A DNA stretch of 64,000 nucleotides. It comes from Alkalicoccus daliensis. GTDB lineage: Bacteria; Bacillota; Bacilli; Bacillales; Salisediminibacteriaceae. The position numbers and the translations under genes were made by a program. The notes below the pieces were generated by a model, which worked only from the letters and a program-made list of their open reading frames with translations, was not told where the DNA came from and searched no databases. Location: NCBI RefSeq assembly GCF_900103955.1, contig NZ_FNIL01000001.1, positions 124,001-188,000 on the forward strand, given 5' to 3'. Positions 1-64,000 of the stretch are shown here, in pieces (positions within the stretch are counted from its first letter, which is position 1; every line of letters begins with the position of its first letter).

Positions 1-435
1 GTTCTCATTGTTTAGAAATAATACTACCCCATCGACTTATGAAATTTATATAGAAAGCTTTACTAGCTATCCCAAAAAATTTTACAGATCAATCAAAAAG
101 ATAATTATTTTAATTGAAGTACTTAGCTCTGTTAATGTTCAGTGTTGATAATAATAGAAGACTTCGCTGCAACTGACCTGCCGTGGAGGAACTCTCCGGC
201 TGGACTCACGTCCTGCGGGAACTTCCGACCTCCTTCTCTAATACAGGTGTCCGCCGGTTTTCGCTTCGTCTTACATTTAATAAACAGAAGGAAGACAGCT
301 TCTATACATTACTCTTTCTTTTTTAGAGAATACAGAAGGCAAGGCGGTTTAGACGCCTGCGGAAAAAGAAAGCGTGAAGATAGATGGTTCGTCTCGATCT
401 GCAGACGAACTCGAAAAGCAGGTGGGAAGCCAGCC

Positions 436-805
436 GGAATCTTAATCCAAGAAAGACGGTCTTTGTCTAACTTGGATTAGCTGCGCGGAACCCTGCTAAT
501 TTTAGAGGGATAGCTGAAGGATTTCTCCGCGGCAAGCGAAGAAAAAAAGTGCCGCAGGCGTACCTTTCTTATATCAACATCAGACTATAACAGAGACACT
601 TATGCACCTGAAGTATGAAAATTAATACTGCTGTGTAACGAAGGAGAGGACACCCAAAGGACTAGCGCTGTTGGAGAATCCATTTTGGCGGACGTTCTTT
701 CCATCAAAATTAGTCGAGAACAAGCCCTTGGGCAAGCCTCTCCGAAAGTGAAGCAGCAGTATTACTTCTTTTTAGCAGAACTTTTATTTTCAAGGTAGCC
801 AAATA
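436..805. repeat. Dispersed intergenic repeat family A, copy 1
   Basis: This segment is clearly related to 36551-36780. Exact shared words are AGACGGTCTTTGT (454-466 and 36563-36575), GCGGAACCCTGCT (485-497 and 36594-36606) and TATTACTTCTTTTTA (760-774 and 36743-36757), in the same order. The first word lies in the loop region of a hairpin whose arms are AATCCAAG (444-451) and CTTGGATT (471-478). Copy 1 carries about 110 extra bases (roughly 640-752) not present in copy 2, apparently a nested insertion. No protein is encoded. The orientation is arbitrary because the family's function is unknown. Confidence 0.7.
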
Positions 806-869
806 CTTAAATGTACTTGATTCTGCTAAATAAAAAATCACTATGGAAGGGTGATTAAAAACAATTACA

Positions 870-892
870 AATGTTCGTTGCAAAGAACATTT
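870..892. promoter_or_regulatory. Inverted repeat with SinR-box-like arms
   Basis: The arms AAATGTTC and GAACATTT form an 8-bp inverted repeat. The right arm includes AAAGAAC (882-888), the exact complement of the B. subtilis SinR consensus GTTCTYT. The left arm has GTTCGTT (873-879), one mismatch from it. It lies about 40 bp upstream of the -35 box of the EPS promoter. The right arm is followed by TTTT, so a weak terminator for upstream transcription is a possible alternative. Confidence 0.45.
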
Positions 893-927
893 TTCATAAT
901 TTTCAATAATAAATTAATAAATCTCTA

Positions 928-956
928 TTGACTTGTTCGTTATTACGAATTATTAT
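928..956 (+). promoter_or_regulatory. Sigma-A promoter of the EPS operon with palindromic operator in its spacer
   Basis: TTGACT (928-933), a 17-bp spacer and TATTAT (951-956) make a good sigma-A promoter about 80 bp before the first EPS gene. Inside the spacer lies the perfect palindrome TTCGT-TATT-ACGAA (936-949), preceded by G so that it also reads GTTCGTT, close to the SinR box GTTCTYT. A near copy, TTCGTTATTATGAA, lies at 997-1010 in the leader. A repressor bound here would block RNA polymerase directly. The promoter is seen; the operator role is inferred. Confidence 0.7.
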
Positions 957-1035
957 TGGAGAAAGAATTAAATATAGAACGTAATCTTCATATGTATTCG
1001 TTATTATGAACAAAACAATAAAAAGGAGTGAAGCA

Positions 1036-1752
1036 GTGGTGAGTGCAACTAAAGAAATCCAGCTTCGGTCAATATTAACTTCTCTACTGAGGAAATCCTG
1101 GGTTATCGTTTTATTTACCATGATTATCGGAGGAGGCGGAAACTATTATTTCCAAAGTGAAACTGCAGATTCACTTGCTACTGTGACTGCTTCAGTATTA
1201 GTAGGAGAGGGAGAGGGCCCTAAAGTTAATATGAAAACAATGACAGCTCTTATGAATGAACCTGCAGTGTTGGAAAAGGTAGTGGAAGAACTCCCATGGG
1301 AAACAAGTATTTCTGAACTGAATGGAAAAATAACTACTGAAGAAGTAGAAGGATCTCAGATTATTAGGGTGACGGCGACGGAGAAAACTCCGGAAGAAGC
1401 AGTTGTTTTAGCAAATACAATAGTAGAAGTTTTTCCAGAAGTATCACAAGAAATCACTGGTATTAATACTGTAACGATATTATCTGAAGCAGATATTAAA
1501 GAAGCAGGTATTATCGCAGGTGAAGATACAAACATGATGCCATTATTTTCACTGGTTGCAGGATTAGCAGCTGGAGTAGGAGCAGCATTTTTACTGGACA
1601 GCATTGACCAAAGAATCAGAACTGAAAGAGAAATTGAAAACCTGCTGGAAGTACCAGTATTAGGGATGATCTCAAAAATTGATAAATATTCTATGAGGAG
1701 TTCGAAAAAAAAGAACATACCGGAATTAAAAAGAGGTGAAAAAATTGTTTAA
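1036..1752 (+). CDS. epsA: Polysaccharide chain-length regulator (EpsA/YveK-like, Wzz family)
   Basis: This is a membrane protein of the Wzz/CapA type that partners a bacterial tyrosine kinase and controls EPS chain length. I chose the GTG at 1036 (the GTG at 1039 is also possible) because AAAAGGAG at 1021-1028 is correctly spaced. The upstream ATG at 1006 has no ribosome binding site and falls in an operator-like repeat. The 238-aa product has membrane segments at about 22-40 and 168-187 with an extracytoplasmic domain between. The cytoplasmic tail ends in the family motif EIENLLEVPVLGMI. It is the first gene of the operon and overlaps the kinase-like gene by 8 bp, as in B. subtilis epsAB. 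Confidence 0.85.
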   Translation: MVSATKEIQLRSILTSLLRKSWVIVLFTMIIGGGGNYYFQSETADSLATVTASVLVGEGEGPKVNMKTMTALMNEPAVLEKVVEELPWETSISELNGKITTEEVEGSQIIRVTATEKTPEEAVVLANTIVEVFPEVSQEITGINTVTILSEADIKEAGIIAGEDTNMMPLFSLVAGLAAGVGAAFLLDSIDQRIRTEREIENLLEVPVLGMISKIDKYSMRSSKKKNIPELKRGEKIV

Positions 1753-2401
1753 GAATAAAGAAGAATTTATGGCATTTTATGAATCGAGCGGTTCGAGAGT
1801 AGACCAGGATTATCAGCGAATTAAAGCAAATATTACTTTTGCTGCAAATAAAAATAATTTAAAAATTTTTACTGTTCTTTCGCCTAACGAAAAAGACGGA
1901 AAAACAAATTTTTTAACTTATATCGGTTTAACCTTCTGTAAAGAAGAAAAAAGAGTACTCCTGATAGATGGAGATTTTAAAAAACCTGGACTGCATAAAT
2001 CGTTTCACTTATCAAATGAGCAGGGGTTAAGTAATTATTTAACAGGAGAAAGCAGTCTCACAGACTGTATTCAACGAACTTCCTATCCTGGTCTTTCAAT
2101 CCTGCCAGCCGGAACGATTTCCAAACAGCTTGAGTCTATTATTCACAGCAGTCAGATGAATGCTCTCATCACTGCGCTCCGCCATAGTTATGATTATGTG
2201 TTCATAGACACAGAAGCAATGAAAGAAAGCACTGCAGCTAAAATTTTAGCTGCAAAAGCAGACAGCAGTATCGTTATTATTCGTAAGAAAAAAACAAATA
2301 CAGAAGATCTCATGAATATGCGTACGGCCTTTAAAAGTTATGGTATTCATATTACAGGAGCGGTTTTTAATACTAGAAAATTAGCATGGCTGCAAAAATA
2401 A
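1745..2401 (+). CDS. epsB: CpsD/EpsB-type tyrosine kinase homologue, divergent and lacking a tyrosine tail
   Basis: The product (218 aa) has the fold markers of a BY-kinase partner of EpsA. The P-loop region reads PNEKDGKT (about 47-54) in place of the usual PGEGKS. Walker A' reads LLIDGDFKKP (about 72-81), keeping both aspartates. Walker B reads YVFIDTEAM (about 151-159), where IDTPP is normal. The C-terminus ends in KLAWLQK, so the tyrosine cluster that is autophosphorylated in typical BY-kinases is absent. I prefer TTG 1745 as start, with AGAGGTG at 1733-1738 before it; the GTG at 1736 lies inside that site. It may be a regulatory ATPase or a weak kinase. Confidence 0.8.
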   Translation: MFKNKEEFMAFYESSGSRVDQDYQRIKANITFAANKNNLKIFTVLSPNEKDGKTNFLTYIGLTFCKEEKRVLLIDGDFKKPGLHKSFHLSNEQGLSNYLTGESSLTDCIQRTSYPGLSILPAGTISKQLESIIHSSQMNALITALRHSYDYVFIDTEAMKESTAAKILAAKADSSIVIIRKKKTNTEDLMNMRTAFKSYGIHITGAVFNTRKLAWLQK

Positions 2402-2419
2402 AAATTTTTAACAAATTTG

Positions 2420-2429
2420 TTCGTTATTA
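2420..2429. promoter_or_regulatory. Third copy of the TTCGTTATTA operator-like word
   Basis: The 13-mer TTGTTCGTTATTA of the promoter spacer recurs just after the epsB-like stop codon. It overlaps the palindrome AACAAATTTGTT (2410-2421). A perfect SinR-box complement, AAAGAAC, follows at 2448-2454. No strong -35/-10 pair accompanies it, so its role is unclear: a second repressor site or an RNA-level element. Confidence 0.3.
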
Positions 2430-2454
2430 AGCACATTTAAATTAAATAAAGAAC

Positions 2455-2570
2455 AATGGAGTTATTTCTTCTCCTTTATCAACAGAAATACTCGTCCATG
2501 CCGTGGGTGCAGCAGCACCTTAGACGCGAGTCGTCATTAGTATGGAGTGAGGGTGGGTTGAATGCCTATT
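2455..2570 (+). promoter_or_regulatory. Candidate EAR/epsC antitermination RNA
   Basis: In B. subtilis and other Bacillales the EAR element (the epsC RNA motif) lies between epsB and epsC and lets RNA polymerase read through the long eps operon. The same gap is occupied here by a GC-richer, foldable segment. ACTCG (2490-2494) pairs with CGAGT (2527-2531) and encloses the hairpin GGTGC-agca-GCACC (2506-2519). CTCC (2471-2474) can pair with GGAG (2544-2547). No open frame crosses it. I infer identity from position and structure; I could not run the covariance model. Confidence 0.65.
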
Positions 2571-2655
2571 TTTCTTTTTTTCTTCTAAATAGTTTGATGA
2601 TCAAAACGTTTAGCAGAGAAAGAGAATGAATATCTAATAAAAGGGGGGGAAATGA

Positions 2656-4473
2656 TTGAATCATCGAATAAGAAATCAACTTTTAATGTTATTGGACACT
2701 CTGATTATTTTAATTGCATTTTCAGCAAGTTTTATCATTGTAGATGTACCAAGTGTAGTGTTCAGTATCAACTATTGGCTTTCTGCTTCGATCATACTGT
2801 TTAGTTATCATTTGAGTTCCATTTATTTCAAAATGAATAGAAAGGCATGGGAATACGCAAGTGTTGGGGAACTGCAAAACATATTGAAAACCCTGACAGT
2901 TGCAATATTGTTAAACGGCAGTATACAATTTATTCTATTTTCCCACATACAATACAGAGTGCTTTTTGTCACATGGGTATTGATGGTTCTGGGAATAGGA
3001 GGCACAAGGTTTTTATGGCGATTAAAAAAAGAATCGACTTTTCAGCATGTAAAAGAAAGGAAAAGAACATTGATTGTTGGGGCCGGTTCAGCTGGAACGA
3101 TGATAGCAAGGCAGCTGCTATATAATGCTCAATGTGAACTAAAACCAGTATTGTTCGTCGATGATGATCCGAATAAACAGCAGCTGGATATATTCGCTCT
3201 CCCTGTGCCAGGCGGCACTTCCCAGATACCAGAGCTTGTAAAAGCATTTGAAATTGAAAGAATAATAATTGCTATACCTTCTTTGGAACGAAAAAAAATG
3301 AAGACAATATACGAATCCTGTTTACAAGCGAATGTAAAAACTCAAATCCTGCCTATGATAGAAGATTTGGTCACTGGAAAACTTTCTGTAAAAGAATTAA
3401 GAGATGTATCTCCTGAAGATTTATTAGGAAGAGAGCAGGTGAAACTGCAGCATGAACTAATTGAATCCTCCATTAAAGGAAAAACCGTATTGGTAACCGG
3501 TGCCGGGGGGTCCATTGGATCTGAACTCTGCAGACAGATAATTTATTTCAGGCCCGAGAAATTGGTCCTTCTGGGACATGGCGAAAACAGTATTTATCAT
3601 ATTTATATGGAGCTAAAAGAAGAAGCAGGGGAAACGAAAATTCTTCCGGTAATTGCAGATGTGCAGGATTTAGAAAGAATGCGCGAAGTAATGCAGCTGT
3701 TTCAGCCGCACCAAGTTTACCATGCGGCAGCACATAAACACGTACCATTAATGGAGGAAAGTCCATGGGAAGCAGTGAAAAATAATACGCTTGGCTCCTT
3801 AAATACTGCTACAGCAGCACTGGAAAACAAAGTAAAATCATTCGTAATGATTTCTACGGACAAAGCTGTCAATCCCACAAGCGTTATGGGAGCTTCAAAA
3901 AGACTGGCAGAAATGCTAATCACTCACTTGAATGACAGGAGTAATACTTCATTTACAATCGTCAGGTTCGGAAATGTATTGGGCAGTAACGGCAGCGTAA
4001 TTCCTTTATTTAAAAAACAAATTGAAAGGGGAGGCCCGGTTACAGTAACCCACCCCGAAATGGTGAGGTACTTTATGACAATTCCAGAAGCTTCCCGCCT
4101 TGTTTTACAGGCAGGCAGTCTTTCCAAAGGCGGAGAAACATTCGTTCTTGATATGGGGGAGCCTGTGAAAATTGTGGATTTGGCCAGGAACCTGATTTCC
4201 TTGAGCGGATACACACAGGAAGAGATTGCTATCACTTATACAGGAATAAGGAGTGGCGAGAAATTGTATGAAGAACTGCTGAACAGTGATGAAATTCACG
4301 AGGAACAGGTGTATCCAAAAATTTATTTAGGAAAAGCCACTAAAATACCACTCCATGAAATTGAACAGTTTATAACACAGTATCACGAACTGGACAAAGA
4401 TACGCTTCGTGATCGTTTACTGGAACTGGCGAACAGAAAGACGTTCCCAATGGAAATTGTTTCAACAGGATAA
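2656..4473 (+). CDS. epsC: UDP-N-acetylglucosamine 4,6-dehydratase, membrane type (EpsC/PglF-like)
   Basis: This membrane-bound nucleotide-sugar dehydratase makes UDP-4-keto-6-deoxy-GlcNAc, the first step towards UDP-diacetylbacillosamine. The 605-aa protein has about four membrane helices in residues 8-120 and a first nucleotide-binding region with GAGSAG (about 142-147). A C-terminal extended SDR domain has TGAGGSIG (281-288), STDKAVNP (400-407) and the active-site segment MGASKR (411-416), where soluble SDRs have YxxxK. Start is TTG 2656 behind a GGGGGG ribosome binding site; the nearby ATG at 2652 is out of frame. Length matches B. subtilis EpsC. Confidence 0.92.
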
Positions 4474-4493
4474 TAATAAAAGGGGTGAGTTGG

Positions 4494-5378
4494 ATGAAAG
4501 TTAGAAAAGCAATTATACCTGCTGCAGGGCTAGGAACAAGATTTCTTCCAGCTACGAAGGCGATGCCTAAAGAAATGCTTCCTATCATAGATAAGCCGAC
4601 TATTCAATATATTGTAGAAGAAGCAGTTGCTGCAGGAATTGAAGATATTATTATAGTTACAGGCAAAGGAAAACGTGCGATTGAAGACCACTTTGATCAT
4701 GCATTTGAACTGGAAGAAACTTTATGGGGAAAAGGGAAATTAGAGCTGCTGGAAAAAGTAAGGGTTTCCTCTACATTAGTGGACATCCATTATATCCGCC
4801 AGAAGGAGCCGAAAGGATTAGGTCATGCAGTATGGTGTGCAAGAAAATTCATAGGGAATGAACCTTTTGCTGTATTACTGGGAGATGATATTGTCCATTC
4901 TGACAAACCTTGCCTGCAGCAGCTTATGGAGGAGTATGAGAAACATAAAGGGTCTATCCTGGGTGTACAAAAAGTACCGGAAGAAGAAACATCAAGATAT
5001 GGAATAGTAGAAAGTACAATGAAAAACAATCGTCTTTACGAAGTAAAGGGACTTGTTGAAAAGCCACTGCCCGGCAATGCTCCTTCGAATCTTGCCATTT
5101 TAGGCCGATATATATTATCTCCCCGCATATTCCAATTACTGGAGACACTGCAGCCAGGTACCGGCGGAGAGATCCAATTAACGGATGCTATTAATGAAAT
5201 GGCAGCGGAAGAAGCTGTCTATGCATATGATTTTGAAGGCAGGCGGTATGATGTCGGAGAAAAATTAGGATTTATTCAAACGACAATTTCTTATGCAATG
5301 AGAGATAAAGATTTACGTGACTCTCTCATCAGCTTTATGCAAAATGAACTTTCCTTACTTGCAATGGAGGAAAGGTGA
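4494..5378 (+). CDS. gtaB: UTP-glucose-1-phosphate uridylyltransferase
   Basis: This cytoplasmic enzyme makes UDP-glucose from UTP and glucose-1-phosphate. The N-terminal signature [13 protein letters not shown] and the downstream [19 protein letters not shown] are typical of the GalU/GtaB/YngB family. The product is 294 aa, a normal length. ATG 4494 is preferred over GTG 4485, which lies in the ribosome binding site AGGGGTGAG. The gene lies 20 bp after epsC and overlaps the next gene at TGATG. Its position in an EPS operon suggests a dedicated UDP-glucose supply for the glycosyltransferases and GalE. B. subtilis eps has no such gene, so this is an addition. Confidence 0.92.
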
Positions 5379-6481
5379 TGAAAAAAGTACTTTTATGTGC
5401 AACAGTAGCCTATCACTTCAGTACATTTCATCTGCCATTTATGGCATGGCTCCAGCGAAATGGATATGAAGTACATGTAGCTTCCGGAGGGAAAGAAAAA
5501 CTCCCATATACTGATAAACAGTTCGAGCTTCCTATCAGAAGAAATCCTTTTGATAAAGAAAACTTCAAAGCTTATAAAGAGCTGAAGAAATTAATTCAAA
5601 CATACGATTACAATATTATACACTGTCATACTCCTGTAGGAGGCGTACTTGCAAGGCTTGCCGCAAGAAGTGTTGAAAATCAAAGCATCCTATATTATAC
5701 AGCCCATGGCTTTCACTTTTGTAAAGGAGCTCCATTGAAACAGTGGATGATGTTTTATCCCATTGAACGTTTATGTGCCAGGTGGACAGATGTATTAGTA
5801 ACCATTAATGAAGAAGATTATAATCGGGCGGTCAAACATCGATTTCCAGCAAAAGAAATAGTGCATGTTCATGGAGTTGGCGTGCCTCCGGCAATAAAAA
5901 AATATACAGGAAAAGAAGTAAGAGAAGAACTTGAGCTTCGCAGAGATGACATCGTGCTCTGCTATGCAGCGGAATTTAATAAAAATAAAAATCAACAGCT
6001 GTTGATTAAGGCCATGAAAATAGTATTAGAGAAACATCCTCACGTACATTTGCTGCTTGCAGGTCTTGGTGATCCAAACCAAATCATTCAGCTGGCAGAA
6101 GAATACGGCATGTCTAAAAATATTCATATATTAGGATATAGAAAAGATATTTCCGCGGTTTATGCAGCAAGTGATATCGCAGTAGCTTCCAGTTTAAGAG
6201 AAGGCCTGCCGGTGAATGTAATGGAAGCAATGTCCCACAAGCTGCCGGTGGTAGCTACAAAAAATCGTGGTCACCGGGAATTAATACAAGGAGCCGGCAT
6301 TTTAGTTCCCCTGGAAGAGGGCAGCGTATTTGCAGAAGCAATAAATGAGTTAATAGAACATCCAGAAGAACGTAAAGAACTTGGAAGAAGAGCATATGAG
6401 AGGATCAGCGAAAAGTATTGCGAAAAGGTAGTAATGGAGGAATTAATCACATTATACGAGTCAAAGGAGGTGCTGGCATGA
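5378..6481 (+). CDS. epsD: GT4 glycosyltransferase, EpsD-like
   Basis: This is a retaining GT-B glycosyltransferase of 367 aa. Its N-terminus (AYHFSTFHLPFMAWLQRNGY) and central block YYTAHGFHFCKGAP resemble B. subtilis EpsD, which acts early in EPS repeat assembly. The C-terminal domain carries SLREGLPVNVMEAM, the nucleotide-sugar-binding EX7E motif. ATG 5378 overlaps the gtaB stop by one base and follows TGGAGG. The donor and acceptor cannot be read from sequence. By analogy with the bacillosamine pathway it could add an N-acetylhexosamine to undecaprenyl-diphosphate-bacillosamine. Confidence 0.85.
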   Translation: MKKVLLCATVAYHFSTFHLPFMAWLQRNGYEVHVASGGKEKLPYTDKQFELPIRRNPFDKENFKAYKELKKLIQTYDYNIIHCHTPVGGVLARLAARSVENQSILYYTAHGFHFCKGAPLKQWMMFYPIERLCARWTDVLVTINEEDYNRAVKHRFPAKEIVHVHGVGVPPAIKKYTGKEVREELELRRDDIVLCYAAEFNKNKNQQLLIKAMKIVLEKHPHVHLLLAGLGDPNQIIQLAEEYGMSKNIHILGYRKDISAVYAASDIAVASSLREGLPVNVMEAMSHKLPVVATKNRGHRELIQGAGILVPLEEGSVFAEAINELIEHPEERKELGRRAYERISEKYCEKVVMEELITLYESKEVLA

Positions 6482-7620
6482 CAAAGCCTGTCAGAGTGCT
6501 CCACGCAGTAGTAAACATGAACAGAGGCGGAGCAGAAACACTGATAATGAATCTTTATAAAAATATTAACAGAAAAGAAATACAGTTTGATTTTTTAACT
6601 TCTTTTGAAGGAGCTTATGATGAAGAGATAAGAAAGCTGGGAGGAAGAATTTACCGGATTCCCTCGATAAGAGAAGGCCATACAAAATATTTAAATACAC
6701 TCGACAGTTTTTTCACAGCTCATCCATATAAAATAGTACACGCGCATATGGATAAACTGAGCGGAAATATTTTAGAACGGGCAAAAATGGCAGGAGTGCC
6801 AGTAAGAATTGCCCACAGCCATAATACGATGAGTGAAGGAAATACGGTAATGAAATTATATAAATGGAATATAGGAAAAAAAATAAAAGATTCCTCGACG
6901 CATCAGATAGCCTGTTCAAAAGAAGCAGGACAATGGCTGTTTCCTGATAACACTTCCTATTTATTATTGACAAACAGTATCAATACAGGAGATTTTCTTT
7001 TTGACCGAATGCAGCGGCGGCGAATTCGAACTGCGCTGGGGTTAACTGAAAAACATACACTTTTTGGAACTGTAGGAAGGCTGCAGCCGCAAAAAAATCA
7101 AAAATATCTTATAAAAAGGTTTGCTGCAGTTTACCAGCAAAACAAGAAAGCACGACTAATAATTATTGGAGATGGCCCGCTAAAAGAAGAACTTCAGTTG
7201 CTTGCAGAAAACTTACGTATAGATAAAGCAGTAATTTTTACAGGAATCAGAAAAGAGATTCCTGCTTTTTTGCATGCAATGGATGTATTCTGCTTCCCTT
7301 CACTGCATGAGGGCATGCCTGTTTCCGTAATAGAAGCTCAGGCAGCAGGACTGTACTGTATTCTTTCAGACGTGATTACTAGGGACGTAGATATAGGAGC
7401 CGGATTATGTAACTACTTAGCATTAAAAGAGACAAGCAGCTGGGAAAATGAAATGCTCCGCGCACGAAGCAGAGGTGATGCAAGACGATCTCCTAAAATA
7501 GATGCGGGAATAAAATCATTTGATGCAGCGGAGTCAGCAAGAGTCCTTGAAAACTTTTATGTCGGGAGAGAAAGAGAGTTGCGATATGGAAAAATTAACG
7601 ATATTTACTCCCACGTATAA
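6478..7620 (+). CDS. epsF: GT4 glycosyltransferase, EpsF-like
   Basis: This 380-aa GT-B enzyme begins with VRVLHAVVNMNRGGAETLIM, the hallmark of the EpsF group. It has AHSHNT in the acceptor domain and a donor-site EX7E motif in FPSLHEGMPVSVIEAQAAG. I trim the long open frame to ATG 6478, which follows AAAGGAGG at 6463-6470 and overlaps the epsD stop (ATGA). The C-terminus overlaps the next gene by 35 bp. A paralogue lies at 12905-14011. Specificity is unknown. Confidence 0.85.
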   Translation: MTKPVRVLHAVVNMNRGGAETLIMNLYKNINRKEIQFDFLTSFEGAYDEEIRKLGGRIYRIPSIREGHTKYLNTLDSFFTAHPYKIVHAHMDKLSGNILERAKMAGVPVRIAHSHNTMSEGNTVMKLYKWNIGKKIKDSSTHQIACSKEAGQWLFPDNTSYLLLTNSINTGDFLFDRMQRRRIRTALGLTEKHTLFGTVGRLQPQKNQKYLIKRFAAVYQQNKKARLIIIGDGPLKEELQLLAENLRIDKAVIFTGIRKEIPAFLHAMDVFCFPSLHEGMPVSVIEAQAAGLYCILSDVITRDVDIGAGLCNYLALKETSSWENEMLRARSRGDARRSPKIDAGIKSFDAAESARVLENFYVGRERELRYGKINDIYSHV

Positions 7621-8464
7621 CCGTGCATACTGCCTGCACAGGTGTTATGAAAGTTTATGCAGGCAAACGACTAAAGATTTTATCTGGATGATCATCGATG
7701 ATGGTTCGGAAGATAACACGAACCTATTGGTCTCCGACTGGATAACTGAAAACAAAATAAAAATTAAGTATCTTTATCAGCCGAATCAGGGTATGCACGG
7801 AGCGCACAATACGGCGTATGAAAATATATCTACAGAACTGAATGTATGTCTGGATTCAGATGATTTTTTTACCGACAGTGCTGTGGAGACAATTTTAACC
7901 TTTTGGAAAAACGAAAGTTCTGAAAAAGTGAGCGGCATTGTATGTTTAAATGAAAATTTAAAAGGTGATGTGATAGGAACAAGACTCCCAGCGATAAAAG
8001 CAGCCACTTTATATAATCTCTATCATAAACATAAAGTACGGGGAGATAAAAAACTTATATACCGAAGTGAATTAACAAAACAATTCCGTTACCCACTTTT
8101 TCACAATGAACGGTATGTAGGACTTGATTATAAATATTTAAAAATTGATGAAAAATTTCCACTTCTAATATTAAACCAGGTGGTCTGCTGTGTAGATTAT
8201 CAGCTCGACGGATCATCGCACAATATGTTTCACCAGTACCGAAGAAACCCCCGCGGGTTTGCTTTTTATAGAAAAGAATTAATGCAGCTTTCCTATGCAA
8301 CGGTTACTTTTAAATTCCGTCAGGCAGTACATTTTGTTTCAAGTTCGCTCCTGATGAAAAATAAAAAATTTTTGAAGGAAACTCCGGAAAAAATTTTAAC
8401 GATTGCTGCTCTTCCCGCCGGGATGCTGCTTACAAGCTATATTAAATTTAAAACGACTAAATGA
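7586..8464 (+). CDS. GT2 glycosyltransferase
   Basis: This 292-aa inverting GT-A transferase starts LTIFTPTYNRAYCLHRCYES and has the UDP-sugar motifs IIDDGSEDNT and LDSDDFF. Translation most likely starts at ATG 7586, within the end of epsF, because homology begins there; the ribosome binding site is weak (GAGAG), suggesting translational coupling. It lies at the position of B. subtilis epsE/epsH but does not resemble the bifunctional motility clutch EpsE. It differs from the EpsJ-like GT2 group that fills the second half of the operon. The sugar is unknown. Confidence 0.85.
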   Translation: MEKLTIFTPTYNRAYCLHRCYESLCRQTTKDFIWMIIDDGSEDNTNLLVSDWITENKIKIKYLYQPNQGMHGAHNTAYENISTELNVCLDSDDFFTDSAVETILTFWKNESSEKVSGIVCLNENLKGDVIGTRLPAIKAATLYNLYHKHKVRGDKKLIYRSELTKQFRYPLFHNERYVGLDYKYLKIDEKFPLLILNQVVCCVDYQLDGSSHNMFHQYRRNPRGFAFYRKELMQLSYATVTFKFRQAVHFVSSSLLMKNKKFLKETPEKILTIAALPAGMLLTSYIKFKTTK

Positions 8465-8486
8465 GCATTTGAAAAGGAGGGATAAG

Positions 8487-9584
8487 ATGGAAATGCTATG
8501 GCTCAACCTGGGTGCAGTATTCAGTTTTGCATTTACTGCGCGTTATTTTTCTGTGCCTGTCATACAGGACCTCTCTTTCCCTCCAAAAGCAAAACCGAAT
8601 GCATATCTTGCGTTATTGGCATTGTCCGTAATGGTGGCTGTTGCCGGCTTACGGAGAGGAATTGGAGATACTTATGTTTACAGAGACATATTTGATGAAA
8701 CAGTATGGAGTCTGAATCTTGCATTGGAAGCGGAAGAGCCTGGTTTTGCAGTATTACAGTGGCTGCTTCAGCATATATCTTCTGATGGCCAAATATTAAT
8801 ATTTACAGCTTCCTTAATCACGCTCACTTTAATTACAGCAGTATTATATAAATATTCCCGTCTATTTGAACTAAGTTTATATGTTTTCATAACTTCAGGA
8901 ATGTTCCTTGTCTCCATGAACGGAATGAGGCAATATTTAGCAGCTTCTATTGTATTTGCAGGAGCATCATTTTTATTTAAAGGAAAGTTAATTCCATACG
9001 TACTTACCGTTTTACTGGCTTCTACTTTTCATCAAAGTGCATTAATAATGCTTCCCGTATATTTTATTGTGAGAAGAGAAGCATGGACGAAATCTACAAT
9101 GGCACTTGTATTTGCCGGAACAGTGTTTGCTTTTGGATATGATCAGTTTTCTCATATAATATTCGGTGCTATTTCAGAAACAAAATACGGCTCTTATTCA
9201 GAATTTGATGAAGGAGGAGCCAATATTATCAGGGTGATGGTAACAGCGGCACCAGTGATGCTTGCTTATTTCGGGAGACATAAATTAAAAGAGATATTTC
9301 CAGAGAGCCACATTGTTGTAAACCTATCATTAATGGGTTTTATTTTTATGATGGTTTCTACACAGCAATGGATATTTGCAAGGATGGCAATATATTTCGA
9401 CCTTTTCTCCTTAATATTAATCTCCTGGGTTGTAAAAGTATTCGCAGAAAAAGATCAGCGGTTTATTTATTACGTGATAGTAGTTCTTTACTTATTTTAT
9501 TTTTTTTATGAATACAGCGTAACACTCAACATAAACTATCAAAGTGAGTATCTGCCATTTTTCCGGGAGGAGGAGGGAACATGA
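8487..9584 (+). CDS. epsG: EpsG-family polysaccharide polymerase
   Basis: This is a polytopic membrane protein of 365 aa, close to the length of B. subtilis EpsG (YveQ). It shows about ten hydrophobic segments, the family-typical LSVMVAVAGLRRGIGDTYVY near residue 50 and SMNGMRQYLA in the middle. EpsG proteins are thought to polymerise lipid-linked repeat units, a Wzy-like role. ATG 8487 follows AAAAGGAGGG; upstream in-frame starts lie inside the previous gene. The stop overlaps the next start (ATGA). It is the only polymerase candidate in the locus. Confidence 0.85.
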   Translation: MEMLWLNLGAVFSFAFTARYFSVPVIQDLSFPPKAKPNAYLALLALSVMVAVAGLRRGIGDTYVYRDIFDETVWSLNLALEAEEPGFAVLQWLLQHISSDGQILIFTASLITLTLITAVLYKYSRLFELSLYVFITSGMFLVSMNGMRQYLAASIVFAGASFLFKGKLIPYVLTVLLASTFHQSALIMLPVYFIVRREAWTKSTMALVFAGTVFAFGYDQFSHIIFGAISETKYGSYSEFDEGGANIIRVMVTAAPVMLAYFGRHKLKEIFPESHIVVNLSLMGFIFMMVSTQQWIFARMAIYFDLFSLILISWVVKVFAEKDQRFIYYVIVVLYLFYFFYEYSVTLNINYQSEYLPFFREEEGT

Positions 9585-10240
9585 AGGATTTAGTAATAGT
9601 AGGGAATGGCGGTCACAGTAAAGTATTAAGGGATATTGTGTTAAGGGAAGCACAGTTTAGAATTGTTGCGGTAGTAGACGATGCATTCGAAGAAGCGTAC
9701 ATGAAAGATCATAAACTTCATGTTCCTTTTATGGGAGTGGAGCCAATTAGAAGAACTTTTCCTGACGCAAAATGGATCATAGCAGTAGGAACGAATGAAA
9801 TCAGAAAAAAAATATTCAAGCGCCTGGCAATTCCTCTCACCAGTTATGCAACATTGATAGATCCTTCGGCAGTTATCAGTCCTAGCGCAAAGATAGGGTT
9901 CGGCACGGTAATCATGCCGAATGCAGTAATAAATGCACAAGCAGTTATTGGGGAGCATTCTATTATTAATTCAGGAGCTGTAATCGAACATGATTGTATA
10001 GTTGGAAACTATACGCATATTTCACCACAGGCAGTATTAACTGGCGGTGTAAAAATAATGAATGGTGTGCATATCGGAGCCAATGCCTCCGTTATACCTG
10101 GAAAAGTAGTTGGACAATGGGCTGTAATTGGGGCAGGTTCCACCGTGATTAAATCTATCCCCGCTTATATTACTGCGATAGGTTCGCCAGCTGTCATGAA
10201 ACAAAAAGGGGGAAGCAAAGTTGAAAAGTACCCTTCGTAA
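9581..10240 (+). CDS. epsM: Sugar O/N-acetyltransferase, NeuD/PglD/EpsM family
   Basis: This soluble 219-aa enzyme has an N-terminal sugar-nucleotide binding domain (DLVIVGNGGHSKVLRDI) and a C-terminal left-handed beta helix built from hexapeptide repeats, including EHDCIVGNYTHISP with the expected catalytic histidine. EpsM/PglD enzymes acetylate the 4-amino group of UDP-4-amino-sugar to give UDP-N,N'-diacetylbacillosamine. The adjacent aminotransferase supplies that substrate, and the two genes overlap by 20 bp. It starts at ATG 9581 in an ATGA overlap with epsG. Confidence 0.88.
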   Translation: MKDLVIVGNGGHSKVLRDIVLREAQFRIVAVVDDAFEEAYMKDHKLHVPFMGVEPIRRTFPDAKWIIAVGTNEIRKKIFKRLAIPLTSYATLIDPSAVISPSAKIGFGTVIMPNAVINAQAVIGEHSIINSGAVIEHDCIVGNYTHISPQAVLTGGVKIMNGVHIGANASVIPGKVVGQWAVIGAGSTVIKSIPAYITAIGSPAVMKQKGGSKVEKYPS

Positions 10241-11381
10241 ACCTATATATTTATCACCTCCGCATATGAGCGGAGAGGAACAGAATTATATCGAAGAAGC
10301 ATTTCGAACCAACTGGATAGCGCCGGTAGGACCGCACCTGCAGGCTTTTGAACAGGAAATGGAATTGTTGACTGGAGCGGCGTATGCAGTCGCAGTTACC
10401 TCTGGAACGGCAGCCATCCATCTAGCTCTTGCGGTTTTGGGAATCAAGCAGGGGGACCGAGTATTTTGTTCTACATTTACATTTGTAGCAAGTGCCAATC
10501 CTATTTTGTATCAGGGGGCTGAACCGGTATTCATTGATTCAGAGCCGACATCCTGGAACATGTCTCCCACAGCTCTGAAGCGTGCATTGAGTACTGCTTA
10601 TAAGAAAAAGAAACTGCCGAAAGCTGTAATTGTAGTGCATCTCTATGGACAGACAAGCAGGATGGAAGAGATTATGAAAATCTGTAATAAATACAAAGTG
10701 CCGGTAATAGAAGATGCAGCTGAGTCACTTGGATCATCTTACAAAGGGAAGGCTTCGGGAACCATAGGTGATATCGGCATATATTCTTTCAATGGGAATA
10801 AAATAATTACCACTTCCGGTGGAGGAATGCTCGTTACAAACAAAAAAGACCTTGCAGATAAAGCGAAGTTTTTGGCAACACAGGCAAAGGAAGAGGCTGA
10901 ACATTACCAGCATAAAGAAAAAGGTTATAACTACCGAATGAGTAATGTACTGGCAGGCATCGGAAGAGCTCAGTTAAGAGTGTTAAATGAAAGAGTAGAA
11001 GAAAAAAGAAAAATCTATCAAAGGTACGCACAGTCACTACCTTTTTACTTTATGCCCGAATACAGCAATTCAAGATCTTCAAGGTGGCTGACTGCATGTT
11101 TACTCCCTTCAGACTCAGATCCTGTAGAAATAATTGAATCGATGCGTTCCCACCAAATAGAGGTAAGAAGAGTATGGAAGCCGCTCCATATGCAGCCTCT
11201 ATTTCAGAATACGGAATTTTATCAGCATACGAAAGGACTGAGTGTAGCTGAAACTTTTTTCAGGCATGGAATATGCCTTCCCTCAGGAACGAATATGACG
11301 AAAGAAGAACAGCTCTATGTCATGAATCTTTTAAGGGAAAATACGAGAACCACCATTTCACAGGAGGCGGTAATCTTCTAA
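10221..11381 (+). CDS. epsN: DegT/DnrJ/EryC1 aminotransferase (EpsN/PglE-like)
   Basis: This PLP-dependent sugar aminotransferase of 386 aa should convert the 4-keto sugar made by EpsC to UDP-4-amino-GlcNAc. The N-terminal SPPHMSGEEQNYIEEAF, the VTSGTAAIHLAL cofactor region, EDAAESLGSSYKG and the PLP lysine in YSFNGNK (about K194) are all present. It starts with TTG 10221, preceded by AAAGGGGGAAG and overlapping epsM. With EpsC, EpsM and EpsL it completes a bacillosamine-type initiation pathway. Confidence 0.9.
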   Translation: MKSTLRKPIYLSPPHMSGEEQNYIEEAFRTNWIAPVGPHLQAFEQEMELLTGAAYAVAVTSGTAAIHLALAVLGIKQGDRVFCSTFTFVASANPILYQGAEPVFIDSEPTSWNMSPTALKRALSTAYKKKKLPKAVIVVHLYGQTSRMEEIMKICNKYKVPVIEDAAESLGSSYKGKASGTIGDIGIYSFNGNKIITTSGGGMLVTNKKDLADKAKFLATQAKEEAEHYQHKEKGYNYRMSNVLAGIGRAQLRVLNERVEEKRKIYQRYAQSLPFYFMPEYSNSRSSRWLTACLLPSDSDPVEIIESMRSHQIEVRRVWKPLHMQPLFQNTEFYQHTKGLSVAETFFRHGICLPSGTNMTKEEQLYVMNLLRENTRTTISQEAVIF

Positions 11382-11406
11382 CTCTATAGAAAATGAGGTA
11401 GTGAGA

Positions 11407-11739
11407 ATGATAGGGAAAAACATTGCCCGGCTTCGTAAAAAGAAAGGGATAACTCTTACTGAACTTGCTGAGAAAGCAAATATATCGAAATCAAATTTAA
11501 GTAATATTGAAAGAGAAATCAATCAAAATCCTTCAATTAAAGTTCTGGAAAAACTGGCCGAAGTACTGGAAACGGATTTGATTACAATTCTTGACTTAAA
11601 AGCCGAAAACGAGATTCAGAAAGAATATGAAACAATTTTGCAGCGGATATCGAGTTTAAATCTCACAGAAGTAGAATTAAAAGAATATGAGAAAGTACTG
11701 GAGTTTATAGAATGGCAAAAAAAATCTGTCAAAGGATAG
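11407..11739 (+). CDS. sinR: SinR-like XRE repressor encoded inside the EPS operon
   Basis: The product (110 aa; B. subtilis SinR has 111) begins MIGKNIARLRKKKGITL, matching SinR MIGQRIKQYRKEKGYSL. It shares ELAEKA, NIER, NPSI and LEKLAEVL in the helix-turn-helix domain (about 1-66). The tail EKVLEFIEWQKK (about 94-105) corresponds to the SinR multimerisation helix EFLDFQKWRK. ATG 11407 is chosen over GTG 11401 because GAGGT at 11395-11399 is correctly spaced for it. In B. subtilis SinR represses eps from a separate sinI-sinR locus. Here it is the eleventh gene of the operon it may control, and no SinI-like partner is seen. Confidence 0.85.
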   Translation: MIGKNIARLRKKKGITLTELAEKANISKSNLSNIEREINQNPSIKVLEKLAEVLETDLITILDLKAENEIQKEYETILQRISSLNLTEVELKEYEKVLEFIEWQKKSVKG

Positions 11740-11751
11740 GAGCATAGATAT

Positions 11752-12900
11752 ATGATAAATATCGGAATTTCGGGCACAGGATTTATTGCAGCTGGTTTAT
11801 ATAAAAGATTAGTTAGAGACCATAATTACCAGGTAAGCAGTGTATTGACTAGAAGAAGAAAAGAGGAGGTAGCGGTAGTACCTCAAAGTATACTCACAAA
11901 TAATTTGGTAGAGTTTACAAATAAAGCAGATATCATTGTTGAATGCAGTGGAGATATTGAACATGGATCTAATGTTATTGAAGAAGCACATTTTCAAGGG
12001 CTTCCGGTAGTAACGATGAATGCAGAACTTCAAGTTACCACAGGATCTTATTTTACTGGCACAGGATATATTACAGAAGCGGAAGGTGATCAGCCCGGCA
12101 GCCTGGCCTCTTTAAATGAGAATATGATTGATATGGGATTCCATCCTCTTGTATATGGAAATATTAAAGGTTTTTTAAACACAAATCCAACTTTAAAGGA
12201 TATGAAGTACTGGGCCAATTTAAAAGGAATCAGCCTTGCTAAAGTTACATCTTTTACTGATGGAACAAAAGTGCAGATTGAGCAGGCGTTAGTTGCGAAC
12301 GGATTGAACGCAGCAATCATAAAGCAAGGATTATCAGGCCTGCAAGCACGGTCTATTGAAGGAGCTGGAGCAGCATTGGCTGCAGAAGCAATAGAATTAA
12401 AAACTCCTATTAGTGACTATATCATTCGTAAAGAAGGACCTCCTGGAGTATTTATCTCTGCTACTCACGAAGATGACCAGCAAAATGAACTCTCTTATTT
12501 TAAGGTAGGTGATGGGCCAATTTATACCCTTACTACTCCGTACCATTTATGTCATTTGGAAATCATTAAAACTATTAAAAGAGTGGTAGAAGGAAAAAAA
12601 CCGTTGCTTACAAATTCCACCAATCCTTCTGTCAGTGTTGCTGGTATTGCAAAGCGTGACTTGAATCCTGGAGAATATATTCGTGAAGCAATTGGAAGCT
12701 TTGATATCAGAGGTGAAGCTGTCACAAGTTCTGAGAAACCGGATCACGTGCCAATTGGCCTTATGAAAAATATGATAATTGAAAAACCTATAAAAGAAGG
12801 GGAAGTAATTACTTTTCAAAAAATTACGCTTCCTCCCAGCCGGATTTTTAATATTTGGAAAACAATACAGACAGCGAAACCAATCACACAAGGGAAGTGA
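11752..12900 (+). CDS. NAD(P)-dependent oxidoreductase with C-terminal SAF domain (COG4091-like)
   Basis: This 382-aa protein has an N-terminal Rossmann fold (IGISGTGFIAAGLYKRL, then DIIVECSGDIEHG). Its central part resembles homoserine dehydrogenase (VVTMNAELQVTTGSYF, EGDQPGSLASL). The C-terminal SAF domain (about 285-365) includes AKRDLNPGEYIREAIG and PIGLMKNMIIEKPIKEGEVI. This architecture corresponds to the 'homoserine dehydrogenase-like with SAF domain' group. Its substrate is not known to me. Its place between a regulator and glycosyltransferases suggests it makes or modifies an unusual EPS building block. B. subtilis eps has no counterpart. Confidence 0.75.
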   Translation: MINIGISGTGFIAAGLYKRLVRDHNYQVSSVLTRRRKEEVAVVPQSILTNNLVEFTNKADIIVECSGDIEHGSNVIEEAHFQGLPVVTMNAELQVTTGSYFTGTGYITEAEGDQPGSLASLNENMIDMGFHPLVYGNIKGFLNTNPTLKDMKYWANLKGISLAKVTSFTDGTKVQIEQALVANGLNAAIIKQGLSGLQARSIEGAGAALAAEAIELKTPISDYIIRKEGPPGVFISATHEDDQQNELSYFKVGDGPIYTLTTPYHLCHLEIIKTIKRVVEGKKPLLTNSTNPSVSVAGIAKRDLNPGEYIREAIGSFDIRGEAVTSSEKPDHVPIGLMKNMIIEKPIKEGEVITFQKITLPPSRIFNIWKTIQTAKPITQGK

Positions 12901-12904
12901 CAAT

Positions 12905-14011
12905 ATGGGAAGCATTCGTGTGCTGCAGGTAACTGGTGCAATGAATATAGGCGGCACCGAGGCTATGCTGATGAATCTATATCGTTCAATTGACCGCAGG
13001 ATTATTCAATTTGATTTTTTAACATTCTCAAAAATGAATGGATATTTTGATGACGAAATAAAATCACTGGGCGGCCGAATTGTTTATGCCGGAAATTCAA
13101 CTTCATTTAAAGAACTTTACAAATTAATGAAAAAAGAAAATTATCATGCAGTACATGCACATACACTGTTTCACAGCGGTGTTGTCATGGCAGCAGCAAA
13201 AGCTGCAGGAGTTAAAATACGCATTTCACATGCTCACACTACAAAAGATGACAATTTCACATTAAAAAGAAAACTGTATATTTTAATGATGAGAAAATTC
13301 ATCAATCAATACTCGAGTTTTTTTCTTACATGCAGTAAAGAAGCTGGAGTATTTTTGTATGGACATACGAACGCTGAATGGCTGCCGAATATTATTCAAA
13401 CAGAAAAATTTTTAGCAAAAGAGTCAGCGGAAGTGATGAAATTCAAAAAAGATAACGGATTGCAGAATAAACTCGTCATTGGGCATGTTGGAAGGTTAAT
13501 GGAAGCTAAAAATCACGAGTTTTTATTAGATCTGCTTATAGAGATGAGAACAGAAAAGTTGGAAGCAGTGCTTTTATTAGTAGGTGAAGGACATTTGAGA
13601 AAGCAGTTGGAAGTGAAAGGAGCCCAACTTGGATTAACTGAGTATATTATATTTACAGGGGCATTAAAGGATCCGAGTACCGCCCTTCATGCCATGGATG
13701 TATTTGTTTTTCCCTCCACATATGAAGGGTTAGGGCTGGTGCTTTTGGAAGCCCAGGCCGCAGGTGTACCGTGTATAACGTCGGAGTTTATCCAGCCTGA
13801 AGCTGATGCTGGCCTGAAGCTCGTAAAACAGCTTTCTTTACAGCAAAGTAAGAAAGAGTGGATAGTTGAAATAAAAAAAGCAGCTTTACAGGGAAAACAT
13901 AAAGGTACAGATTTAAGAAGAAGAAAAATAATGGAAAAGGGATATGATACTCAAAAAATAACAGCAAGAATGTCTGAATTATATTTACTGGAGAAAGGAG
14001 GGGAAACATGA
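12905..14011 (+). CDS. GT4 glycosyltransferase, EpsF-like paralogue
   Basis: This 368-aa GT-B transferase starts IRVLQVTGAMNIGGTEAMLM, parallel to the EpsF-like protein at 6478-7620. It contains ISHAHTTKDD and the donor-site motif FPSTYEGLGLVLLEAQAAG with EX7E spacing. The gene starts 4 bp after the SAF gene, and its stop overlaps the next start (ATGA). The pair probably arose by duplication and may add related sugars at different positions of the repeat. The ribosome binding site (GGGAAGTG) is moderate. Confidence 0.83.
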   Translation: MGSIRVLQVTGAMNIGGTEAMLMNLYRSIDRRIIQFDFLTFSKMNGYFDDEIKSLGGRIVYAGNSTSFKELYKLMKKENYHAVHAHTLFHSGVVMAAAKAAGVKIRISHAHTTKDDNFTLKRKLYILMMRKFINQYSSFFLTCSKEAGVFLYGHTNAEWLPNIIQTEKFLAKESAEVMKFKKDNGLQNKLVIGHVGRLMEAKNHEFLLDLLIEMRTEKLEAVLLLVGEGHLRKQLEVKGAQLGLTEYIIFTGALKDPSTALHAMDVFVFPSTYEGLGLVLLEAQAAGVPCITSEFIQPEADAGLKLVKQLSLQQSKKEWIVEIKKAALQGKHKGTDLRRRKIMEKGYDTQKITARMSELYLLEKGGET

Positions 14012-15207
14012 AAAAACTGCTGATTGTCTCTTTTGATCTTGAAGTGGGCGGTGTTGAAAGAAGTTTAATATCTCTATTAAACGAATTAAAGGATGCTCCC
14101 TATGAAATAGACTTATTTTTATACAGGCATACTGGTGAATTCATGGAGTTCATTCCAAAACATGTGAATTTGCTTCCTGAAGCTCAAGAATATGCTACTT
14201 TTAGAAAATCGATAAAAGAGATTTTTTTGGAAAGAAATTTTAAGTTTGGTCAAGTGAGACTGGCTGCAAAATGGAATGCATCAATGCAGAAAATTTATTT
14301 ATCTCTTAACGAACCGGGGTACCGCCAGATGCAGGAAATGTGGCTTAAAAGTATGCGGTATCTGCCAGATATACAAGGAGATTATGATTTAGCGGTAAGT
14401 TATTTATGGCCGCATTACACAGTATTGAATAAAGTGAAAGCTCATAAAAAGGCTGCATGGATTCATACGGATTTTTCAACAGTGGAAGTGAACTTAAAGA
14501 GAGATAAAGAGATGTGGCAGAAGTTTAACAGCATTGTCGCTGTATCAGAAAGCTGTAAAGAAGCATTTGTAAACGTGCACCCCGCACTTAAAGAAAAGAT
14601 AATAGTAATTGAAAATATGGCTTCCCCTCACAGTATAGAATTAGAAGCAGGAAAAGAGATCAGTAATGAAATGGATAAAGGAAAGTTTAAAATTATTACA
14701 GTTGCGAGATTATCATATGCTAAAGGAATAGATTTAGCAGTAGAAGCAGCCGGAATTTTAAAAAGTAAAGGCAGGGATGATTTTACCTGGTATATTGTCG
14801 GATATGGAGGAGAGCTGGATAAACTGAAAAAGCTAGTAAAAGATAATGATTTAGAAGATCATATTATATTTCTGGGAAAAAAAATTAATCCTTATCCTTT
14901 TTTAAAACAAGCACACTTATATGTGCAGCCTTCCAGGTATGAAGGGAAAGCAGTGACTGTTACAGAAGCCCAGATAATGAAGCTGCCAGTTTTAATTACA
15001 AATTATGCCACAGCAGCCAGTCAAGTGCATCACGGGATCAATGGTTTTATAACCGAATTATCTCCCAAAGGAATCGCTAAAGGAATAATGCTGCTGAAAG
15101 ACAATGAAACTCTGAGGACTCAGCTTATAAAAGGATGTGCAGAATACGATTTTTCTTCAGCCAAGCACCTCGACAGGTTTCATTCCTTGGTAAGGGGGCA
15201 AATATGA
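14008..15207 (+). CDS. GT4 glycosyltransferase
   Basis: This 399-aa GT-B enzyme starts KKLLIVSFDLEVGGVERSLI and belongs with the proteins at 21007 and 22203; all three share a G-E-(K/R)-S motif at the start and NPYP[FY] before the donor site. The donor motif is PSRYEGKAVTVTEAQIM. The acceptor domain has SYLWPHYTVLNKVKAHKKAAWIHTDF compared with LAWVNVS and IQWIHFD in the paralogues (only short identity). It overlaps both neighbours by four bases. The sugar specificity is not predictable. Confidence 0.83.
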   Translation: MKKLLIVSFDLEVGGVERSLISLLNELKDAPYEIDLFLYRHTGEFMEFIPKHVNLLPEAQEYATFRKSIKEIFLERNFKFGQVRLAAKWNASMQKIYLSLNEPGYRQMQEMWLKSMRYLPDIQGDYDLAVSYLWPHYTVLNKVKAHKKAAWIHTDFSTVEVNLKRDKEMWQKFNSIVAVSESCKEAFVNVHPALKEKIIVIENMASPHSIELEAGKEISNEMDKGKFKIITVARLSYAKGIDLAVEAAGILKSKGRDDFTWYIVGYGGELDKLKKLVKDNDLEDHIIFLGKKINPYPFLKQAHLYVQPSRYEGKAVTVTEAQIMKLPVLITNYATAASQVHHGINGFITELSPKGIAKGIMLLKDNETLRTQLIKGCAEYDFSSAKHLDRFHSLVRGQI

Positions 15208-16229
15208 AACCATTAGTAAGTGTAATTGTTCCAGTGTATAAAGTGGAAAAATATATATTATTTTGTTTAGAGTCTATTTTGAATCAAACATATGATCATT
15301 TGCAGATCATAATTGTAAATGATGGTACTACAGATAAAAGCAGAGAATTAGCAGCTTCCTATAAAGACGAAAGAATTCAAATTATTGATAAGGAAAATGG
15401 AGGATTGTCTGATGCGAGGAACGCAGGAATGGCACAAGTTAAAGGAGATTACACTGTTTTTATAGATAGTGATGACTGGCTGGACCCTGAGTTTATAGAA
15501 AAAACTTTAAAAATAGCAGTTTTACAGAAGGCTGAAGTCGTGCAGTCTTCTTTTTATTATGCGTATCCAGATAAGCTGCTATTGGATAACAAAATGTTTT
15601 CCAATAAATTCTCCATAGAACTATTGGATAATAATTCATTAATGGAAAAGCTATTGGAAAATGAGGAAGTAAAAAATTTTGCATGGGGGAAAATATATCA
15701 GACAAATGTAATACGTTCTATACCGTTTCGGAAAGGGATGCTTTTTGAAGATATGTTCTGGGCACATTTAGTTATGGCGAAAGTGAAAACATATGTAATC
15801 AATCGAGAACCGCTTTATTATTACCGGCAGAGAGAAGAAAGCATTGTAGGTAAATATACTTTAAAACATTTAGATATTATTGAAGGAATGAAAGAAAGGG
15901 TTACTTTTATAGAAGAAAATTACAAAGGGTTAACTTCCGAAGCATACAGGCAGCTTGGGAAACTTCAACTGGAACATTATCGTCTTCTCTTAACGATCAA
16001 GCCTTATCGAGATCAAAAAAAACAGCGGTCTATAATTGAACGAGATTTAAAAAGAGAAAAAGATACAATTATAAAAGCTGCAGAAAAAGATAAGGAACTT
16101 AGTAAAAAGCTGAAAATGTTCTATATACACCCAACGTTGTATTTAACACAATTATTATTTAATAAACTGAAAAGAAAAATGAATAAACACCTGCCTGAAG
16201 AATCTTTGATAAAAGTAAACCGCTCATGA
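15204..16229 (+). CDS. epsJ: GT2 glycosyltransferase, EpsJ-like
   Basis: This 341-aa GT-A transferase starts PLVSVIVPVYKVEKYILFCL and has IIVNDGTTDKS and the metal-binding FIDSDDW. Length and organisation resemble B. subtilis EpsJ, with a basic C-terminal tail. ATG 15204 follows AAGGGGGC and overlaps the previous stop (ATGA); the longer open frame begins inside the preceding gene without a ribosome binding site. It is the first of six related EpsJ-type GT2 genes in the operon. The epsJ symbol is tentative because the paralogues are similarly related. Confidence 0.8.
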   Translation: MKPLVSVIVPVYKVEKYILFCLESILNQTYDHLQIIIVNDGTTDKSRELAASYKDERIQIIDKENGGLSDARNAGMAQVKGDYTVFIDSDDWLDPEFIEKTLKIAVLQKAEVVQSSFYYAYPDKLLLDNKMFSNKFSIELLDNNSLMEKLLENEEVKNFAWGKIYQTNVIRSIPFRKGMLFEDMFWAHLVMAKVKTYVINREPLYYYRQREESIVGKYTLKHLDIIEGMKERVTFIEENYKGLTSEAYRQLGKLQLEHYRLLLTIKPYRDQKKQRSIIERDLKREKDTIIKAAEKDKELSKKLKMFYIHPTLYLTQLLFNKLKRKMNKHLPEESLIKVNRS

Positions 16230-16434
16230 AGCAAAACAAATTCCTCATTACTAAAGAAATTTTACTTGCACAAAGTGAGTGCGGAGACTGGGAGCAGAAA
16301 AGAACAAGAACCCATCCTTCCGGAGCGGACGACCTGATCGGCTTCTAGAGTAAATATTCTGTAAAAGCAGCGCAGCATATTGAATTCTCTGCGGTAAACT
16401 CCATATTTTAAGTAAAGGAAGAAAGGGTGCCTTT
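16230..16434. other. Intergenic gap with GC-richer repeat-like remnant
   Basis: This is one of the two largest gaps in the operon, the other being the epsB-epsC gap. Bases about 16275-16345 are GC-richer than the surroundings and resemble decayed intergenic repeat DNA (GGAGCGGACGACC). No open frame, hairpin with a U-tract or clear promoter is visible, so the downstream genes are probably still read from the main promoter. Two SinR-like words (AAAGAAC, AAGAAC) at 16299-16310 may be chance. Confidence 0.4.
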
Positions 16435-17568
16435 ATGAATCAGGTTAAAATAAATATAACGAAACTATTAATAGCAGTTTTCAGCTTATTCCCGGTGAAA
16501 AGGAATAAGCTTTTATTTATGAGCTATGACGGCGGCCAGTACAGCTGCAACCCTAAATATATTACGAACTATATACTGGAAAATCATAAAGAGGAATTTG
16601 AAATAGTATGGATCCTTAATAAAACCAGCAATCTTCCATTCAAAACGGTTCAGGCAATGTCAATGCATGCATTGTTTCATTTTGCTACTGCAAAAGTTAT
16701 CATTTCTAATCAAAGACTTCCTGGATTTTTTACAAAAAGAAAGAATCAGTTCTACTTACAGACCTGGCACAGTTCGCTTAGGTTAAAACAAATTGAGAAA
16801 GATGCTGGGAACACACTGGACGAAGGTTATATCAGGAGAGCTGTCAGAGACTCTTCAATGTGTGACCTGCTTTTATCCGGATGTCAAAAAAGCACTGAAA
16901 TAATGAAAAATGCATTTTGGTATGATGGAGAAATTTTTGAAAAAGGAACTCCAAGAAATGATGTTCTACTTTCGACAGATTATGCAGAGCGGGAAAAAAT
17001 CAAAAAGAAGTTCGATTTGAAAAATAAGAAGATTGTACTGTATGCGCCTACCTTTCGAAGAAACAATAACGGCTTTTATCCGGGAATAAATATTAATAAA
17101 ACGTTAAATGAAAATTTTGAAGGAGACTGGGAGGTAATTATAAAGCTTCATCCACATGTAAAAGAAATGGTAAATAATATGCAAGGAAAAATAATGAATG
17201 ATGCAGATGATACCCAGGAGCTGCTGGCAATCACAGATATATTAATTACTGACTATTCATCGCTGATGTTTGATTTTGCGCTAACAGGTAAACCTATTAT
17301 ATTATTTGCACCAGATTTAAACGATTATCTTGCAAAGGAAAGAAAATTTTATTTTAACTTGGAAGATCTTCCATTTCCTATCGCCCAATCAGCGCAAGAG
17401 TTAACAGAAACAATCGTTAAATGGGATGCTGCAAGATACAAAGAGAATCTAAATTCATTTTTGTCCCAGGTTGGTTCATTTGAAAATGGAAGAGCAGCAG
17501 CTGAAATTACAGACAGAATTAAACAATTGTGTTCAGAAAAGGAGATGAATCCTCTTGAAACAATATAA
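16435..17568 (+). CDS. CDP-glycerol glycerophosphotransferase family protein (TagB/TagF-type)
   Basis: This 377-aa protein transfers glycerol phosphate from CDP-glycerol to a lipid or polysaccharide acceptor. Conserved motifs of the Glyphos_transf family are visible: QTWHSS, KGTPRNDVLL, LYAPTFR, IIKLHPHV and ILITDYSSLMFDF. Its length is that of the primase TagB; full-length TagF is almost twice as long. The next gene makes CDP-glycerol and overlaps it by 14 bp. It may decorate the EPS with glycerol phosphate or prime a teichoic-acid-like chain; the sequence does not decide. ATG 16435 follows AAGGAAGAAAGGG. Confidence 0.85.
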   Translation: MNQVKINITKLLIAVFSLFPVKRNKLLFMSYDGGQYSCNPKYITNYILENHKEEFEIVWILNKTSNLPFKTVQAMSMHALFHFATAKVIISNQRLPGFFTKRKNQFYLQTWHSSLRLKQIEKDAGNTLDEGYIRRAVRDSSMCDLLLSGCQKSTEIMKNAFWYDGEIFEKGTPRNDVLLSTDYAEREKIKKKFDLKNKKIVLYAPTFRRNNNGFYPGININKTLNENFEGDWEVIIKLHPHVKEMVNNMQGKIMNDADDTQELLAITDILITDYSSLMFDFALTGKPIILFAPDLNDYLAKERKFYFNLEDLPFPIAQSAQELTETIVKWDAARYKENLNSFLSQVGSFENGRAAAEITDRIKQLCSEKEMNPLETI

Positions 17569-18004
17569 AAAGGGTTATACTACTGGAGTTTTTGATGTCT
17601 TTCACGTAGGTCATTTAAATATCCTGAAGCAGGCGAAAGAAAAATGTGATTATCTTGTTGTAGGTGTCAGCACCGATGAGCTGGTCAGGGCCTGCAAGCA
17701 TAAAACACCTGTTATTCCTTTCGCAGAACGTATGGAAATCGTGGCATCAATAAAATATGTAGATGAAGTAGTACCTCAATGGAATAAAAATAAATACGAA
17801 GCTTTGGAAAAGTACCAGTTTAACGTAATGTTTGTTGGAGATGATTGGAAAGGGTCACAAATATTTAAAGAAACGGAGGAAAAATTCCGTCCTCATGGAG
17901 TTGAAATCATATATTTTCCATATACACCAGGAGTATCCTCTACAATGCTGCAGGAAAAACTAAAGTATTATCCCGAAGTGCCGGTAGTGGAGGGGATAAA
18001 ATGA
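17555..18004 (+). CDS. tagD: Glycerol-3-phosphate cytidylyltransferase
   Basis: This 149-aa nucleotidyltransferase makes CDP-glycerol from CTP and sn-glycerol-3-phosphate. It has the HxGH signature in GVFDVFHVGHLNIL and a C-terminal ISSTM-type motif (GVSSTMLQEKL; SSTMLQEK region). The start is TTG 17555 behind AAAGGAG, inside the end of the transferase gene, and the stop overlaps the next start. Length is slightly above TagD (129 aa). In most bacilli tagD lies with wall teichoic acid genes; placing it in the EPS operon ties glycerol phosphate supply to EPS synthesis. Confidence 0.9.
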   Translation: MKQYKKGYTTGVFDVFHVGHLNILKQAKEKCDYLVVGVSTDELVRACKHKTPVIPFAERMEIVASIKYVDEVVPQWNKNKYEALEKYQFNVMFVGDDWKGSQIFKETEEKFRPHGVEIIYFPYTPGVSSTMLQEKLKYYPEVPVVEGIK

Positions 18005-18984
18005 CTGACTCTCCGTTAGTTAGTGTTATTGTACCTGTTTATAACGTTGAAAAATACTTGGAAGAATGTATAGAAAGTATTATAAATCAAAATGAGAAAA
18101 GAATTGAAATTATATTGATTAATGATGGATCGAATGACAGAAGTTTAGAAATTTGTAAAAAATATGTTAGCTGGGATGAAAGAGTAATTTTAATCAATCA
18201 AAATAGAAAAGGAGTCAGTGCTGCAAGAAATACCGGTGTAAAGAGAGCATCGGGACAATACATTGGTTTTGTAGACAGTGATGATTGGATTCTGCCGGAT
18301 ATGTATGAAAACCTATTAGACTTAGCACTTGAACACAAAAGTGACATAACAATATGTGGGCATGCACGACAATTTGGAAGTTCTTTAACAGAATTTAGAA
18401 CTGATCAGGAATTACTAGTTTTAAATAAAGAAAATGGATTAAGAGAATTGTTCAGAGGGAATGTTTACAGATTTGCATTATGGAATAAATTATATGAAAG
18501 AAAATGTTTCAATGAGATCTTATTTCCTGAAGGGAGAATTCACGAGGATTTAGCTGTAGCTCACCAGCTTATAATGAACAGTGAGTTAATATTAGTCACT
18601 TCGAGAACTGGTTATATCTATAGGCATCGTGAAAAAAGTATTCTAACAACTCGATTTCATATTGGTAGAATGGATAGTTTTGAAGCGTGGGATAATATTA
18701 TTAAGGACTTAATGAGAGCGCATCCTGAAGTAATGAGCGAAGTTTGGAGAAGATATGCTTACTGGATCTTCGATAATATTCAAATAATCCTCAAACAAAT
18801 TAATGATAAAGAAGAAGCGAATCAACAATTTACGTATATAAGTAAAAACTTACAAAAAAATTATAAAGCTATCAAAAAAAATGAAAGATTGAATCGTAAA
18901 GATAAGTTAAAGTTATTCCTTATTAGTAAGAATTTCTATATTTCCACAAACCAAAAGAAGATATTAACAGCTTCTGTAAAATGA
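18001..18984 (+). CDS. GT2 glycosyltransferase, EpsJ-like paralogue
   Basis: This 327-aa GT-A transferase starts PLVSVIVPVYNVEKYLEECI and has ILINDGSNDRS and the metal-binding FVDSDDW. A mid-protein block (FRFALWNKLYERKCF-like, here YRFALWNKLYERK) and GRIHEDLAVAH are shared with the other EpsJ-type proteins of the locus. All catalytic aspartates are present, so it should be active. It overlaps the tagD stop (ATGA). It begins a run of three adjacent GT2 genes. Confidence 0.83.
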   Translation: MTDSPLVSVIVPVYNVEKYLEECIESIINQNEKRIEIILINDGSNDRSLEICKKYVSWDERVILINQNRKGVSAARNTGVKRASGQYIGFVDSDDWILPDMYENLLDLALEHKSDITICGHARQFGSSLTEFRTDQELLVLNKENGLRELFRGNVYRFALWNKLYERKCFNEILFPEGRIHEDLAVAHQLIMNSELILVTSRTGYIYRHREKSILTTRFHIGRMDSFEAWDNIIKDLMRAHPEVMSEVWRRYAYWIFDNIQIILKQINDKEEANQQFTYISKNLQKNYKAIKKNERLNRKDKLKLFLISKNFYISTNQKKILTASVK

Positions 18985-18997
18985 AAGGAGCTTTAAA

Positions 18998-19960
18998 ATG
19001 CCTAAAATTAGTGTGATAGCATTAATTTATAACTTAGAAAATTATATAGCCCTTTGTATAAATTCAGTCTTAGATCAAACGTTTACAAATTTCGAGCTGA
19101 TATTGGTTAACGATGGATCTACCGATAACAGCGGTTCTATTTGTGAGGATTTTGCATCAAAAGATAATAGAATAAGAGTCATTCACAAAACCAACGCCGG
19201 CATAGCTGCTGCTAGAAATACTGGAATCTCTCAATCAATGGGCGAATATATAGCTTTTATCGATTGTGATGACTACTATCATGAAAGAATGCTGGAAATA
19301 TTATATGAGCAGATGATGGAAGATAATGCAGATATTGCAGTGTGCGACTATGAACCTACTCCCGAAGGAATGGAGATAGGCAGGTTTAATAATATAAATA
19401 CTATAACCTCAACTCATCTCACTTCGTATGAAGCTCTTGCACATTTGTTTGATGAGAAGTTTACCTTTGTTGTGCCTTGGAACAAATTATATAAAAAAGA
19501 AATATTTAATAACATAAAGTACCCAAACGGCTACCTTTATGATGATGAATTCACCGCACACAGAGTACTGGATAGAGCAAAAAAGATTTCTTACGTGCAC
19601 TTACCGCTATATTTTTATGTATTGAGAAAAGGCAGTTCGACCCATTCTTCCATGACAGTTAAAAAATTCGACAAGGTACAAGCGTTGTATGACAGACTTG
19701 AATTTTTCATTTCGAAAAATTACGTTGATTTAGTAAAACCAGCTTTGGAAAGATTTTTAACATATTTCTTTTGGTATTACTTACAATCACAGAAAGATTT
19801 ACCTGGAGCACATGAAGAACGAAAAAAATTAAAAAAATTGTATAACGATCTTTTTTATATTGTGTATAAAAATGCTGCATTTAAACAAAAAGTAATTTAT
19901 ACAACGTTTCGAATCAGTCCTGTACTTCACAAAAGATTATTTCTCAGGAATGCCTTTTAA
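18998..19960 (+). CDS. GT2 glycosyltransferase, EpsJ-like paralogue
   Basis: This 320-aa protein starts KISVIALIYNLENYIALCIN and keeps LVNDGSTDNS and FIDCDDYYHE, the expected nucleotide and metal sites. The middle has VPWNKLYKKEIF and YDDEFTAH, shared with its downstream neighbour and with the GT2 at 31254. A strong AAAGGAG precedes ATG 18998. It is most similar to the next gene and is probably its functional parent copy after tandem duplication. Confidence 0.83.
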   Translation: MPKISVIALIYNLENYIALCINSVLDQTFTNFELILVNDGSTDNSGSICEDFASKDNRIRVIHKTNAGIAAARNTGISQSMGEYIAFIDCDDYYHERMLEILYEQMMEDNADIAVCDYEPTPEGMEIGRFNNINTITSTHLTSYEALAHLFDEKFTFVVPWNKLYKKEIFNNIKYPNGYLYDDEFTAHRVLDRAKKISYVHLPLYFYVLRKGSSTHSSMTVKKFDKVQALYDRLEFFISKNYVDLVKPALERFLTYFFWYYLQSQKDLPGAHEERKKLKKLYNDLFYIVYKNAAFKQKVIYTTFRISPVLHKRLFLRNAF

Positions 19961-19999
19961 CTCCTTACAGCTAAAAGCTAAGCAGAAAGGATAATTAAC

Positions 20000-21007
20000 A
20001 TGGTAAAAATAAGCATAATATTGCCTATAACTTCAAAAGAAGGAGGGATAGTGAATTGTTTAAGATCCATTCTTAATCAGTCTTTTCAAGAGTTTGAATT
20101 AATATTGATAAATACAGGTGCTTCAAAAAAAATAATAAAAGAAGCACATGAATTTAAAAAGAAAGATAATAGAATTAAGTTTTTAAATGAAACAATTAGC
20201 GATATACCTTCAGCAAAAAATGCAGGAATTGTACATGCTCAAGGTGATTATATTGGGTTTATTGACATTCACGATATGATGCACTCAAATATGCTTGAAA
20301 TATTGTACAGTGAAATGCTTCTGAACAAAGCAGATATAAGTATTTGCGATTTTAAGCCAATAGAAGAAGGCGTTTATTTATCACACGAAAGTGAGGTACT
20401 AAAAAATAAAGTAGCCATTCATGAGGCGAAAATTTTAAATAACCAAGAGGCTCTTAGATATTTATACAGCACTGACCGGACATTTACCATGAATTGGAAT
20501 AAATTATATAAGAAAGAGTTAATTGCTCAATACCCATTTCCGAAAGATACATTAGATGAAGAAGAATTCACAGCACACCAATTACTTTTTCAATCTACAA
20601 CAGTTGTATATATAAAAGCAGATTTATATTTTTATGTTATTGTTCCTGGTAGGAAAGGCAGTATTACTCCAATAACTATGACAAAGCAAATGTTTAAGAA
20701 AATGAAAGCATTATATGAAAGAGTAAATCTATTTCACTCAAACAACTTACCTGAGCTGGAAAAATTAGCGCTCAGGCATTTTAGTGAACACTTTTTCTGG
20801 TATTATATTGAATCCCAAAAAGCACTGCCTGATGCAAGCCGGGAAAGGAAAGAGATATTTAAATTATTTAAAAAGTTATATCCTAAAATTATAATGAATA
20901 AATCTGAAAATATAAAAAAGAAAATTGTTTACAGTGTATTCATAGTAAGTCCTAATCTCTATAATCAATTAACTGTAAACTTAGAAAGAAGAAAGGAGGG
21001 CGCATAA
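20000..21007 (+). CDS. GT2-like protein with degenerate catalytic motifs
   Basis: This 335-aa protein aligns along its length with the preceding GT2 (MNWNKLYKKE, DEEEFTAHQLL, FFWYYIESQKALP). Two conserved sites have changed. The NDGS motif reads INTGAS (about 37-42), and the metal-binding DxDD reads DIHD (89-92), replacing the second DXD aspartate by histidine. The frame is intact, with a ribosome binding site AGAAAGGA, so it is not an obvious pseudogene. It may be inactive, use another mechanism, or act as a partner of the active paralogue. Its stop overlaps the next start (TAATG). Confidence 0.75.
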   Translation: MVKISIILPITSKEGGIVNCLRSILNQSFQEFELILINTGASKKIIKEAHEFKKKDNRIKFLNETISDIPSAKNAGIVHAQGDYIGFIDIHDMMHSNMLEILYSEMLLNKADISICDFKPIEEGVYLSHESEVLKNKVAIHEAKILNNQEALRYLYSTDRTFTMNWNKLYKKELIAQYPFPKDTLDEEEFTAHQLLFQSTTVVYIKADLYFYVIVPGRKGSITPITMTKQMFKKMKALYERVNLFHSNNLPELEKLALRHFSEHFFWYYIESQKALPDASRERKEIFKLFKKLYPKIIMNKSENIKKKIVYSVFIVSPNLYNQLTVNLERRKEGA

Positions 21008-22188
21008 TGAAAAAAAAACTTCTATTTGTGATAGATTCGTTAGCTTGTGCTGGAGCAGAAAAAAGTCTTGTAACGCTGTTGAACCTGATCAACTATGAAA
21101 AATATGAAGTGGATCTTCAGCTTTTTAATTATGGAGGAGAGCTAGAAGAATTAGTTCCTAAACAGGTGAATTTGCTTCCACCTCTTCAATATATGGATCA
21201 TGTCAAAAAAAATTTATGGAATTCACTTATAAGCTCCCCGCTCACACATAGTATGGCGAGAATTCAATATTCTTATAAGTTAAGATTAAAAAAATCAGAT
21301 AATATAACTAAGGCACGGCTTTTTTGGAAAAGTGCCAGTAAAGTAATTTCTGAAAACCCTGTTTTGTATGATTCAGCTATCGCTTATGCACAGGGGGTGC
21401 CAACGTTTTATGTGTCAGAAAAAGTAAATGCATTAAAGAAACTGGCGTGGGTAAACGTAAGCTACTATTTGAAGGGTGAAAATAAAATATTCCAGGAAAA
21501 ACATTATAATAAATTTGATGCTGTAGTTACTGTATCAGGAACAACCAAAGATATCTTTACGCAGAATAAACTAAATATTAAAGGGGATCTAAAAGTAATA
21601 TATGATATAAATAATCCAAAAATGATTTCAAAAATGGCTGATAATGGAGAAGGATTTCAAGATAAATATAAGGGTATTAAAATTCTTACAATAGGCAGAT
21701 TAGCAAAACAAAAAGGTTATGATATCGCAATGGAAGCATGTTCACGTCTAAAAAAAGGTGGACTAAATTTTCGATGGTATGTTTTAGGGAAAGGACCATT
21801 AGAATCAGAAATAAAATCTAGAATTAAAGAGCTAAATATTGAAAAAGAAATGATTTTATTGGGAGTCAAGTCAAATCCTTATCCTTTTATAAAGGAAGCG
21901 GATATATATGTACAGACTTCCAGATTTGAAGGTTTCGGAATTGCTTTAGCGGAAGCAAGAATGTTAAATACGCCGATTGTAACTACTCGTTTTGATGCAG
22001 TGGAAAGTCAGATGAAACATAATGAAAACGGAATTATTGTAGATATTGACCCAGAAGCTGTCTACTTCGGTATAAAAAAACTTGTAGAAGAACCTGCATT
22101 AAGAGAAAAAATAATCAGTTATCAAAAACTAGAAGCAAAAGGAAATGTTGAAGAGATTAATAAATTTTATGAGCTCGTTGAAACATAA
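21007..22188 (+). CDS. GT4 glycosyltransferase
   Basis: This 393-aa GT-B transferase starts KKKLLFVIDSLACAGAEKSL. It has the donor-domain blocks ILTIGRLAKQKGYDIAMEA and VQTSRFEGFGIALAEARML, the latter with EX7E. It groups with the GT4 proteins at 14008 and 22203; like them it has a long variable acceptor domain and the word KSNPYPFIKEADIYVQ. AGAAAGGAGGGC precedes ATG 21007, which overlaps the previous stop by one base. Confidence 0.83.
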   Translation: MKKKLLFVIDSLACAGAEKSLVTLLNLINYEKYEVDLQLFNYGGELEELVPKQVNLLPPLQYMDHVKKNLWNSLISSPLTHSMARIQYSYKLRLKKSDNITKARLFWKSASKVISENPVLYDSAIAYAQGVPTFYVSEKVNALKKLAWVNVSYYLKGENKIFQEKHYNKFDAVVTVSGTTKDIFTQNKLNIKGDLKVIYDINNPKMISKMADNGEGFQDKYKGIKILTIGRLAKQKGYDIAMEACSRLKKGGLNFRWYVLGKGPLESEIKSRIKELNIEKEMILLGVKSNPYPFIKEADIYVQTSRFEGFGIALAEARMLNTPIVTTRFDAVESQMKHNENGIIVDIDPEAVYFGIKKLVEEPALREKIISYQKLEAKGNVEEINKFYELVET

Positions 22189-22202
22189 GAAAGGAGCAGT
22201 AC

Positions 22203-23363
22203 ATGAAAAAAGTTCTTTTTATCTTAATAAATATGAATGTAGGCGGAACAGAAAAATCTTTTTTGAATTTAGTAGATCAGCTGCCGCAGGATCAATATGA
22301 TATTTCATTGCTGCTTCTCGAAAATAAAGGGGGTTTGTTAAAGGAGATTCCTTCTCATATAAGAATATTAGAACTTAAAGAGTACGCTAATATAAAGCCT
22401 AAGTTGTCTTGTAGTCCCAGGTCTCAATTAAAAAGATCGTTATTAAAACGCTCCTTTAGGGAAGCGTTTTTTTTCATGTACACATATATCTATAGAAAAG
22501 TTAAGAATGATTCCCGTCTGTACTATAAATTTTTGATGAAAGACGTGCCAGAATTAAAAGAGGATTTCGATTTGGCAATAGCTTATGCAGGTCCGATGAA
22601 TTTTATAACATATTTTACAAATTACCGCGTGAAGGCCAAGGAGAAGATACAGTGGATTCATTTTGATATTACACGAATAGGATTCGATCCAATTTTCGCA
22701 AAACATATGTATCAACAATTCAATAAAATTTACGTTGTGTCGAAGCAAGCTGCTGAGAAGTTGATACATTTAATTCCTGACATTAAAAATAAAGTTGAAG
22801 TTCATGAAAATATTGTATCATCATCGAAAATTAAAGAAATGGCTTCTAGTAAGGAGGTATTAAAATATCCCGGGATCAAAATTGTTACCGTAGGAAGGCT
22901 GACAAAGGAAAAAGCCCCGGAAAGAGCTTTAAAAGTATGCAAGGACTTAATTGATCACGGCTTCAATATAACATGGCACTGGATAGGCGACGGAAATTTA
23001 AAAGCTCATATGATGCAATTAGTAATCGAGTACAACTTAGAAGGGATTTTCATTCTGGAAGGTTCTCAAGTAAATCCTTATCCCTATATTAATCAAGCAA
23101 ATATATATGTGCAGCCTTCTGATCATGAAGGATATTGTATAACAATAGCTGAAGCTAAAGCGCTGAATAAGCCCATCGTTACTACTGCTACAGCTGGTGC
23201 AATGGATCAGATCACACATAACATAACTGGTTTAATCACTAAAATAGACGATCAAAGTCTTTTTAATGGAGTTGTAACCCTACTAAAAGATTCTTCATTA
23301 AGACATTCACTAATTCAAGCATTGAATACAGAAGTAGAAACCGTACGCAAAAATTTCATTTAA
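22203..23363 (+). CDS. GT4 glycosyltransferase
   Basis: This 386-aa GT-B transferase starts KKVLFILINMNVGGTEKSFL. It contains IVTVGRLTKEKAPERALK, QVNPYPYINQANIYVQPSD and a donor-site motif in EGYCITIAEAKAL (EX7E). It is a tandem relative of the gene directly upstream, with only moderate similarity, so the duplication is not recent. A normal AAAGGAGC precedes ATG 22203. Base composition around 22380-22480 is slightly GC-richer than the rest of the gene. Confidence 0.83.
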   Translation: MKKVLFILINMNVGGTEKSFLNLVDQLPQDQYDISLLLLENKGGLLKEIPSHIRILELKEYANIKPKLSCSPRSQLKRSLLKRSFREAFFFMYTYIYRKVKNDSRLYYKFLMKDVPELKEDFDLAIAYAGPMNFITYFTNYRVKAKEKIQWIHFDITRIGFDPIFAKHMYQQFNKIYVVSKQAAEKLIHLIPDIKNKVEVHENIVSSSKIKEMASSKEVLKYPGIKIVTVGRLTKEKAPERALKVCKDLIDHGFNITWHWIGDGNLKAHMMQLVIEYNLEGIFILEGSQVNPYPYINQANIYVQPSDHEGYCITIAEAKALNKPIVTTATAGAMDQITHNITGLITKIDDQSLFNGVVTLLKDSSLRHSLIQALNTEVETVRKNFI

Positions 23364-23380
23364 AAAGGAGGTAGAATCAA

Positions 23381-25144
23381 ATGAAAGAAAGTCTTAAAAA
23401 AATATCATCATTATTTAATAAAAGAGAGAGAAAGAAATTCGGATTAATTTTTATACTCATGATAGGCGCAGCTTTATTGGAGACATTGGGTGTAGGTTTA
23501 ATGCTCCCATTTGTCGGGATCATTACAAACCCTGACATAATTAATTCACAGCCGATTTTAAATTACGTATACGAATTGTTTAACTTTACAAGCTTTACGC
23601 AATTTACGATATTTCTTGTAATAATAATGATGAGTTTATTTTTATTTAAAAATGTATATTTACTAGCTTTCTTCTATGTTCAATACAGAATTTTGCTTAA
23701 TCAGCAGGTGAAGCTTTCCAGTCAGCTGCTAAAAAGTTATTTAAAGAAACCATATACTTTTCACTTACAACGGAATTCATCAGATTTGCTGAGAAATGTA
23801 ACTGCTGAAGTACCTAAAGTATTTCAAGGTATGATATTGCCTGCCTTTCAGCTGATGACGGAAATATTAGTAATAACTTTTATATTAACATTATTAGTGC
23901 TTACTGCACCTGTGGCTACTATATCAGCAATTGGAATATTAGGATTAAGCATCGGACTTTTTTACGGAATATTCAAGAAAAAAATATCGCGATTAGGAAC
24001 GGAACAGCAAGCTGTAACCGGGAAAATGATTAAATGGATTAACCAAAGTCTTGGTGCGAGTAAAGATGTAAAAGTTACAGGAAAAGAAAACTTCTTCATA
24101 AAAAGTTTCCAGCATTACAGTCAAATAAAAGCAAATAATGGCAGATATATAAAAATGCTGGATCAAAGCCCGAGATTATTTATTGAAACACTTTTAGTAG
24201 CAACTGTTTTGATAACTATGCTTATTGTCATTTTTCAAGGAGCAAACACAGCAGAAATTGTTACAACAATGGCACTTTTTGCAATGGCAGCATTTCGTCT
24301 AATGCCATCTATTACGAGAGTCTTATCGATGGTTACTCAAATAAAATATAATTATCCTGCGCTAGAAGTCGTATTTAACGATTTAAATATCGATAATGAA
24401 GAGTTTACGGAGCAATTACAATTATCCAGTGAAGAACAAAAGAATAAAACATTTAAGCATCTATTAAAGATGGATCATGTTTCTTATAGGTATCCTGCTC
24501 AGGAAGCACATGCTTTAAGCAATGTAACTGCGGAGATTCCCATTGGTTCTTCTGTCGCTTTTATCGGAGCATCGGGGTCAGGAAAAACTACGGCGATGGA
24601 TATCATGCTCGGATTGTTAAAGCCTCAGGAAGGTAAAATCACTATTGACGGTCAGGAAATCAGTAAACAGAAAAAATTATGGCAGCGAAACATTGGCTAT
24701 ATACCGCAAGTTATCTTTTTATCCGATGACACTATTTTAAGAAATATCGCTTTTGGAATTGAAGAAAATGAAATTGATGAGAAAGCAGCGTGGAAAGCAT
24801 TAGAACAGGCTCAACTAAAAGAGTTTGTGGAATCTCTACCAGATTCGATATACACAAATATCGGAGAAAGGGGAGCAAGAATATCAGGAGGACAAAGGCA
24901 GAGAATCGGTATTGCCAGAGCGTTGTATCATGATCCTCAGATACTGTTTATGGACGAAGCTACATCAGCGCTTGATAACAACACTGAAAAAGAAATCATG
25001 AACTCTCTCAATCAGTTGAAAGGAGCAAAAACACTTATCATCATTGCCCATAGACTATCCACTATAGAAAATTGCGACATTATATACGAAATGAAAAACG
25101 GCTCGCTTATAAATGTCAGGAAATTCGAAAAATCTATTGTTTGA
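23381..25144 (+). CDS. PglK-like ABC exporter, probable lipid-linked oligosaccharide flippase
   Basis: This 587-aa half-transporter fuses a six-helix membrane domain (about 20-320) to an ATPase domain with Walker A GASGSGKTT, signature ISGGQRQRIGIARAL, Walker B ILFMDEATSALD and a switch histidine in IIAHRLST. The membrane part resembles Campylobacter PglK, with LLETLGVGLMLPFV near the N-terminus (PglK: FIETFAISLVMPFI) and AAFRLMPSITRVL (PglK: ALYRLMPSANRI). PglK flips the bacillosamine-initiated heptasaccharide across the membrane. The co-encoded EpsC/N/M/L genes fit such a role. No Wzx-type EpsK is present in the operon. AAAAAGGAGG precedes ATG 23381. Confidence 0.85.
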   Translation: MKESLKKISSLFNKRERKKFGLIFILMIGAALLETLGVGLMLPFVGIITNPDIINSQPILNYVYELFNFTSFTQFTIFLVIIMMSLFLFKNVYLLAFFYVQYRILLNQQVKLSSQLLKSYLKKPYTFHLQRNSSDLLRNVTAEVPKVFQGMILPAFQLMTEILVITFILTLLVLTAPVATISAIGILGLSIGLFYGIFKKKISRLGTEQQAVTGKMIKWINQSLGASKDVKVTGKENFFIKSFQHYSQIKANNGRYIKMLDQSPRLFIETLLVATVLITMLIVIFQGANTAEIVTTMALFAMAAFRLMPSITRVLSMVTQIKYNYPALEVVFNDLNIDNEEFTEQLQLSSEEQKNKTFKHLLKMDHVSYRYPAQEAHALSNVTAEIPIGSSVAFIGASGSGKTTAMDIMLGLLKPQEGKITIDGQEISKQKKLWQRNIGYIPQVIFLSDDTILRNIAFGIEENEIDEKAAWKALEQAQLKEFVESLPDSIYTNIGERGARISGGQRQRIGIARALYHDPQILFMDEATSALDNNTEKEIMNSLNQLKGAKTLIIIAHRLSTIENCDIIYEMKNGSLINVRKFEKSIV

Positions 25145-25158
25145 AGGGAGGAGTGGTT

Positions 25159-26154
25159 GTGAGTAATGCAATCGTGAGTGTTGGGGTAACGGTATATAAT
25201 CTCGAGAAATATATTGAAAAGTGTATTCTCTCGATATTGAACCAAACATTCACAGATTTCGAATTAATTATCATCGATGATGGATCTTCTGATAACAGCA
25301 GATCGATTTGTGAAAAATTATCTACCATCGACGCAAGAATTAGTTATGTATTCCAGGAAAATAAAGGAGTATCTGCTGCAAGAAATAAAGCTTTAGATCT
25401 TTTCAAAGGAGAATATTATTTACTGGTAGATGGAGACGATACACTGCATCCTGATATGATCAAGAAATTATATTACCTCTGCAGAGAATATAATGCAGAG
25501 ATTGCTACTTGCAAATTGCTTTCAGTGAAATCAGATAGTGAGATTAAGTTTGAATATTACGCAGAAAGTACAATTCAATTATTAAACAATAAAACTGCGT
25601 TAACAATGCTGTTAAAAAATAACTTTACCGGATTCGGTCTCTGCAATAAATTATTCAAAAAAGAATTATTTGAAGAGGTGAAATTTCCATTAAACAGAAA
25701 ATTTGAAGACGCTGCGATACAATATAAATTACTTTATAAAGCGAAAAGAATAATAATGACAGATGAAAAATTGTATTATTATTTGATTCATGCAGCAAGC
25801 ACTACAAGAGCTGATTTGCAGAATTACAGTAGTGGAAGGTTAGATATTATAATGAATTTTGAAGAAAGTTATCAATTTATGAAAGATAATCATTTGCCTG
25901 AGGAAATTGTTGAGCTTAACTTAGCTAATTATTACCGTTCCCTAAGGGGGCTCACAATCGATATTCTTAATGCAGATATGAAAGATCAAAAAAAAGCATT
26001 AAAAATAGTGAATAAGCAAATTAAAAAATGGAAACAGAAAATGATTAATAATTCTCAAGTAACAACGAAAGAAAAAACACTGTTGTGGATTTGGGCTAAA
26101 ATGCCTAATATCACCTTGAACGTCTACAAAATAAGAAATAAGTTAATTTTATAA
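25159..26154 (+). CDS. GT2 glycosyltransferase, EpsJ-like paralogue
   Basis: This 331-aa GT-A enzyme has VSVGVTVYNLEKYIEKCILS, IIIDDGSSDNS and LVDGDDT at the metal site, so it looks active. I start it at GTG 25159, which follows GGGAGG at 25147-25152; the longer frame begins inside the ABC gene. The C-terminal part with YYLIHAASTTRADL is shared with other EpsJ-type transferases of the locus only loosely. It is separated from galE by about 60 bp, one of the wider gaps in the operon. Confidence 0.82.
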   Translation: MSNAIVSVGVTVYNLEKYIEKCILSILNQTFTDFELIIIDDGSSDNSRSICEKLSTIDARISYVFQENKGVSAARNKALDLFKGEYYLLVDGDDTLHPDMIKKLYYLCREYNAEIATCKLLSVKSDSEIKFEYYAESTIQLLNNKTALTMLLKNNFTGFGLCNKLFKKELFEEVKFPLNRKFEDAAIQYKLLYKAKRIIMTDEKLYYYLIHAASTTRADLQNYSSGRLDIIMNFEESYQFMKDNHLPEEIVELNLANYYRSLRGLTIDILNADMKDQKKALKIVNKQIKKWKQKMINNSQVTTKEKTLLWIWAKMPNITLNVYKIRNKLIL

Positions 26155-26214
26155 TAAGAGAATAACTGTTTTACTCTTTGTTTATCAATGCAAGCTAATA
26201 TAGGAGGCAATGAA

Positions 26215-27255
26215 ATGAAAATTCTTGTAACCGGTGGAGCGGGCTTTATAGGAAGCCACACTGTAGTGGAGCTGATACAGAGCGGCCATGAGATTACTAT
26301 TGCAGATAACTTCAGCAATAGTAATAAGGAGGTTTTAAGCCGTATTAAGCTAATTACAGGACAAGAAACATCCTGTTACTGTGCAGACTTAAGAAAAGAA
26401 GAGGTAGTAAACAGGATATTCAGAATTGAACGACCAGAAGCAGTAATACATTTTGCAGGTTTAAAAGCAGTGGGTGAATCTGTGGCAGATCCACTCTCTT
26501 ACTATGATCATAATATTGGGTCTACAATTAATTTGCTTAAAAGTATGAGGATATATGACACACGAATTATGGTATTCAGTTCTTCAGCGACGGTCTACGG
26601 TGATCAGCAGCATATGCCGGTGACGGAAAATGCTAGTCTCTCGGTAACTAATCCCTATGGAAGAACAAAGCTGATTCTTGAAAAAATGCTGGAAGATGCA
26701 GGGAAAGCCTATCCGGAAATGAGTATATCTATCCTGAGATACTTCAACCCAATAGGTGCTCATCACAGCGGACTTATTGGAGAAGAACCACAGGGAACTC
26801 CAAATAATCTGGCTCCCTTTCTTATGCAGGCTGCTGCAGGCGTAAAAAAAGAGCTGAAAGTATTTGGGTCTGATTATGACACACCTGACGGAACAGGAAT
26901 TAGAGATTATATCCATGTGACAGATCTGGCGCTAGGTCATATTGCAGCATTAAATAAAGGTATGGATCATACAGGAGTTGGAACTTACAATCTTGGCACA
27001 GGAGAAGGGACAAGTGTACTTCAATTAATCACAGCTTTTGAAGAAGTTACTGGAAAACACGTTCCTTTTGTTGTTACCGATAGAAGAGAAGGGGATGTAG
27101 CTGTAAGTTATGCAGATACAAACAAAGCTAGAAAAGAGTTAGGGTGGAGAGCGAAACGGAATATCAAAACAATGTGCGAGGATATGTGGAGATGGCAGCT
27201 GCAATTTCCGAAAGGATACAAAAACATTAAAACATTGGAGGCTGAAAAGAGATGA
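26215..27255 (+). CDS. galE: UDP-glucose 4-epimerase
   Basis: This 346-aa extended SDR enzyme interconverts UDP-glucose and UDP-galactose (or the N-acetyl forms). It has the NAD motif [19 protein letters not shown] with the catalytic serine region and NPYGRTK carrying the YxxxK pair, followed by [12 protein letters not shown] 26215 follows AGGAGG at 26202-26207; the upstream in-frame start at 26188 has no ribosome binding site. It overlaps rmlA (ATGA) and supplies galactose-type donors together with GtaB. Confidence 0.92.
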
Positions 27256-28151
27256 AAGGAATTATTCTTGCCGGAGGTAAAGGAACGCGACTTTATCCTC
27301 TAACGAAATCAATGTCGAAGCAGTTGCTGCCAGTGTATGATAAACCTATGATTTATTATCCATTATCTGTTTTAATGCTTGCAGGTATAAAAGAAATCTT
27401 AATAATTTCAACAAAAGAGGACACTCCGAGATTCGCGCAGCTTTTAGGCTCAGGTGAAGATTTGGGGGTGTCCATTTCTTATGCAGTGCAAGAAGAAGCG
27501 AAAGGTCTGGCAGATGCATTCATCGTAGGAGAATCCTTTATTGGTAATGAGGATGTCGCTTTAATACTTGGAGATAACATATTCTACGGTCATGAATTTA
27601 CGTATCATCTGGAGAAAGTACGTAATAATAATCGCGGAGCTACGGTGTTTGGCTATAATGTTAAGGATCCCGAAAGGTTCGGAGTAGTAGAGTTTGCGGA
27701 AAATGGAGATGTAATGTCTGTGGAAGAAAAACCAGCTGCTCCCAAATCAAATTATGCCATTACAGGACTTTACTTCTTTGATAATAGAGTAGTGTCCTTT
27801 GCTAAAAAAGTAAAACCTTCTGAAAGAGGAGAAATTGAGATTACGGATATTCTTGACCAGTATCTTGCTGATCAAACGTTAAAAGTTGAACTTCTAGGAC
27901 GTGGTTTTGCCTGGCTTGATACAGGCACTCATGAATCTCTCCTGGAAGCTTCTCAATTTATAGAAATTATTGAAAAAAGGCAGAGTTTGAAAGTTGCATG
28001 CCTGGAAGAAATTTCCTATATTAAAGGGTATATAAATAAGACGGAGCTTTTGGAACTGGCAGGACCTTTAGCGAAAACCGAGTATGGAAAATATCTGGTA
28101 AGGATCGCTAACGTAGATTCACCACACATGTCTAAAGTAACTGCTATCTAA
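27252..28151 (+). CDS. rmlA: Glucose-1-phosphate thymidylyltransferase
   Basis: This 299-aa nucleotidyltransferase makes dTDP-glucose, the first step to dTDP-rhamnose and other deoxysugars. It carries [39 protein letters not shown] and [14 protein letters not shown], all diagnostic of RmlA. The length is that of the long RmlA form. It is translationally coupled to galE (ATGA) and followed 16 bp later by rmlB. Confidence 0.95.
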
Positions 28152-28167
28152 AGGGAGGAAATAAGAG

Positions 28168-29139
28168 ATGAATGTACTTGTGACTGGAGGAGCGGGATTT
28201 ATTGGAAGACATCTCGTCGATATGCTGGAAAAAGAATATCTGGTAGTTAATGTAGACAAATTAACTTATGCAGGCGATCCGGAAGCGACTGCTTCGCAAA
28301 AGAATTTTATTAAAGGTGATATTTTAGATCAAAAGAAAATGGAAGAAATAATCCAGCATTATCATATCGATACAATCGTTCATGCTGCCGCAGAAAGTCA
28401 TGTAGACCGCAGTATCGTACATCCTCTTGTTTTTACGGATACAAATGTAAAAGGTACGCAGGTTCTTCTGGAAGCAGCTAAAAACTGCGAAGTAAAAACG
28501 TTCGTTCAGGTTTCAACCGATGAAGTGTATGGAAGTTTAGGACAGAAAGGACTGTTTTATGAAGATTCTCCTATTTCTCCTAACAGTCCCTACGCAGCGA
28601 GCAAAGCCTCAGGAGATTTAATTACACTTGCTTATGGCAGGACATACGGAATGAAGGTCATGATCACTAGATGTTCCAACAACTACGGTCCATATCAGTT
28701 CCCTGAAAAGTTAATTCCCAGACTCATTGGGAAAGCATTATATGATGAACATCTTCCTATTTACGGTGACGGATTAAACATCAGGGATTGGCTGCACGTG
28801 GAAGATCACTGCCGGGCGATAAAATTAGTAATGGAAGAAGGGATTGACGGAGAGGTTTATAATATCGGATGCCAATCTGAAAAGACCAATCTGGAAATTG
28901 CAAAAAGTATATTGATGAGCCTGGATAAACCTCAAAGTTTAATATCCTATGTATCTGATAGGCTGGGACACGACAGACGCTACGCAATAAATGCTGATAA
29001 AATACAGCGTGAGCTTGGATGGCAGCCATTAATTGATATGGAAAGCGGTCTCCGTTCTACCATTGAATGGTATAAAGAGAACAAAGACTGGTGGGAGAAA
29101 AAGTGGTATGAGGGCAGGAGAAGGGAGGCAGTTAAATGA
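28168..29139 (+). CDS. rmlB: dTDP-glucose 4,6-dehydratase
   Basis: This 323-aa SDR enzyme converts dTDP-glucose to dTDP-4-keto-6-deoxyglucose. It shows [34 protein letters not shown] with the active-site aspartate and glutamate, YAASKASGD with the YxxxK pair, and NNYGPYQFPEKLIP. AAAGGGAGG precedes ATG 28168. The stop overlaps rmlC (ATGA). The pathway gene rmlD does not follow. Confidence 0.95.
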   Translation: MNVLVTGGAGFIGRHLVDMLEKEYLVVNVDKLTYAGDPEATASQKNFIKGDILDQKKMEEIIQHYHIDTIVHAAAESHVDRSIVHPLVFTDTNVKGTQVLLEAAKNCEVKTFVQVSTDEVYGSLGQKGLFYEDSPISPNSPYAASKASGDLITLAYGRTYGMKVMITRCSNNYGPYQFPEKLIPRLIGKALYDEHLPIYGDGLNIRDWLHVEDHCRAIKLVMEEGIDGEVYNIGCQSEKTNLEIAKSILMSLDKPQSLISYVSDRLGHDRRYAINADKIQRELGWQPLIDMESGLRSTIEWYKENKDWWEKKWYEGRRREAVK

Positions 29140-29723
29140 ATATTGTATACACCCCATTTATAGGAGTGAAAATCTTAGAGCCGCAGCTGCATGAAGACAG
29201 CCGTGGTTTTTTTATGGAATCTTTTAATGAGAGGGTTTTAGAAAGGGCAGATATTTTATTGCCTACAAAACAGGAAAACCATTCCCTTTCCGTGCAAAAG
29301 GGTACTTTAAGAGGACTCCATTTACAGCTCCCACCCTATGAACAGGCGAAACTCATAAGAGTCATTCATGGAGAAATACTGGATGTAATTGTAGATTTGA
29401 GAAACAATTCACCCTCATTTAAGCAGCATTACAAGATAGTACTGAGTGCTGAAAATAAGAAACAATTATATATACCTAAAGGCTTTGCACATGGATTTGT
29501 CACATTAACTGAAAATACAGAGGTCATCTACAAAACTGATGAATACTATGCTCCTGAATTTGAAGGTGGAATCATTTGGAATGATAAAGAATTAAATATT
29601 GATTGGGGTACATTTGAACCTCTTTTGTCTAATAAAGACAGATCAATGCCTCCATTGACAGAAGCAATGGAAAAATTTTCAGATAGAAATGGGGGAGAAA
29701 ATCTTGTTAAAACGAATGATTGA
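29136..29723 (+). CDS. rmlC: dTDP-4-dehydrorhamnose 3,5-epimerase
   Basis: This 195-aa cupin epimerises dTDP-4-keto-6-deoxyglucose to dTDP-4-keto-L-rhamnose. The motifs HEDSRGFFMESFN, GTLRGLHLQ with the catalytic histidine, EILDVIVDLR and PKGFAHGFVTL are complete. The final reductase RmlD, which usually follows, is missing here and is replaced by epsL, whose start lies inside the rmlC end. Rhamnose could still be made if rmlD lies elsewhere. Confidence 0.93.
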   Translation: MNIVYTPFIGVKILEPQLHEDSRGFFMESFNERVLERADILLPTKQENHSLSVQKGTLRGLHLQLPPYEQAKLIRVIHGEILDVIVDLRNNSPSFKQHYKIVLSAENKKQLYIPKGFAHGFVTLTENTEVIYKTDEYYAPEFEGGIIWNDKELNIDWGTFEPLLSNKDRSMPPLTEAMEKFSDRNGGENLVKTND

Positions 29724-30297
29724 CACTTCTGTATCATTTGTATTACTGCTTTTACTTTCTCCCGTATTCTTATTCACTTATATCAAGTTAAAAACAAGTA
29801 TCGGTTCTCCTGTCATCTTTAAGCAGGTCAGACCGGGGAAGAATGAAGTTCTGTTTACACTTTATAAGTTTCGTACGATGAATAATAAAAAAGACGGTAA
29901 TGGAAATCTGCTGCCTGATCATGAAAGACTTACAGATACAGGGAAATGGATAAGAAAAAGGAGTTTAGATGAATTGCCTCAGCTTTGGAATGTATTAAAA
30001 GGAGATATCAGCCTTGTAGGTCCAAGGCCACTGCTTGTGCAATATTTAGACTTGTATTCTGCGGATCAGAAAAAGCGGCACTTTTTGAAGCCTGGCATAA
30101 CCGGCTGGGCGCAGGTAAATGGAAGAAATGAAATTTCCTGGAAAGAAAAGTTTGAATACGATTTATATTATGTAGAGAATCAGACACTGCTTTTTGATAT
30201 GCAAATCTTGTGGTTAACTGTATGGAAAGTGTTGAAAAAAGAAGGAATAGAGCAGGAGGGAGGAGTTACTCCTTTTGAAGGGAATAAAATTCAATGA
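29704..30297 (+). CDS. epsL: Undecaprenyl-phosphate sugar phosphotransferase (EpsL/PglC-like)
   Basis: This 197-aa monotopic phosphoglycosyl transferase starts lipid-linked assembly by placing a phosphosugar, probably diacetylbacillosamine-1-phosphate, on undecaprenyl phosphate. After an N-terminal membrane segment (about 5-25) come SPVIFKQVRPG, FTLYKFRTM, RKRSLDELPQLWNVLKG and SLVGPRPL, the complete family core, ending with the PGITGWAQVNGRN block. TTG 29704 (MLKRMIDTS, as in EpsL) fits the GGGGGAG ribosome binding site better than ATG 29689. Having the initiating enzyme near the operon end is unusual but functional order need not follow gene order. Confidence 0.9.
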   Translation: MLKRMIDTSVSFVLLLLLSPVFLFTYIKLKTSIGSPVIFKQVRPGKNEVLFTLYKFRTMNNKKDGNGNLLPDHERLTDTGKWIRKRSLDELPQLWNVLKGDISLVGPRPLLVQYLDLYSADQKKRHFLKPGITGWAQVNGRNEISWKEKFEYDLYYVENQTLLFDMQILWLTVWKVLKKEGIEQEGGVTPFEGNKIQ

Positions 30298-31241
30298 AAA
30301 TATTTGCTGGTTTTGTAATCGTGATCATCGTCGGAGGTGTACTTTATTACACCTCAAATGAAAGGATCATAGTAGCAGAGCAGACTGTATATATAGAAAA
30401 CCTTCCTCGGTCATTCGAAAATTTTAAGATATTGCAAATTGCCGATCTTCATGAAAAAAGATTTGGTAATAACCAGCAGCGACTGACAGAGACTATTAAC
30501 GGAATAACATATGATGCGGTAGTAATTACTGGAGACCTGCTGGATCAGGAAACCAGCACAAACTTTGACCCTGCCTATGAATTGTTAGATGGAATTACGC
30601 TTCCGGCAAACACTTGGTTCGTAAAAGGGAATACTGATCCTAATGCTTATCAGCCCCCAGAAGAAAGAACTCAAGAAATACCGGAATTCATTGAAGGATT
30701 AGAGAAAAGAGGGGTTAAGCAGCTTGATTCTATTGAAGTAGTTGAAAAAAATGGAGACTCGATGATCTTTGCAGATTTTGAAATGATACTGCGAAATTCG
30801 ACAGAGTACAAACCGGCTGCGCAAAATCAATATGCAGCTCAACTGGATGAAGATATGCAGATGCTGAATTCTCTTGAAGAAAACACACCACTTATTTCTT
30901 TGTTCCACTATCCATTAGCGGATGTGAGATTGGACATTTATGAGGCGGATGAAAACATAAAATTACCCCCAATAGATCTTCATATTGCAGGTCATTACCA
31001 CGGCGGACAAATCAGAATTCCTTTATTCGGAGCACTTATTGTACCAGAGGCATATTACGATAATTATGGACTGTTTCCCGATCAGGATAGAATCCGGGGG
31101 CTGTGGGAATATAATAACTTAAAGCAATATGTCAGTACAGGGCTAGGAGCAAGTAATACTTTGGGGATATTTAAATTCAGGTTATTTAATCCTCCGGAAG
31201 TAAACCTTATTACTTTAAAAAGCAACACAATCAATGATTAA
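30294..31241 (+). CDS. Membrane-anchored metallophosphoesterase (YkuE-like)
   Basis: This 315-aa calcineurin-like phosphoesterase has an N-terminal membrane anchor (about 4-20) and an extracytoplasmic catalytic domain. Metal motifs are visible: IADLH (49-53), ITGDLLD (78-84), GNTD (112-115), HYPL and GHYHGGQ. The third motif is normally GNHE or GNHD; the histidine, usually part of the catalytic site, is threonine here. The gene overlaps epsL (ATGA), so it belongs to the operon. Possible substrates are glycerol phosphate groups or undecaprenyl diphosphate, but none can be assigned. Confidence 0.75.
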   Translation: MKIFAGFVIVIIVGGVLYYTSNERIIVAEQTVYIENLPRSFENFKILQIADLHEKRFGNNQQRLTETINGITYDAVVITGDLLDQETSTNFDPAYELLDGITLPANTWFVKGNTDPNAYQPPEERTQEIPEFIEGLEKRGVKQLDSIEVVEKNGDSMIFADFEMILRNSTEYKPAAQNQYAAQLDEDMQMLNSLEENTPLISLFHYPLADVRLDIYEADENIKLPPIDLHIAGHYHGGQIRIPLFGALIVPEAYYDNYGLFPDQDRIRGLWEYNNLKQYVSTGLGASNTLGIFKFRLFNPPEVNLITLKSNTIND

Positions 31242-31253
31242 AGGAGCGATATT

Positions 31254-32291
31254 ATGCAAACATCCCCATTAATAAGTGTAATAATTCCTGTATATAATGG
31301 CGCGGAGTATATTGAAACATGTTTTCAAAGTATAATATCTCAATCTTATCAAAATTTAGAGATCATTATAATTAATGATGGTTCTGAGGATAACAGCAGC
31401 GAAATATGTGACTATTATGCATCGAAAGATCAAAGAATTAAAGTAATTCATCAGGAAAATAAGGGATTGTCTGCTGTTAGAAATCGCGGTGTAAGAGAGT
31501 CCAAAGGTGATTATATAGGTTTTGTAGATTCCGATGACTATATTCATTCCGATATGTATAAAATTTTGCTGAATAATTTATTGTTAACGAATGCAGGTGT
31601 ATCTATGTGTAATTTCAAAAAAGTATACCAGAGAAATTTTACAAATAATAAAAATAATGAGTTACCAGACAGTGAAAAACTAAATGTAATCTCAAAGCAG
31701 GAAGCTTTCGAACATCTCTTTGCAGATACGAATGTTAATTTAGTGGTTCCCTGGAATAAATTATACAAAAAAGAAATTATTCGTAAAGTGCAATATCCTG
31801 AAGGGAAGGTTCATGATGATGAGTTTACTGTACACCATATCATTCAAGCCACGAACAAAATAGTGATAACTGAGCAAAATTTATATTATTACTATCATCA
31901 TCCCTCCAGTTTTATGAATGAATCTTATAACTTAAAGCGACTGGATGCTGTTACGGCACTGCGGGAGCGATTTGAATTTTTTATGAATAATAAATACATT
32001 CAGTTTCAGTCCAGGGCCTTAAACATGTATATGCACCATCTAATTATTCATTACAATTTACTTGAAAAAAATCTGCCGGAGGAAACTTTAAAGCTAAAAG
32101 AATTAATAGACATGTATCGAAGTGATTTTAACAAATATCAGAACTTGCTCCCTGCCAGACGTAAAATTGAATTGCATATGTTTTTTATTCATCCTCAGAT
32201 TTTTAAACTCTATATTTTTAATCGTAAAAAACTGTATAATTTAAAAATAAACACGCTGAAGTTAAAAAGATTATCGAAAGAGAAAATTTGA
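31254..32291 (+). CDS. GT2 glycosyltransferase, EpsJ-like paralogue (last EPS gene)
   Basis: This 345-aa GT-A transferase starts PLISVIIPVYNGAEYIETCF and has IIINDGSEDNS and FVDSDDYIHS. The middle VPWNKLYKKEII and HDDEFTVHHII closely match the GT2 at 18998, with a basic C-terminal tail. AAAGGAGCG precedes ATG 31254. It closes the tight gene chain; the next 320 bp hold no gene and the first good terminator is at 32806-32848. Confidence 0.83.
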   Translation: MQTSPLISVIIPVYNGAEYIETCFQSIISQSYQNLEIIIINDGSEDNSSEICDYYASKDQRIKVIHQENKGLSAVRNRGVRESKGDYIGFVDSDDYIHSDMYKILLNNLLLTNAGVSMCNFKKVYQRNFTNNKNNELPDSEKLNVISKQEAFEHLFADTNVNLVVPWNKLYKKEIIRKVQYPEGKVHDDEFTVHHIIQATNKIVITEQNLYYYYHHPSSFMNESYNLKRLDAVTALRERFEFFMNNKYIQFQSRALNMYMHHLIIHYNLLEKNLPEETLKLKELIDMYRSDFNKYQNLLPARRKIELHMFFIHPQIFKLYIFNRKKLYNLKINTLKLKRLSKEKI

Positions 32292-32615
32292 CTCTTAGCA
32301 GTAAGTGAATATTTAATAAACAGATGAATTAATTTTTATATACAATGCTTTAAATGGAATAAGGATTAAATTGAAAATCTGCACTTTAAGCGAAGCTATA
32401 AAAATCCATTTTTAACTAGCTGAGCTGGAGGGGTCTTTATCTAAAGAGACTCCCCAAAAGTTAATGTACGAAAATGAAAATAAGTTACAATGCTGGTAAA
32501 TATACAACTAACTGTCATTGATGAAATCCATTATAATTATTCACGATAGTATTATTGATTGATATTATGTAAAAGCGGGTATAGATAACCTAGGTCTGGA
32601 AAAGGGGGTGAAATC
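32292..32615. other. Intergenic region after the EPS operon
   Basis: No gene is visible. A imperfect GC-rich hairpin at about 32429-32456 (GGGGTCTTT / AAAGAGACTCCCC) is followed by AAAA instead of U residues, so it is not a convincing terminator. AAAAGCGGGTATAG at 32571-32584 contains GGGTAT, the sigma-B -10 consensus, but no GTTT is found at the right distance upstream. The same 14-mer recurs at 56305-56318. Confidence 0.4.
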
Positions 32616-32759
32616 ATGAACAAACGCATCCCGATAGTTTTAGAAACCGACCGGAAATCATATGACCTTGCTGTAGACAATATGATAAGTGAAGGCGGTC
32701 CTGTAGTCAGCATCGAAAATAAAGAGGACACTGAGGATAAAGAGAAACCACTTCATTAG
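32616..32759 (+). CDS. Small hypothetical protein, 47 aa
   Basis: ATG 32616 follows a strong AAAGGGGGTG site at ideal spacing and opens a 47-codon frame ending at TAG 32759. The peptide starts MNKRIPIVLETDRKSYDL and ends with a charged tail rich in E, D and K (ENKEDTEDKEKPLH). It has no signal peptide or membrane segment and I do not recognise a family. A rho-independent terminator follows 47 bp later, so it could be a separate short transcript or the last gene of the EPS transcript. Confidence 0.6.
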   Translation: MNKRIPIVLETDRKSYDLAVDNMISEGGPVVSIENKEDTEDKEKPLH

Positions 32760-32805
32760 AAAATGATAAAGGAGAAATTTTATGCTTAGCCAATTCCTAA
32801 AATAA

Positions 32806-32848
32806 AAGCACTCTGTCCTTTGATATATAAGGAACAGAGTGCTTTTTT
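32806..32848 (+). terminator. Rho-independent terminator
   Basis: AAGCACTCTGT-CCTT pairs with AAGGAACAGAGTGCTT (one bulged base) and is followed by TTTTTT. It ends transcription of the small gene at 32616 and probably of any EPS read-through. Confidence 0.9.
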
Positions 32849-32934
32849 GTTGTGCTTACATAATGAAAGTAATGTTTAACTTTTATGTAAAGAAGGAAAA
32901 GTTTCCCTGACACTACAAACGGAGGGATACTTAC

Positions 32935-34386
32935 ATGAAAACTCATCAGCTTTATATCAACGGGGAATACACTAAATCTACTACGGAAGATATGCTTAAA
33001 ATTACTAATCCAGCGACAGAGGAAGTGATTTCCCAGACGCCGAACGGAACCGAAGAGGATGTAGAGAAGGCAGTGCAGGCCGCATGGGATGCGCAGACGT
33101 CATGGAGTAAAGTACCGTCGAATGAACGCGGGCAAATTGTACGTGAGATAGGTTTAAAAATGCAGGAAAATAAAGAAACCTTTATTGAACTGCTGATAGA
33201 AGAGCAGGGGAAAAGCTATGAAATGGCGACAGGAGAAGTGGAACTTGCGATTGATTATTTCCAATATATGTCCGAATGGGCAAGACGGATTGAAGGAGAA
33301 ATTCTGCCAAGTGACCGTCCGAACGAAAATATATTTATTCATAAAAGACCAATTGGCGTAGTAGCAGGAATTGTACCTTGGAACTTTCCGGTATTTATTC
33401 TGGCAAGAAAAGTTGCAACTTCCCTGATTGCAGGCTGCACAATTGTGCTTAAACCAAGCCAGCAGACACCGAATACAGCTGCCTACTTCACAGAAATGGT
33501 GCATGAAATGGGAGTCATTCCCAAGGGTGTCTATAACCTGGTAACGGGTAAGGGATCCACGATCGGTAATGCAATGGCTTCTCATGAAAAAGTAGCTATG
33601 GTCACTATGACAGGAAGTGTGCCGGCAGGAAGTAAAGTAATGGAAGCCGCTGCGAAAAATATTACGAAAGTAAATCTGGAGCTCGGCGGTAAAGCCCCTG
33701 CGATCGTGACAGAATATGCAAACCTTGATACTGCAGTGAAAAACATTACAAAAAGCCGTATTATTAATGCAGGCCAGGCATGTACTAATGCAGAACGTGT
33801 GTATGTACATGAAGATGTCGCAGAAGAATTCACGAAAAAAATTGCAGAGTCAATGCAGAATGTTACCTACGGAGATCCGTTGAAAGATAAATCCTTGGAT
33901 ATGGGACCACTTGTAAACCAGGAACGCATGGATGAAGTAGATGAAATGGTACAGGAAGCAGTAAAGAATGGAGCTAAAGTGCTTGCAGGAGGTAAGCCGG
34001 CGGATGTAGAAAAAGGCTTCTTTTATGAACCTACCGTACTTTCCAATGTATCTCAGGAAATGAATATTATTCAGGAAGAGATATTTGGCCCGGTACTTCC
34101 AATCGTCACTTATAAAACGCTGGATGAAGTAATAGAGAAAGCAAATGACTCTGACTATGGTCTTTCTTCTTCGATTTTTACAGATAACTACCATCAGGCA
34201 ATGAAGCTCACAGAAGGTCTTCGCTTTGGTGAAACATTTGTAAATCGCGAAAATTTCGAAGCGGTACAAGGTTTCCATGCCGGCTTCAGAAAATCAGGCA
34301 TCGGCGGAGCAGATGGAAAGCATGGACTGGAAGAATTCCTAATCACACAGACAGTTTACATGGAATTCAATGACGAACAGCAATAA
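32935..34386 (+). CDS. aldA: Lactaldehyde/glycolaldehyde dehydrogenase (AldA-like)
   Basis: This 483-aa NAD-dependent aldehyde dehydrogenase is strikingly close to E. coli AldA: shared blocks include MTGSVPAGSKVMEAAAKNIT, LELGGKAPAIV with the general-base glutamate and the C-terminal FVNRENFEAVQGFHAG and GIGGADGKHGLEE. The catalytic cysteine is in NAGQACTNAERVYV. AldA oxidises L-lactaldehyde from rhamnose or fucose breakdown, and glycolaldehyde. The gene stands alone between two terminators. An inverted repeat TTACATAA/TTATGTAA (32856-32863 and 32883-32890) upstream may be an operator. ATG 32935 follows CGGAGGG. Confidence 0.88.
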   Translation: MKTHQLYINGEYTKSTTEDMLKITNPATEEVISQTPNGTEEDVEKAVQAAWDAQTSWSKVPSNERGQIVREIGLKMQENKETFIELLIEEQGKSYEMATGEVELAIDYFQYMSEWARRIEGEILPSDRPNENIFIHKRPIGVVAGIVPWNFPVFILARKVATSLIAGCTIVLKPSQQTPNTAAYFTEMVHEMGVIPKGVYNLVTGKGSTIGNAMASHEKVAMVTMTGSVPAGSKVMEAAAKNITKVNLELGGKAPAIVTEYANLDTAVKNITKSRIINAGQACTNAERVYVHEDVAEEFTKKIAESMQNVTYGDPLKDKSLDMGPLVNQERMDEVDEMVQEAVKNGAKVLAGGKPADVEKGFFYEPTVLSNVSQEMNIIQEEIFGPVLPIVTYKTLDEVIEKANDSDYGLSSSIFTDNYHQAMKLTEGLRFGETFVNRENFEAVQGFHAGFRKSGIGGADGKHGLEEFLITQTVYMEFNDEQQ

Positions 34387-34393
34387 AATATTT

Positions 34394-34421
34394 CCCTCCT
34401 GTGAAAAACAGGAGGGTTTTT
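34394..34421 (+). terminator. Terminator of aldA
   Basis: CCCTCCTGT and ACAGGAGGG form a 9-bp perfect stem with a 5-base loop, followed by TTTTT. Confidence 0.93.
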
Positions 34422-34478
34422 CTTTATGGAAATGATACAATAGAGATTAAACTATGCAGAAATTAAAGGGGATCAACC

Positions 34479-35603
34479 ATGGAAGAGAAAAAAGTTATTT
34501 CATCACTACCGGAATTTATACAATCAGCCTGGGAAACTTCCGGCTTTACGGAATTTACAGCTGTACAGAAAGATATGATTTCTCCAGCGCTCGAGGGAAA
34601 AGATATTATTGCAGAAGCGCCGACAGGATCAGGTAAAACAGTAGCATATTTGCTGCCTTCTTTAAACAAATTGAAAAAAGACGTGAAGCAGGCACAGCTT
34701 GTAATTGTCGTTTCTTCCAGGGAACTGGCCATGCAGACGCTGAATGAAGTCCAGACATGGACCGCAGGCAGCGGTTTCACAAGTGCAGCACTTATCGGCG
34801 GAGCAAACGTAAAACGACAGCAGGAGAAGTTGAAAAAAAAGCCGGCAGTTATTGTTGGAACGCCCGGCAGACTTATAGAACTGGTGCAGTCTAAAAAATT
34901 AAAAATGCATGAAGTTTCTACGCTTGTTTTTGATGAGGCTGACCAGCTTTTTGCCAAAGAACATTTGAAAGAAGTAGATCAGCTGCTGACTTCAGTGCAA
35001 AGAGACTGCCAAAAATTAATTTTATCTGCCACGATTCCAGGAAGGATCGAGCAGCTTGCACAGGAAAGGCTGCAAAAACCTAAAACGATTCGTATTCGAA
35101 TGGATAAAGAACAGCTCGACAATATGGAACATGTATATCTGGTTGGAGAACGCAGGGATAAAACAAAATTATTCCAGAAACTTGTCGCAATGGACGATTT
35201 TTATGGAATAGCTTTTTGTAATGACCGAAATGAACTTCAGACTTATAAGGAAAGACTTGAGTATAAATCGAAAAAGGCAGCAGTGCTCGAAGGTGAAACG
35301 AAAAAGCAGGAGAGAGAAGCTGCGATGCAAAAGTTTCGCAGCAGAGAAATTCCTTTATTATTAGCGACAGATGTTGCTTCCCGGGGACTGGATCTGGAGG
35401 GACTCACCCATGTGGTACAGCTTGATCTGGCGAATGACGTGCATCAATACGTGCACAGGGCAGGGCGTACAGCAAGAGCTGGAAATAAAGGTACCGTCGT
35501 TTCTATAGTGACGGAAGGTGAAAAAGAGCGTCTCCTGCAGATTGGGGAAACGTTAAATTTAAATCTTGAGGAAAAACAGCTGTCTTACGGAAAACTGGTG
35601 TAA
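34479..35603 (+). CDS. yfmL: DEAD-box RNA helicase (YfmL-like)
   Basis: This 374-aa ATP-dependent RNA helicase has the full motif set: Q-motif region FTAVQKDMI, Walker A APTGSGKT, SSRELAMQ, GTPGR, DEAD in LVFDEADQL, SAT in LILSATIPG, then TDVASRGLD and HRAGRTARAG. The shortness, the block SAALIGGANVKRQQEKLKKK and KLKMHEVSTLVFDE match B. subtilis YfmL, which is involved in ribosome assembly and cold growth. There is no C-terminal RNA-binding extension. ATG 34479 is used; AAGGGG lies just upstream. Confidence 0.9.
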   Translation: MEEKKVISSLPEFIQSAWETSGFTEFTAVQKDMISPALEGKDIIAEAPTGSGKTVAYLLPSLNKLKKDVKQAQLVIVVSSRELAMQTLNEVQTWTAGSGFTSAALIGGANVKRQQEKLKKKPAVIVGTPGRLIELVQSKKLKMHEVSTLVFDEADQLFAKEHLKEVDQLLTSVQRDCQKLILSATIPGRIEQLAQERLQKPKTIRIRMDKEQLDNMEHVYLVGERRDKTKLFQKLVAMDDFYGIAFCNDRNELQTYKERLEYKSKKAAVLEGETKKQEREAAMQKFRSREIPLLLATDVASRGLDLEGLTHVVQLDLANDVHQYVHRAGRTARAGNKGTVVSIVTEGEKERLLQIGETLNLNLEEKQLSYGKLV

Positions 35604-35707
35604 TTGAAAGAGGATTTGGAGAAGTTTAAAAGGAATATAACATTTTAAAATAGGATATTTCACTGTTTTAATGATGTCTTCCAATGAACGTAAAGTTTTT
35701 TATGGAG

Positions 35708-35735
35708 GAGCCTGTTATGAAAACAGGTTCTTTTA
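35708..35735 (+). terminator. Probable terminator after yfmL
   Basis: GAGCCTGTT (35708-35716) pairs with AACAGGTTC (35722-35730) including one G-U pair, and TTTT follows. It lies about 105 bp after the helicase stop. Confidence 0.75.
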
Positions 35736-35839
35736 TTTACGAATTTTACTCTTAGAATTATCATATGAAAGTGGTTAGTTAGCTTAGAATTATGCATCTA
35801 TCCAGGGATTTCATAGATTAAAGCTGCAGGAGGGATAAG

Positions 35840-36376
35840 ATGAATATTAGACAAGCCAAAGTGGAGGATGCTGCAGGTATTGCGCATTTACATGTAGATA
35901 ACTGGCTCGCAAATTATAAAGACATTCTTCCTGAAAAAGCATTACGAACCTGGACTTATCAGGAAAGGGAAGCCCGATGGAAAAAAAGTATTAAAAGTGC
36001 CATCAGCGGAGGGAATATGACCTTTGTTGCAGAGCAAAATAATTCAATAATAGGGTTTGTTTTATCCGGCACGATGCGGGATGAAAGACTTCGGATGCGT
36101 TATTCAGGAGAAGTATATGGTCTGTTTGTGAATAAAAAATTTCAGCGGCAGGGACTTGGAAGAGAACTCTTAAACACATCTTTTCTTCATTTGAAAAATC
36201 AACATCATGAGAAAGCAGCAATGTGGACCCTTTCCGAAAATGTCTGCAGATCTTTCTTTCAAAAAACTGGTGCAGACAAAGTGTATGATACTCCAGTGGA
36301 AATCGGGGGAAAAACCTACACGAATATTGCCTACGCATGGGAGGAGATTCCGATTACCCGCAGGGACATGCAGTGA
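35840..36376 (+). CDS. GNAT family N-acetyltransferase
   Basis: This 178-aa acetyltransferase of the GNAT fold begins MNIRQAKVEDAAGIAHLHVD. The acetyl-CoA binding motif A is visible in FVNKKFQRQGLGRELLNTSF (Q-R-Q-G-L-G). A tryptophan-rich segment LHVDNWLANYKDILPEKAL is typical of the RimI-like group that acetylates small amines or protein N-termini. The substrate is unknown. GCAGGAGGG precedes ATG 35840; a strong terminator follows 15 bp after the stop, so it is monocistronic. Confidence 0.85.
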   Translation: MNIRQAKVEDAAGIAHLHVDNWLANYKDILPEKALRTWTYQEREARWKKSIKSAISGGNMTFVAEQNNSIIGFVLSGTMRDERLRMRYSGEVYGLFVNKKFQRQGLGRELLNTSFLHLKNQHHEKAAMWTLSENVCRSFFQKTGADKVYDTPVEIGGKTYTNIAYAWEEIPITRRDMQ

Positions 36377-36391
36377 GTTGAAATGGATTTA

Positions 36392-36427
36392 AAAAAGCGG
36401 CTGCGATATTTTAAGCAGCTGCTTTTT
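36392..36427 (+). terminator. Terminator of the GNAT gene
   Basis: AAAAAGCGGCTGC pairs with GCAGCTGCTTTTT with one G-U pair. The A-tract before and the T-tract after make it potentially bidirectional. Confidence 0.9.
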
Positions 36428-36429
36428 AA

Positions 36430-36780
36430 CGTTGAATCTGTTATGTTGTGCTCAGCAGAAACTCCGCTCCAGGCATTCCTGCAGTGGAGGAGGAGTTCCT
36501 CTGTTTCTTCGCAGCGCTGCGGAAAGCACATGTGAAGTGAGCCGATATCTTGAATCCAGGGAAGACGGTCTTTGTTTTAATTGGATTGGCTGGGCGGAAC
36601 CCTGCTTAATTTTGCGGGAGAGCGGCAGAATTTCTCTGCAGCAGGCGCCTTTCCTTCTAAAATCATCAGACTTTACCAGAGACTTTCATACAGAAAAACT
36701 GCACCATGAAAGATGAAAATAAACACTCCTGTTTAACAGCGTTATTACTTCTTTTTAATGGAAATTTTTATTTTCATAGG
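36430..36780. repeat. Dispersed intergenic repeat family A, copy 2
   Basis: This gene-free stretch is homologous to 436-805. Besides the three exact shared words listed there, the hairpin is conserved as AATCCA (36553-36558) and TGGATT (36582-36587), with flanking positions changed but pairing kept. CATCAGACT near 36666 also occurs in copy 1 (about 578) and at about 43457. A GC-rich left part (36460-36535) resembles 160-300 of the window in style only. The short open frames here do not look coding. Confidence 0.7.
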
Positions 36781-36783
36781 AGC

Positions 36784-37050
36784 TTAACGTTTAAATTCAG
36801 ATCGTTTTTTCTTTTTCAGTAACTCTTTTTTTTGTGAGATTCTATCTTTTGCAGATACGGTTGCCTGCTTATCTTCTACAAAAGAAACAGCTTTATCATC
36901 TTCGATTTGAACATTTCCCCTGGTCCCTTCTTCCGCGTTTTCAGGAAGCTGATCTACAGGCATTATATATTCCCGGTTTAGCTCATCTACTATCAATACT
37001 GCGTACTGATTATCTTCTATCCGATCCAGGTAACATCTATAAATATTCAT
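36784..37050 (-). CDS. DUF3006 family protein
   Basis: This 88-aa protein begins MNIYRCYLDRIEDNQYAVLI and contains LPENAEEGTRGNVQIEDD, the DUF3006 pattern. Members are commonly encoded next to ComEC-like metallo-beta-lactamase proteins, as here. The start at 37050 is chosen because AAAGAGGT precedes it; the longer frame runs into the upstream gene. The C-terminal third is a lysine-rich tail (KKELLKKKKRSEFKR). No signal peptide is seen. The gene follows the MBL gene by 13 bp and is surely co-transcribed. Its function is unknown. Confidence 0.8.
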   Translation of the reverse strand: MNIYRCYLDRIEDNQYAVLIVDELNREYIMPVDQLPENAEEGTRGNVQIEDDKAVSFVEDKQATVSAKDRISQKKELLKKKKRSEFKR

Positions 37051-37063
37051 ACATACCTCTTTT

Positions 37064-38308
37064 CTAGTCGGCAACGCACGCTTCACCTTGATTTTTAATA
37101 TCAGACAAACGGCTTTCACTTATACCATGAATTGCAGTTAAATCAGATACATATTGAAATGGTCGTGCGTCGATAATGTCAGCTGCTCTCTCTTCTCCTA
37201 TATGGATAATCTGCTCCAGTTCTTCCTTATCAGCTTTATTAATATCAATGCAATCTATGGGGTTTATATTTTCATTGTTTTGAGGGTTATTTTCATTTTT
37301 CTGCTCCGATTCCTGCGCCGTAACATTTCCATCAGTTTCTGTTGAAACTGTAACATTATTTCCATCGGATGTTATAATGATATGCCCATGTACATAGGTG
37401 CCGTACAGGTCAATCGCCTCATTTTCTACTCGCTCTATTACTTCCGTATGAGGGTGGCCATAGGAGTTATTTTCTCCCGCTGAAATAACAGCAATGTCTG
37501 GGTTCACTGCCTCTAGGAATTCTTCGCTCGTTGAAGTGTTCGAACCGTGATGCCCCAGTTGCAATACATCTGCTTCCAAGTTATCAGAACGGTGAAGCAT
37601 ACTTGTTTCTGCATGTGTTTCTCCGTCTCCTGTCAGCAGGAAGGAAGTTTCTCCGAACATAAATTTAGCAGCCAGAGAATCTTCATTTAAATCTCCGGAT
37701 AAGGAAGCAGGATGCAAAATATCAATACTAAAACTTCCCAGTTCATATGAGTCGCCGGCTCTGGGCTCTTCATAAGCAGCTTCGCTTGCAAGTACTGTAT
37801 CCAATACCCGCTCATAAGTATCTGAGTCTGATTCAGCGCCGCTCATCCAGACCTCGTTTACATCTAATGCGTTAATTATCAGATCCATCTGACCAATATG
37901 ATCAGCATGAGGATGGCTGGAGATTAAAATATCCAGATAATCAATCTCGTTCGCTTCTAAATAATCGATTACCAGTGTATTATTCCAATCTCCCGTATCA
38001 AAAAGTACTTGATAGGTCCGTATTTCGCTTTCATAGATGAATAATGTTGCATCTGCCTGCCCCGCATTAATAAAATGTACTGTTAATTCGCCTGCCTCTG
38101 AAAAGTCAGTTTCATGATATTCATAGAGGTTTTCTGAAGCATTGTTTTCTTCTTCGGGTATCTCCTGCGGACTGTTATCAGGATGATTTTCCTGCTCCGA
38201 AGAAATCTGCTCTTGAGCAGATTGATCTGAATTGCTGCCTGCTGTTCCACAGCTGGTAAGCATTATTATTAAAAAAAGCATTAAAATGCTGTATAGACGT
38301 AATTTCAC
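37064..38308 (-). CDS. Exported ComEC-type MBL hydrolase with ComEA-like helix-hairpin-helix domain
   Basis: This 414-aa predicted lipoprotein has a signal peptide with lipobox LTSC (C20) and an acidic linker to about residue 70. A ComEC/Rec2-type metallo-beta-lactamase domain (about 74-320) carries SSHPHADHIG (HxHxDH, 132-137), TGDGE and LGHHGSNTS. An N/E-rich linker leads to a ComEA-like double helix-hairpin-helix (about 352-405: IDINKADKEELEQIIHIGEE). These are the DNA-processing and DNA-binding parts of the competence machinery in one secreted chain, so an extracellular nuclease is a reasonable guess. Start is GTG 38308 after AGGAGGG. Confidence 0.85.
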   Translation of the reverse strand: MKLRLYSILMLFLIIMLTSCGTAGSNSDQSAQEQISSEQENHPDNSPQEIPEEENNASENLYEYHETDFSEAGELTVHFINAGQADATLFIYESEIRTYQVLFDTGDWNNTLVIDYLEANEIDYLDILISSHPHADHIGQMDLIINALDVNEVWMSGAESDSDTYERVLDTVLASEAAYEEPRAGDSYELGSFSIDILHPASLSGDLNEDSLAAKFMFGETSFLLTGDGETHAETSMLHRSDNLEADVLQLGHHGSNTSTSEEFLEAVNPDIAVISAGENNSYGHPHTEVIERVENEAIDLYGTYVHGHIIITSDGNNVTVSTETDGNVTAQESEQKNENNPQNNENINPIDCIDINKADKEELEQIIHIGEERAADIIDARPFQYVSDLTAIHGISESRLSDIKNQGEACVAD

Positions 38309-38431
38309 TAAAAACCCTCCTAAAGACGTTCCGTATGATTCTGCAAATTAAAACACAGCATGGGTTATTTTGGGAGTGTTCAAATTACATAAAGCCCTAT
38401 ACAATAGAAGATATTAAGTAAGGAGGACGGT

Positions 38432-38773
38432 ATGTGGATTTATGACTTATTTCTGGTGCTATTCGGAATGACCATCGGTGTCATTGCTGCGGAACCGCTG
38501 AAGAAAATATTTACAGGCAAGTACACTCAGGATAAAATGCAGCAGAAGCGGGTGAAGCTGCTTACACATTTAAGAAAAAATCCCGGCCGAAAAAAATCAA
38601 CAGAAGCACTGAATACAGAAATCTTTAACGGGAAAGAAAAAGATGATCGTATATATCAGCTTCTAAAAGATATAGAAGAAACAAAATTAATTCGCTCCAC
38701 CGAAAAGCAAAATACTATGTACTGGCAGTTTGATCAGAAAGAGTATGAGAAAAACAAGCATAAGTTCAGGTAA
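38432..38773 (+). CDS. Hypothetical membrane-anchored protein with winged-helix-like tail
   Basis: This 113-aa protein has one N-terminal membrane helix (about 5-22, LFLVLFGMTIGVIAAEPL). The remaining soluble region is basic, with LLTHLRKNPGRKKSTEALN and DRIYQLLKDIEETKLIRS, which by pattern may form a small winged helix. I do not recognise a named family. TAAGGAGG precedes ATG 38432. It is divergent from the MBL gene and is followed by a terminator. A role in membrane-linked regulation is only a guess. Confidence 0.7.
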   Translation: MWIYDLFLVLFGMTIGVIAAEPLKKIFTGKYTQDKMQQKRVKLLTHLRKNPGRKKSTEALNTEIFNGKEKDDRIYQLLKDIEETKLIRSTEKQNTMYWQFDQKEYEKNKHKFR

Positions 38774-38787
38774 CAAAATGGATCAAA

Positions 38788-38833
38788 GCGGAAGGGAGAA
38801 AAACAGTATTCCAGTCTCCCTCCGCAAGTTTTT
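38788..38833. terminator. Terminator hairpin between convergent genes
   Basis: GCGGAAGGGAGA (38788 on) pairs with TCTCCCTCCGC (38815-38825) with one bulge, followed by AAGTTTTT. It serves the plus-strand gene and lies before the end of the rsbR-like gene. Confidence 0.8.
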
Positions 38834-38887
38834 CTTTCACCTGCGTTATCCATTTTATTGAAAAAATGTACTTAGTATGAATTTGCA

Positions 38888-39721
38888 TTATCCCTCTAAA
38901 TTAATACTTAATCCAGCAAGAGGAAGTGCCTGAGGAAGACTGTGCACTACGAGGAAATTTTTAAAAGAAATTCCAAGAGATACAAGTGTCTGTGCAAGCT
39001 CAGGTCGTAATCCGGAAATGATCGCTGTTACCCCGATCAGCTTAAGAGCATCATGCAGCTGAAATAAATTTTGTGCGACTATCGCATCAACGGCATGTAC
39101 CCCGGACAGGTCAATAATTAAATGCGTGATTCCTAAAGTAGCTGCAGACTCCAAAGTTTTCTCTGTAAGCAGTTTCGCTCTGTAAGTATCTAAAGTACCT
39201 ATAAGCGGAAGAATGGCAACATTCTTAGTTAAAGGAACAATTGGCACGGACAGTTCAATTAATTCATCGCTTTGCTTGCGGAATTCTGCAGCATGGTTAT
39301 TCACATACGATTGGCTGAAAGCATAGATGACTTTATCAATGATAGGATCAATCTGGTCAATTATAGAACGGAAATCTGCAAACGTCATTTTTTCCTCTGC
39401 GAATCTTTGGCTGAGAAAGCTGTAAATCGAATTTCGGTAAATAGGAAGATCAATCATTACTTCGTCAAGCGGTATGTTTTTAGCATAGGAATAGTTTCCA
39501 AGTCCTTTAGCCCATTCTTCTACTTTTCCTAAATGGTTTTCCAGCTCGTCGCCAGCAAGGGCTTCACCGATATAAGTAAGAAAAACTGCCCGGTACTGGA
39601 GCGCTTCTTCTTCATTAATCGTATGATTTTTATTGAATACATTATTGTGAATCTCTTTTGCAATTGAATAATTCTCTGCTATCAACGATTGTCCCATTTT
39701 CTTGATTATTGAATTTTCCAT
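38888..39721 (-). CDS. RsbR-type stressosome protein, STAS domain
   Basis: This 277-aa protein has the RsbR plan: an N-terminal non-haem globin-like sensor (about 1-145) and a C-terminal STAS domain (about 160-275). RsbR-type proteins assemble with RsbS and RsbT into the stressosome that controls sigma-B. The site equivalent to RsbR T171 is kept (GTLDTYRAK, T179). The site equivalent to T205 is alanine (AVDAIVAQN, A213; RsbR has VVDTMVAHH). It is therefore a paralogue with altered phospho-control. The gene is alone, with no rsbS/rsbT neighbours. GGGGG precedes the start at a rather long distance. Confidence 0.83.
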   Translation of the reverse strand: MENSIIKKMGQSLIAENYSIAKEIHNNVFNKNHTINEEEALQYRAVFLTYIGEALAGDELENHLGKVEEWAKGLGNYSYAKNIPLDEVMIDLPIYRNSIYSFLSQRFAEEKMTFADFRSIIDQIDPIIDKVIYAFSQSYVNNHAAEFRKQSDELIELSVPIVPLTKNVAILPLIGTLDTYRAKLLTEKTLESAATLGITHLIIDLSGVHAVDAIVAQNLFQLHDALKLIGVTAIISGLRPELAQTLVSLGISFKNFLVVHSLPQALPLAGLSINLEG

Positions 39722-39985
39722 AAAGCTTTTGAACCCCCATATATATTTGGTTAATTATTTTGTTGCATGACTTCCGTTTAAATAAGTTAATAATTTTTCC
39801 TTTATGTAGAGAATATCATCTATTATACCACCGGGTAGACCTAAATTCTAATATAGAACATAAACTTAGTACTGCTTTTATTTATCTGACTAGTAATCTT
39901 ACGAGCATAAGGCATGTTTAACATCAAATATAGGGACAGGACAAAAAATTGAAAACAGGTTATTTGAAGTAGAGGAGGGAGTAAG

Positions 39986-40351
39986 GTGCTGAAGCAGGTT
40001 TTCATATTTATTTTCCAGCTGTGTCTTTTATGGTCAATTTATTATGCAGGAGTATTATTGAGCCATCAGTTTAATTTAATTTTACCTGGTAATGTTACAG
40101 GTATGGTGATGTTATTTATATTATTATATTTCAAAATTTTACCATTTAAATGGGTTGAAAAAACAGGGACTTTTGCAGTGAAACACCTTGGCTTGTTATT
40201 CATACCTTTTTGCGCTGGAGTAGTTTTACTGGATGGAATTACCGGCCAATCACTCTTGCTTTTATTAATGATTATTACTTTGAGTACCATAATTGGAATT
40301 TTAACAGCAGGTAAATCTTTTCAATGGTTACATAAGAAAGGTGAAGTGTGA
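39986..40351 (+). CDS. cidA: CidA/LrgA family holin-like protein
   Basis: This 121-aa protein has four membrane helices and the conserved core LPGNVTGMVMLFILLYF followed by LLFIPFCAGVVLLDG. CidA/LrgA proteins act with CidB/LrgB in controlling murein hydrolase release or in small-metabolite (pyruvate, acetate overflow) transport. GTG 39986 follows AGAGGAGGG. It overlaps the cidB-like gene at GTGATG. No LytSR- or CidR-type regulator lies beside it. cid and lrg cannot be told apart from sequence here. Confidence 0.85.
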   Translation: MLKQVFIFIFQLCLLWSIYYAGVLLSHQFNLILPGNVTGMVMLFILLYFKILPFKWVEKTGTFAVKHLGLLFIPFCAGVVLLDGITGQSLLLLLMIITLSTIIGILTAGKSFQWLHKKGEV

Positions 40352-41013
40352 TGATTTTTCTTTATCTTAGTATCACGCTGATTTCATATATTATCGCAAA
40401 AAAGATGTACAAACTGTATCCACATCCTTTTCTTACACCGGTATTAACCGGGACTTGTTTCGTGCTGGTAGTTATATATAGTTTGAATTTAAGTATGGCA
40501 GATTACGCTATCGTAGAATTGATAGCCGGAGAGCTTTTGGGACCGGCTACGGTCGCACTTGCAATTCCTGTGTATAAACATCGCTCGCTGATAGCAGCAC
40601 ATGTAAAAGAAATGGCATGCGGTATTTTCGCAGGAGTTTCTGCTGCTTTATTTTTCAGTTTAATCAGCATATCCCTTTATAATTTTACCACTGGAATAGC
40701 TACTGCATTGCTTGTAAAAACAACCACTGTACCTATTGCTTTGGAACTGACAGCTATGCAGGGGGGAGATGTCTCATTAACAGTGTTAACTGTAATGTCG
40801 ACAGGAGTGATAGGGGCAGTATTCGGACCGAAAATACTCAGTTTTTTTAATATCTATCATGCTGTGGCAAGAGGAACAGCAATAGGATCAATCGCACATG
40901 GGATAGGGACTGCTCATATTGTACAGGAAGGAGAACTCGAAGGGGCTTCCTCGGCTGTAGCAATGGCAGCAGCTGGAGTGTCGCTTTCAATTTTACTAGG
41001 TATAATGCATTAA
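40351..41013 (+). CDS. cidB: CidB/LrgB family membrane protein
   Basis: This 220-aa polytopic protein carries the LrgB hallmarks: LGPATVALAIPVYKH, KTTTVPIALELTAMQGGDVSL, GPKILSFFNIYHAVARGTAIGSIAHGIGTA (core family region, seen in parts) and EGASSAVAMAAAGV near the end. It is the partner of the preceding gene. I use ATG 40351, overlapping the cidA stop, with AAAGGTG at the right spacing. A terminator follows immediately. Confidence 0.87.
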   Translation: MIFLYLSITLISYIIAKKMYKLYPHPFLTPVLTGTCFVLVVIYSLNLSMADYAIVELIAGELLGPATVALAIPVYKHRSLIAAHVKEMACGIFAGVSAALFFSLISISLYNFTTGIATALLVKTTTVPIALELTAMQGGDVSLTVLTVMSTGVIGAVFGPKILSFFNIYHAVARGTAIGSIAHGIGTAHIVQEGELEGASSAVAMAAAGVSLSILLGIMH

Positions 41014-41040
41014 AAAAACTCCTGCCAGCGCAGGAGTTTA
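41014..41040. terminator. Bidirectional terminator between cidB and tRNA-Val
   Basis: AAACTCCTGC (41016-41025) and GCAGGAGTTT (41030-41039) form a perfect 10-bp stem with loop CAGC. The A-run before it gives a T-run on the minus strand, so it should mainly end the minus-strand tRNA transcript and possibly cidAB. Confidence 0.8.
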
Positions 41041-41050
41041 AAATTATGTA

Positions 41051-41125
41051 TGGTGTCCCGTACTGGATTTGAACCAGTGACCCCTTGCCTGTCAAGCAAG
41101 TGCTCTCCCGCTGAGCTAACGGAAC
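41051..41125 (-). tRNA. tRNA-Val (anticodon GAC)
   Basis: On the minus strand the sequence folds as a complete cloverleaf: acceptor stem GTTCCGT/ACGGGAC, D arm GCTC/GAGC, anticodon arm CTTGC-TTGACAG-GCAAG with anticodon GAC, T arm ACTGG-TTCAAAT-CCAGT, and an encoded ACCA 3' end. It is 75 nt long. It stands alone rather than in an rRNA or tRNA cluster. Confidence 0.95.
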
Positions 41126-41195
41126 AATATGTAATGATGCATAGGCGACAAATTATATATTACCTTCTTGCAATAATTTTGTCAAACGCACCATA

Positions 41196-41372
41196 CTATT
41201 CATCATATGTGTAACGGACTACATACCTCTCATCCTTAAGTTTACGGATTTCTACAAGGGGACCTACTTCATAACCATTGATCCAGTTATCTTCGATTTT
41301 AGCTTTTGTACAGCTCGCCTGAAATTTAGTAGGGAAAATTTGTTTGAAATAAATCCATCTTGGTCTTGCCAT
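41196..41372 (-). CDS. Small conserved-looking hypothetical protein, 58 aa
   Basis: A 58-codon frame begins at ATG 41372 after GATGAGGTGACAAG on the minus strand and ends at TAG 41196. The peptide starts MARPRWIYFKQIFPTKFQ and includes WINGYEVGPLVEIRKLKDER, ending VRYTYDE. It is basic at the N-terminus, soluble, and its codon use looks like that of its neighbours. I do not recognise a family. The tRNA-Val gene follows 70 bp downstream on the same strand. Confidence 0.65.
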   Translation of the reverse strand: MARPRWIYFKQIFPTKFQASCTKAKIEDNWINGYEVGPLVEIRKLKDERYVVRYTYDE

Positions 41373-41454
41373 CAGCTTGTCACCTCATCAGCAGGATAAA
41401 AATCACTTCTAAAAGAATAGCACCAGCAGTGGGAATAATCAAGCAGTTAGAAAA

Positions 41455-41501
41455 TCACCTTATAACCCTCTCTTGGAATTACTGAGAGCGGTATAAGGTG
41501 A
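41455..41501 (-). terminator. Probable terminator of pgpA
   Basis: TCACCTTATA and TATAAGGTGA form the base of a long hairpin with an inner CTCTC/GAGAG pairing. On the minus strand it is followed by TTTTC. Confidence 0.65.
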
Positions 41502-41616
41502 ATTTATTTGCTTCGTATAAATTAAACTTCTCTTCCATTCTACAGGTGTAACGCTCTTATAACATCATTAGATCTTAACTGAGTCAAGAAATTAAGAAAA
41601 GATATAACATACAATT

Positions 41617-42177
41617 TTATGCCATTCTTTCTTCCTGGTCCCGGTGTTCAATTTCTTTTTGGTCCATGTCCTCTTCCCGGTCTCTGAGACGGTGGGCTAG
41701 TCTGCTGGAAGCATTTGCTGCAATACTGCATACCAGATCGTCGAGAAAAGTATGAACTTCACCGGAAGATTTTGAGTCTAATTTCTTTATAATTCCAATT
41801 TTTTCTTTGTCCAGATAACCAAATGTGGTAACTGCAATACTTCCGTATCCAAAAACAGAACCTAGAGCAATTGTTTCATCTACGCCGAACAATCCTTCGT
41901 CGGAATCGACAATTGACTGCAGTGGCTCCGAAAGCTGGTTTTTTTCAGCGAGTTTATCAAGTTCAATCCCAACAAGCACTGCATGTTGGATTTCACGCTT
42001 TTCCAATACGGCATCAACACTTTCGGTACAATCTTCCCGGGTAAGAGTATCGCTGTACTGAGACTGCATCTGAAAAACAATATCAGAAATATCTTCTATT
42101 TCAACTCCGCGTTCTTTTAATAAATCCCTTGCAGCTTTTTCAACGACATGGGACTTAATAGGTTCTTTATTAGGCAT
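41617..42177 (-). CDS. pgpA: Phosphatidylglycerophosphatase A family protein (YutG-like)
   Basis: This 186-aa protein matches the soluble PgpA/YutG family that removes phosphate from phosphatidylglycerophosphate. Visible blocks include VEKAARDLLKERGVEIEDIS, GLFGVDETIALGSVFGYGSI and FLDDLVCSIAANASSRLAHR. The start is ATG 42177 because AAGGAGTG precedes it; the upstream GTG lies in that site. The C-terminal tail is highly charged. The gene is monocistronic. Confidence 0.8.
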   Translation of the reverse strand: MPNKEPIKSHVVEKAARDLLKERGVEIEDISDIVFQMQSQYSDTLTREDCTESVDAVLEKREIQHAVLVGIELDKLAEKNQLSEPLQSIVDSDEGLFGVDETIALGSVFGYGSIAVTTFGYLDKEKIGIIKKLDSKSSGEVHTFLDDLVCSIAANASSRLAHRLRDREEDMDQKEIEHRDQEERMA

Positions 42178-42338
42178 GAGTATCACTCCTTTAATACGTA
42201 TCTTAACATATTCTCCTATTAATTAAATTTTCCTGCTGAATCATATAATTTCTATCCTTTGAAAGGAATTTTGTAAAACTTGCCGAAATGTATTATGATA
42301 AAATCACTTAAAGCAGTTATTAGGGAGGTTGATGATGA

Positions 42339-42854
42339 ATGAAATATGGGATTGCAGTTTTTCCTTCAAAAAAGCTTCAGGATATAGCAAATTCTTACCG
42401 GAAACGATATGACACTAAATACTCTATGGTACCTCCGCACCTGACGATTAAAGATCCATTTGAAATTAAAGAAGGTGAATTGGATAATATTGTAAAAGAA
42501 ATCCAGAAAGCGGCGGATAAGAGTAAACCATTTCAACTGAAAGTACTTCGGTACAGCAGCTTTTATCCTGTGACAAATACGTTATATATGAAAGTCGCAG
42601 AAAATAAAGAATTGAAAGCACTGCAGGAAAAATTGAATTCAGGACTGCTCCAAAAAGAACGAGAGCACCCTTTTGTGCCGCATATTACGATTGGACAGGA
42701 AATGAATTATGATGAGCTGTCCGATGTATTTGGAAGATTGAAACTCGAATCAATTGAGCACGAGGAAACTATTGACCGTTTTTCACTATTGTATCAACTT
42801 GAAAATGGAGCCTGGACGGTTTACGAAACATTTTTACTTGGAGAACGCGAATAG
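42339..42854 (+). CDS. yjcG: 2H phosphoesterase family protein (YjcG-like)
   Basis: This 171-aa protein belongs to the 2'-5' RNA ligase-like (2H) superfamily. Both HxTx catalytic motifs are present, PPHLTI (about residues 33-38) and VPHITI (about 111-116). The N-terminal MKYGIAVFPSKKLQDIANSY is the B. subtilis YjcG pattern. The natural substrate is unknown; cyclic phosphodiester cleavage is the family activity. TAGGGAGG precedes ATG 42339. The stop overlaps the next start. Confidence 0.88.
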   Translation: MKYGIAVFPSKKLQDIANSYRKRYDTKYSMVPPHLTIKDPFEIKEGELDNIVKEIQKAADKSKPFQLKVLRYSSFYPVTNTLYMKVAENKELKALQEKLNSGLLQKEREHPFVPHITIGQEMNYDELSDVFGRLKLESIEHEETIDRFSLLYQLENGAWTVYETFLLGERE

Positions 42855-43282
42855 TGATTATTGTCAAAAAGGCAGTAACTGAAAGTACATTAAAAGATGT
42901 ATATCAGGTAAGGCGGACAGTGTTTATAGAAGAACAAGGGGTGCCTGCTTCCATAGAGATAGATGAAAGGGAGGAGGAAGCTGTTCATTTTATATTATAT
43001 GAGGACGGAATTCCAAGCGGTGCTGCCAGGCTGAGGGTTGTTCACGGGGCCGGAAAAGCAGAACGTGTCTGCATACTCCTTAGTAAAAGAGGCAGAGGAC
43101 TAGGAAGACATTTGATGAAAGCTATGGAAGAAGAGGCCGAATCTCAAGGACTGGAATTCCTGAAATTAAATGCGCAAGTCCAGGCAGAACCTTTTTACCT
43201 TCAGATAGGGTACGAAGTTATTTCTGAAGAACCATTTTTAGATGCTGGGATAAAACACGTAACGATGCAGAAAAAACTATAA
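42854..43282 (+). CDS. yjcF: GNAT family acetyltransferase (YjcF-like)
   Basis: This 142-aa GNAT protein resembles B. subtilis YjcF: YQVRRTVFIEEQGVPASIEI near the start, then GAARLRVV, ERVCILLSKRGRGLGRHLMK with the acetyl-CoA loop, and PFYLQIGYEV. It starts at GTG 42854, overlapping the yjcG stop, so the two are coupled as a two-gene unit. The acceptor is unknown. Confidence 0.87.
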   Translation: MIIVKKAVTESTLKDVYQVRRTVFIEEQGVPASIEIDEREEEAVHFILYEDGIPSGAARLRVVHGAGKAERVCILLSKRGRGLGRHLMKAMEEEAESQGLEFLKLNAQVQAEPFYLQIGYEVISEEPFLDAGIKHVTMQKKL

Positions 43283-43290
43283 ATTGTTTA

Positions 43291-43321
43291 CGGCAGTTTT
43301 CTTTTATAGGAAAACTGCCGT
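43291..43321 (+). terminator. Terminator hairpin after yjcF, lacking its U-tract
   Basis: The perfect stem ACGGCAGTTTTC / GAAAACTGCCGT begins 8 bp after the yjcF stop, but it is followed by CAGCGTG in place of T residues. An identical 30-bp copy with a full T-tract lies at 43741-43770. This suggests that DNA was inserted at, or duplicated from, the original terminator. Confidence 0.75.
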
Positions 43322-43740
43322 CAGCGTGTTATAAAGTATGGAATTTTTTATATTAATTATAATATGCTATGTATAAGGTTCTCCTTCGTTTTCTGACGGA
43401 ACTTTGCCTGCTCGTCTTCAGCTATTTTTTTCTCTACTTTTGGCAGAAGAAAAGGTCATCAGACTACGCTTAAATTCCGATGTCGCCGCCGGACGCTATG
43501 TAAAAAAGTTATGTTCGACGAAAAAGTTTTCCTGTTTCTGCGGTTTCGAATAAAAGTAATTGTTTCCCTTATTTATGCTGCAGGCGCAGAAGGGCGACTC
43601 CGAAAGGAGATAGAACGATTCGAAGATCCACCTGCCAAAGGCAGGTTAGCTGAGAGAGTTCCCTTCGGAAAGCGCCCTTCGGAGACAAAAGCATAAAATC
43701 GTATACTTATACAGAAAAATCACTTTCTCAACAGCCTGAT
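43322..43740. repeat. 419-bp segment between two copies of a terminator hairpin, with repeat family B
   Basis: This gene-free segment holds repeat family B at about 43588-43695. Its markers GCTGAGA (43649-43655) and ACAAAAGC (43685-43692) recur with almost the same spacing at 63508-63514 and 63545-63552. CATCAGACT near 43457 is shared with family A. The frame at 43511-43696 crosses this repeat and is not considered a gene. No transposase or terminal inverted repeat is visible. Confidence 0.6.
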
Positions 43741-43780
43741 GGCAGTTTTCTTTTATAGGAAAACTGCCGTTTTTGTCTTT
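43741..43780 (+). terminator. Second copy of the yjcF terminator, with U-tract
   Basis: Bases 43741-43770 are identical to 43292-43321 and are followed by TTTTTGTCTTTT. This copy looks like the functional original terminator. Confidence 0.85.
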
Positions 43781-43863
43781 TACTAATGAAAGTTAGAAAA
43801 ATGTATATTTCCCGACCTGGTGCTGGTAATTCGTTTTGATTGAAGCTCTGGATTCAGGATAAA

Positions 43864-44610
43864 TTAATGTCTTCCGTAACCTTTTTCCTGTAAAAACTGC
43901 TTCATATGTGCCCGCTTAACAGAAGAAAGCATTCCTGTGATCTGCTCTGTCCAGCGCTGGTTTCTATTCCCGGCTGTTCTCTTGTTATAATATTCACTTA
44001 CAATGCTGTTATACTTTTCAAGCTGTGCGATGTGCTGGGAATCATCAGGATATTTATCTTCGAAATAAACCCCCTCTAAAGGAAGTCGCGGCTTAGTTTC
44101 AGTTTGCGCAGCCGGTACCCCCACACATAATCCGAATAAAGGTATGACGTGGTCGGGCAGTTCCAGAAGTTCAGATACTGTTTTAATATTGTTGCGGAGT
44201 CCACCTATATAACAAATTCCATAGCCGAGAGATTCGGCAGCTAATGCGCAGTTCTGGGCAGCAAGAGAAGCATCTGTGATGCCTACTATCATTTTTTCGG
44301 TAGACTCAATTGCAGGTATAACTTCAGTTCCTTCCTGCTTTCCTGCAATATTATGACGGTGAAAATCTGCACAAAAAATAAATAAATGCCCATTTTCCGC
44401 TACATATGGCTGATTTCCTGCTAATTCTGCTAATTTATTTTTCTTCGACTGCTCTTTAATACCAATAATGGAATACGCCTGAATATAGCTTGAAGTCGAA
44501 GCCATTTGAGCAGCCTCCACTAAAGTTTCAATTGTTTTTTCTGAAAGTTTTTCCGGCGTGAACTTTCTTACAGAACGGTGCGCGAGTATTGTCTCGATCA
44601 TAGAATTCAC
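43864..44610 (-). CDS. nfrA: NADPH-dependent nitro/flavin reductase (NfrA-like)
   Basis: This 248-aa FMN oxidoreductase matches B. subtilis NfrA1 throughout: ETILAHRSVRKFT, AQMASTSSYIQAYSIIG, AGNQPYVAENGHLFIFCADF and GYGICYIGGLRNN. NfrA uses NADPH to reduce flavin, nitroaromatics or disulfides and is stress induced. I choose GTG 44610, giving MNSMIETILAHRS, which aligns with MNNTIETILNHRS and has AAAGGA upstream. The C-terminal YYNKRTAGNRNQRWTEQI is typical. The gene is alone. Confidence 0.9.
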   Translation of the reverse strand: MNSMIETILAHRSVRKFTPEKLSEKTIETLVEAAQMASTSSYIQAYSIIGIKEQSKKNKLAELAGNQPYVAENGHLFIFCADFHRHNIAGKQEGTEVIPAIESTEKMIVGITDASLAAQNCALAAESLGYGICYIGGLRNNIKTVSELLELPDHVIPLFGLCVGVPAAQTETKPRLPLEGVYFEDKYPDDSQHIAQLEKYNSIVSEYYNKRTAGNRNQRWTEQITGMLSSVKRAHMKQFLQEKGYGRH

Positions 44611-44734
44611 ATGATAACATCCTTTCCTGATAGTATCTTTCATATTGTAGCATTTGTGTGAAAATGCATCGACAATTCTTTCTTTTTCAAGTGGGATTTG
44701 TCATAATGAAATGAAAAGTAAATTAAGGGTGTGG

Positions 44735-44848
44735 ATGAAAGTGGAATTTTTAAAGAAAGCTATTATACTCGTCTTATTAATTGCAGCCGGTGGATTGGTT
44801 ATCGCTTTTTCTATTCTATCCGTGCTTTCTGTGATGGAAACATTGTAA
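44735..44848 (+). CDS. Possible small membrane protein, 37 aa
   Basis: ATG 44735 follows AAGGGTG and opens a 37-codon frame. The product, MKVEFLKKAIILVLLIAAGG then IAFSILSVLSVMETL, is one hydrophobic helix with a short basic N-terminus. It lies divergently from nfrA. No family is recognised; single-helix peptides can arise by chance in AT-rich DNA. Confidence 0.4.
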   Translation: MKVEFLKKAIILVLLIAAGGLVIAFSILSVLSVMETL

Positions 44849-44943
44849 AGAATAATTTTCCGATTTTAACCAGGAGTGGATATAATCACAGGAATAAATA
44901 AAGCTTATATAAAGACAGGTTCAATTACGCAAAGCAGAAATAA

Positions 44944-44986
44944 AAAGGACCAGAGAGGAAAATGCCTTTCTCTCTGGTCCTTTGTA
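44944..44986. terminator. Bidirectional terminator before ktrA
   Basis: AAAGGACCAGAGAG and CTCTCTGGTCCTTT form a 14-bp perfect stem. It lies just after the end of the minus-strand potassium subunit gene and can serve both directions. Confidence 0.88.
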
Positions 44987-45036
44987 ATTTACCTGGAAAA
45001 GCATCGAGTTAAGTGGAAACTTAGTTGTCAGCAGTA

Positions 45037-45693
45037 TTAAAGCTGACCTTCCCGGAAGCGTCTTAAGTCACGCTTATCTCCGATCATTATAAGGATATCC
45101 CCTGCATTCAGGGGAGCAGAAGGATCTGGTGTCACATCAACTTTTCCTGCTCTTTTGATCGCAATAATGGTGCATCCGAAATTCTTACGGGGATCGAGGT
45201 CTACTAATGTTTTCCCGGCGACTTTTTTAGTTGCAAGCATTTCTATAATACTGTAGTCAGCAGAAAGATCTATATAATCCAGAACCGTATCTGAAGTAAG
45301 GTAAGCGGCAATTCTGCTTCCCATTTCTTTTTCAGGATGAAAGATTCGGTCTGCTCCAATTTTTTCTAATACTTTGTGGTGGTAATCATTCTGCGCTTTT
45401 ACCCATACATTCGGGACATTGTGATCTTTAATATGAAGGGTGGTAAGAATACTTGCCTGAATATCGTCCCCAATAGCAATAATTACATGATCGAAGTTTC
45501 TTATTCCGATTTGTTCAAGCAGATTTTCATCGGTGCCGTTGCCTACAAAAGTCTGCGTAGCTAAGCCGCGTACCGCTTCTACTTTTTTCTCATCTGTATC
45601 AATTGCAAATACTTCATGCCCCATATGGTAAAGCTCTTTGCAGATACTGGATCCAAAGCGGCCCAGTCCGATGATAGCGAATTGTTTTCTCAT
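45037..45693 (-). CDS. ktrA: Ktr potassium uptake regulatory subunit (KtrA/KtrC family)
   Basis: This 218-aa RCK protein has an N-terminal NAD/ATP-binding domain (FAIIGLGRFGSSICKELYHM, FVGNGTDENLLEQIG) and a C-terminal RCK_C domain (about 135-218), which in KtrA and KtrC binds c-di-AMP. It gates a membrane partner KtrB or KtrD, neither of which is encoded nearby. ATG 45693 is chosen because AGAAGGT precedes it and the homology starts there. It is a paralogue of the gene at 51572. KtrA or KtrC assignment is tentative. Confidence 0.87.
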   Translation of the reverse strand: MRKQFAIIGLGRFGSSICKELYHMGHEVFAIDTDEKKVEAVRGLATQTFVGNGTDENLLEQIGIRNFDHVIIAIGDDIQASILTTLHIKDHNVPNVWVKAQNDYHHKVLEKIGADRIFHPEKEMGSRIAAYLTSDTVLDYIDLSADYSIIEMLATKKVAGKTLVDLDPRKNFGCTIIAIKRAGKVDVTPDPSAPLNAGDILIMIGDKRDLRRFREGQL

Positions 45694-45847
45694 AGGTATA
45701 TACCTTCTTTTCTTCTTCATAGAATGTTGTCAGCAGAGAAAATTATAGCATTTACACTCCTGAATTTTCAAGGTAGACTAAAATCATAAAGCTTGCGACA
45801 AAAGCTTTTAAACAATCACGTGGAGAAATAATGAAGGAGGTTCTTTC

Positions 45848-46270
45848 ATGATTGTTGTACCGATTGATGGATCAAATCATTCTTTAAATGCATTGGAATA
45901 TGCAGTCAAAGCGGCTGAAAGTTTTCGGGAAAAAATTTTACTTGTAAATGTACAGCAGGTGAAAGATAGAAACTTCTATATCGATTCTCCTAAAATGAAG
46001 CCTTCTGATAAGGTATTGGAGAAAGAAGGAGAAACTGCTTTGCAGAAAGCTGTAGACTTTCTTGAAAGCAAGGTAGAATACGATACAAAAATTAGGATTG
46101 GTGTACCATCTATTGAGATTGCAAATGAAGCTCGCGATCAAAACGCCAGTGCTATCATCATGGGTTCAAGAGGAAACGGTCCAGTAGTAAGTCAGATACT
46201 CGGCAGCGTTAGTTATGGGGTCCTTCATTTATCCTCTTGTCCAGTTACGATAGTTCCCGGACGTGAATGA
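45848..46270 (+). CDS. Universal stress protein, UspA family
   Basis: This 140-aa protein has the Usp fold with the ATP-binding signature IIMGSRGNGPVVSQILGSVS, the GX2GX9GS pattern, and an N-terminal IVVPIDGSNHSLNALEYAV. Such proteins bind ATP and often pair with transporters or channels. An MscS channel gene follows 22 bp later and an RCK subunit lies divergently upstream. GAAGGAGG precedes ATG 45848. Confidence 0.9.
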   Translation: MIVVPIDGSNHSLNALEYAVKAAESFREKILLVNVQQVKDRNFYIDSPKMKPSDKVLEKEGETALQKAVDFLESKVEYDTKIRIGVPSIEIANEARDQNASAIIMGSRGNGPVVSQILGSVSYGVLHLSSCPVTIVPGRE

Positions 46271-46292
46271 CTTAAAGAGGTGAAAAGGCAGG

Positions 46293-47384
46293 ATGATTGA
46301 GGATATTCCAGAAGTGGTAGAAGAAATTCAAAGAGCATTTACCTGGCATGATTTTGGAATTGCTATCGGTATATTTCTCTTATTTCTTTTATTTCGTAAA
46401 ATTTTTACAAAATACTTATTTAAATTTATTTTAGCAGTGTCGAAGAAAACGCCGGTGGAAATATTAACGAATATTCTGCTGGCTTTTGAACGGCCGATTC
46501 GTTCATTCTTTATTTTTATCGGTTTATTTGTAGCTGTAAACTATTTTCCTTTAGATTCATCGGTAGAATTGTTTATGCTGAGAGTTTTCAGAACCCTGGT
46601 AATATTTCATATAGCCTGGGGATTATTTATTTTAACGTCTGAAAATTCCCGGATTTTTACTCAGGTAGGCAAGAAACTCAACATACAGTTTGATGATATT
46701 CTGCTTCCATTTGTATCGAAATTAATCAGGTTTGCGATCGTGGTGATGGCATTAAGTGTTATCGCATCTGAATGGCAGTACAATGTGAGCGGATTTGTTG
46801 CAGGGCTGGGTCTCGGAGGTCTTGCTTTTGCACTGGCTGCGCAGGAATCCCTTAGTAATTTTTTCGGCGGCGTCGTTATAATTACGGAAAAGCCATTTAA
46901 GCTCGGTGACTGGATTAAAACTCCGTCTGTAGAAGGGTTTGTGGAGGATATTTCCTTTAGAAGTACGAAAATAAGAACTTTTGAAGATTCTGTGGTGATT
47001 ATTCCCAATGCGACGCTTGCGAACGAGCCCATTGAAAACTGGACCAAGATGGGGAAGCGGCAGATTACATTTGATGTAAATATTTTATATTCTACTCCTT
47101 CTTATAAAATTAAAAGGTGCGTAGAAAGATTTGAAAAAATGCTCTATGAAAATGAGAGTGTGGATAATGAATTAATCATAGTAAAGTTTAATACATTCAG
47201 TGACAGCAGCCTGGATATATTTCTGTATTTCTTTACCATTCCCACTGGATGGGTGGAGCACATGAAAGTAAAAGAAGAGATTAACTTTAGAGTGCTTCAG
47301 ATCTTAGAAGAAGAAGAAGTCTCGATCGCTTATCCGACAAGGACACTTCATATGTCGAAAGAGTTGGAAGAACATAAAGTTTAA
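46293..47384 (+). CDS. MscS-family mechanosensitive channel (YhdY-like)
   Basis: This 363-aa channel has about five membrane helices (residues 18-185). The pore helix TM3 is in GFVAGLGLGGLAFALAAQES, followed by LSNFFGGVVIITEKPFKLGD and the cytoplasmic beta domain. The C-terminal alpha/beta part is complete. Length and sequence style recall B. subtilis YhdY. It releases solutes at hypo-osmotic shock. It lies in a likely unit with uspA and the HD-GYP gene. Confidence 0.87.
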   Translation: MIEDIPEVVEEIQRAFTWHDFGIAIGIFLLFLLFRKIFTKYLFKFILAVSKKTPVEILTNILLAFERPIRSFFIFIGLFVAVNYFPLDSSVELFMLRVFRTLVIFHIAWGLFILTSENSRIFTQVGKKLNIQFDDILLPFVSKLIRFAIVVMALSVIASEWQYNVSGFVAGLGLGGLAFALAAQESLSNFFGGVVIITEKPFKLGDWIKTPSVEGFVEDISFRSTKIRTFEDSVVIIPNATLANEPIENWTKMGKRQITFDVNILYSTPSYKIKRCVERFEKMLYENESVDNELIIVKFNTFSDSSLDIFLYFFTIPTGWVEHMKVKEEINFRVLQILEEEEVSIAYPTRTLHMSKELEEHKV

Positions 47385-47404
47385 GCAGGGAGAGGAAGTC
47401 ATTC

Positions 47405-48457
47405 ATGAGATATGTATCATTAGAGAATGTACAGCAGGGAGAGAAATTGGGGAAGCAGATATTATCTAATGATGGCAGAATTATGCTTAGTAAAGGCGTG
47501 CAGTTAACTGTTGGATTAATTTCCAAGCTCAGAGCAATGGGTGTGTCCGCACTCTTTATTGAGGATACAAGGTTTGATGATATTGTAATTGAAGAGGTAG
47601 TATCAGAAACTACAAAGCGTGAAACTATGAAGACGCTTGCTAATTCGGTGCAATTTCTGCAACAGGACAAACCTCTTAATGGAGAAGAAATTAGTAATTC
47701 AGTAGATTCGATTATTGAAGAAATCATGGGAAATCATGAAGTATTAATGTCGATCACAGATATTCGAACGAAAGAAAATGAAATATTTGTTCATCTGCTG
47801 AATGTATGTATATTGTCTACGATGATCGGAGTAAAGTTAAACCTAAACAGAGAAAGAATTCAGGAGCTGGCTATTGGAGCAATACTGCATGATATTGGTA
47901 AGTTAATTGATCGGGTTCCATTAAAAGATATTCCTTCTGGGTACTCCGGTGGGGAAGAAGAGTTAAAACACCACTCCTGGAAAGGGTTCAATGTGTTAAG
48001 GAAATCCAGCGATATAAGCACTCTTTCTGCACATATTGCTCTTGCCCACCATGAATATGTAGATGGCTCTGGCCTTCCACGCGGAATGCAGGGGGAAGAC
48101 ATACATTTCTTAGCTAAAATCGTTGCTGTGACCAATGACTATGATCGGTTGATTACGCATTCTGATCCAGCAGAAAAGATGTTTCCCCATGAAGCTGGGG
48201 AATACATAATGAGCTTAACAGGCAAAAGATATGATCATAATGTAGTTTGGCGATTTTTACGTTCTATTGCTTTTTATCCGAATGGTACACAGGTTAAATT
48301 ATCAACAAATCAGGTAGGGGTAGTTACAGGGCAGCACAAAGGCCTTCCCCAGCGCCCGATCATCCGAGTGTATGATGGGGATGAAGAAAGCTTTACTTTT
48401 GAAGAAGTGGATCTGGCAGTAGAAACTACCGTATTTATTTCAAAAGTCTATGATTAG
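47405..48457 (+). CDS. HD-GYP domain protein, probable cyclic-dinucleotide phosphodiesterase
   Basis: This 350-aa protein has a short N-terminal region and an HD-GYP domain (about 125-290). The metal and catalytic residues are in ILHDIGK (HD), the KHHSWKGF histidines, ALAHHEYVDGSGLP and VTNDYDRL. The signature GYP reads GLP, a tolerated variant in several enzymes. HD-GYP proteins hydrolyse c-di-GMP. It follows the MscS gene by 20 bp with AGGGAGAGG before ATG 47405. The C-terminal 60 residues form a separate unassigned domain. Confidence 0.85.
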   Translation: MRYVSLENVQQGEKLGKQILSNDGRIMLSKGVQLTVGLISKLRAMGVSALFIEDTRFDDIVIEEVVSETTKRETMKTLANSVQFLQQDKPLNGEEISNSVDSIIEEIMGNHEVLMSITDIRTKENEIFVHLLNVCILSTMIGVKLNLNRERIQELAIGAILHDIGKLIDRVPLKDIPSGYSGGEEELKHHSWKGFNVLRKSSDISTLSAHIALAHHEYVDGSGLPRGMQGEDIHFLAKIVAVTNDYDRLITHSDPAEKMFPHEAGEYIMSLTGKRYDHNVVWRFLRSIAFYPNGTQVKLSTNQVGVVTGQHKGLPQRPIIRVYDGDEESFTFEEVDLAVETTVFISKVYD

Positions 48458-48536
48458 ATAAATGGCTTTTGCTTTTTGAAGTATACACCAATATGATAGA
48501 ATAGATACTTAATTGATTTCAGGAGGATGATGAGAA

Positions 48537-49253
48537 ATGAAACAAATGGATGCAAATGAAATTATTCAGTACATTTCCGATGCAGAAAAATCTACACCGG
48601 TAAAAGTACATATTAAAGGTGAGCTGGAAGGAATTGATTTTGGGGCAGATACCAAATCTTTCATCCAGGGAAACACAGGAGTGTTGTTTGGAGAGTGGGC
48701 ACAGATCCAAGAAGCGCTTCAGCAGAATGAAAGTAAAATTGAGGATTTTGTAATTGAAAATGACCGCCGCAACTCTGCGATACCTTTATTGGATATGAAA
48801 AATATTCATGCGAGAATTGAACCTGGAGCACTTATTCGTGAGCAGGTGGAAATTGGAGATTCTGCAGTAATTATGATGGGAGCTTCCATCAACATCGGTT
48901 CTGTTGTTGGAGAGGGTACAATGATTGATATGAACGTTGTACTTGGCGGCAGAGCTACCGTAGGGAAAAATTGCCATATTGGTGCCGGGGCAGTGCTGGC
49001 AGGAGTGATCGAACCACCGTCTGCAAAGCCTGTAGTAGTTGAAGATGGAGTGGTAATCGGGGCAAATGCAGTTGTACTCGAAGGTGTAACCGTAGGTGAA
49101 GGCGCTGTAGTGGCAGCTGGGGCTATTGTTACAGAAGATGTGCCTCCAAATACGGTAGTAGCAGGAACACCTGCCCGGGTAATTAAAGAGATAGATGATC
49201 AGACAAAAGGAAAGACAGAAATCAAACAGGAATTAAGAAAGCTGAAGAAATAA
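48537..49253 (+). CDS. dapH: Tetrahydrodipicolinate N-acetyltransferase
   Basis: This 238-aa left-handed beta-helix enzyme (YkuQ) acetylates tetrahydrodipicolinate in the acetylase branch of diaminopimelate and lysine synthesis. The hexapeptide repeats are clear ([60 protein letters not shown]). The N-terminal domain shows [29 protein letters not shown] precedes ATG 48537. ykuR follows after one base. No lysine riboswitch is visible upstream. Confidence 0.93.
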
Positions 49254-49254
49254 A

Positions 49255-50391
49255 ATGAACAATATTTTAAACAGTGAGCGTCTGGCGACCCGTCGCCGGG
49301 CGCTTCATCAAATTCCAGAGGCTGGTTTTCAAGAATTTAAAACGCAGGAGTTTCTTTTGGAAATTTTTAAAAACTGCCCGCAGCAGCATTTAACGATTGA
49401 GACATGGAAAACTGGGATTTTTGTGTTTGTTGCGGGGAGCAGTCCGCGCAAAACAATTGGTTACAGAGCAGATATGGATGGACTTCCGATGAAAGAGGAA
49501 ACGGGTTTTCCGTTTTCATCTGTACATGAGGGCATGATGCATGCATGTGGACATGATTTTCATATGACAATAGGAACTGCTTTGATCGAATATTTTGCTG
49601 TTAATCAACCAGTCCATAATCTTGTGTTCTTTTTCCAGCCTGCAGAAGAAGGGCCTGGTGGAGCAGAGCCAATGATGGCTGCCTCTCAGTTTAAATCCTT
49701 TTATCCAGACGAAATTTATGCGCTTCATATTGCACCGGAGTATCCGGTAGGTACCATTGCTACAAAACCGGAAATACTTTTTGCAAATACAAGTGAACTG
49801 TTTGTAGATTTTCAGGGAAAAGGGGGACATGCCGCTTTTCCTCACACTACGGAGGATATGGTCGTAGCTGCCAGCCATTTTGTAACTCAGCTGCAGACGA
49901 TTGTAGCAAGAAATGTCTCTCCGCTTGATTCTGCTGTTGTAACGATTGGCAAAATTGAAGCAGGGACCAAGCAGAATATTATTGCTGAAAATGCAAGAGC
50001 GGAAGGTACCATCCGGACTCTTTCCATGGAGGCAATGCAGGAAGTAAAATCCCGGATTGAAGATATTGCAAAAGGGATTGAAACTTCGTTTCGATGCAGG
50101 ACTTCTATTGATTATGGAGCAAATTACTGTCAGGTATATAACGATGCAGCGCTAACAAAAGAATTTATTAGTTATGCTGAAAAAAGTAATACTGTAAATT
50201 TAGAAATCTGTGATAAAGCAATGACAGGAGAAGACTTTGGATATTTTCTAGAAAAAGTACCTGGTGTTATGTTCTGGCTGGGTGTTAACAGCGAGCACGG
50301 ACTTCACTCTAATAAATTAAACCCGGAAGAAGATGCGCTGCTTCCTGCAGTAAAATGGCTGATAGAATGGCTCGAGTACAGAGCGTCATAA
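49255..50391 (+). CDS. ykuR: N-acetyldiaminopimelate deacetylase
   Basis: This 378-aa M20 family metallopeptidase-like enzyme removes the acetyl group from N-acetyl-LL-diaminopimelate, following DapH and the aminotransferase. It has [21 protein letters not shown] with the metal-binding CGHD, and [11 protein letters not shown] with the catalytic glutamate pair; the dimerisation domain contains [16 protein letters not shown]. It starts one base after dapH, so the pair is translationally coupled. Two terminators follow. Confidence 0.92.
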
Positions 50392-50440
50392 TAGGAAAGT
50401 CTGTGTACTGGGGCTGATTATTAAATCAAGCTCCAGCAGC

Positions 50441-50490
50441 CACTGCACCCCCTATTTAGAAAGCGGGGGTGCAGTGAACTTTTATTTTTG
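50441..50490 (+). terminator. Terminator of dapH-ykuR
   Basis: CACTGCACCCCC and GGGGGTGCAGTG form a 12-bp perfect stem, followed by AACTTTTATTTTT. Confidence 0.92.
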
Positions 50491-50498
50491 CAGAATAA

Positions 50499-50536
50499 AA
50501 GCAGCTCCCGTGAACTTTGGCGGGAGCTGCTTTTGT
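50499..50536. terminator. Bidirectional terminator between ykuR and ykuT
   Basis: AAGCAGCTCCCG and CGGGAGCTGCTT form a perfect stem with TTTGTT on the plus side and TTTTATT on the minus side. It mainly serves the minus-strand MscS gene. Confidence 0.9.
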
Positions 50537-50562
50537 TAACTGGATGTGCCACCAGCATTTTT

Positions 50563-51405
50563 TTAATTATTTTCCTCTTTTGAGATATTCACCTGATGCG
50601 GGAAAGGAATTTCAATTCCATGAAGATCAAAAGCTTCTTTAATATCTTTTCTAAGCCTTCGTTCGATCCTCCACTGTTCCATATTAGCAGTTTTCGCAAT
50701 TACCCTGATAACCACATCACTATCTTCAAGTCCCTGCACACCGAGCACGTCAGGCCCTTCTATGATCGCTTCCTCTTCCTGGGCTGCACGGTCGCAGACG
50801 TCCTGCATTACTTTTACAGCTTTATCAATATTTTCGTCATAACTGATACCAATATCGACAAGCGCCTGCATATTAGAGCGGGAATGGTTACTTAGGCTGC
50901 TGATTTCCCTGTTGGGAATATAATGAACCGTTCCATCAAATCCGCGAAGTCTTGTAGTTCTGAGCCCTACTTCTTCCACAATTCCATCCAGTCCGGCAAG
51001 GGTGACATATTCCTCTACATCAATCTGCTTCTCTAATAATATGAAAAACCCTGTTACCACATCGCTTACGAGTCCTTGTGCACCGAAGCCGATTGCAAGC
51101 CCTATGATACCTGCACCAGCAATAAGCGGAGCAATATCATATTCAAATACTCCTACAATTAATGTGATAACAATAAATATAAGTACATATGAAAAAACAT
51201 TAAGGGCCAGTTTTTCCAGTGTTTTTGAACGGCCGGGGGTTATATTGCGCTGCCGTCCCATTTTTGTAAAGCTTGTTTCAATAAACTTTTTACCGATAGC
51301 ACGTATAATAACAAATGCAATCAGTATGCCAATTAACTGAAGAGAGACAGTAACAGCTTTTGTTCCAATTTCCTCCCAGTTAACGGCGATCATCCAATCA
51401 GGCAT
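50563..51405 (-). CDS. ykuT: Small-conductance mechanosensitive channel MscS (YkuT-like)
   Basis: This 280-aa protein has three membrane helices and the MscS core: the pore helix in IAGAGIIGLAIGFGAQGLVS followed by VVTGFFILLEKQIDVEEYVT. The beta domain shows GIVEEVGLRTTRLRGFDGTV and IPNREISSLSNHSR. ATG 51405 is used because AAAGGAGC precedes it. In B. subtilis ykuT follows ykuQ-ykuR on the same strand; here it is convergent. It is a second, smaller MscS type beside that at 46293. Confidence 0.9.
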   Translation of the reverse strand: MPDWMIAVNWEEIGTKAVTVSLQLIGILIAFVIIRAIGKKFIETSFTKMGRQRNITPGRSKTLEKLALNVFSYVLIFIVITLIVGVFEYDIAPLIAGAGIIGLAIGFGAQGLVSDVVTGFFILLEKQIDVEEYVTLAGLDGIVEEVGLRTTRLRGFDGTVHYIPNREISSLSNHSRSNMQALVDIGISYDENIDKAVKVMQDVCDRAAQEEEAIIEGPDVLGVQGLEDSDVVIRVIAKTANMEQWRIERRLRKDIKEAFDLHGIEIPFPHQVNISKEENN

Positions 51406-51571
51406 GAGTGTTGCTCCTTTCAAGTATATAGTTACACACTTTCAAAGTTTATCATATAGTGATCACAGCGGGAACCGGGGAAATTAGTTTTAAGATTGAA
51501 AGTAAGAATCCGCTCAGTTATGATTGAATGAGGGAAAGGAGGCAGGTGTCCTTGCGCACCTTCTTAATACT

Positions 51572-52243
51572 ATGAAAAAACAATTTGCAGTTATTGGTTT
51601 AGGCCGGTTTGGTGGAAGTATTGTAAAAGAATTGAATGATCAGGGAATGGAAGTTCTGGCAATAGACAGAAATGAAGAAAAAGTTAACGAATTTGCTTCC
51701 GTTGCAACACATGCGGTAATGGCCGATACAACGGATGAAAACACACTTCGAAGTTTAGGCATCAGAAATTTCGATCACGTTATTGTTGCTATCGGAGATA
51801 ATATACAATCGAGCATTTTAACGACATTGATGCTGGTAGAGTTGAAAGTGGCCCATATTACCGTAAAAGCTCAAAATGATTATCATGAGAAAGTTTTAAA
51901 TAAGTTGGGTGCTCATAAAGTTGTGCATCCGGAGAGAGATATGGGGATTAGAATTGCTCATAATATTGTTTCCAAAAATGTACTGGATTATCTTGAACTG
52001 TCAGACGAATATAGTATTGTAGAATTGATAGCTGGCAGGAGAGTTCATAATTATTCTTTAACAGAACTTGATCTTCGGGCAAAATATGGGTGTAACATAA
52101 TGGCAATAAAAAGAGAAGAAAATATTGATGTTTCCCCCGCAGCGGAGGAAAAAATAAATAGTGGAGATATTTTAATTGTTATAGGAGCAGATAGTGACAT
52201 TACCAGGATGGAACAGGATCTTTTTGATGATGATACAGAATAA
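51572..52243 (+). CDS. ktrC: Ktr potassium uptake regulatory subunit (KtrC)
   Basis: This 223-aa RCK protein starts MKKQFAVIGLGRFGGSIVKE, matching KtrC, and has the C-terminal RCK_C domain where c-di-AMP binds. Synteny with rnjA, rpoY and def supports KtrC. ATG 51572 is preferred because homology starts there. However, the good ribosome binding site AAAGGAGG (51536-51543) lies almost 30 bases upstream, with a small hairpin AGGTG/CACCT (51545-51563) between. A TTG at 51524 opens the same frame but has no site. The hairpin could bring the site close to the ATG or regulate translation. Confidence 0.87.
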   Translation: MKKQFAVIGLGRFGGSIVKELNDQGMEVLAIDRNEEKVNEFASVATHAVMADTTDENTLRSLGIRNFDHVIVAIGDNIQSSILTTLMLVELKVAHITVKAQNDYHEKVLNKLGAHKVVHPERDMGIRIAHNIVSKNVLDYLELSDEYSIVELIAGRRVHNYSLTELDLRAKYGCNIMAIKREENIDVSPAAEEKINSGDILIVIGADSDITRMEQDLFDDDTE

Positions 52244-52278
52244 AAAAATGCACCGGCACTTAAAGCCGATGCATTTTT
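52243..52278. terminator. Bidirectional terminator between ktrC and rnjA
   Basis: AAAATGCA-CCGGC pairs with GCCG-A-TGCATTTTT across a short mismatch. A-tract and T-tract on both sides allow use by both convergent genes. Confidence 0.85.
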
Positions 52279-52282
52279 CTAT

Positions 52283-53947
52283 TTATACTTCCATAATGAT
52301 TGGAAGGATCATTGGTTTACGCTTTGTTTTTTCATACAGGAAAGGACCCAACGTATCAGAAATGGAATTTTTAATTTCAGACCACTGTGTAGTTTTGGAG
52401 CCCATCATCTGTTGAAGGTGTGCATGCAGTTTTCGCTGCGCTTCATTGATTAAATCACTGGATTCACGCATATATACAAATCCTCGGGAAATAATATCCG
52501 GTCCGGAAGCTACCTTGAAATCTTTCATGTTAAGACTGACTACTACCACGACAAGTCCCTCTTCTGAAAGAATTCGACGGTCCCGAAGTACAATATTACC
52601 AATATCCCCAATTCCATTGCCATCCACATATATAGAGCCGGCTGGCACTTTACCTGCTGGCGCAGCTTCTGTTTTATCCATAGCAAGCACATCGCCTATA
52701 TCCATGACAAAACAGTTTTCTTCAGGAACACCGCAGTCCTGCGCCATATCAGCATGCATCTTTAACATCCGGTATTCACCGTGGATCGGCATGAAATACT
52801 TTGGCTTCATCAGGCGAAGCATTAATTTCTGCTCTTCCTGACTGCCGTGACCGGACGTATGAATGTCATTTAAAGGACCGTGAATTACTTCTGCACCGGC
52901 GCGGAAAAGCTGATTTATAATTTTACTTACACTCAGTGTGTTTCCTGGAATAGGCGAAGAAGAAAATACGACGGTATCTCCAGGGATAACTTGAATCTGC
53001 CTGTGTGTACCGTGAGCAATTCTTGAGAGTGCCGCCATTGGTTCGCCCTGGCTTCCTGTGCATAAAATTAATACTTGATCCGCAGGTATTTTATTCAGCT
53101 GTGAAGACTCAATGAAAGTGCTGTCTGGTGCTTTAATATAACCAAGCTCCCGGCCGATGGTAATAGCATTCTCCATGCTGCGTCCAAAAACAGCAACCTT
53201 TCTGCGGTATTTAACTGCAGATTCAACGGCCTGCTGAAGCCTGTAAATATTTGAAGCGAAGGTAGCAAATATAATTCGGCCGTCTACTTTGCGGAAAATA
53301 GCTTCTATACTTTCTCCAACTTTTCTTTCGGACATTGTAAATCCAGGGACTTCTGCATTCGTACTGTCTGATAATAAACACAGCACGCCTTCTTCACCAA
53401 TTTTAGCCATTTTAGAAAGGTTTGCCGGTTCACCTACGGGTGTAAAATCAAACTTGAAATCGCCTGTTTGTACAATATTGCCGGAAGGTGTTTTTACAAC
53501 TACACCATACGCATCAGGTATGCTGTGTGTAGTCTGGAAGAAAGAAACAGATGTTTTTTGGAATTTTATTACACTATCTTCATTTACTTCATGAAGTTCT
53601 GCAGTTCGAAGAAGACCATGCTCTTCCAATTTTTTGCGGATAAGGGCAAGGGCTAGTTTTCCGCCATAAATAGGAACATTTATAGCCTTTAGAAGATAAG
53701 GGACACCACCTATATGATCTTCATGCCCGTGTGTGATAAACACACCCTTTATTTTATCAGCATTTTTAACGAGATACGTATAGTCTGGAATGACATAGTC
53801 TATTCCGAGCAGCTCGTCTTCCGGAAATTTAATTCCAGAATCAATTACAATAATTTCATCTTGAAATTGTACTGCATACATATTTTTACCGATTTCTCCT
53901 AGACCCCCGAGAGAGAAAACAGCAACTTGATGATTTTTAACTTTCAT
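52283..53947 (-). CDS. rnjA: Ribonuclease J1
   Basis: This 554-aa metallo-beta-lactamase/beta-CASP RNase matures and degrades RNA through 5'-exonuclease and endonuclease activity. It starts [19 protein letters not shown] and has HGHEDHIGG (73-81), [35 protein letters not shown] and [15 protein letters not shown]. Length matches RnjA of B. subtilis. Its start overlaps the rpoY stop (TAATG), so rpoY-rnjA is a coupled unit, as in other Bacillales. Confidence 0.96.
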
Positions 53948-54162
53948 TACTTCAAGTTCTCCACTTCAAAATCCACATTTGATTCTTTTTCATAAGCAAG
54001 GGCTTTTTCAGAAAGCGGGGTCACAAATTCAATATTGTATGCACGTTCTTTCAATCCTTTGCGGACTTCTTCCTCTGTTTCAGCTTCTACATACAAAGTA
54101 TGCGTATTTTCACGTACAGGTACTTCAGTTAAATTTTCCTGATAATAAACTTTAAATATCAT
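53947..54162 (-). CDS. rpoY: RNA polymerase epsilon subunit
   Basis: This 71-aa small subunit (YkzG) begins [20 protein letters not shown], matching B. subtilis [20 protein letters not shown], and has [20 protein letters not shown]. It binds core RNA polymerase and may act in nucleic-acid exclusion or phage defence. AAAGGAGAGG lies upstream of ATG 54162; the longer open frame is not needed. It is always found before rnjA in this group. Confidence 0.94.
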
Positions 54163-54443
54163 TAATAATCCTCTCCTTTTGTCTATCAATTACTGCATCA
54201 TTATAAATAGGTTTTAAAGTCCGTTATTATTTCAAATCTACCAAGCAGACGCTTGCGGAAAACCTACGACATGATATTGATCATGCTTCCGGCTGTTAGG
54301 CTCTCCTATTCTGCAGTCAGCTGCTTCGAAATCCGTTCTCTCCACCTTTTCCATATTTTAAACCTTCCGCTGCTGCAATTCAAGGTTGATGTTTTTACCA
54401 AAGTCAATTTTAAGCTGAGATGGAAGCTGTTTTTCATGGAAAT
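54163..54443. other. Intergenic region between def and rpoY
   Basis: No gene is visible. Bases 54243-54330 are slightly GC-richer and repeat-like, with the partial palindrome CATGAT-attg-ATCATG near 54273. The plus-strand frame at 54253-54459 has no ribosome binding site. The rpoY promoter should lie in the right part of 54163-54240 on the minus strand, but no clear -35/-10 pair stands out. Confidence 0.4.
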
Positions 54444-54475
54444 GAAAAATTCTCCCTAAAGAATTTTAGGGAGAA
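54444..54475 (-). terminator. Terminator of def
   Basis: TTCTCCCTAAA (54450-54460) and TTTAGGGAGAA (54465-54475) form a perfect stem; on the minus strand TTTTTC follows. Confidence 0.9.
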
Positions 54476-54480
54476 ACAGA

Positions 54481-55062
54481 CTAAATAATTGTCTCGTTTT
54501 CAGAACGGGGAATTACAGATTGTGCAGGCAGGGCCTGTTTTAAATCGTCTTCATAATCCTCAATTCTGTCATAAAACATAATTCCATTTAAATGATCAAG
54601 CTCATGCTGCACTACTATCGCTTCGTATCCACGAAAACGAAAGATATTTTTTTCTTCGTGCTCATTATAAGCTTCCACTTTTATTCTTGCATATCTTGGA
54701 ACTATTCCTTCCACGGGTCTGTCTACTGATAAACAACCTTCGCCTGATTCAAGGTATGCCGTTTCCTGGGAATGACTTACGAGTTTTGGGTTTATCAGAA
54801 GAAGTTCCTTTGGTTCGTCATTATCATTGAAAGTTCTTACAGCTATGATCTGCTTAGAAACATTTATTTGGGGAGCAGCCAGGCCAACCCCGGGTCTTAA
54901 TTCTAACTCTTCTGCTTTTTCAGGGTCCTGACTGTTTCTTAAAAATTCCATCATAGAATGCAAGGTCTTTAAATTTTTATCCGACAAAGGAAGCTCCACC
55001 TGCTCTGCTTTTTTTCTTAAAGTCGGATGTCCTTCTCTTATAATGTCCTTCATTGTAATCAT
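54481..55062 (-). CDS. def: Peptide deformylase
   Basis: This 193-aa metalloenzyme removes the formyl group from nascent proteins. The three motifs are complete: GVGLAAPQI (motif 1), EGCLSVD (motif 2, metal cysteine) and QHELDHLNG (motif 3, HExxH). The N-terminus [20 protein letters not shown] is that of B. subtilis YkrB (DefB). ATG 55062 follows GAGAGGAG; the 11 extra upstream codons have no site. A terminator closes the gene. Confidence 0.94.
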
Positions 55063-55584
55063 ATATTCGGCTCCTCTCTTAATTTTGTGAATCAATTACA
55101 TAGATTCAATGGTATAACTGTTTCTCCATAAAGGGAATGAACTAAATTACATTCTGATTTTTGACTCCTGTGAAAACAGCCTTTTATGTTGAATGTTCTG
55201 CCTTGGATAAATACCTGACGGAAGTCCAGTGCAGGTAATCTTCACCTTAGAAAGTATCAATATCAAAGGTTACTATCTTCAAATACAAAGCGATAAAAAG
55301 CTTTCAAGGCAGAACCCGCTGATTTTCATTTCTCTCCTCTTTAAAATCTAACAAATCTCCAGTAAGAGAGTTCTTAAAAGTATGTTAAAATTTTTTGAGA
55401 AGAAGGTAGAACGAAATAGGTTCACTATGTAATTATTTTAATTTAGTTAAGATAATATTATCAACAATCAGCTTTCCTACTATGTTATTCTATCTATGTA
55501 CCGGGAAATTAACAAGAAATACTTGTAAATGTTCAAAAAATAAGGTAATTTTGTAGTGAGTGAACAATATTAGGAGGGCTATTT
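55063..55584. other. Long intergenic region between def and ykyA
   Basis: No gene is visible in these 522 bp. A perfect 11-bp inverted repeat, GTTCTGCCTTG (55195-55205) and CAAGGCAGAAC (55305-55315), encloses 99 bases of slightly GC-richer DNA and may mark a small mobile or structured element. The last 150 bp are AT-rich and should hold the divergent promoters, but I could not fix a convincing -35/-10 pair. Confidence 0.4.
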
Positions 55585-56232
55585 TTGAAGAATACATATA
55601 GGTTGTCAGCATCATTGCTCATGCTGTTTGTTTTTACAGCTTGCAATGGAGAAAATGCATCAGAACAAATATTTGAGGAGTGGGAAGAAGCTGTTCAAAT
55701 TGAATTGGAAATAGAATCTTTACAGGATCCGTTAGCAGAAAATGAACAGACAGAGTCTGAACTTTATTCAGAAATGCTTGAGCTTTCAGAAGTGGAAGAT
55801 ATTGAGCCTCTTTCAGAGGAAGCGGTAGCATCTGCTGAAGAGAGAAGAGAGTTAATGAACGAAGAAAAAAGTATCGTAGACGAAGCTTACGAACAGTTTG
55901 AGAATTCTACTACCCATATTGAAAATATTGAAGAGGAAGAAGAACGTCAGGCTGCTGAAGAAGTGGTTTCTACCATGGATGAACGATATGATGCATATAA
56001 TGCATTATATGATCAGTATATTGTTTCAATTGATAACGACATTGAACTTTATGAAATGATTGCAAACGAGCAGGTGGAAGTAGAGGAACTACAGGAGCAG
56101 CATGAAGTAGTGAATGAATCATATCAGACGATTTCGGACTTGAATGCGGAATTCAATGAGAAAACTGATGAATTTAATGAGGAAAAAATGAACTTTTATA
56201 ACACTGCGGATTTAAATGTAGACGCGCAATAA
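55585..56232 (+). CDS. ykyA: YkyA-like cell-wall-binding lipoprotein
   Basis: This 215-aa predicted lipoprotein has a signal peptide with lipobox FTAC (C20). The rest is strongly acidic and mostly coiled coil, with many E residues (for example IENIEEEEERQAAEEV). B. subtilis ykyA also lies directly before pdhA and encodes a putative cell-wall-binding lipoprotein of this type. TTG 55585 follows TAGGAGGG. The high acid content fits a salt or high-pH habitat. A strong terminator separates it from pdhA. Confidence 0.85.
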   Translation: MKNTYRLSASLLMLFVFTACNGENASEQIFEEWEEAVQIELEIESLQDPLAENEQTESELYSEMLELSEVEDIEPLSEEAVASAEERRELMNEEKSIVDEAYEQFENSTTHIENIEEEEERQAAEEVVSTMDERYDAYNALYDQYIVSIDNDIELYEMIANEQVEVEELQEQHEVVNESYQTISDLNAEFNEKTDEFNEEKMNFYNTADLNVDAQ

Positions 56233-56234
56233 AC

Positions 56235-56265
56235 AAAAAAACAGCTGATATCAGCTGTTTTTTTG
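56235..56265 (+). terminator. Terminator of ykyA
   Basis: AAAAACAGCTGA-ta-TCAGCTGTTTTT is a near-perfect palindrome ending in seven T residues. Confidence 0.92.
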
Positions 56266-56338
56266 TTTATATGGAAACATTTTTATATTTGAATACGAAG
56301 ATTGAAAAGCGGGTATAGGAAAAGGTCATAGTATTAAC

Positions 56339-56368
56339 TTGAAAAACAGAGGCGGGTTTTGGTATAAC
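56339..56368 (+). promoter_or_regulatory. Possible upstream promoter of the pdh operon
   Basis: TTGAAA (56339-56344), an 18-bp spacer and TATAAC (56363-56368) form a fair sigma-A promoter about 270 bp before pdhA. A stretch containing AAAAGCGGGTATAG (56305-56318) lies just upstream. Confidence 0.4.
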
Positions 56369-56463
56369 AGAAGAATAAATCTATTAACACAGTTATAGTT
56401 TAATTGTGAAGGCATTAACAAGTGCAAAATAGAAGATCTTCATATGCAAGAAGAGTAAAAGCG

Positions 56464-56493
56464 TTGACGAATATTATTTTGTTCGTGTAAACT
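56464..56493 (+). promoter_or_regulatory. Probable promoter of the pdh operon
   Basis: TTGACG (56464-56469), an 18-bp spacer and TAAACT (56488-56493) lie about 145 bp before pdhA. The leader that would result, 56500-56639, contains no gene and no obvious riboswitch. Confidence 0.5.
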
Positions 56494-56612
56494 AGGAAGA
56501 GTGAAGGCAGGGTTGTATTAATGCTATTCAATGTTAACTATGTTACAGAGCAAGATTCCTCTTACTTAATTGCTTGAAATGAAGAAGGCATAGAGTAGCA
56601 GGGAGCTTGTAA

Positions 56613-57731
<1,119 letters not shown>

Positions 57732-57734
57732 GCT

Positions 57735-58712
57735 ATGGCCCAAATGACGATGATTCAAGCAATTACAGATGCAATGCGTAATGAATTAAAGAATGATGAC
57801 AGAGTTTTAGTTTATGGAGAAGATGTAGGTAAAAACGGGGGAGTATTCCGGGCAACCGAGGGTCTTCAGAAAGAATTCGGTGAAGACCGTGTATTTGATA
57901 CTCCTTTAGCTGAATCGGGAATTGGTGGTCTGGCACACGGGTTAAGCCTTACAGGTCATCGTTCTGTTATGGAACTTCAATTCTTTGGCTTCGTGTTTGA
58001 GGCTTTTGATTCTATTGCAGGCCAGATGGCAAGACTTCACAATCGTTCCGGCGGTGTTTACAATGCACCGGTTACAATCCGTTCCCCATTTGGCGGAGGA
58101 GTGAAGACGCCGGAAATGCATGCTGACAGCCTGGAAGGACTTATGGCGCAGACTCCTGGACTGAAAGTAGTTATCCCTTCCAATCCTTACGACGCAAAAG
58201 GTCTTCTTATATCTGCAATCAGAGATAACGACCCAGTAATTTTCCTTGAGCACATGAAGCTTTACCGTTCTTTCCGGGATGAAGTTCCTGAAGAAGAATA
58301 CACTGTACCCCTTGGGAAAGCTGATGTTAAGCGGGAAGGTACTGATATTACAATTATTGCTTATGGTGCAATGGTACAGGCTTCAATGAAAGCTGCGGAG
58401 CAGCTTGAAAAGGATGGCGTATCAGCAGAAGTGATTGATCTGCGTACTATCAGCCCGCTGGATATCGACTGTATTGTTGATTCAGTGAAGAAAACGAATC
58501 GTGCAGTTATGGTTCAGGAAGCGCAGAAGCAGGCTGGTATTGCTTCAACAGTTGTAGCAGAAATTAATGACCGTGCTATTCTCAGCCTGGAAGCTCCAGT
58601 AGGACGGGTAACTGCTCCTGACACTATTTTCCCGTTTGCTTCAGCAGAAGATACTTGGCTGCCTAATGAAAAAGACATCGTAGCTAAAGCGAAAGAAATT
58701 ATCGAATTTTAA
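57735..58712 (+). CDS. pdhB: Pyruvate dehydrogenase E1 beta subunit
   Basis: This 325-aa subunit completes the E1 heterotetramer. Characteristic blocks are [60 protein letters not shown] and [11 protein letters not shown]. It begins 3 bp after pdhA. AGAAGGAG upstream overlaps the pdhA end. The sequence is well conserved, as expected for central metabolism. Confidence 0.95.
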
Positions 58713-58797
58713 ACTTGATTCAGAATAGGAGGAGAGCCTGATAGCAGAGCTGCTCCTCTTTCTCTCATAGAATATTTTAAGAAACGGAGGCATATAC

Positions 58798-60096
58798 ATG
58801 GCTTATGAATTTAAACTCCCGGATATCGGGGAAGGAATTCACGAAGGTGAAATTGTTAAATGGGAAGTAAAAGAAGGTGACGAGGTTCAGGAAGACGATG
58901 TGCTTTGTGAAGTTCAAAATGATAAAGCAGTAGTTGAAATTCCTTCACCTGTAGAAGGAACTATTAAAAAGCTTCACGTTGATGAAGGTGTAGTAACTAC
59001 AGTAGGAACAGTAATTATTACGTTTGAAACAGATGCTGAACCACCGGAAGAAGAGGAAGAGCAGGAAGATAACGAACTTGAAGAAAAAGCAGAAGAAAAA
59101 CAGGAAAAAGTGGAAGATAAGCAGGACGATAAAAAAGAAGAGCCTTCTGCAGAAGAAGATACAGATGAAAATGCACGGGTAATTGCCATGCCTTCTGTTC
59201 GCAAATATGCTCGTGAACAAGACGTGAATATCCGCCAGGTAAAAGGCTCTGGCAAAAACGGACGCGTACTCCGTGAAGATGTTGATGCATTTAAATCAGG
59301 TGATCAGCCTGCAGCATCCACAGAAGAATCTTCTGAAGAAAAAGAAAGTGCAGCTGAAAAGCAGCCTGTTTCATCCTACGAGCCTGCAGAAGGACAATCA
59401 GAAACCCGCGAGAAAATGTCAGGCATGCGTAAAGCAATTGCTAAAGCGATGGTGAATTCCAAGCAGACTGCTCCGCACGTAACTCTTATGGATGAGATTG
59501 ATGTAACAGCACTGGTTGCACACCGTAAGCAGTTTAAGCCGGTAGCTGAAGAAAAAGGAATTAAACTTACGTACCTTCCTTATGTGGTTAAAGCTCTTAC
59601 AAGCGCAGTTCGGGAATTCCCGGCATTAAACACTTCATTAGATGATTCTACGGAAGAAATTGTGCATAAGCATTATTACAATATCGGTATTGCAGCTGAT
59701 ACTGAAAAAGGACTTCTTGTTCCAGTAGTTAAAAATACTGACCGTAAGTCTATCTTCAAAATTTCAGATGAAATTAACGAACTTGCAGGGAAAGCCCGGG
59801 ATGGAAAGCTTTCTTCTGAAGAAATGAAAGGTGCTTCTACAACAATTACAAATATCGGTTCTGCAGGTGGTCAGTGGTTTACACCAGTTATTAACCATCC
59901 GGAAGTTGCGATACTTGGTTTAGGCCGTATTGCGGAAAAGCCAGTGGTAAGAGATGGCGAAGTTGTGATTGCTCCAGTTTTAGCCTTGTCATTAAGCTTT
60001 GATCATCGTATCATTGATGGTGCGACTGCACAGCACGCACTGAATCATATCAAGCGTCTGTTAAACGATCCACAATTACTTGTAATGGAGGGATAG
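58798..60096 (+). CDS. pdhC: Dihydrolipoamide acetyltransferase (PDH E2)
   Basis: This 432-aa core subunit has one lipoyl domain (1-80, lipoyl lysine in [12 protein letters not shown]43). A long glutamate-rich linker follows (about 81-125), then the E1/E3-binding domain (about 128-165, [15 protein letters not shown]), a second acidic linker and the catalytic domain (about 200-432) with [10 protein letters not shown]. It transfers acetyl to CoA. The first linker is more acidic than in non-halophilic bacilli as I recall them. CGGAGG precedes ATG 58798; the 85-bp gap from pdhB has an imperfect hairpin. Confidence 0.95.
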
Positions 60097-60099
60097 TAC

Positions 60100-61512
60100 A
60101 TGGTAGTAGGAGATTTTCCAGTTGAAGTAGATACGCTCATTATTGGGTCAGGCCCTGGAGGCTATGTAGCAGCAATCCGCGCTGCACAGCTGGGTCAAAA
60201 AGTAACAATTGTTGAAAGAGATTATGTCGGCGGTGTTTGTTTAAATGTCGGCTGTATTCCTTCAAAAGCGCTAATTGAAGCAGGTCACCGATATCACAAC
60301 GCAACGAACTCTGATGATATGGGTATTTCTGTAGGAGATGTGAAGCTGGACTTCACAAAAGTACAGGAATGGAAAGGTTCTGTTGTCGATAAGCTTACTG
60401 GAGGAGTTGAAGGACTTCTTAAAGGGAACAATGTAGAACTTGTCCGTGGAGAAGCTTATTTCATGGACGACTCTACTGCTAAAATTATGGACGATAAAAG
60501 TTCTCAGACTTACAAGTTTAACAACTGTATTATTGCAACAGGTTCTCGTCCAATTGAACTTCCAAAATTCAAATTCATTGAAGGAAAAGTAATGTCTTCC
60601 ACCGGAGCTCTAAAGCTTGATAAAGTTCCTGAAAAAATGCTCGTTATCGGCGGAGGATATATCGGTGTGGAACTTGGATCTGCTTACGCCGATCTTGGTG
60701 CTGAAGTAACTATTCTGGAAGGTACAAAACAAATTCTTCCAGGCTTCGAAAAGCAGATGAGCCAGCTGGTATCAAAGCGTCTTAAAAATAAAGGCGTGAC
60801 GATTAAAACAGAAGCTTTTGCGCAGGAAATGGAAGAAACAGATAACGGGGTAAAAGTTACTGCAGAAATTAAAGGAAAAAATGAAGACTTTGAAGCTGAC
60901 GTACTTCTGGTGACAGTTGGACGCAAGCCGAATACAGATGAGCTTGGTCTTGAGCAGGCTGGTATTGAAGTAGACGACAAGGGATTAGTTAAGATTGACA
61001 AACAGTGCCGTACTTCTGCTTCCAATATCTATGCGATTGGAGACATTGTGCAGGGTCCTGCGTTGGCGCATAAAGCATCTTATGAAGCTAAGGTAGCAGC
61101 AGAAGCTATATCCGGACAGCCAACAGAGATCGATTATACTGCGATTCCTGAAGTTGTTTTCTCCGGGCCTGAACTAGCACAGGTAGGACTTACAGAAGCT
61201 CAGGCTAAGGATGAGGGATATGATGTAGTTGCTTCTAAATTCCCATTCCAGGCAAATGGCCGTGCCTTATCTCTGAATGACTCAGAAGGCTTTATGAAGA
61301 TGGTTACACGTAAAGAAGATGGTCTTGTACTTGGAGTACAGATTGCCGGTCACAATGCTTCTGACATGATCTCAGAAGCCTGTGTAGCGATTGAAGCAGG
61401 TATGACTGCGGAAGATCTTGCGTTAACTATTCATGCACATCCATCCTTAGGTGAAATCACGATGGAAACTGCAGAAGTTGCAATTGGTCATCCGGTTCAT
61501 ATCGTTAAATAA
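60100..61512 (+). CDS. pdhD: Dihydrolipoamide dehydrogenase (PDH E3)
   Basis: This 470-aa FAD enzyme reoxidises the lipoyl groups with NAD. It has the FAD motif [19 protein letters not shown], the redox disulfide [13 protein letters not shown] (C47, C52), the NAD motif [20 protein letters not shown] and the C-terminal His-Glu pair in IHAHPSLGE. It starts 3 bp after pdhC and is shared in many bacteria with other 2-oxoacid dehydrogenases. Two hairpins follow. Confidence 0.96.
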
Positions 61513-61526
61513 ATGAGTTCACTCTT

Positions 61527-61572
61527 TGAAATCAGCCATCTTCGCTATTAGTGGAGGTGGCTGATTTAATTT
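61527..61572 (+). terminator. First hairpin after pdhD
   Basis: AAATCAGCCA (61529-61538) pairs with TGGCTGATTT (61558-61567). The following AATTTCT is a poor U-tract, so it may only slow polymerase or protect the 3' end. Confidence 0.6.
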
Positions 61573-61584
61573 CTCAACAAAAAT

Positions 61585-61628
61585 CCCGGTATTTTCAGTT
61601 GTTAGTCTGAAAATACCGGGGTTTATTT
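61585..61628 (+). terminator. Terminator of the pdh operon
   Basis: CCCGGTATTTTC and GAAAATACCGGG form a 12-bp perfect stem followed by GTTTATTTT. Confidence 0.88.
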
Positions 61629-61713
61629 TATTACTATATACAATAAATATTACAAGCTGGGATGAAATCGCTGCATCCCCATCTATTATTGAATTTAAGA
61701 AAGATGCTTAAAA

Positions 61714-62130
61714 TTAATTATATCTTTTACTGGAAGTAAGAAGATCTTCCGCTAAAACTTTATTCTTAATCTCATCTTTAATTACGGTGTAATCATTAGA
61801 GCCTTCCAACCGAAGCTGCACTTCTTCACCATCAAGTATAATCATAGCTGGAAAATCAGTTACTTCATAATACTGCATCAGCTGATGGTCAGTTTCGTCC
61901 ACAGCATGCACCTTACTTAATGCATCCGGATACTCCTGCTGAAAATCCAAAAGAGCATCATAATATGCATGATGATCAGCTGGTTCGCTTTCTGCGTTTT
62001 CAGTGAAAAGTAAAGTAACGAGTTCTTCCTCATTATTAAGATAAGGATATTTTGAACTTAAATTATCATGCTGACAGCTTGGAAGCATCATCCAAAAAAA
62101 CATGAGAGGGATTATTAACCCTTTATTCAA
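61714..62130 (-). CDS. Small lipoprotein with thioredoxin-like fold, no CxxC
   Basis: This 138-aa predicted lipoprotein starts at TTG 62130 after AAAGGAGTGG. It has a short signal peptide ending in the lipobox LPSC (C19). The mature part contains a segment like the second half of thioredoxin, VHAVDETDHQLMQYYEVTDF followed by PAMIILDGEEVQLRLEG, with the cis-proline context FPAMIIL. The redox CxxC is absent; the segment before it (LLFTENAESEPADHH) has none. It is probably a binding or scaffold protein. The family is not recognised with certainty. Confidence 0.65.
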   Translation of the reverse strand: MNKGLIIPLMFFWMMLPSCQHDNLSSKYPYLNNEEELVTLLFTENAESEPADHHAYYDALLDFQQEYPDALSKVHAVDETDHQLMQYYEVTDFPAMIILDGEEVQLRLEGSNDYTVIKDEIKNKVLAEDLLTSSKRYN

Positions 62131-62386
62131 CGCTTCCACTCCTTTCCTTAACTTAATCTTTCCTAATCCTAGCATAAGAGCAGCTGGATAAGTGATTTGT
62201 AATCAAACTGTTACCTAAAGGTTACCTGATTGAGACAGCATCGTGTTATTTTAAGAAATTTACAGTTTCAATTGTCTGGAAACATAATTTTAAGGATTAT
62301 ATTTTGTAAAATGTACCAATTAAAAATATCATGTGGTAAAATCGACAAAGATTGAAATTTTGCAGAAGAAGGCGAGTGACATATCA

Positions 62387-63313
62387 ATGAAAAAGACATC
62401 AGTCCTGCTTGGAATATCTACAGTATTATTTATGACGGCATGTGGAAATGAAAATAATTCAAATGAAGCTTCTGAGAATGTTCAAAATAACGAAGTAAAT
62501 AATACAAATGAAGATAATATTAACGGCAGCAATGAAGTGGACAACAGCAGCAATAATAACGCAGAGAACACATCTGAGAATGCTTCCCAGGAAAATGAGG
62601 AAAGCAGCAATGACGAAGCAAACGAAAATGCAGAGTCCGAAACCTTGGATGAAAATAACGACAGCAATGAAGAAGAAGAGCCAGCAGAAGCACAGTATGA
62701 AATTCGGGATGACAGCTCTATCGGTCCCATAAGCGATGCTGAGGAGAGTGTAGTCCTATTAACAATTGATGATGCGCCGGATAATCATGGGGTAGAAATG
62801 GCAGAAGCTTTAAGAGAACTTGATGCAGAAGCGATATTTTTTGTAAATGGCCACTTTATTCAAAGTGAAGAAGGGCAGGAGCAGCTGCAGGAAATATATG
62901 ACCTGGGATTTGAAATAGGAAATCATACTATGAGTCATCCTAATTTAAGTGAAATTTCTGAAGAAGAAACTTATGAAGAAATAGTAGGTCTAAACGATTT
63001 AATAGAGGATATTATCGGCGAACGACCAAGATTTTTCCGTGCGCCTTTTGGAGTCAACTCGGAATATTCCGATCAGATTATGGAAGAGGAAAATATGCAA
63101 CGGATGAATTGGAGCTATGGCTATGATTATTTTGAAGAATATATGGAAGCTGAAGCTCTTGCTGAAATAATGGTAGAAACAGATCAATTAAGAGATGGAG
63201 CAAATTTGCTGATGCATGATCGCTCCTTTACCCTGGAAGCGCTGGAAGATATTGTGGAAGGGTTACGTGATAAGGGTTACGAATTTGTCGATCCCGCGTT
63301 AATAGAAGAATAA
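62387..63313 (+). CDS. Polysaccharide deacetylase lipoprotein (NodB/CE4 domain)
   Basis: This 308-aa predicted lipoprotein has a lipobox MTAC (C19). A long N/S/E-rich low-complexity linker runs to about residue 105, and a CE4 domain follows. The first motif reads LTIDDAPDNHG, where TFDDGP is usual, keeping both aspartates. The metal histidines are in GNHTMSHPNL, and FRAPFGVNS and MHDRS follow. Such enzymes remove N-acetyl groups from peptidoglycan or exopolysaccharide outside the cell. ATG 62387 is the start of the signal peptide; the site AAGGCGAG is somewhat distant. Confidence 0.85.
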   Translation: MKKTSVLLGISTVLFMTACGNENNSNEASENVQNNEVNNTNEDNINGSNEVDNSSNNNAENTSENASQENEESSNDEANENAESETLDENNDSNEEEEPAEAQYEIRDDSSIGPISDAEESVVLLTIDDAPDNHGVEMAEALRELDAEAIFFVNGHFIQSEEGQEQLQEIYDLGFEIGNHTMSHPNLSEISEEETYEEIVGLNDLIEDIIGERPRFFRAPFGVNSEYSDQIMEEENMQRMNWSYGYDYFEEYMEAEALAEIMVETDQLRDGANLLMHDRSFTLEALEDIVEGLRDKGYEFVDPALIEE

Positions 63314-63640
63314 TTCCTAAAAATTAACTTTATTTTAAATTGCACATAATTAACTCTATACTACGAAGTGTTGTCGGCAATAATATAAAGAATCGTAACG
63401 AAGTAAATGGTCTTTTTAATTAATAAAGGTACTTTTTTCAACCAACGTGGAAATGGGGCTACTGCAAAACGGTTCAGTCCGAATTGATGAGCCGGAGGGC
63501 GGAATCAGCTGAGATCGGCCCGCCTGAAATGTGTCCCCATGGAAACAAAAGCTGTGTGAGGAAGGGATGCTCTTCGGTCTATTTTAACTATATATTATGG
63601 TGAAGAACTTATATGATGCAAAGTTTTGTAATTCTAGCAG
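63314..63640. repeat. Gene-free region with repeat family B, copy 2
   Basis: Bases about 63450-63560 are GC-richer and carry the family B markers GCTGAGA (63508-63514) and ACAAAAGC (63545-63552), spaced as in 43649-43692. CCCCAT-GG lies between. The rest is AT-rich and shows no gene. Confidence 0.5.
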
Positions 63641-63675
63641 CCGCATGGGAGAAAGTACCTTCCATGCGGTTTTTT
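63641..63675 (+). terminator. Rho-independent terminator
   Basis: CCGCATGG (63641-63648) pairs with CCATGCGG (63662-63669) and TTTTTT follows. It lies far (about 330 bp) after the deacetylase gene and may end a short transcript of the repeat region. Confidence 0.85.
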
Positions 63676-63819
63676 ATTAGGTACAAAGCGCTGTTTATCC
63701 ACAATATATAATTTCTTTTTCGAATTGACAAAAGACGACAAGAAATATAAGAATATTATGTTATTATGATTTTTAACAGGGGATTTACAGATACATCATG
63801 ATAAACGGTGGTGAAAAGT

Positions 63820-64000
63820 ATGAGGAAATCAGATTTTTTGGATGAATTAAGGCTGGAAATTGGTCTTGCTTATGATTACGCTTTGAACCAACAGGATTTC
63901 ATAATGCGTATTTTAAAAACTATTCATGCAGTAGCAAAAAAACAAATTACGTTAACAATTCACAGCTATAAAAATAAAAAGCTGGAATTATCCTATGCTT
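63820..64000 (+). CDS. Hypothetical protein, truncated by the window edge
   Basis: ATG 63820 follows GGTGGTGAAAAG and opens a frame that runs to the end of the window (60 codons seen). The peptide starts MRKSDFLDELRLEIGLAYDY and includes ALNQQDFIMRILKTIHAVAK. It is helical, with mixed charge and no signal peptide. I do not recognise a family from this fragment. Confidence 0.6.
   Translation, partial: MRKSDFLDELRLEIGLAYDYALNQQDFIMRILKTIHAVAKKQITLTIHSYKNKKLELSYA

Follow-up and report, generated by a model that had tools for sequence, protein, structure and literature searches.

The SinR–SinI–SlrR system of Bacillus subtilis is a model of bacterial commitment to biofilm. A passage of PMC3163267 gives GTTCTYT as the SinR consensus and the inverted repeat as the form that SinR binds best. 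Looping by SinR is mentioned in excerpts of the same source and of PMC8481266. According to a passage of PMC10134886, the slrR gene is repressed by SinR, and SlrR antagonises SinR. In an excerpt of PMC5519356, slrR is equated with yveJ and epsA with yveK, and a passage of PMC5540618 states that slrR is raised by extension of an eps antisense RNA. The two gene names, together with the antisense RNA passage, suggest that a SinR paralogue adjoins eps in B. subtilis. Among the matches listed in the open PMC literature, judged by titles and the starts of abstracts, no paper described an EPS operon with a gene of the SinR family inside it.

We analysed a 64-kb stretch of DNA (the window, C15:124001-188000 of a 3.78-Mb genome) in which a gene of this kind lies inside an EPS operon. 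The other genes of the operon listed here were named by reading.

1006..1752, + strand: Wzz/EpsA-like protein; the operon starts with its gene
1736..2401, + strand: Wzc/EpsB-like kinase
2656..4473, + strand: EpsC/CapD-type nucleotide-sugar dehydratase
10221..11381, + strand: DegT/PglE-type aminotransferase, the conserved upstream neighbour
11407..11739, + strand: SinR-superfamily regulator, 110 amino acids, ATG at 11407, stop codon ending at 11739
11752..12900, + strand: SAF-type oxidoreductase, the next downstream gene

The regulator shares with B. subtilis SinR a length of about 110 amino acids, the HTH_3 fold, the MIG start, most of the recognition helix and the dyads at the eps promoter. 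It differs from SinR in having Asn30 and Asn33 instead of Tyr30 and Ser33, in a longer, diverged C-terminal hook without a match to the SinI/SinR hook model PF08671, in being encoded inside the EPS operon without an adjacent sinI, and in its position outside the SinR branch. Like SlrR, it is a paralogue of SinR with a genetic link to eps, a changed residue 33 and, probably, repression by SinR. In contrast to SlrR, the regulator has 110 rather than 152 amino acids and is encoded inside rather than beside the operon; the extra SinI-like tail of SlrR is absent. The earlier note had described the circuit as different from that of B. subtilis. This contrast is smaller than stated, since slrR probably already lies beside epsA. 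The canonical SinR of the same genome belongs to the same superfamily and probably recognises the same box type. However, it is only 39% identical to the regulator, carries Ala33 and a full hook, and is encoded at another locus. The HTH fold, multi-box operators and possible cooperative binding also liken the regulator to the phage 434 and lambda Cro/CI repressors, but it is not a phage gene and is part of the EPS operon.

The regulator gene begins 25 bases after the aminotransferase gene and ends 12 bases before the oxidoreductase gene, in a long same-strand run of EPS genes, which agrees with the mid-operon position given in the earlier note. A GTG at 11401 is an alternative start that would add two amino acids; MIG is conserved as the start of the regulator. 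By reading, the true start of the Wzz/EpsA-like gene is probably GTG at 1036 or 1039, after AAAAGGAG. The synteny that the earlier note had suggested looking for in relatives turned out to be conserved. The regulator gene stands directly behind the aminotransferase gene in 17 of 20 loci (the window, 13 stretches and six further loci), three of the 17 being near copies (L035-L037), and directly after the same EPS aminotransferase gene in 22 of the 24 order-level loci read. The exceptions among the 20 are L026 and L040, which are still EPS clusters, and L027, in which no EPS genes were seen. In L040 the regulator gene is the first gene after a boxed promoter and an EAR RNA. Self-regulators often sit in such a place, which counts in favour of autoregulation.

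The protein matches Pfam HTH_3 (1.4e-14), and its nearest solved relative is B. subtilis SinR (1b0n, 2.9e-19, residues 1-106). Its HTH domain is identical to that of B. subtilis SinR at 35 of 65 positions and to that of the SinR of its own genome at 31 of 65. Thus, the SinR length and SinR-like HTH domain claimed earlier are borne out. The AlphaFold2 model (mean pLDDT 84.0, pTM 0.56) contains two C-terminal helices, residues 68-83 and 88-108. Foldseek ranked 1b0n first (1.8e-6), and 434 Cro was also among the matches. The good superpositions (0.6-0.7 Å) comprise the HTH domain only, and the full-length superposition on 1b0n is poor (rmsd 10.1 Å, TM 0.57). Therefore, the model does not confirm the arrangement of the hook.

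The claim that the protein matches SinR at both ends holds for the HTH domain; the C-terminal match is weaker than had been stated. PF08671 did not match the regulator at E<=1, nor in the search of its own genome at E<=10, and the C-terminal parts of the regulator and its own-genome SinR share 6 identities over 51 alignment columns. A profile-profile comparison with 27 SinRs aligned nearly the whole length, including the hook, with a probability of 99.9. Weak PF08671 matches under the cut-off were found in 3 of 14 family homologues (best 0.15) and in four of the five distant homologues scanned, from a set of six (best 9.9e-5). It takes a profile comparison, or the distant relatives, to recognise in the sequence the homology of the hook to that of SinR. 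The hook is three residues longer in all 44 rows of the lineage than in all 18 SinR rows tested. The spacing from the turn to the Trp is 18 in the lineage (42/44 rows by script; the two remaining rows were missed by the script pattern and have 18 by eye), compared to 15 in 18/18 SinR rows. The longer hook, together with the missing PF08671 match, argues for self-pairing of the regulator. The altered hook probably makes the regulator blind to SinI, so that it would act independently of SinI.

At E<=1e-18 the regulator has 14 homologues, in 12 of the 35 genomes of the family. In a tree of 44 rows, 19 EPS-type rows were split from 19 SinR rows by a branch with 100/100 support; the tree is midpoint-rooted, and SlrR and two small HTH genes are on its SinR side, on long branches and with unsure placement. 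The earlier note took a placement outside the SinR/SlrR group as evidence against its reading, and this separate branch, with the same reservation about the root and the long SlrR branch, is such a placement. The regulator scored 58.3 bits with the NCBIfam SlrR model NF046032, whose cut-off is 250, compared to 278.6 bits for the presumed SlrR sequence used both here and in the tree. The recognition helix reads KSNLSNIER in 14/14 family homologues and KSYLSA in 27/27 canonical SinRs; that of the regulator thus carries Asn30 and Asn33. Asn33 is found in all 44 lineage rows, including 6 distant and 24 order-level ones. Asn30 was dropped as a mark of the lineage: it is present in 20/20 rows of the first set and in 0/24 order-level rows, which combine Tyr30 with Asn33. 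Asn33 alone was dropped as a unique mark as well. Three genomes of the same genus (L123, L124, L125) have extra full-length SinR-like copies with a short hook, and residue 33 is Asn in two of these and Thr in one. The 24 order-level rows, which lie outside the tree, count as members of the lineage on the strength of their Asn33, their hook length and their synteny. Of 397 genomes drawn evenly from the order, 84 had a match to the regulator at E<=1e-30 (a hand count; the threshold is stricter than the best recognised canonical SinR match there, 1.6e-28). The loci read among these 84 are the 24 order-level ones and those of five genomes that belong to the family and were already in the first set. 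We assign the regulator to a third lineage of the SinR superfamily, distinct from SinR and SlrR and, judging by synteny, inherited within EPS operons.

A canonical sinR gene and SinI-like genes were found elsewhere in the genome.

C15:808003-808335: canonical sinR, 111 amino acids, full hook, PF08671 51.8 bits, Ala33
C21:20038: SinI-like 49-aa ORF, 41.1 bits, over the Pfam cut-off of 31.4
C12:204195: SinI-like 49-aa ORF, 27.4 bits, under the Pfam cut-off of 31.4

A search of the genome with the regulator gave three SinR-like ORFs at E<=1e-5, the regulator included. There is no SinI match in the window, and no sinI within the 3 kb read beside canonical sinR; both SinI-like ORFs sit on other contigs. 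The earlier statement that no SinI-like gene is seen is therefore right for the window and wrong for the genome. Of the genes that the earlier note had proposed to search for, another sinR and SinI-like genes are present, and no ORF of SlrR length was among those found by the SinR query at E<=1e-8. The gene directly downstream of canonical sinR is a small one with an HTH and no hook (L001 1762-2019), and similar short HTH matches occur near sinR in many family genomes. PF12389 (TasA) had no match in the genome at E<=0.01. In three other genomes of the genus (G001, G006 and G007, of which G006 is only 80% complete), the exact box is missing along with both SinR and the EPS regulator, and epsC RNA is kept in two of the three.

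The control regions of the operon contain the following elements.

873..888, no strand: SinR-type dyad 1, GTTCGTTGCAAAGAAC
928..956, + strand: sigma-A type EPS operon promoter, TTGACT-17-TATTAT, with dyad 2 occupying its spacer
935..950, no strand: SinR-type dyad 2, GTTCGTTATTACGAAT, between the -35 and -10 elements
996..1011, no strand: SinR-type dyad 3, ATTCGTTATTATGAAC
2419..2434, no strand: SinR-type dyad 4, GTTCGTTATTAAGCAC, in the gap between wzc and epsC; it starts 38 bases upstream of the epsC/EAR RNA
2457..2568, + strand: epsC (EAR) leader RNA, Rfam RF01735, 95.1 bits, gathering score 42

Thus, the region 860-1015, which the earlier note had proposed as the control region, holds three SinR-type dyads, the middle one in the promoter spacer. 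At a score of at least 15, the 64-kb window contains exactly four 16-bp dyads, all in control regions of the operon, and 50 Markov control sequences gave a mean of 0.7 and a maximum of 3. Because the first three dyads served to define the dyad rule, their own scores do not count as independent evidence; such evidence comes from the exact-pattern search with its reversed control (0/35) and from other genomes. The spacing of the dyads is 62 and 61 bp in the window and 61 and 60 bp in A. luteus, i.e., about six turns of the helix, a distance at which a tetramer could well form a loop. The whole genome has 8 sites with at most one mismatch to RTTCGTTATTAMGAAY, those of the EPS operon included. Sites with two mismatches numbered 29, compared to 24 for the reversed control, and are thus not informative. 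Three boxes, one with two mismatches, precede a gene for a secreted protein starting MSFGKKLRRNIGSFFLGY, perhaps of a second polysaccharide cluster (G000 C3:87558-87728; L072 1346-1516). Another box precedes a gene resembling class II amidotransferases and asparagine synthases (C27:190124; L058 1501-1516); such a box is found in five genomes (L058, L047, L053, L061, L062), of which four carry the EPS regulator and one lacks it. This genome has further boxes inside an ORF at C15:835228 and, on C19, in the space separating two genes.

The exact box GTTCGTTATTRMGAAT occurs somewhere in the genome in 12/12 family genomes with the regulator gene, in 4/15 with SinR only and in 0/8 without SinR at E<=1e-8 (two of these eight are under 81% complete). 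The reversed pattern was found in 0/35 family genomes. In G025 the exact box is at another locus, and its EPS box differs by one base. Among 49 epsC RNA loci, a box lies upstream of the RNA in 13/13 with the regulator gene in the operon and in 10/36 without it (L165 carries the gene and is counted here with the carriers; the script totals of 12 and 37 place it otherwise). The seven epsC RNA loci of SinR-less genomes had no box. Promoter-embedded boxes were found in the family in nine operons with the regulator gene, four of whose promoters were recognised by eye, and in eight without it; in four other carrier operons (L022, L024, L025, L041) there were boxes and no recognised promoter. Beyond the family, where the box rule was relaxed somewhat, such boxes were present in 5/5 operons read and in 15 of 20 order-level operons fetched of 24. 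L282 and L295 lacked them (in L295, 14.5 kb contained no box and only a partial epsC match), and the stretches of L283, L291 and L297 stop short of the operon head. In genomes without the regulator gene, boxes are found at the heads of sipW-tasA and asparagine-synthase genes, and GTTCGTT boxes at sipW-tasA and elsewhere. The box array is thus a feature of SinR-controlled EPS operons in general. Since such boxes are also present in SinR-bearing genomes whose EPS operon is without the regulator gene, canonical SinR alone could explain them, and the boxes do not tell which protein binds. The SinR recognition residues are identical in all 27 canonical SinRs. A candidate sign of the binder, G at position 5 of the promoter box (9/9 family operons with the regulator gene, 1/8 without), was rejected as proof: distant carriers have it in 0/5 and 1/15 cases, and the gene-less genomes have their own GTTCGTT boxes.

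The epsC RNA family is present in 32 of the 35 family genomes, and the copy in the window lies between the wzc-like and epsC-like genes. In the family, a box in the wzc-epsC gap sits just upstream of this RNA, in 8/8 gene-less operons with a promoter box and in 8/9 carriers, including the window (2419). Outside the family the gap box was found in 5/5 operons and in 18/18 order-level loci with matches to both wzc and epsC. It may be an auxiliary operator that allows loops of about 1.5 kb, or a roadblock in front of the leader RNA.

How could the regulator act? Judging by the co-occurrence of SinR and boxes, canonical SinR probably represses the EPS operon at the SinR-type boxes. When SinI lifts SinR, the operon would be expressed and the second regulator would be made. 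Most likely, it would then bind dyads of this kind, both at the promoter that drives it and between wzc and epsC, and damp transcription. The built-in negative feedback that the earlier note envisaged is thus possible. A second-layer repressor acting on the boxes of its own operon is the reading we prefer, with a confidence that stops somewhat short of calling it likely; binding, repression, self-oligomerisation and looping between boxes are its predicted steps. What speaks against it, besides the boxes of gene-less operons, the G at position 5 that fails to track the gene outside the family and the poor full-length superposition, is that Asn33 differs from the Ala or Ser33 of SinR, so the binding specificity may have moved. 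The same residue, present throughout the lineage, leads to a rather improbable reading in which the regulator has a different site and switches other outputs of the cell, e.g., motility or cell-wall genes, during EPS synthesis. A passage of PMC3163267 considers that residue 33 may explain the altered site of SlrR, and, according to an excerpt of PMC3000366, the B. subtilis eps operon encodes another output of this kind, the EpsE clutch. Against this, no separate conserved site is known, the sites searched being SinR-type dyads only.

An SlrR-like partner, which would form mixed oligomers with SinR via the hook and so titrate or retarget it, is unlikely but has to be taken seriously, because SinR probably represses the operon that holds the gene, because the gene is confined to genomes with SinR, and because slrR, whose product antagonises SinR, probably neighbours epsA. 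Since the operon is probably repressed by SinR, such a partner would make a double-negative, i.e., positive, latch, opposite in sign to negative feedback. Its place in the network would be like that of slrR, a SinR-repressed gene and probable neighbour of epsA whose product forms SlrR2.SinR2 according to a passage of PMC10134886. In the family, the regulator gene is found only with SinR (12/27 vs 0/8, Fisher p 0.03, uncorrected for kinship and only descriptive because related genomes are not independent). A SinR-like gene is present elsewhere in 6/6 distant carriers too, none of the three ORFs that the SinR query retrieved from this genome at E<=1e-8 has SlrR length, and residue 33 is unlike that of SinR, as in SlrR. 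However, the three extra hook residues in 44/44 rows and the lack of a PF08671 match favour self-pairing, and SlrR itself falls on the SinR side of the tree, though on a long branch. It is this longer hook that makes us prefer the second-layer repressor to an SlrR-like partner. The idea, suggested by the title of the earlier note, that the regulator is simply the SinR of this organism, moved into the operon, has 1b0n as the best solved match in its favour; it is very improbable in view of the canonical SinR with a full hook elsewhere in the genome and the separate branch of the regulator.

We tentatively extend the preferred reading, with less confidence than in the second-layer repressor itself, to the order: many Bacillales EPS operons may carry a third SinR-family repressor, insulated from SinI by its longer hook, which would read the box array of SinR at the promoter, the leader and the wzc-epsC gap and cap slime production after the SinI-SinR switch opens. 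With a widespread operon-borne relative of SinR, the B. subtilis wiring, in which the paralogue lies beside eps, would be one of several. Whether slime production is latched on or capped depends on the sign of the feedback, and the boxes and diagnostic residues make the role of the regulator directly testable in a laboratory strain. If the two-layer circuit is true, the on-state of the operon would limit itself.
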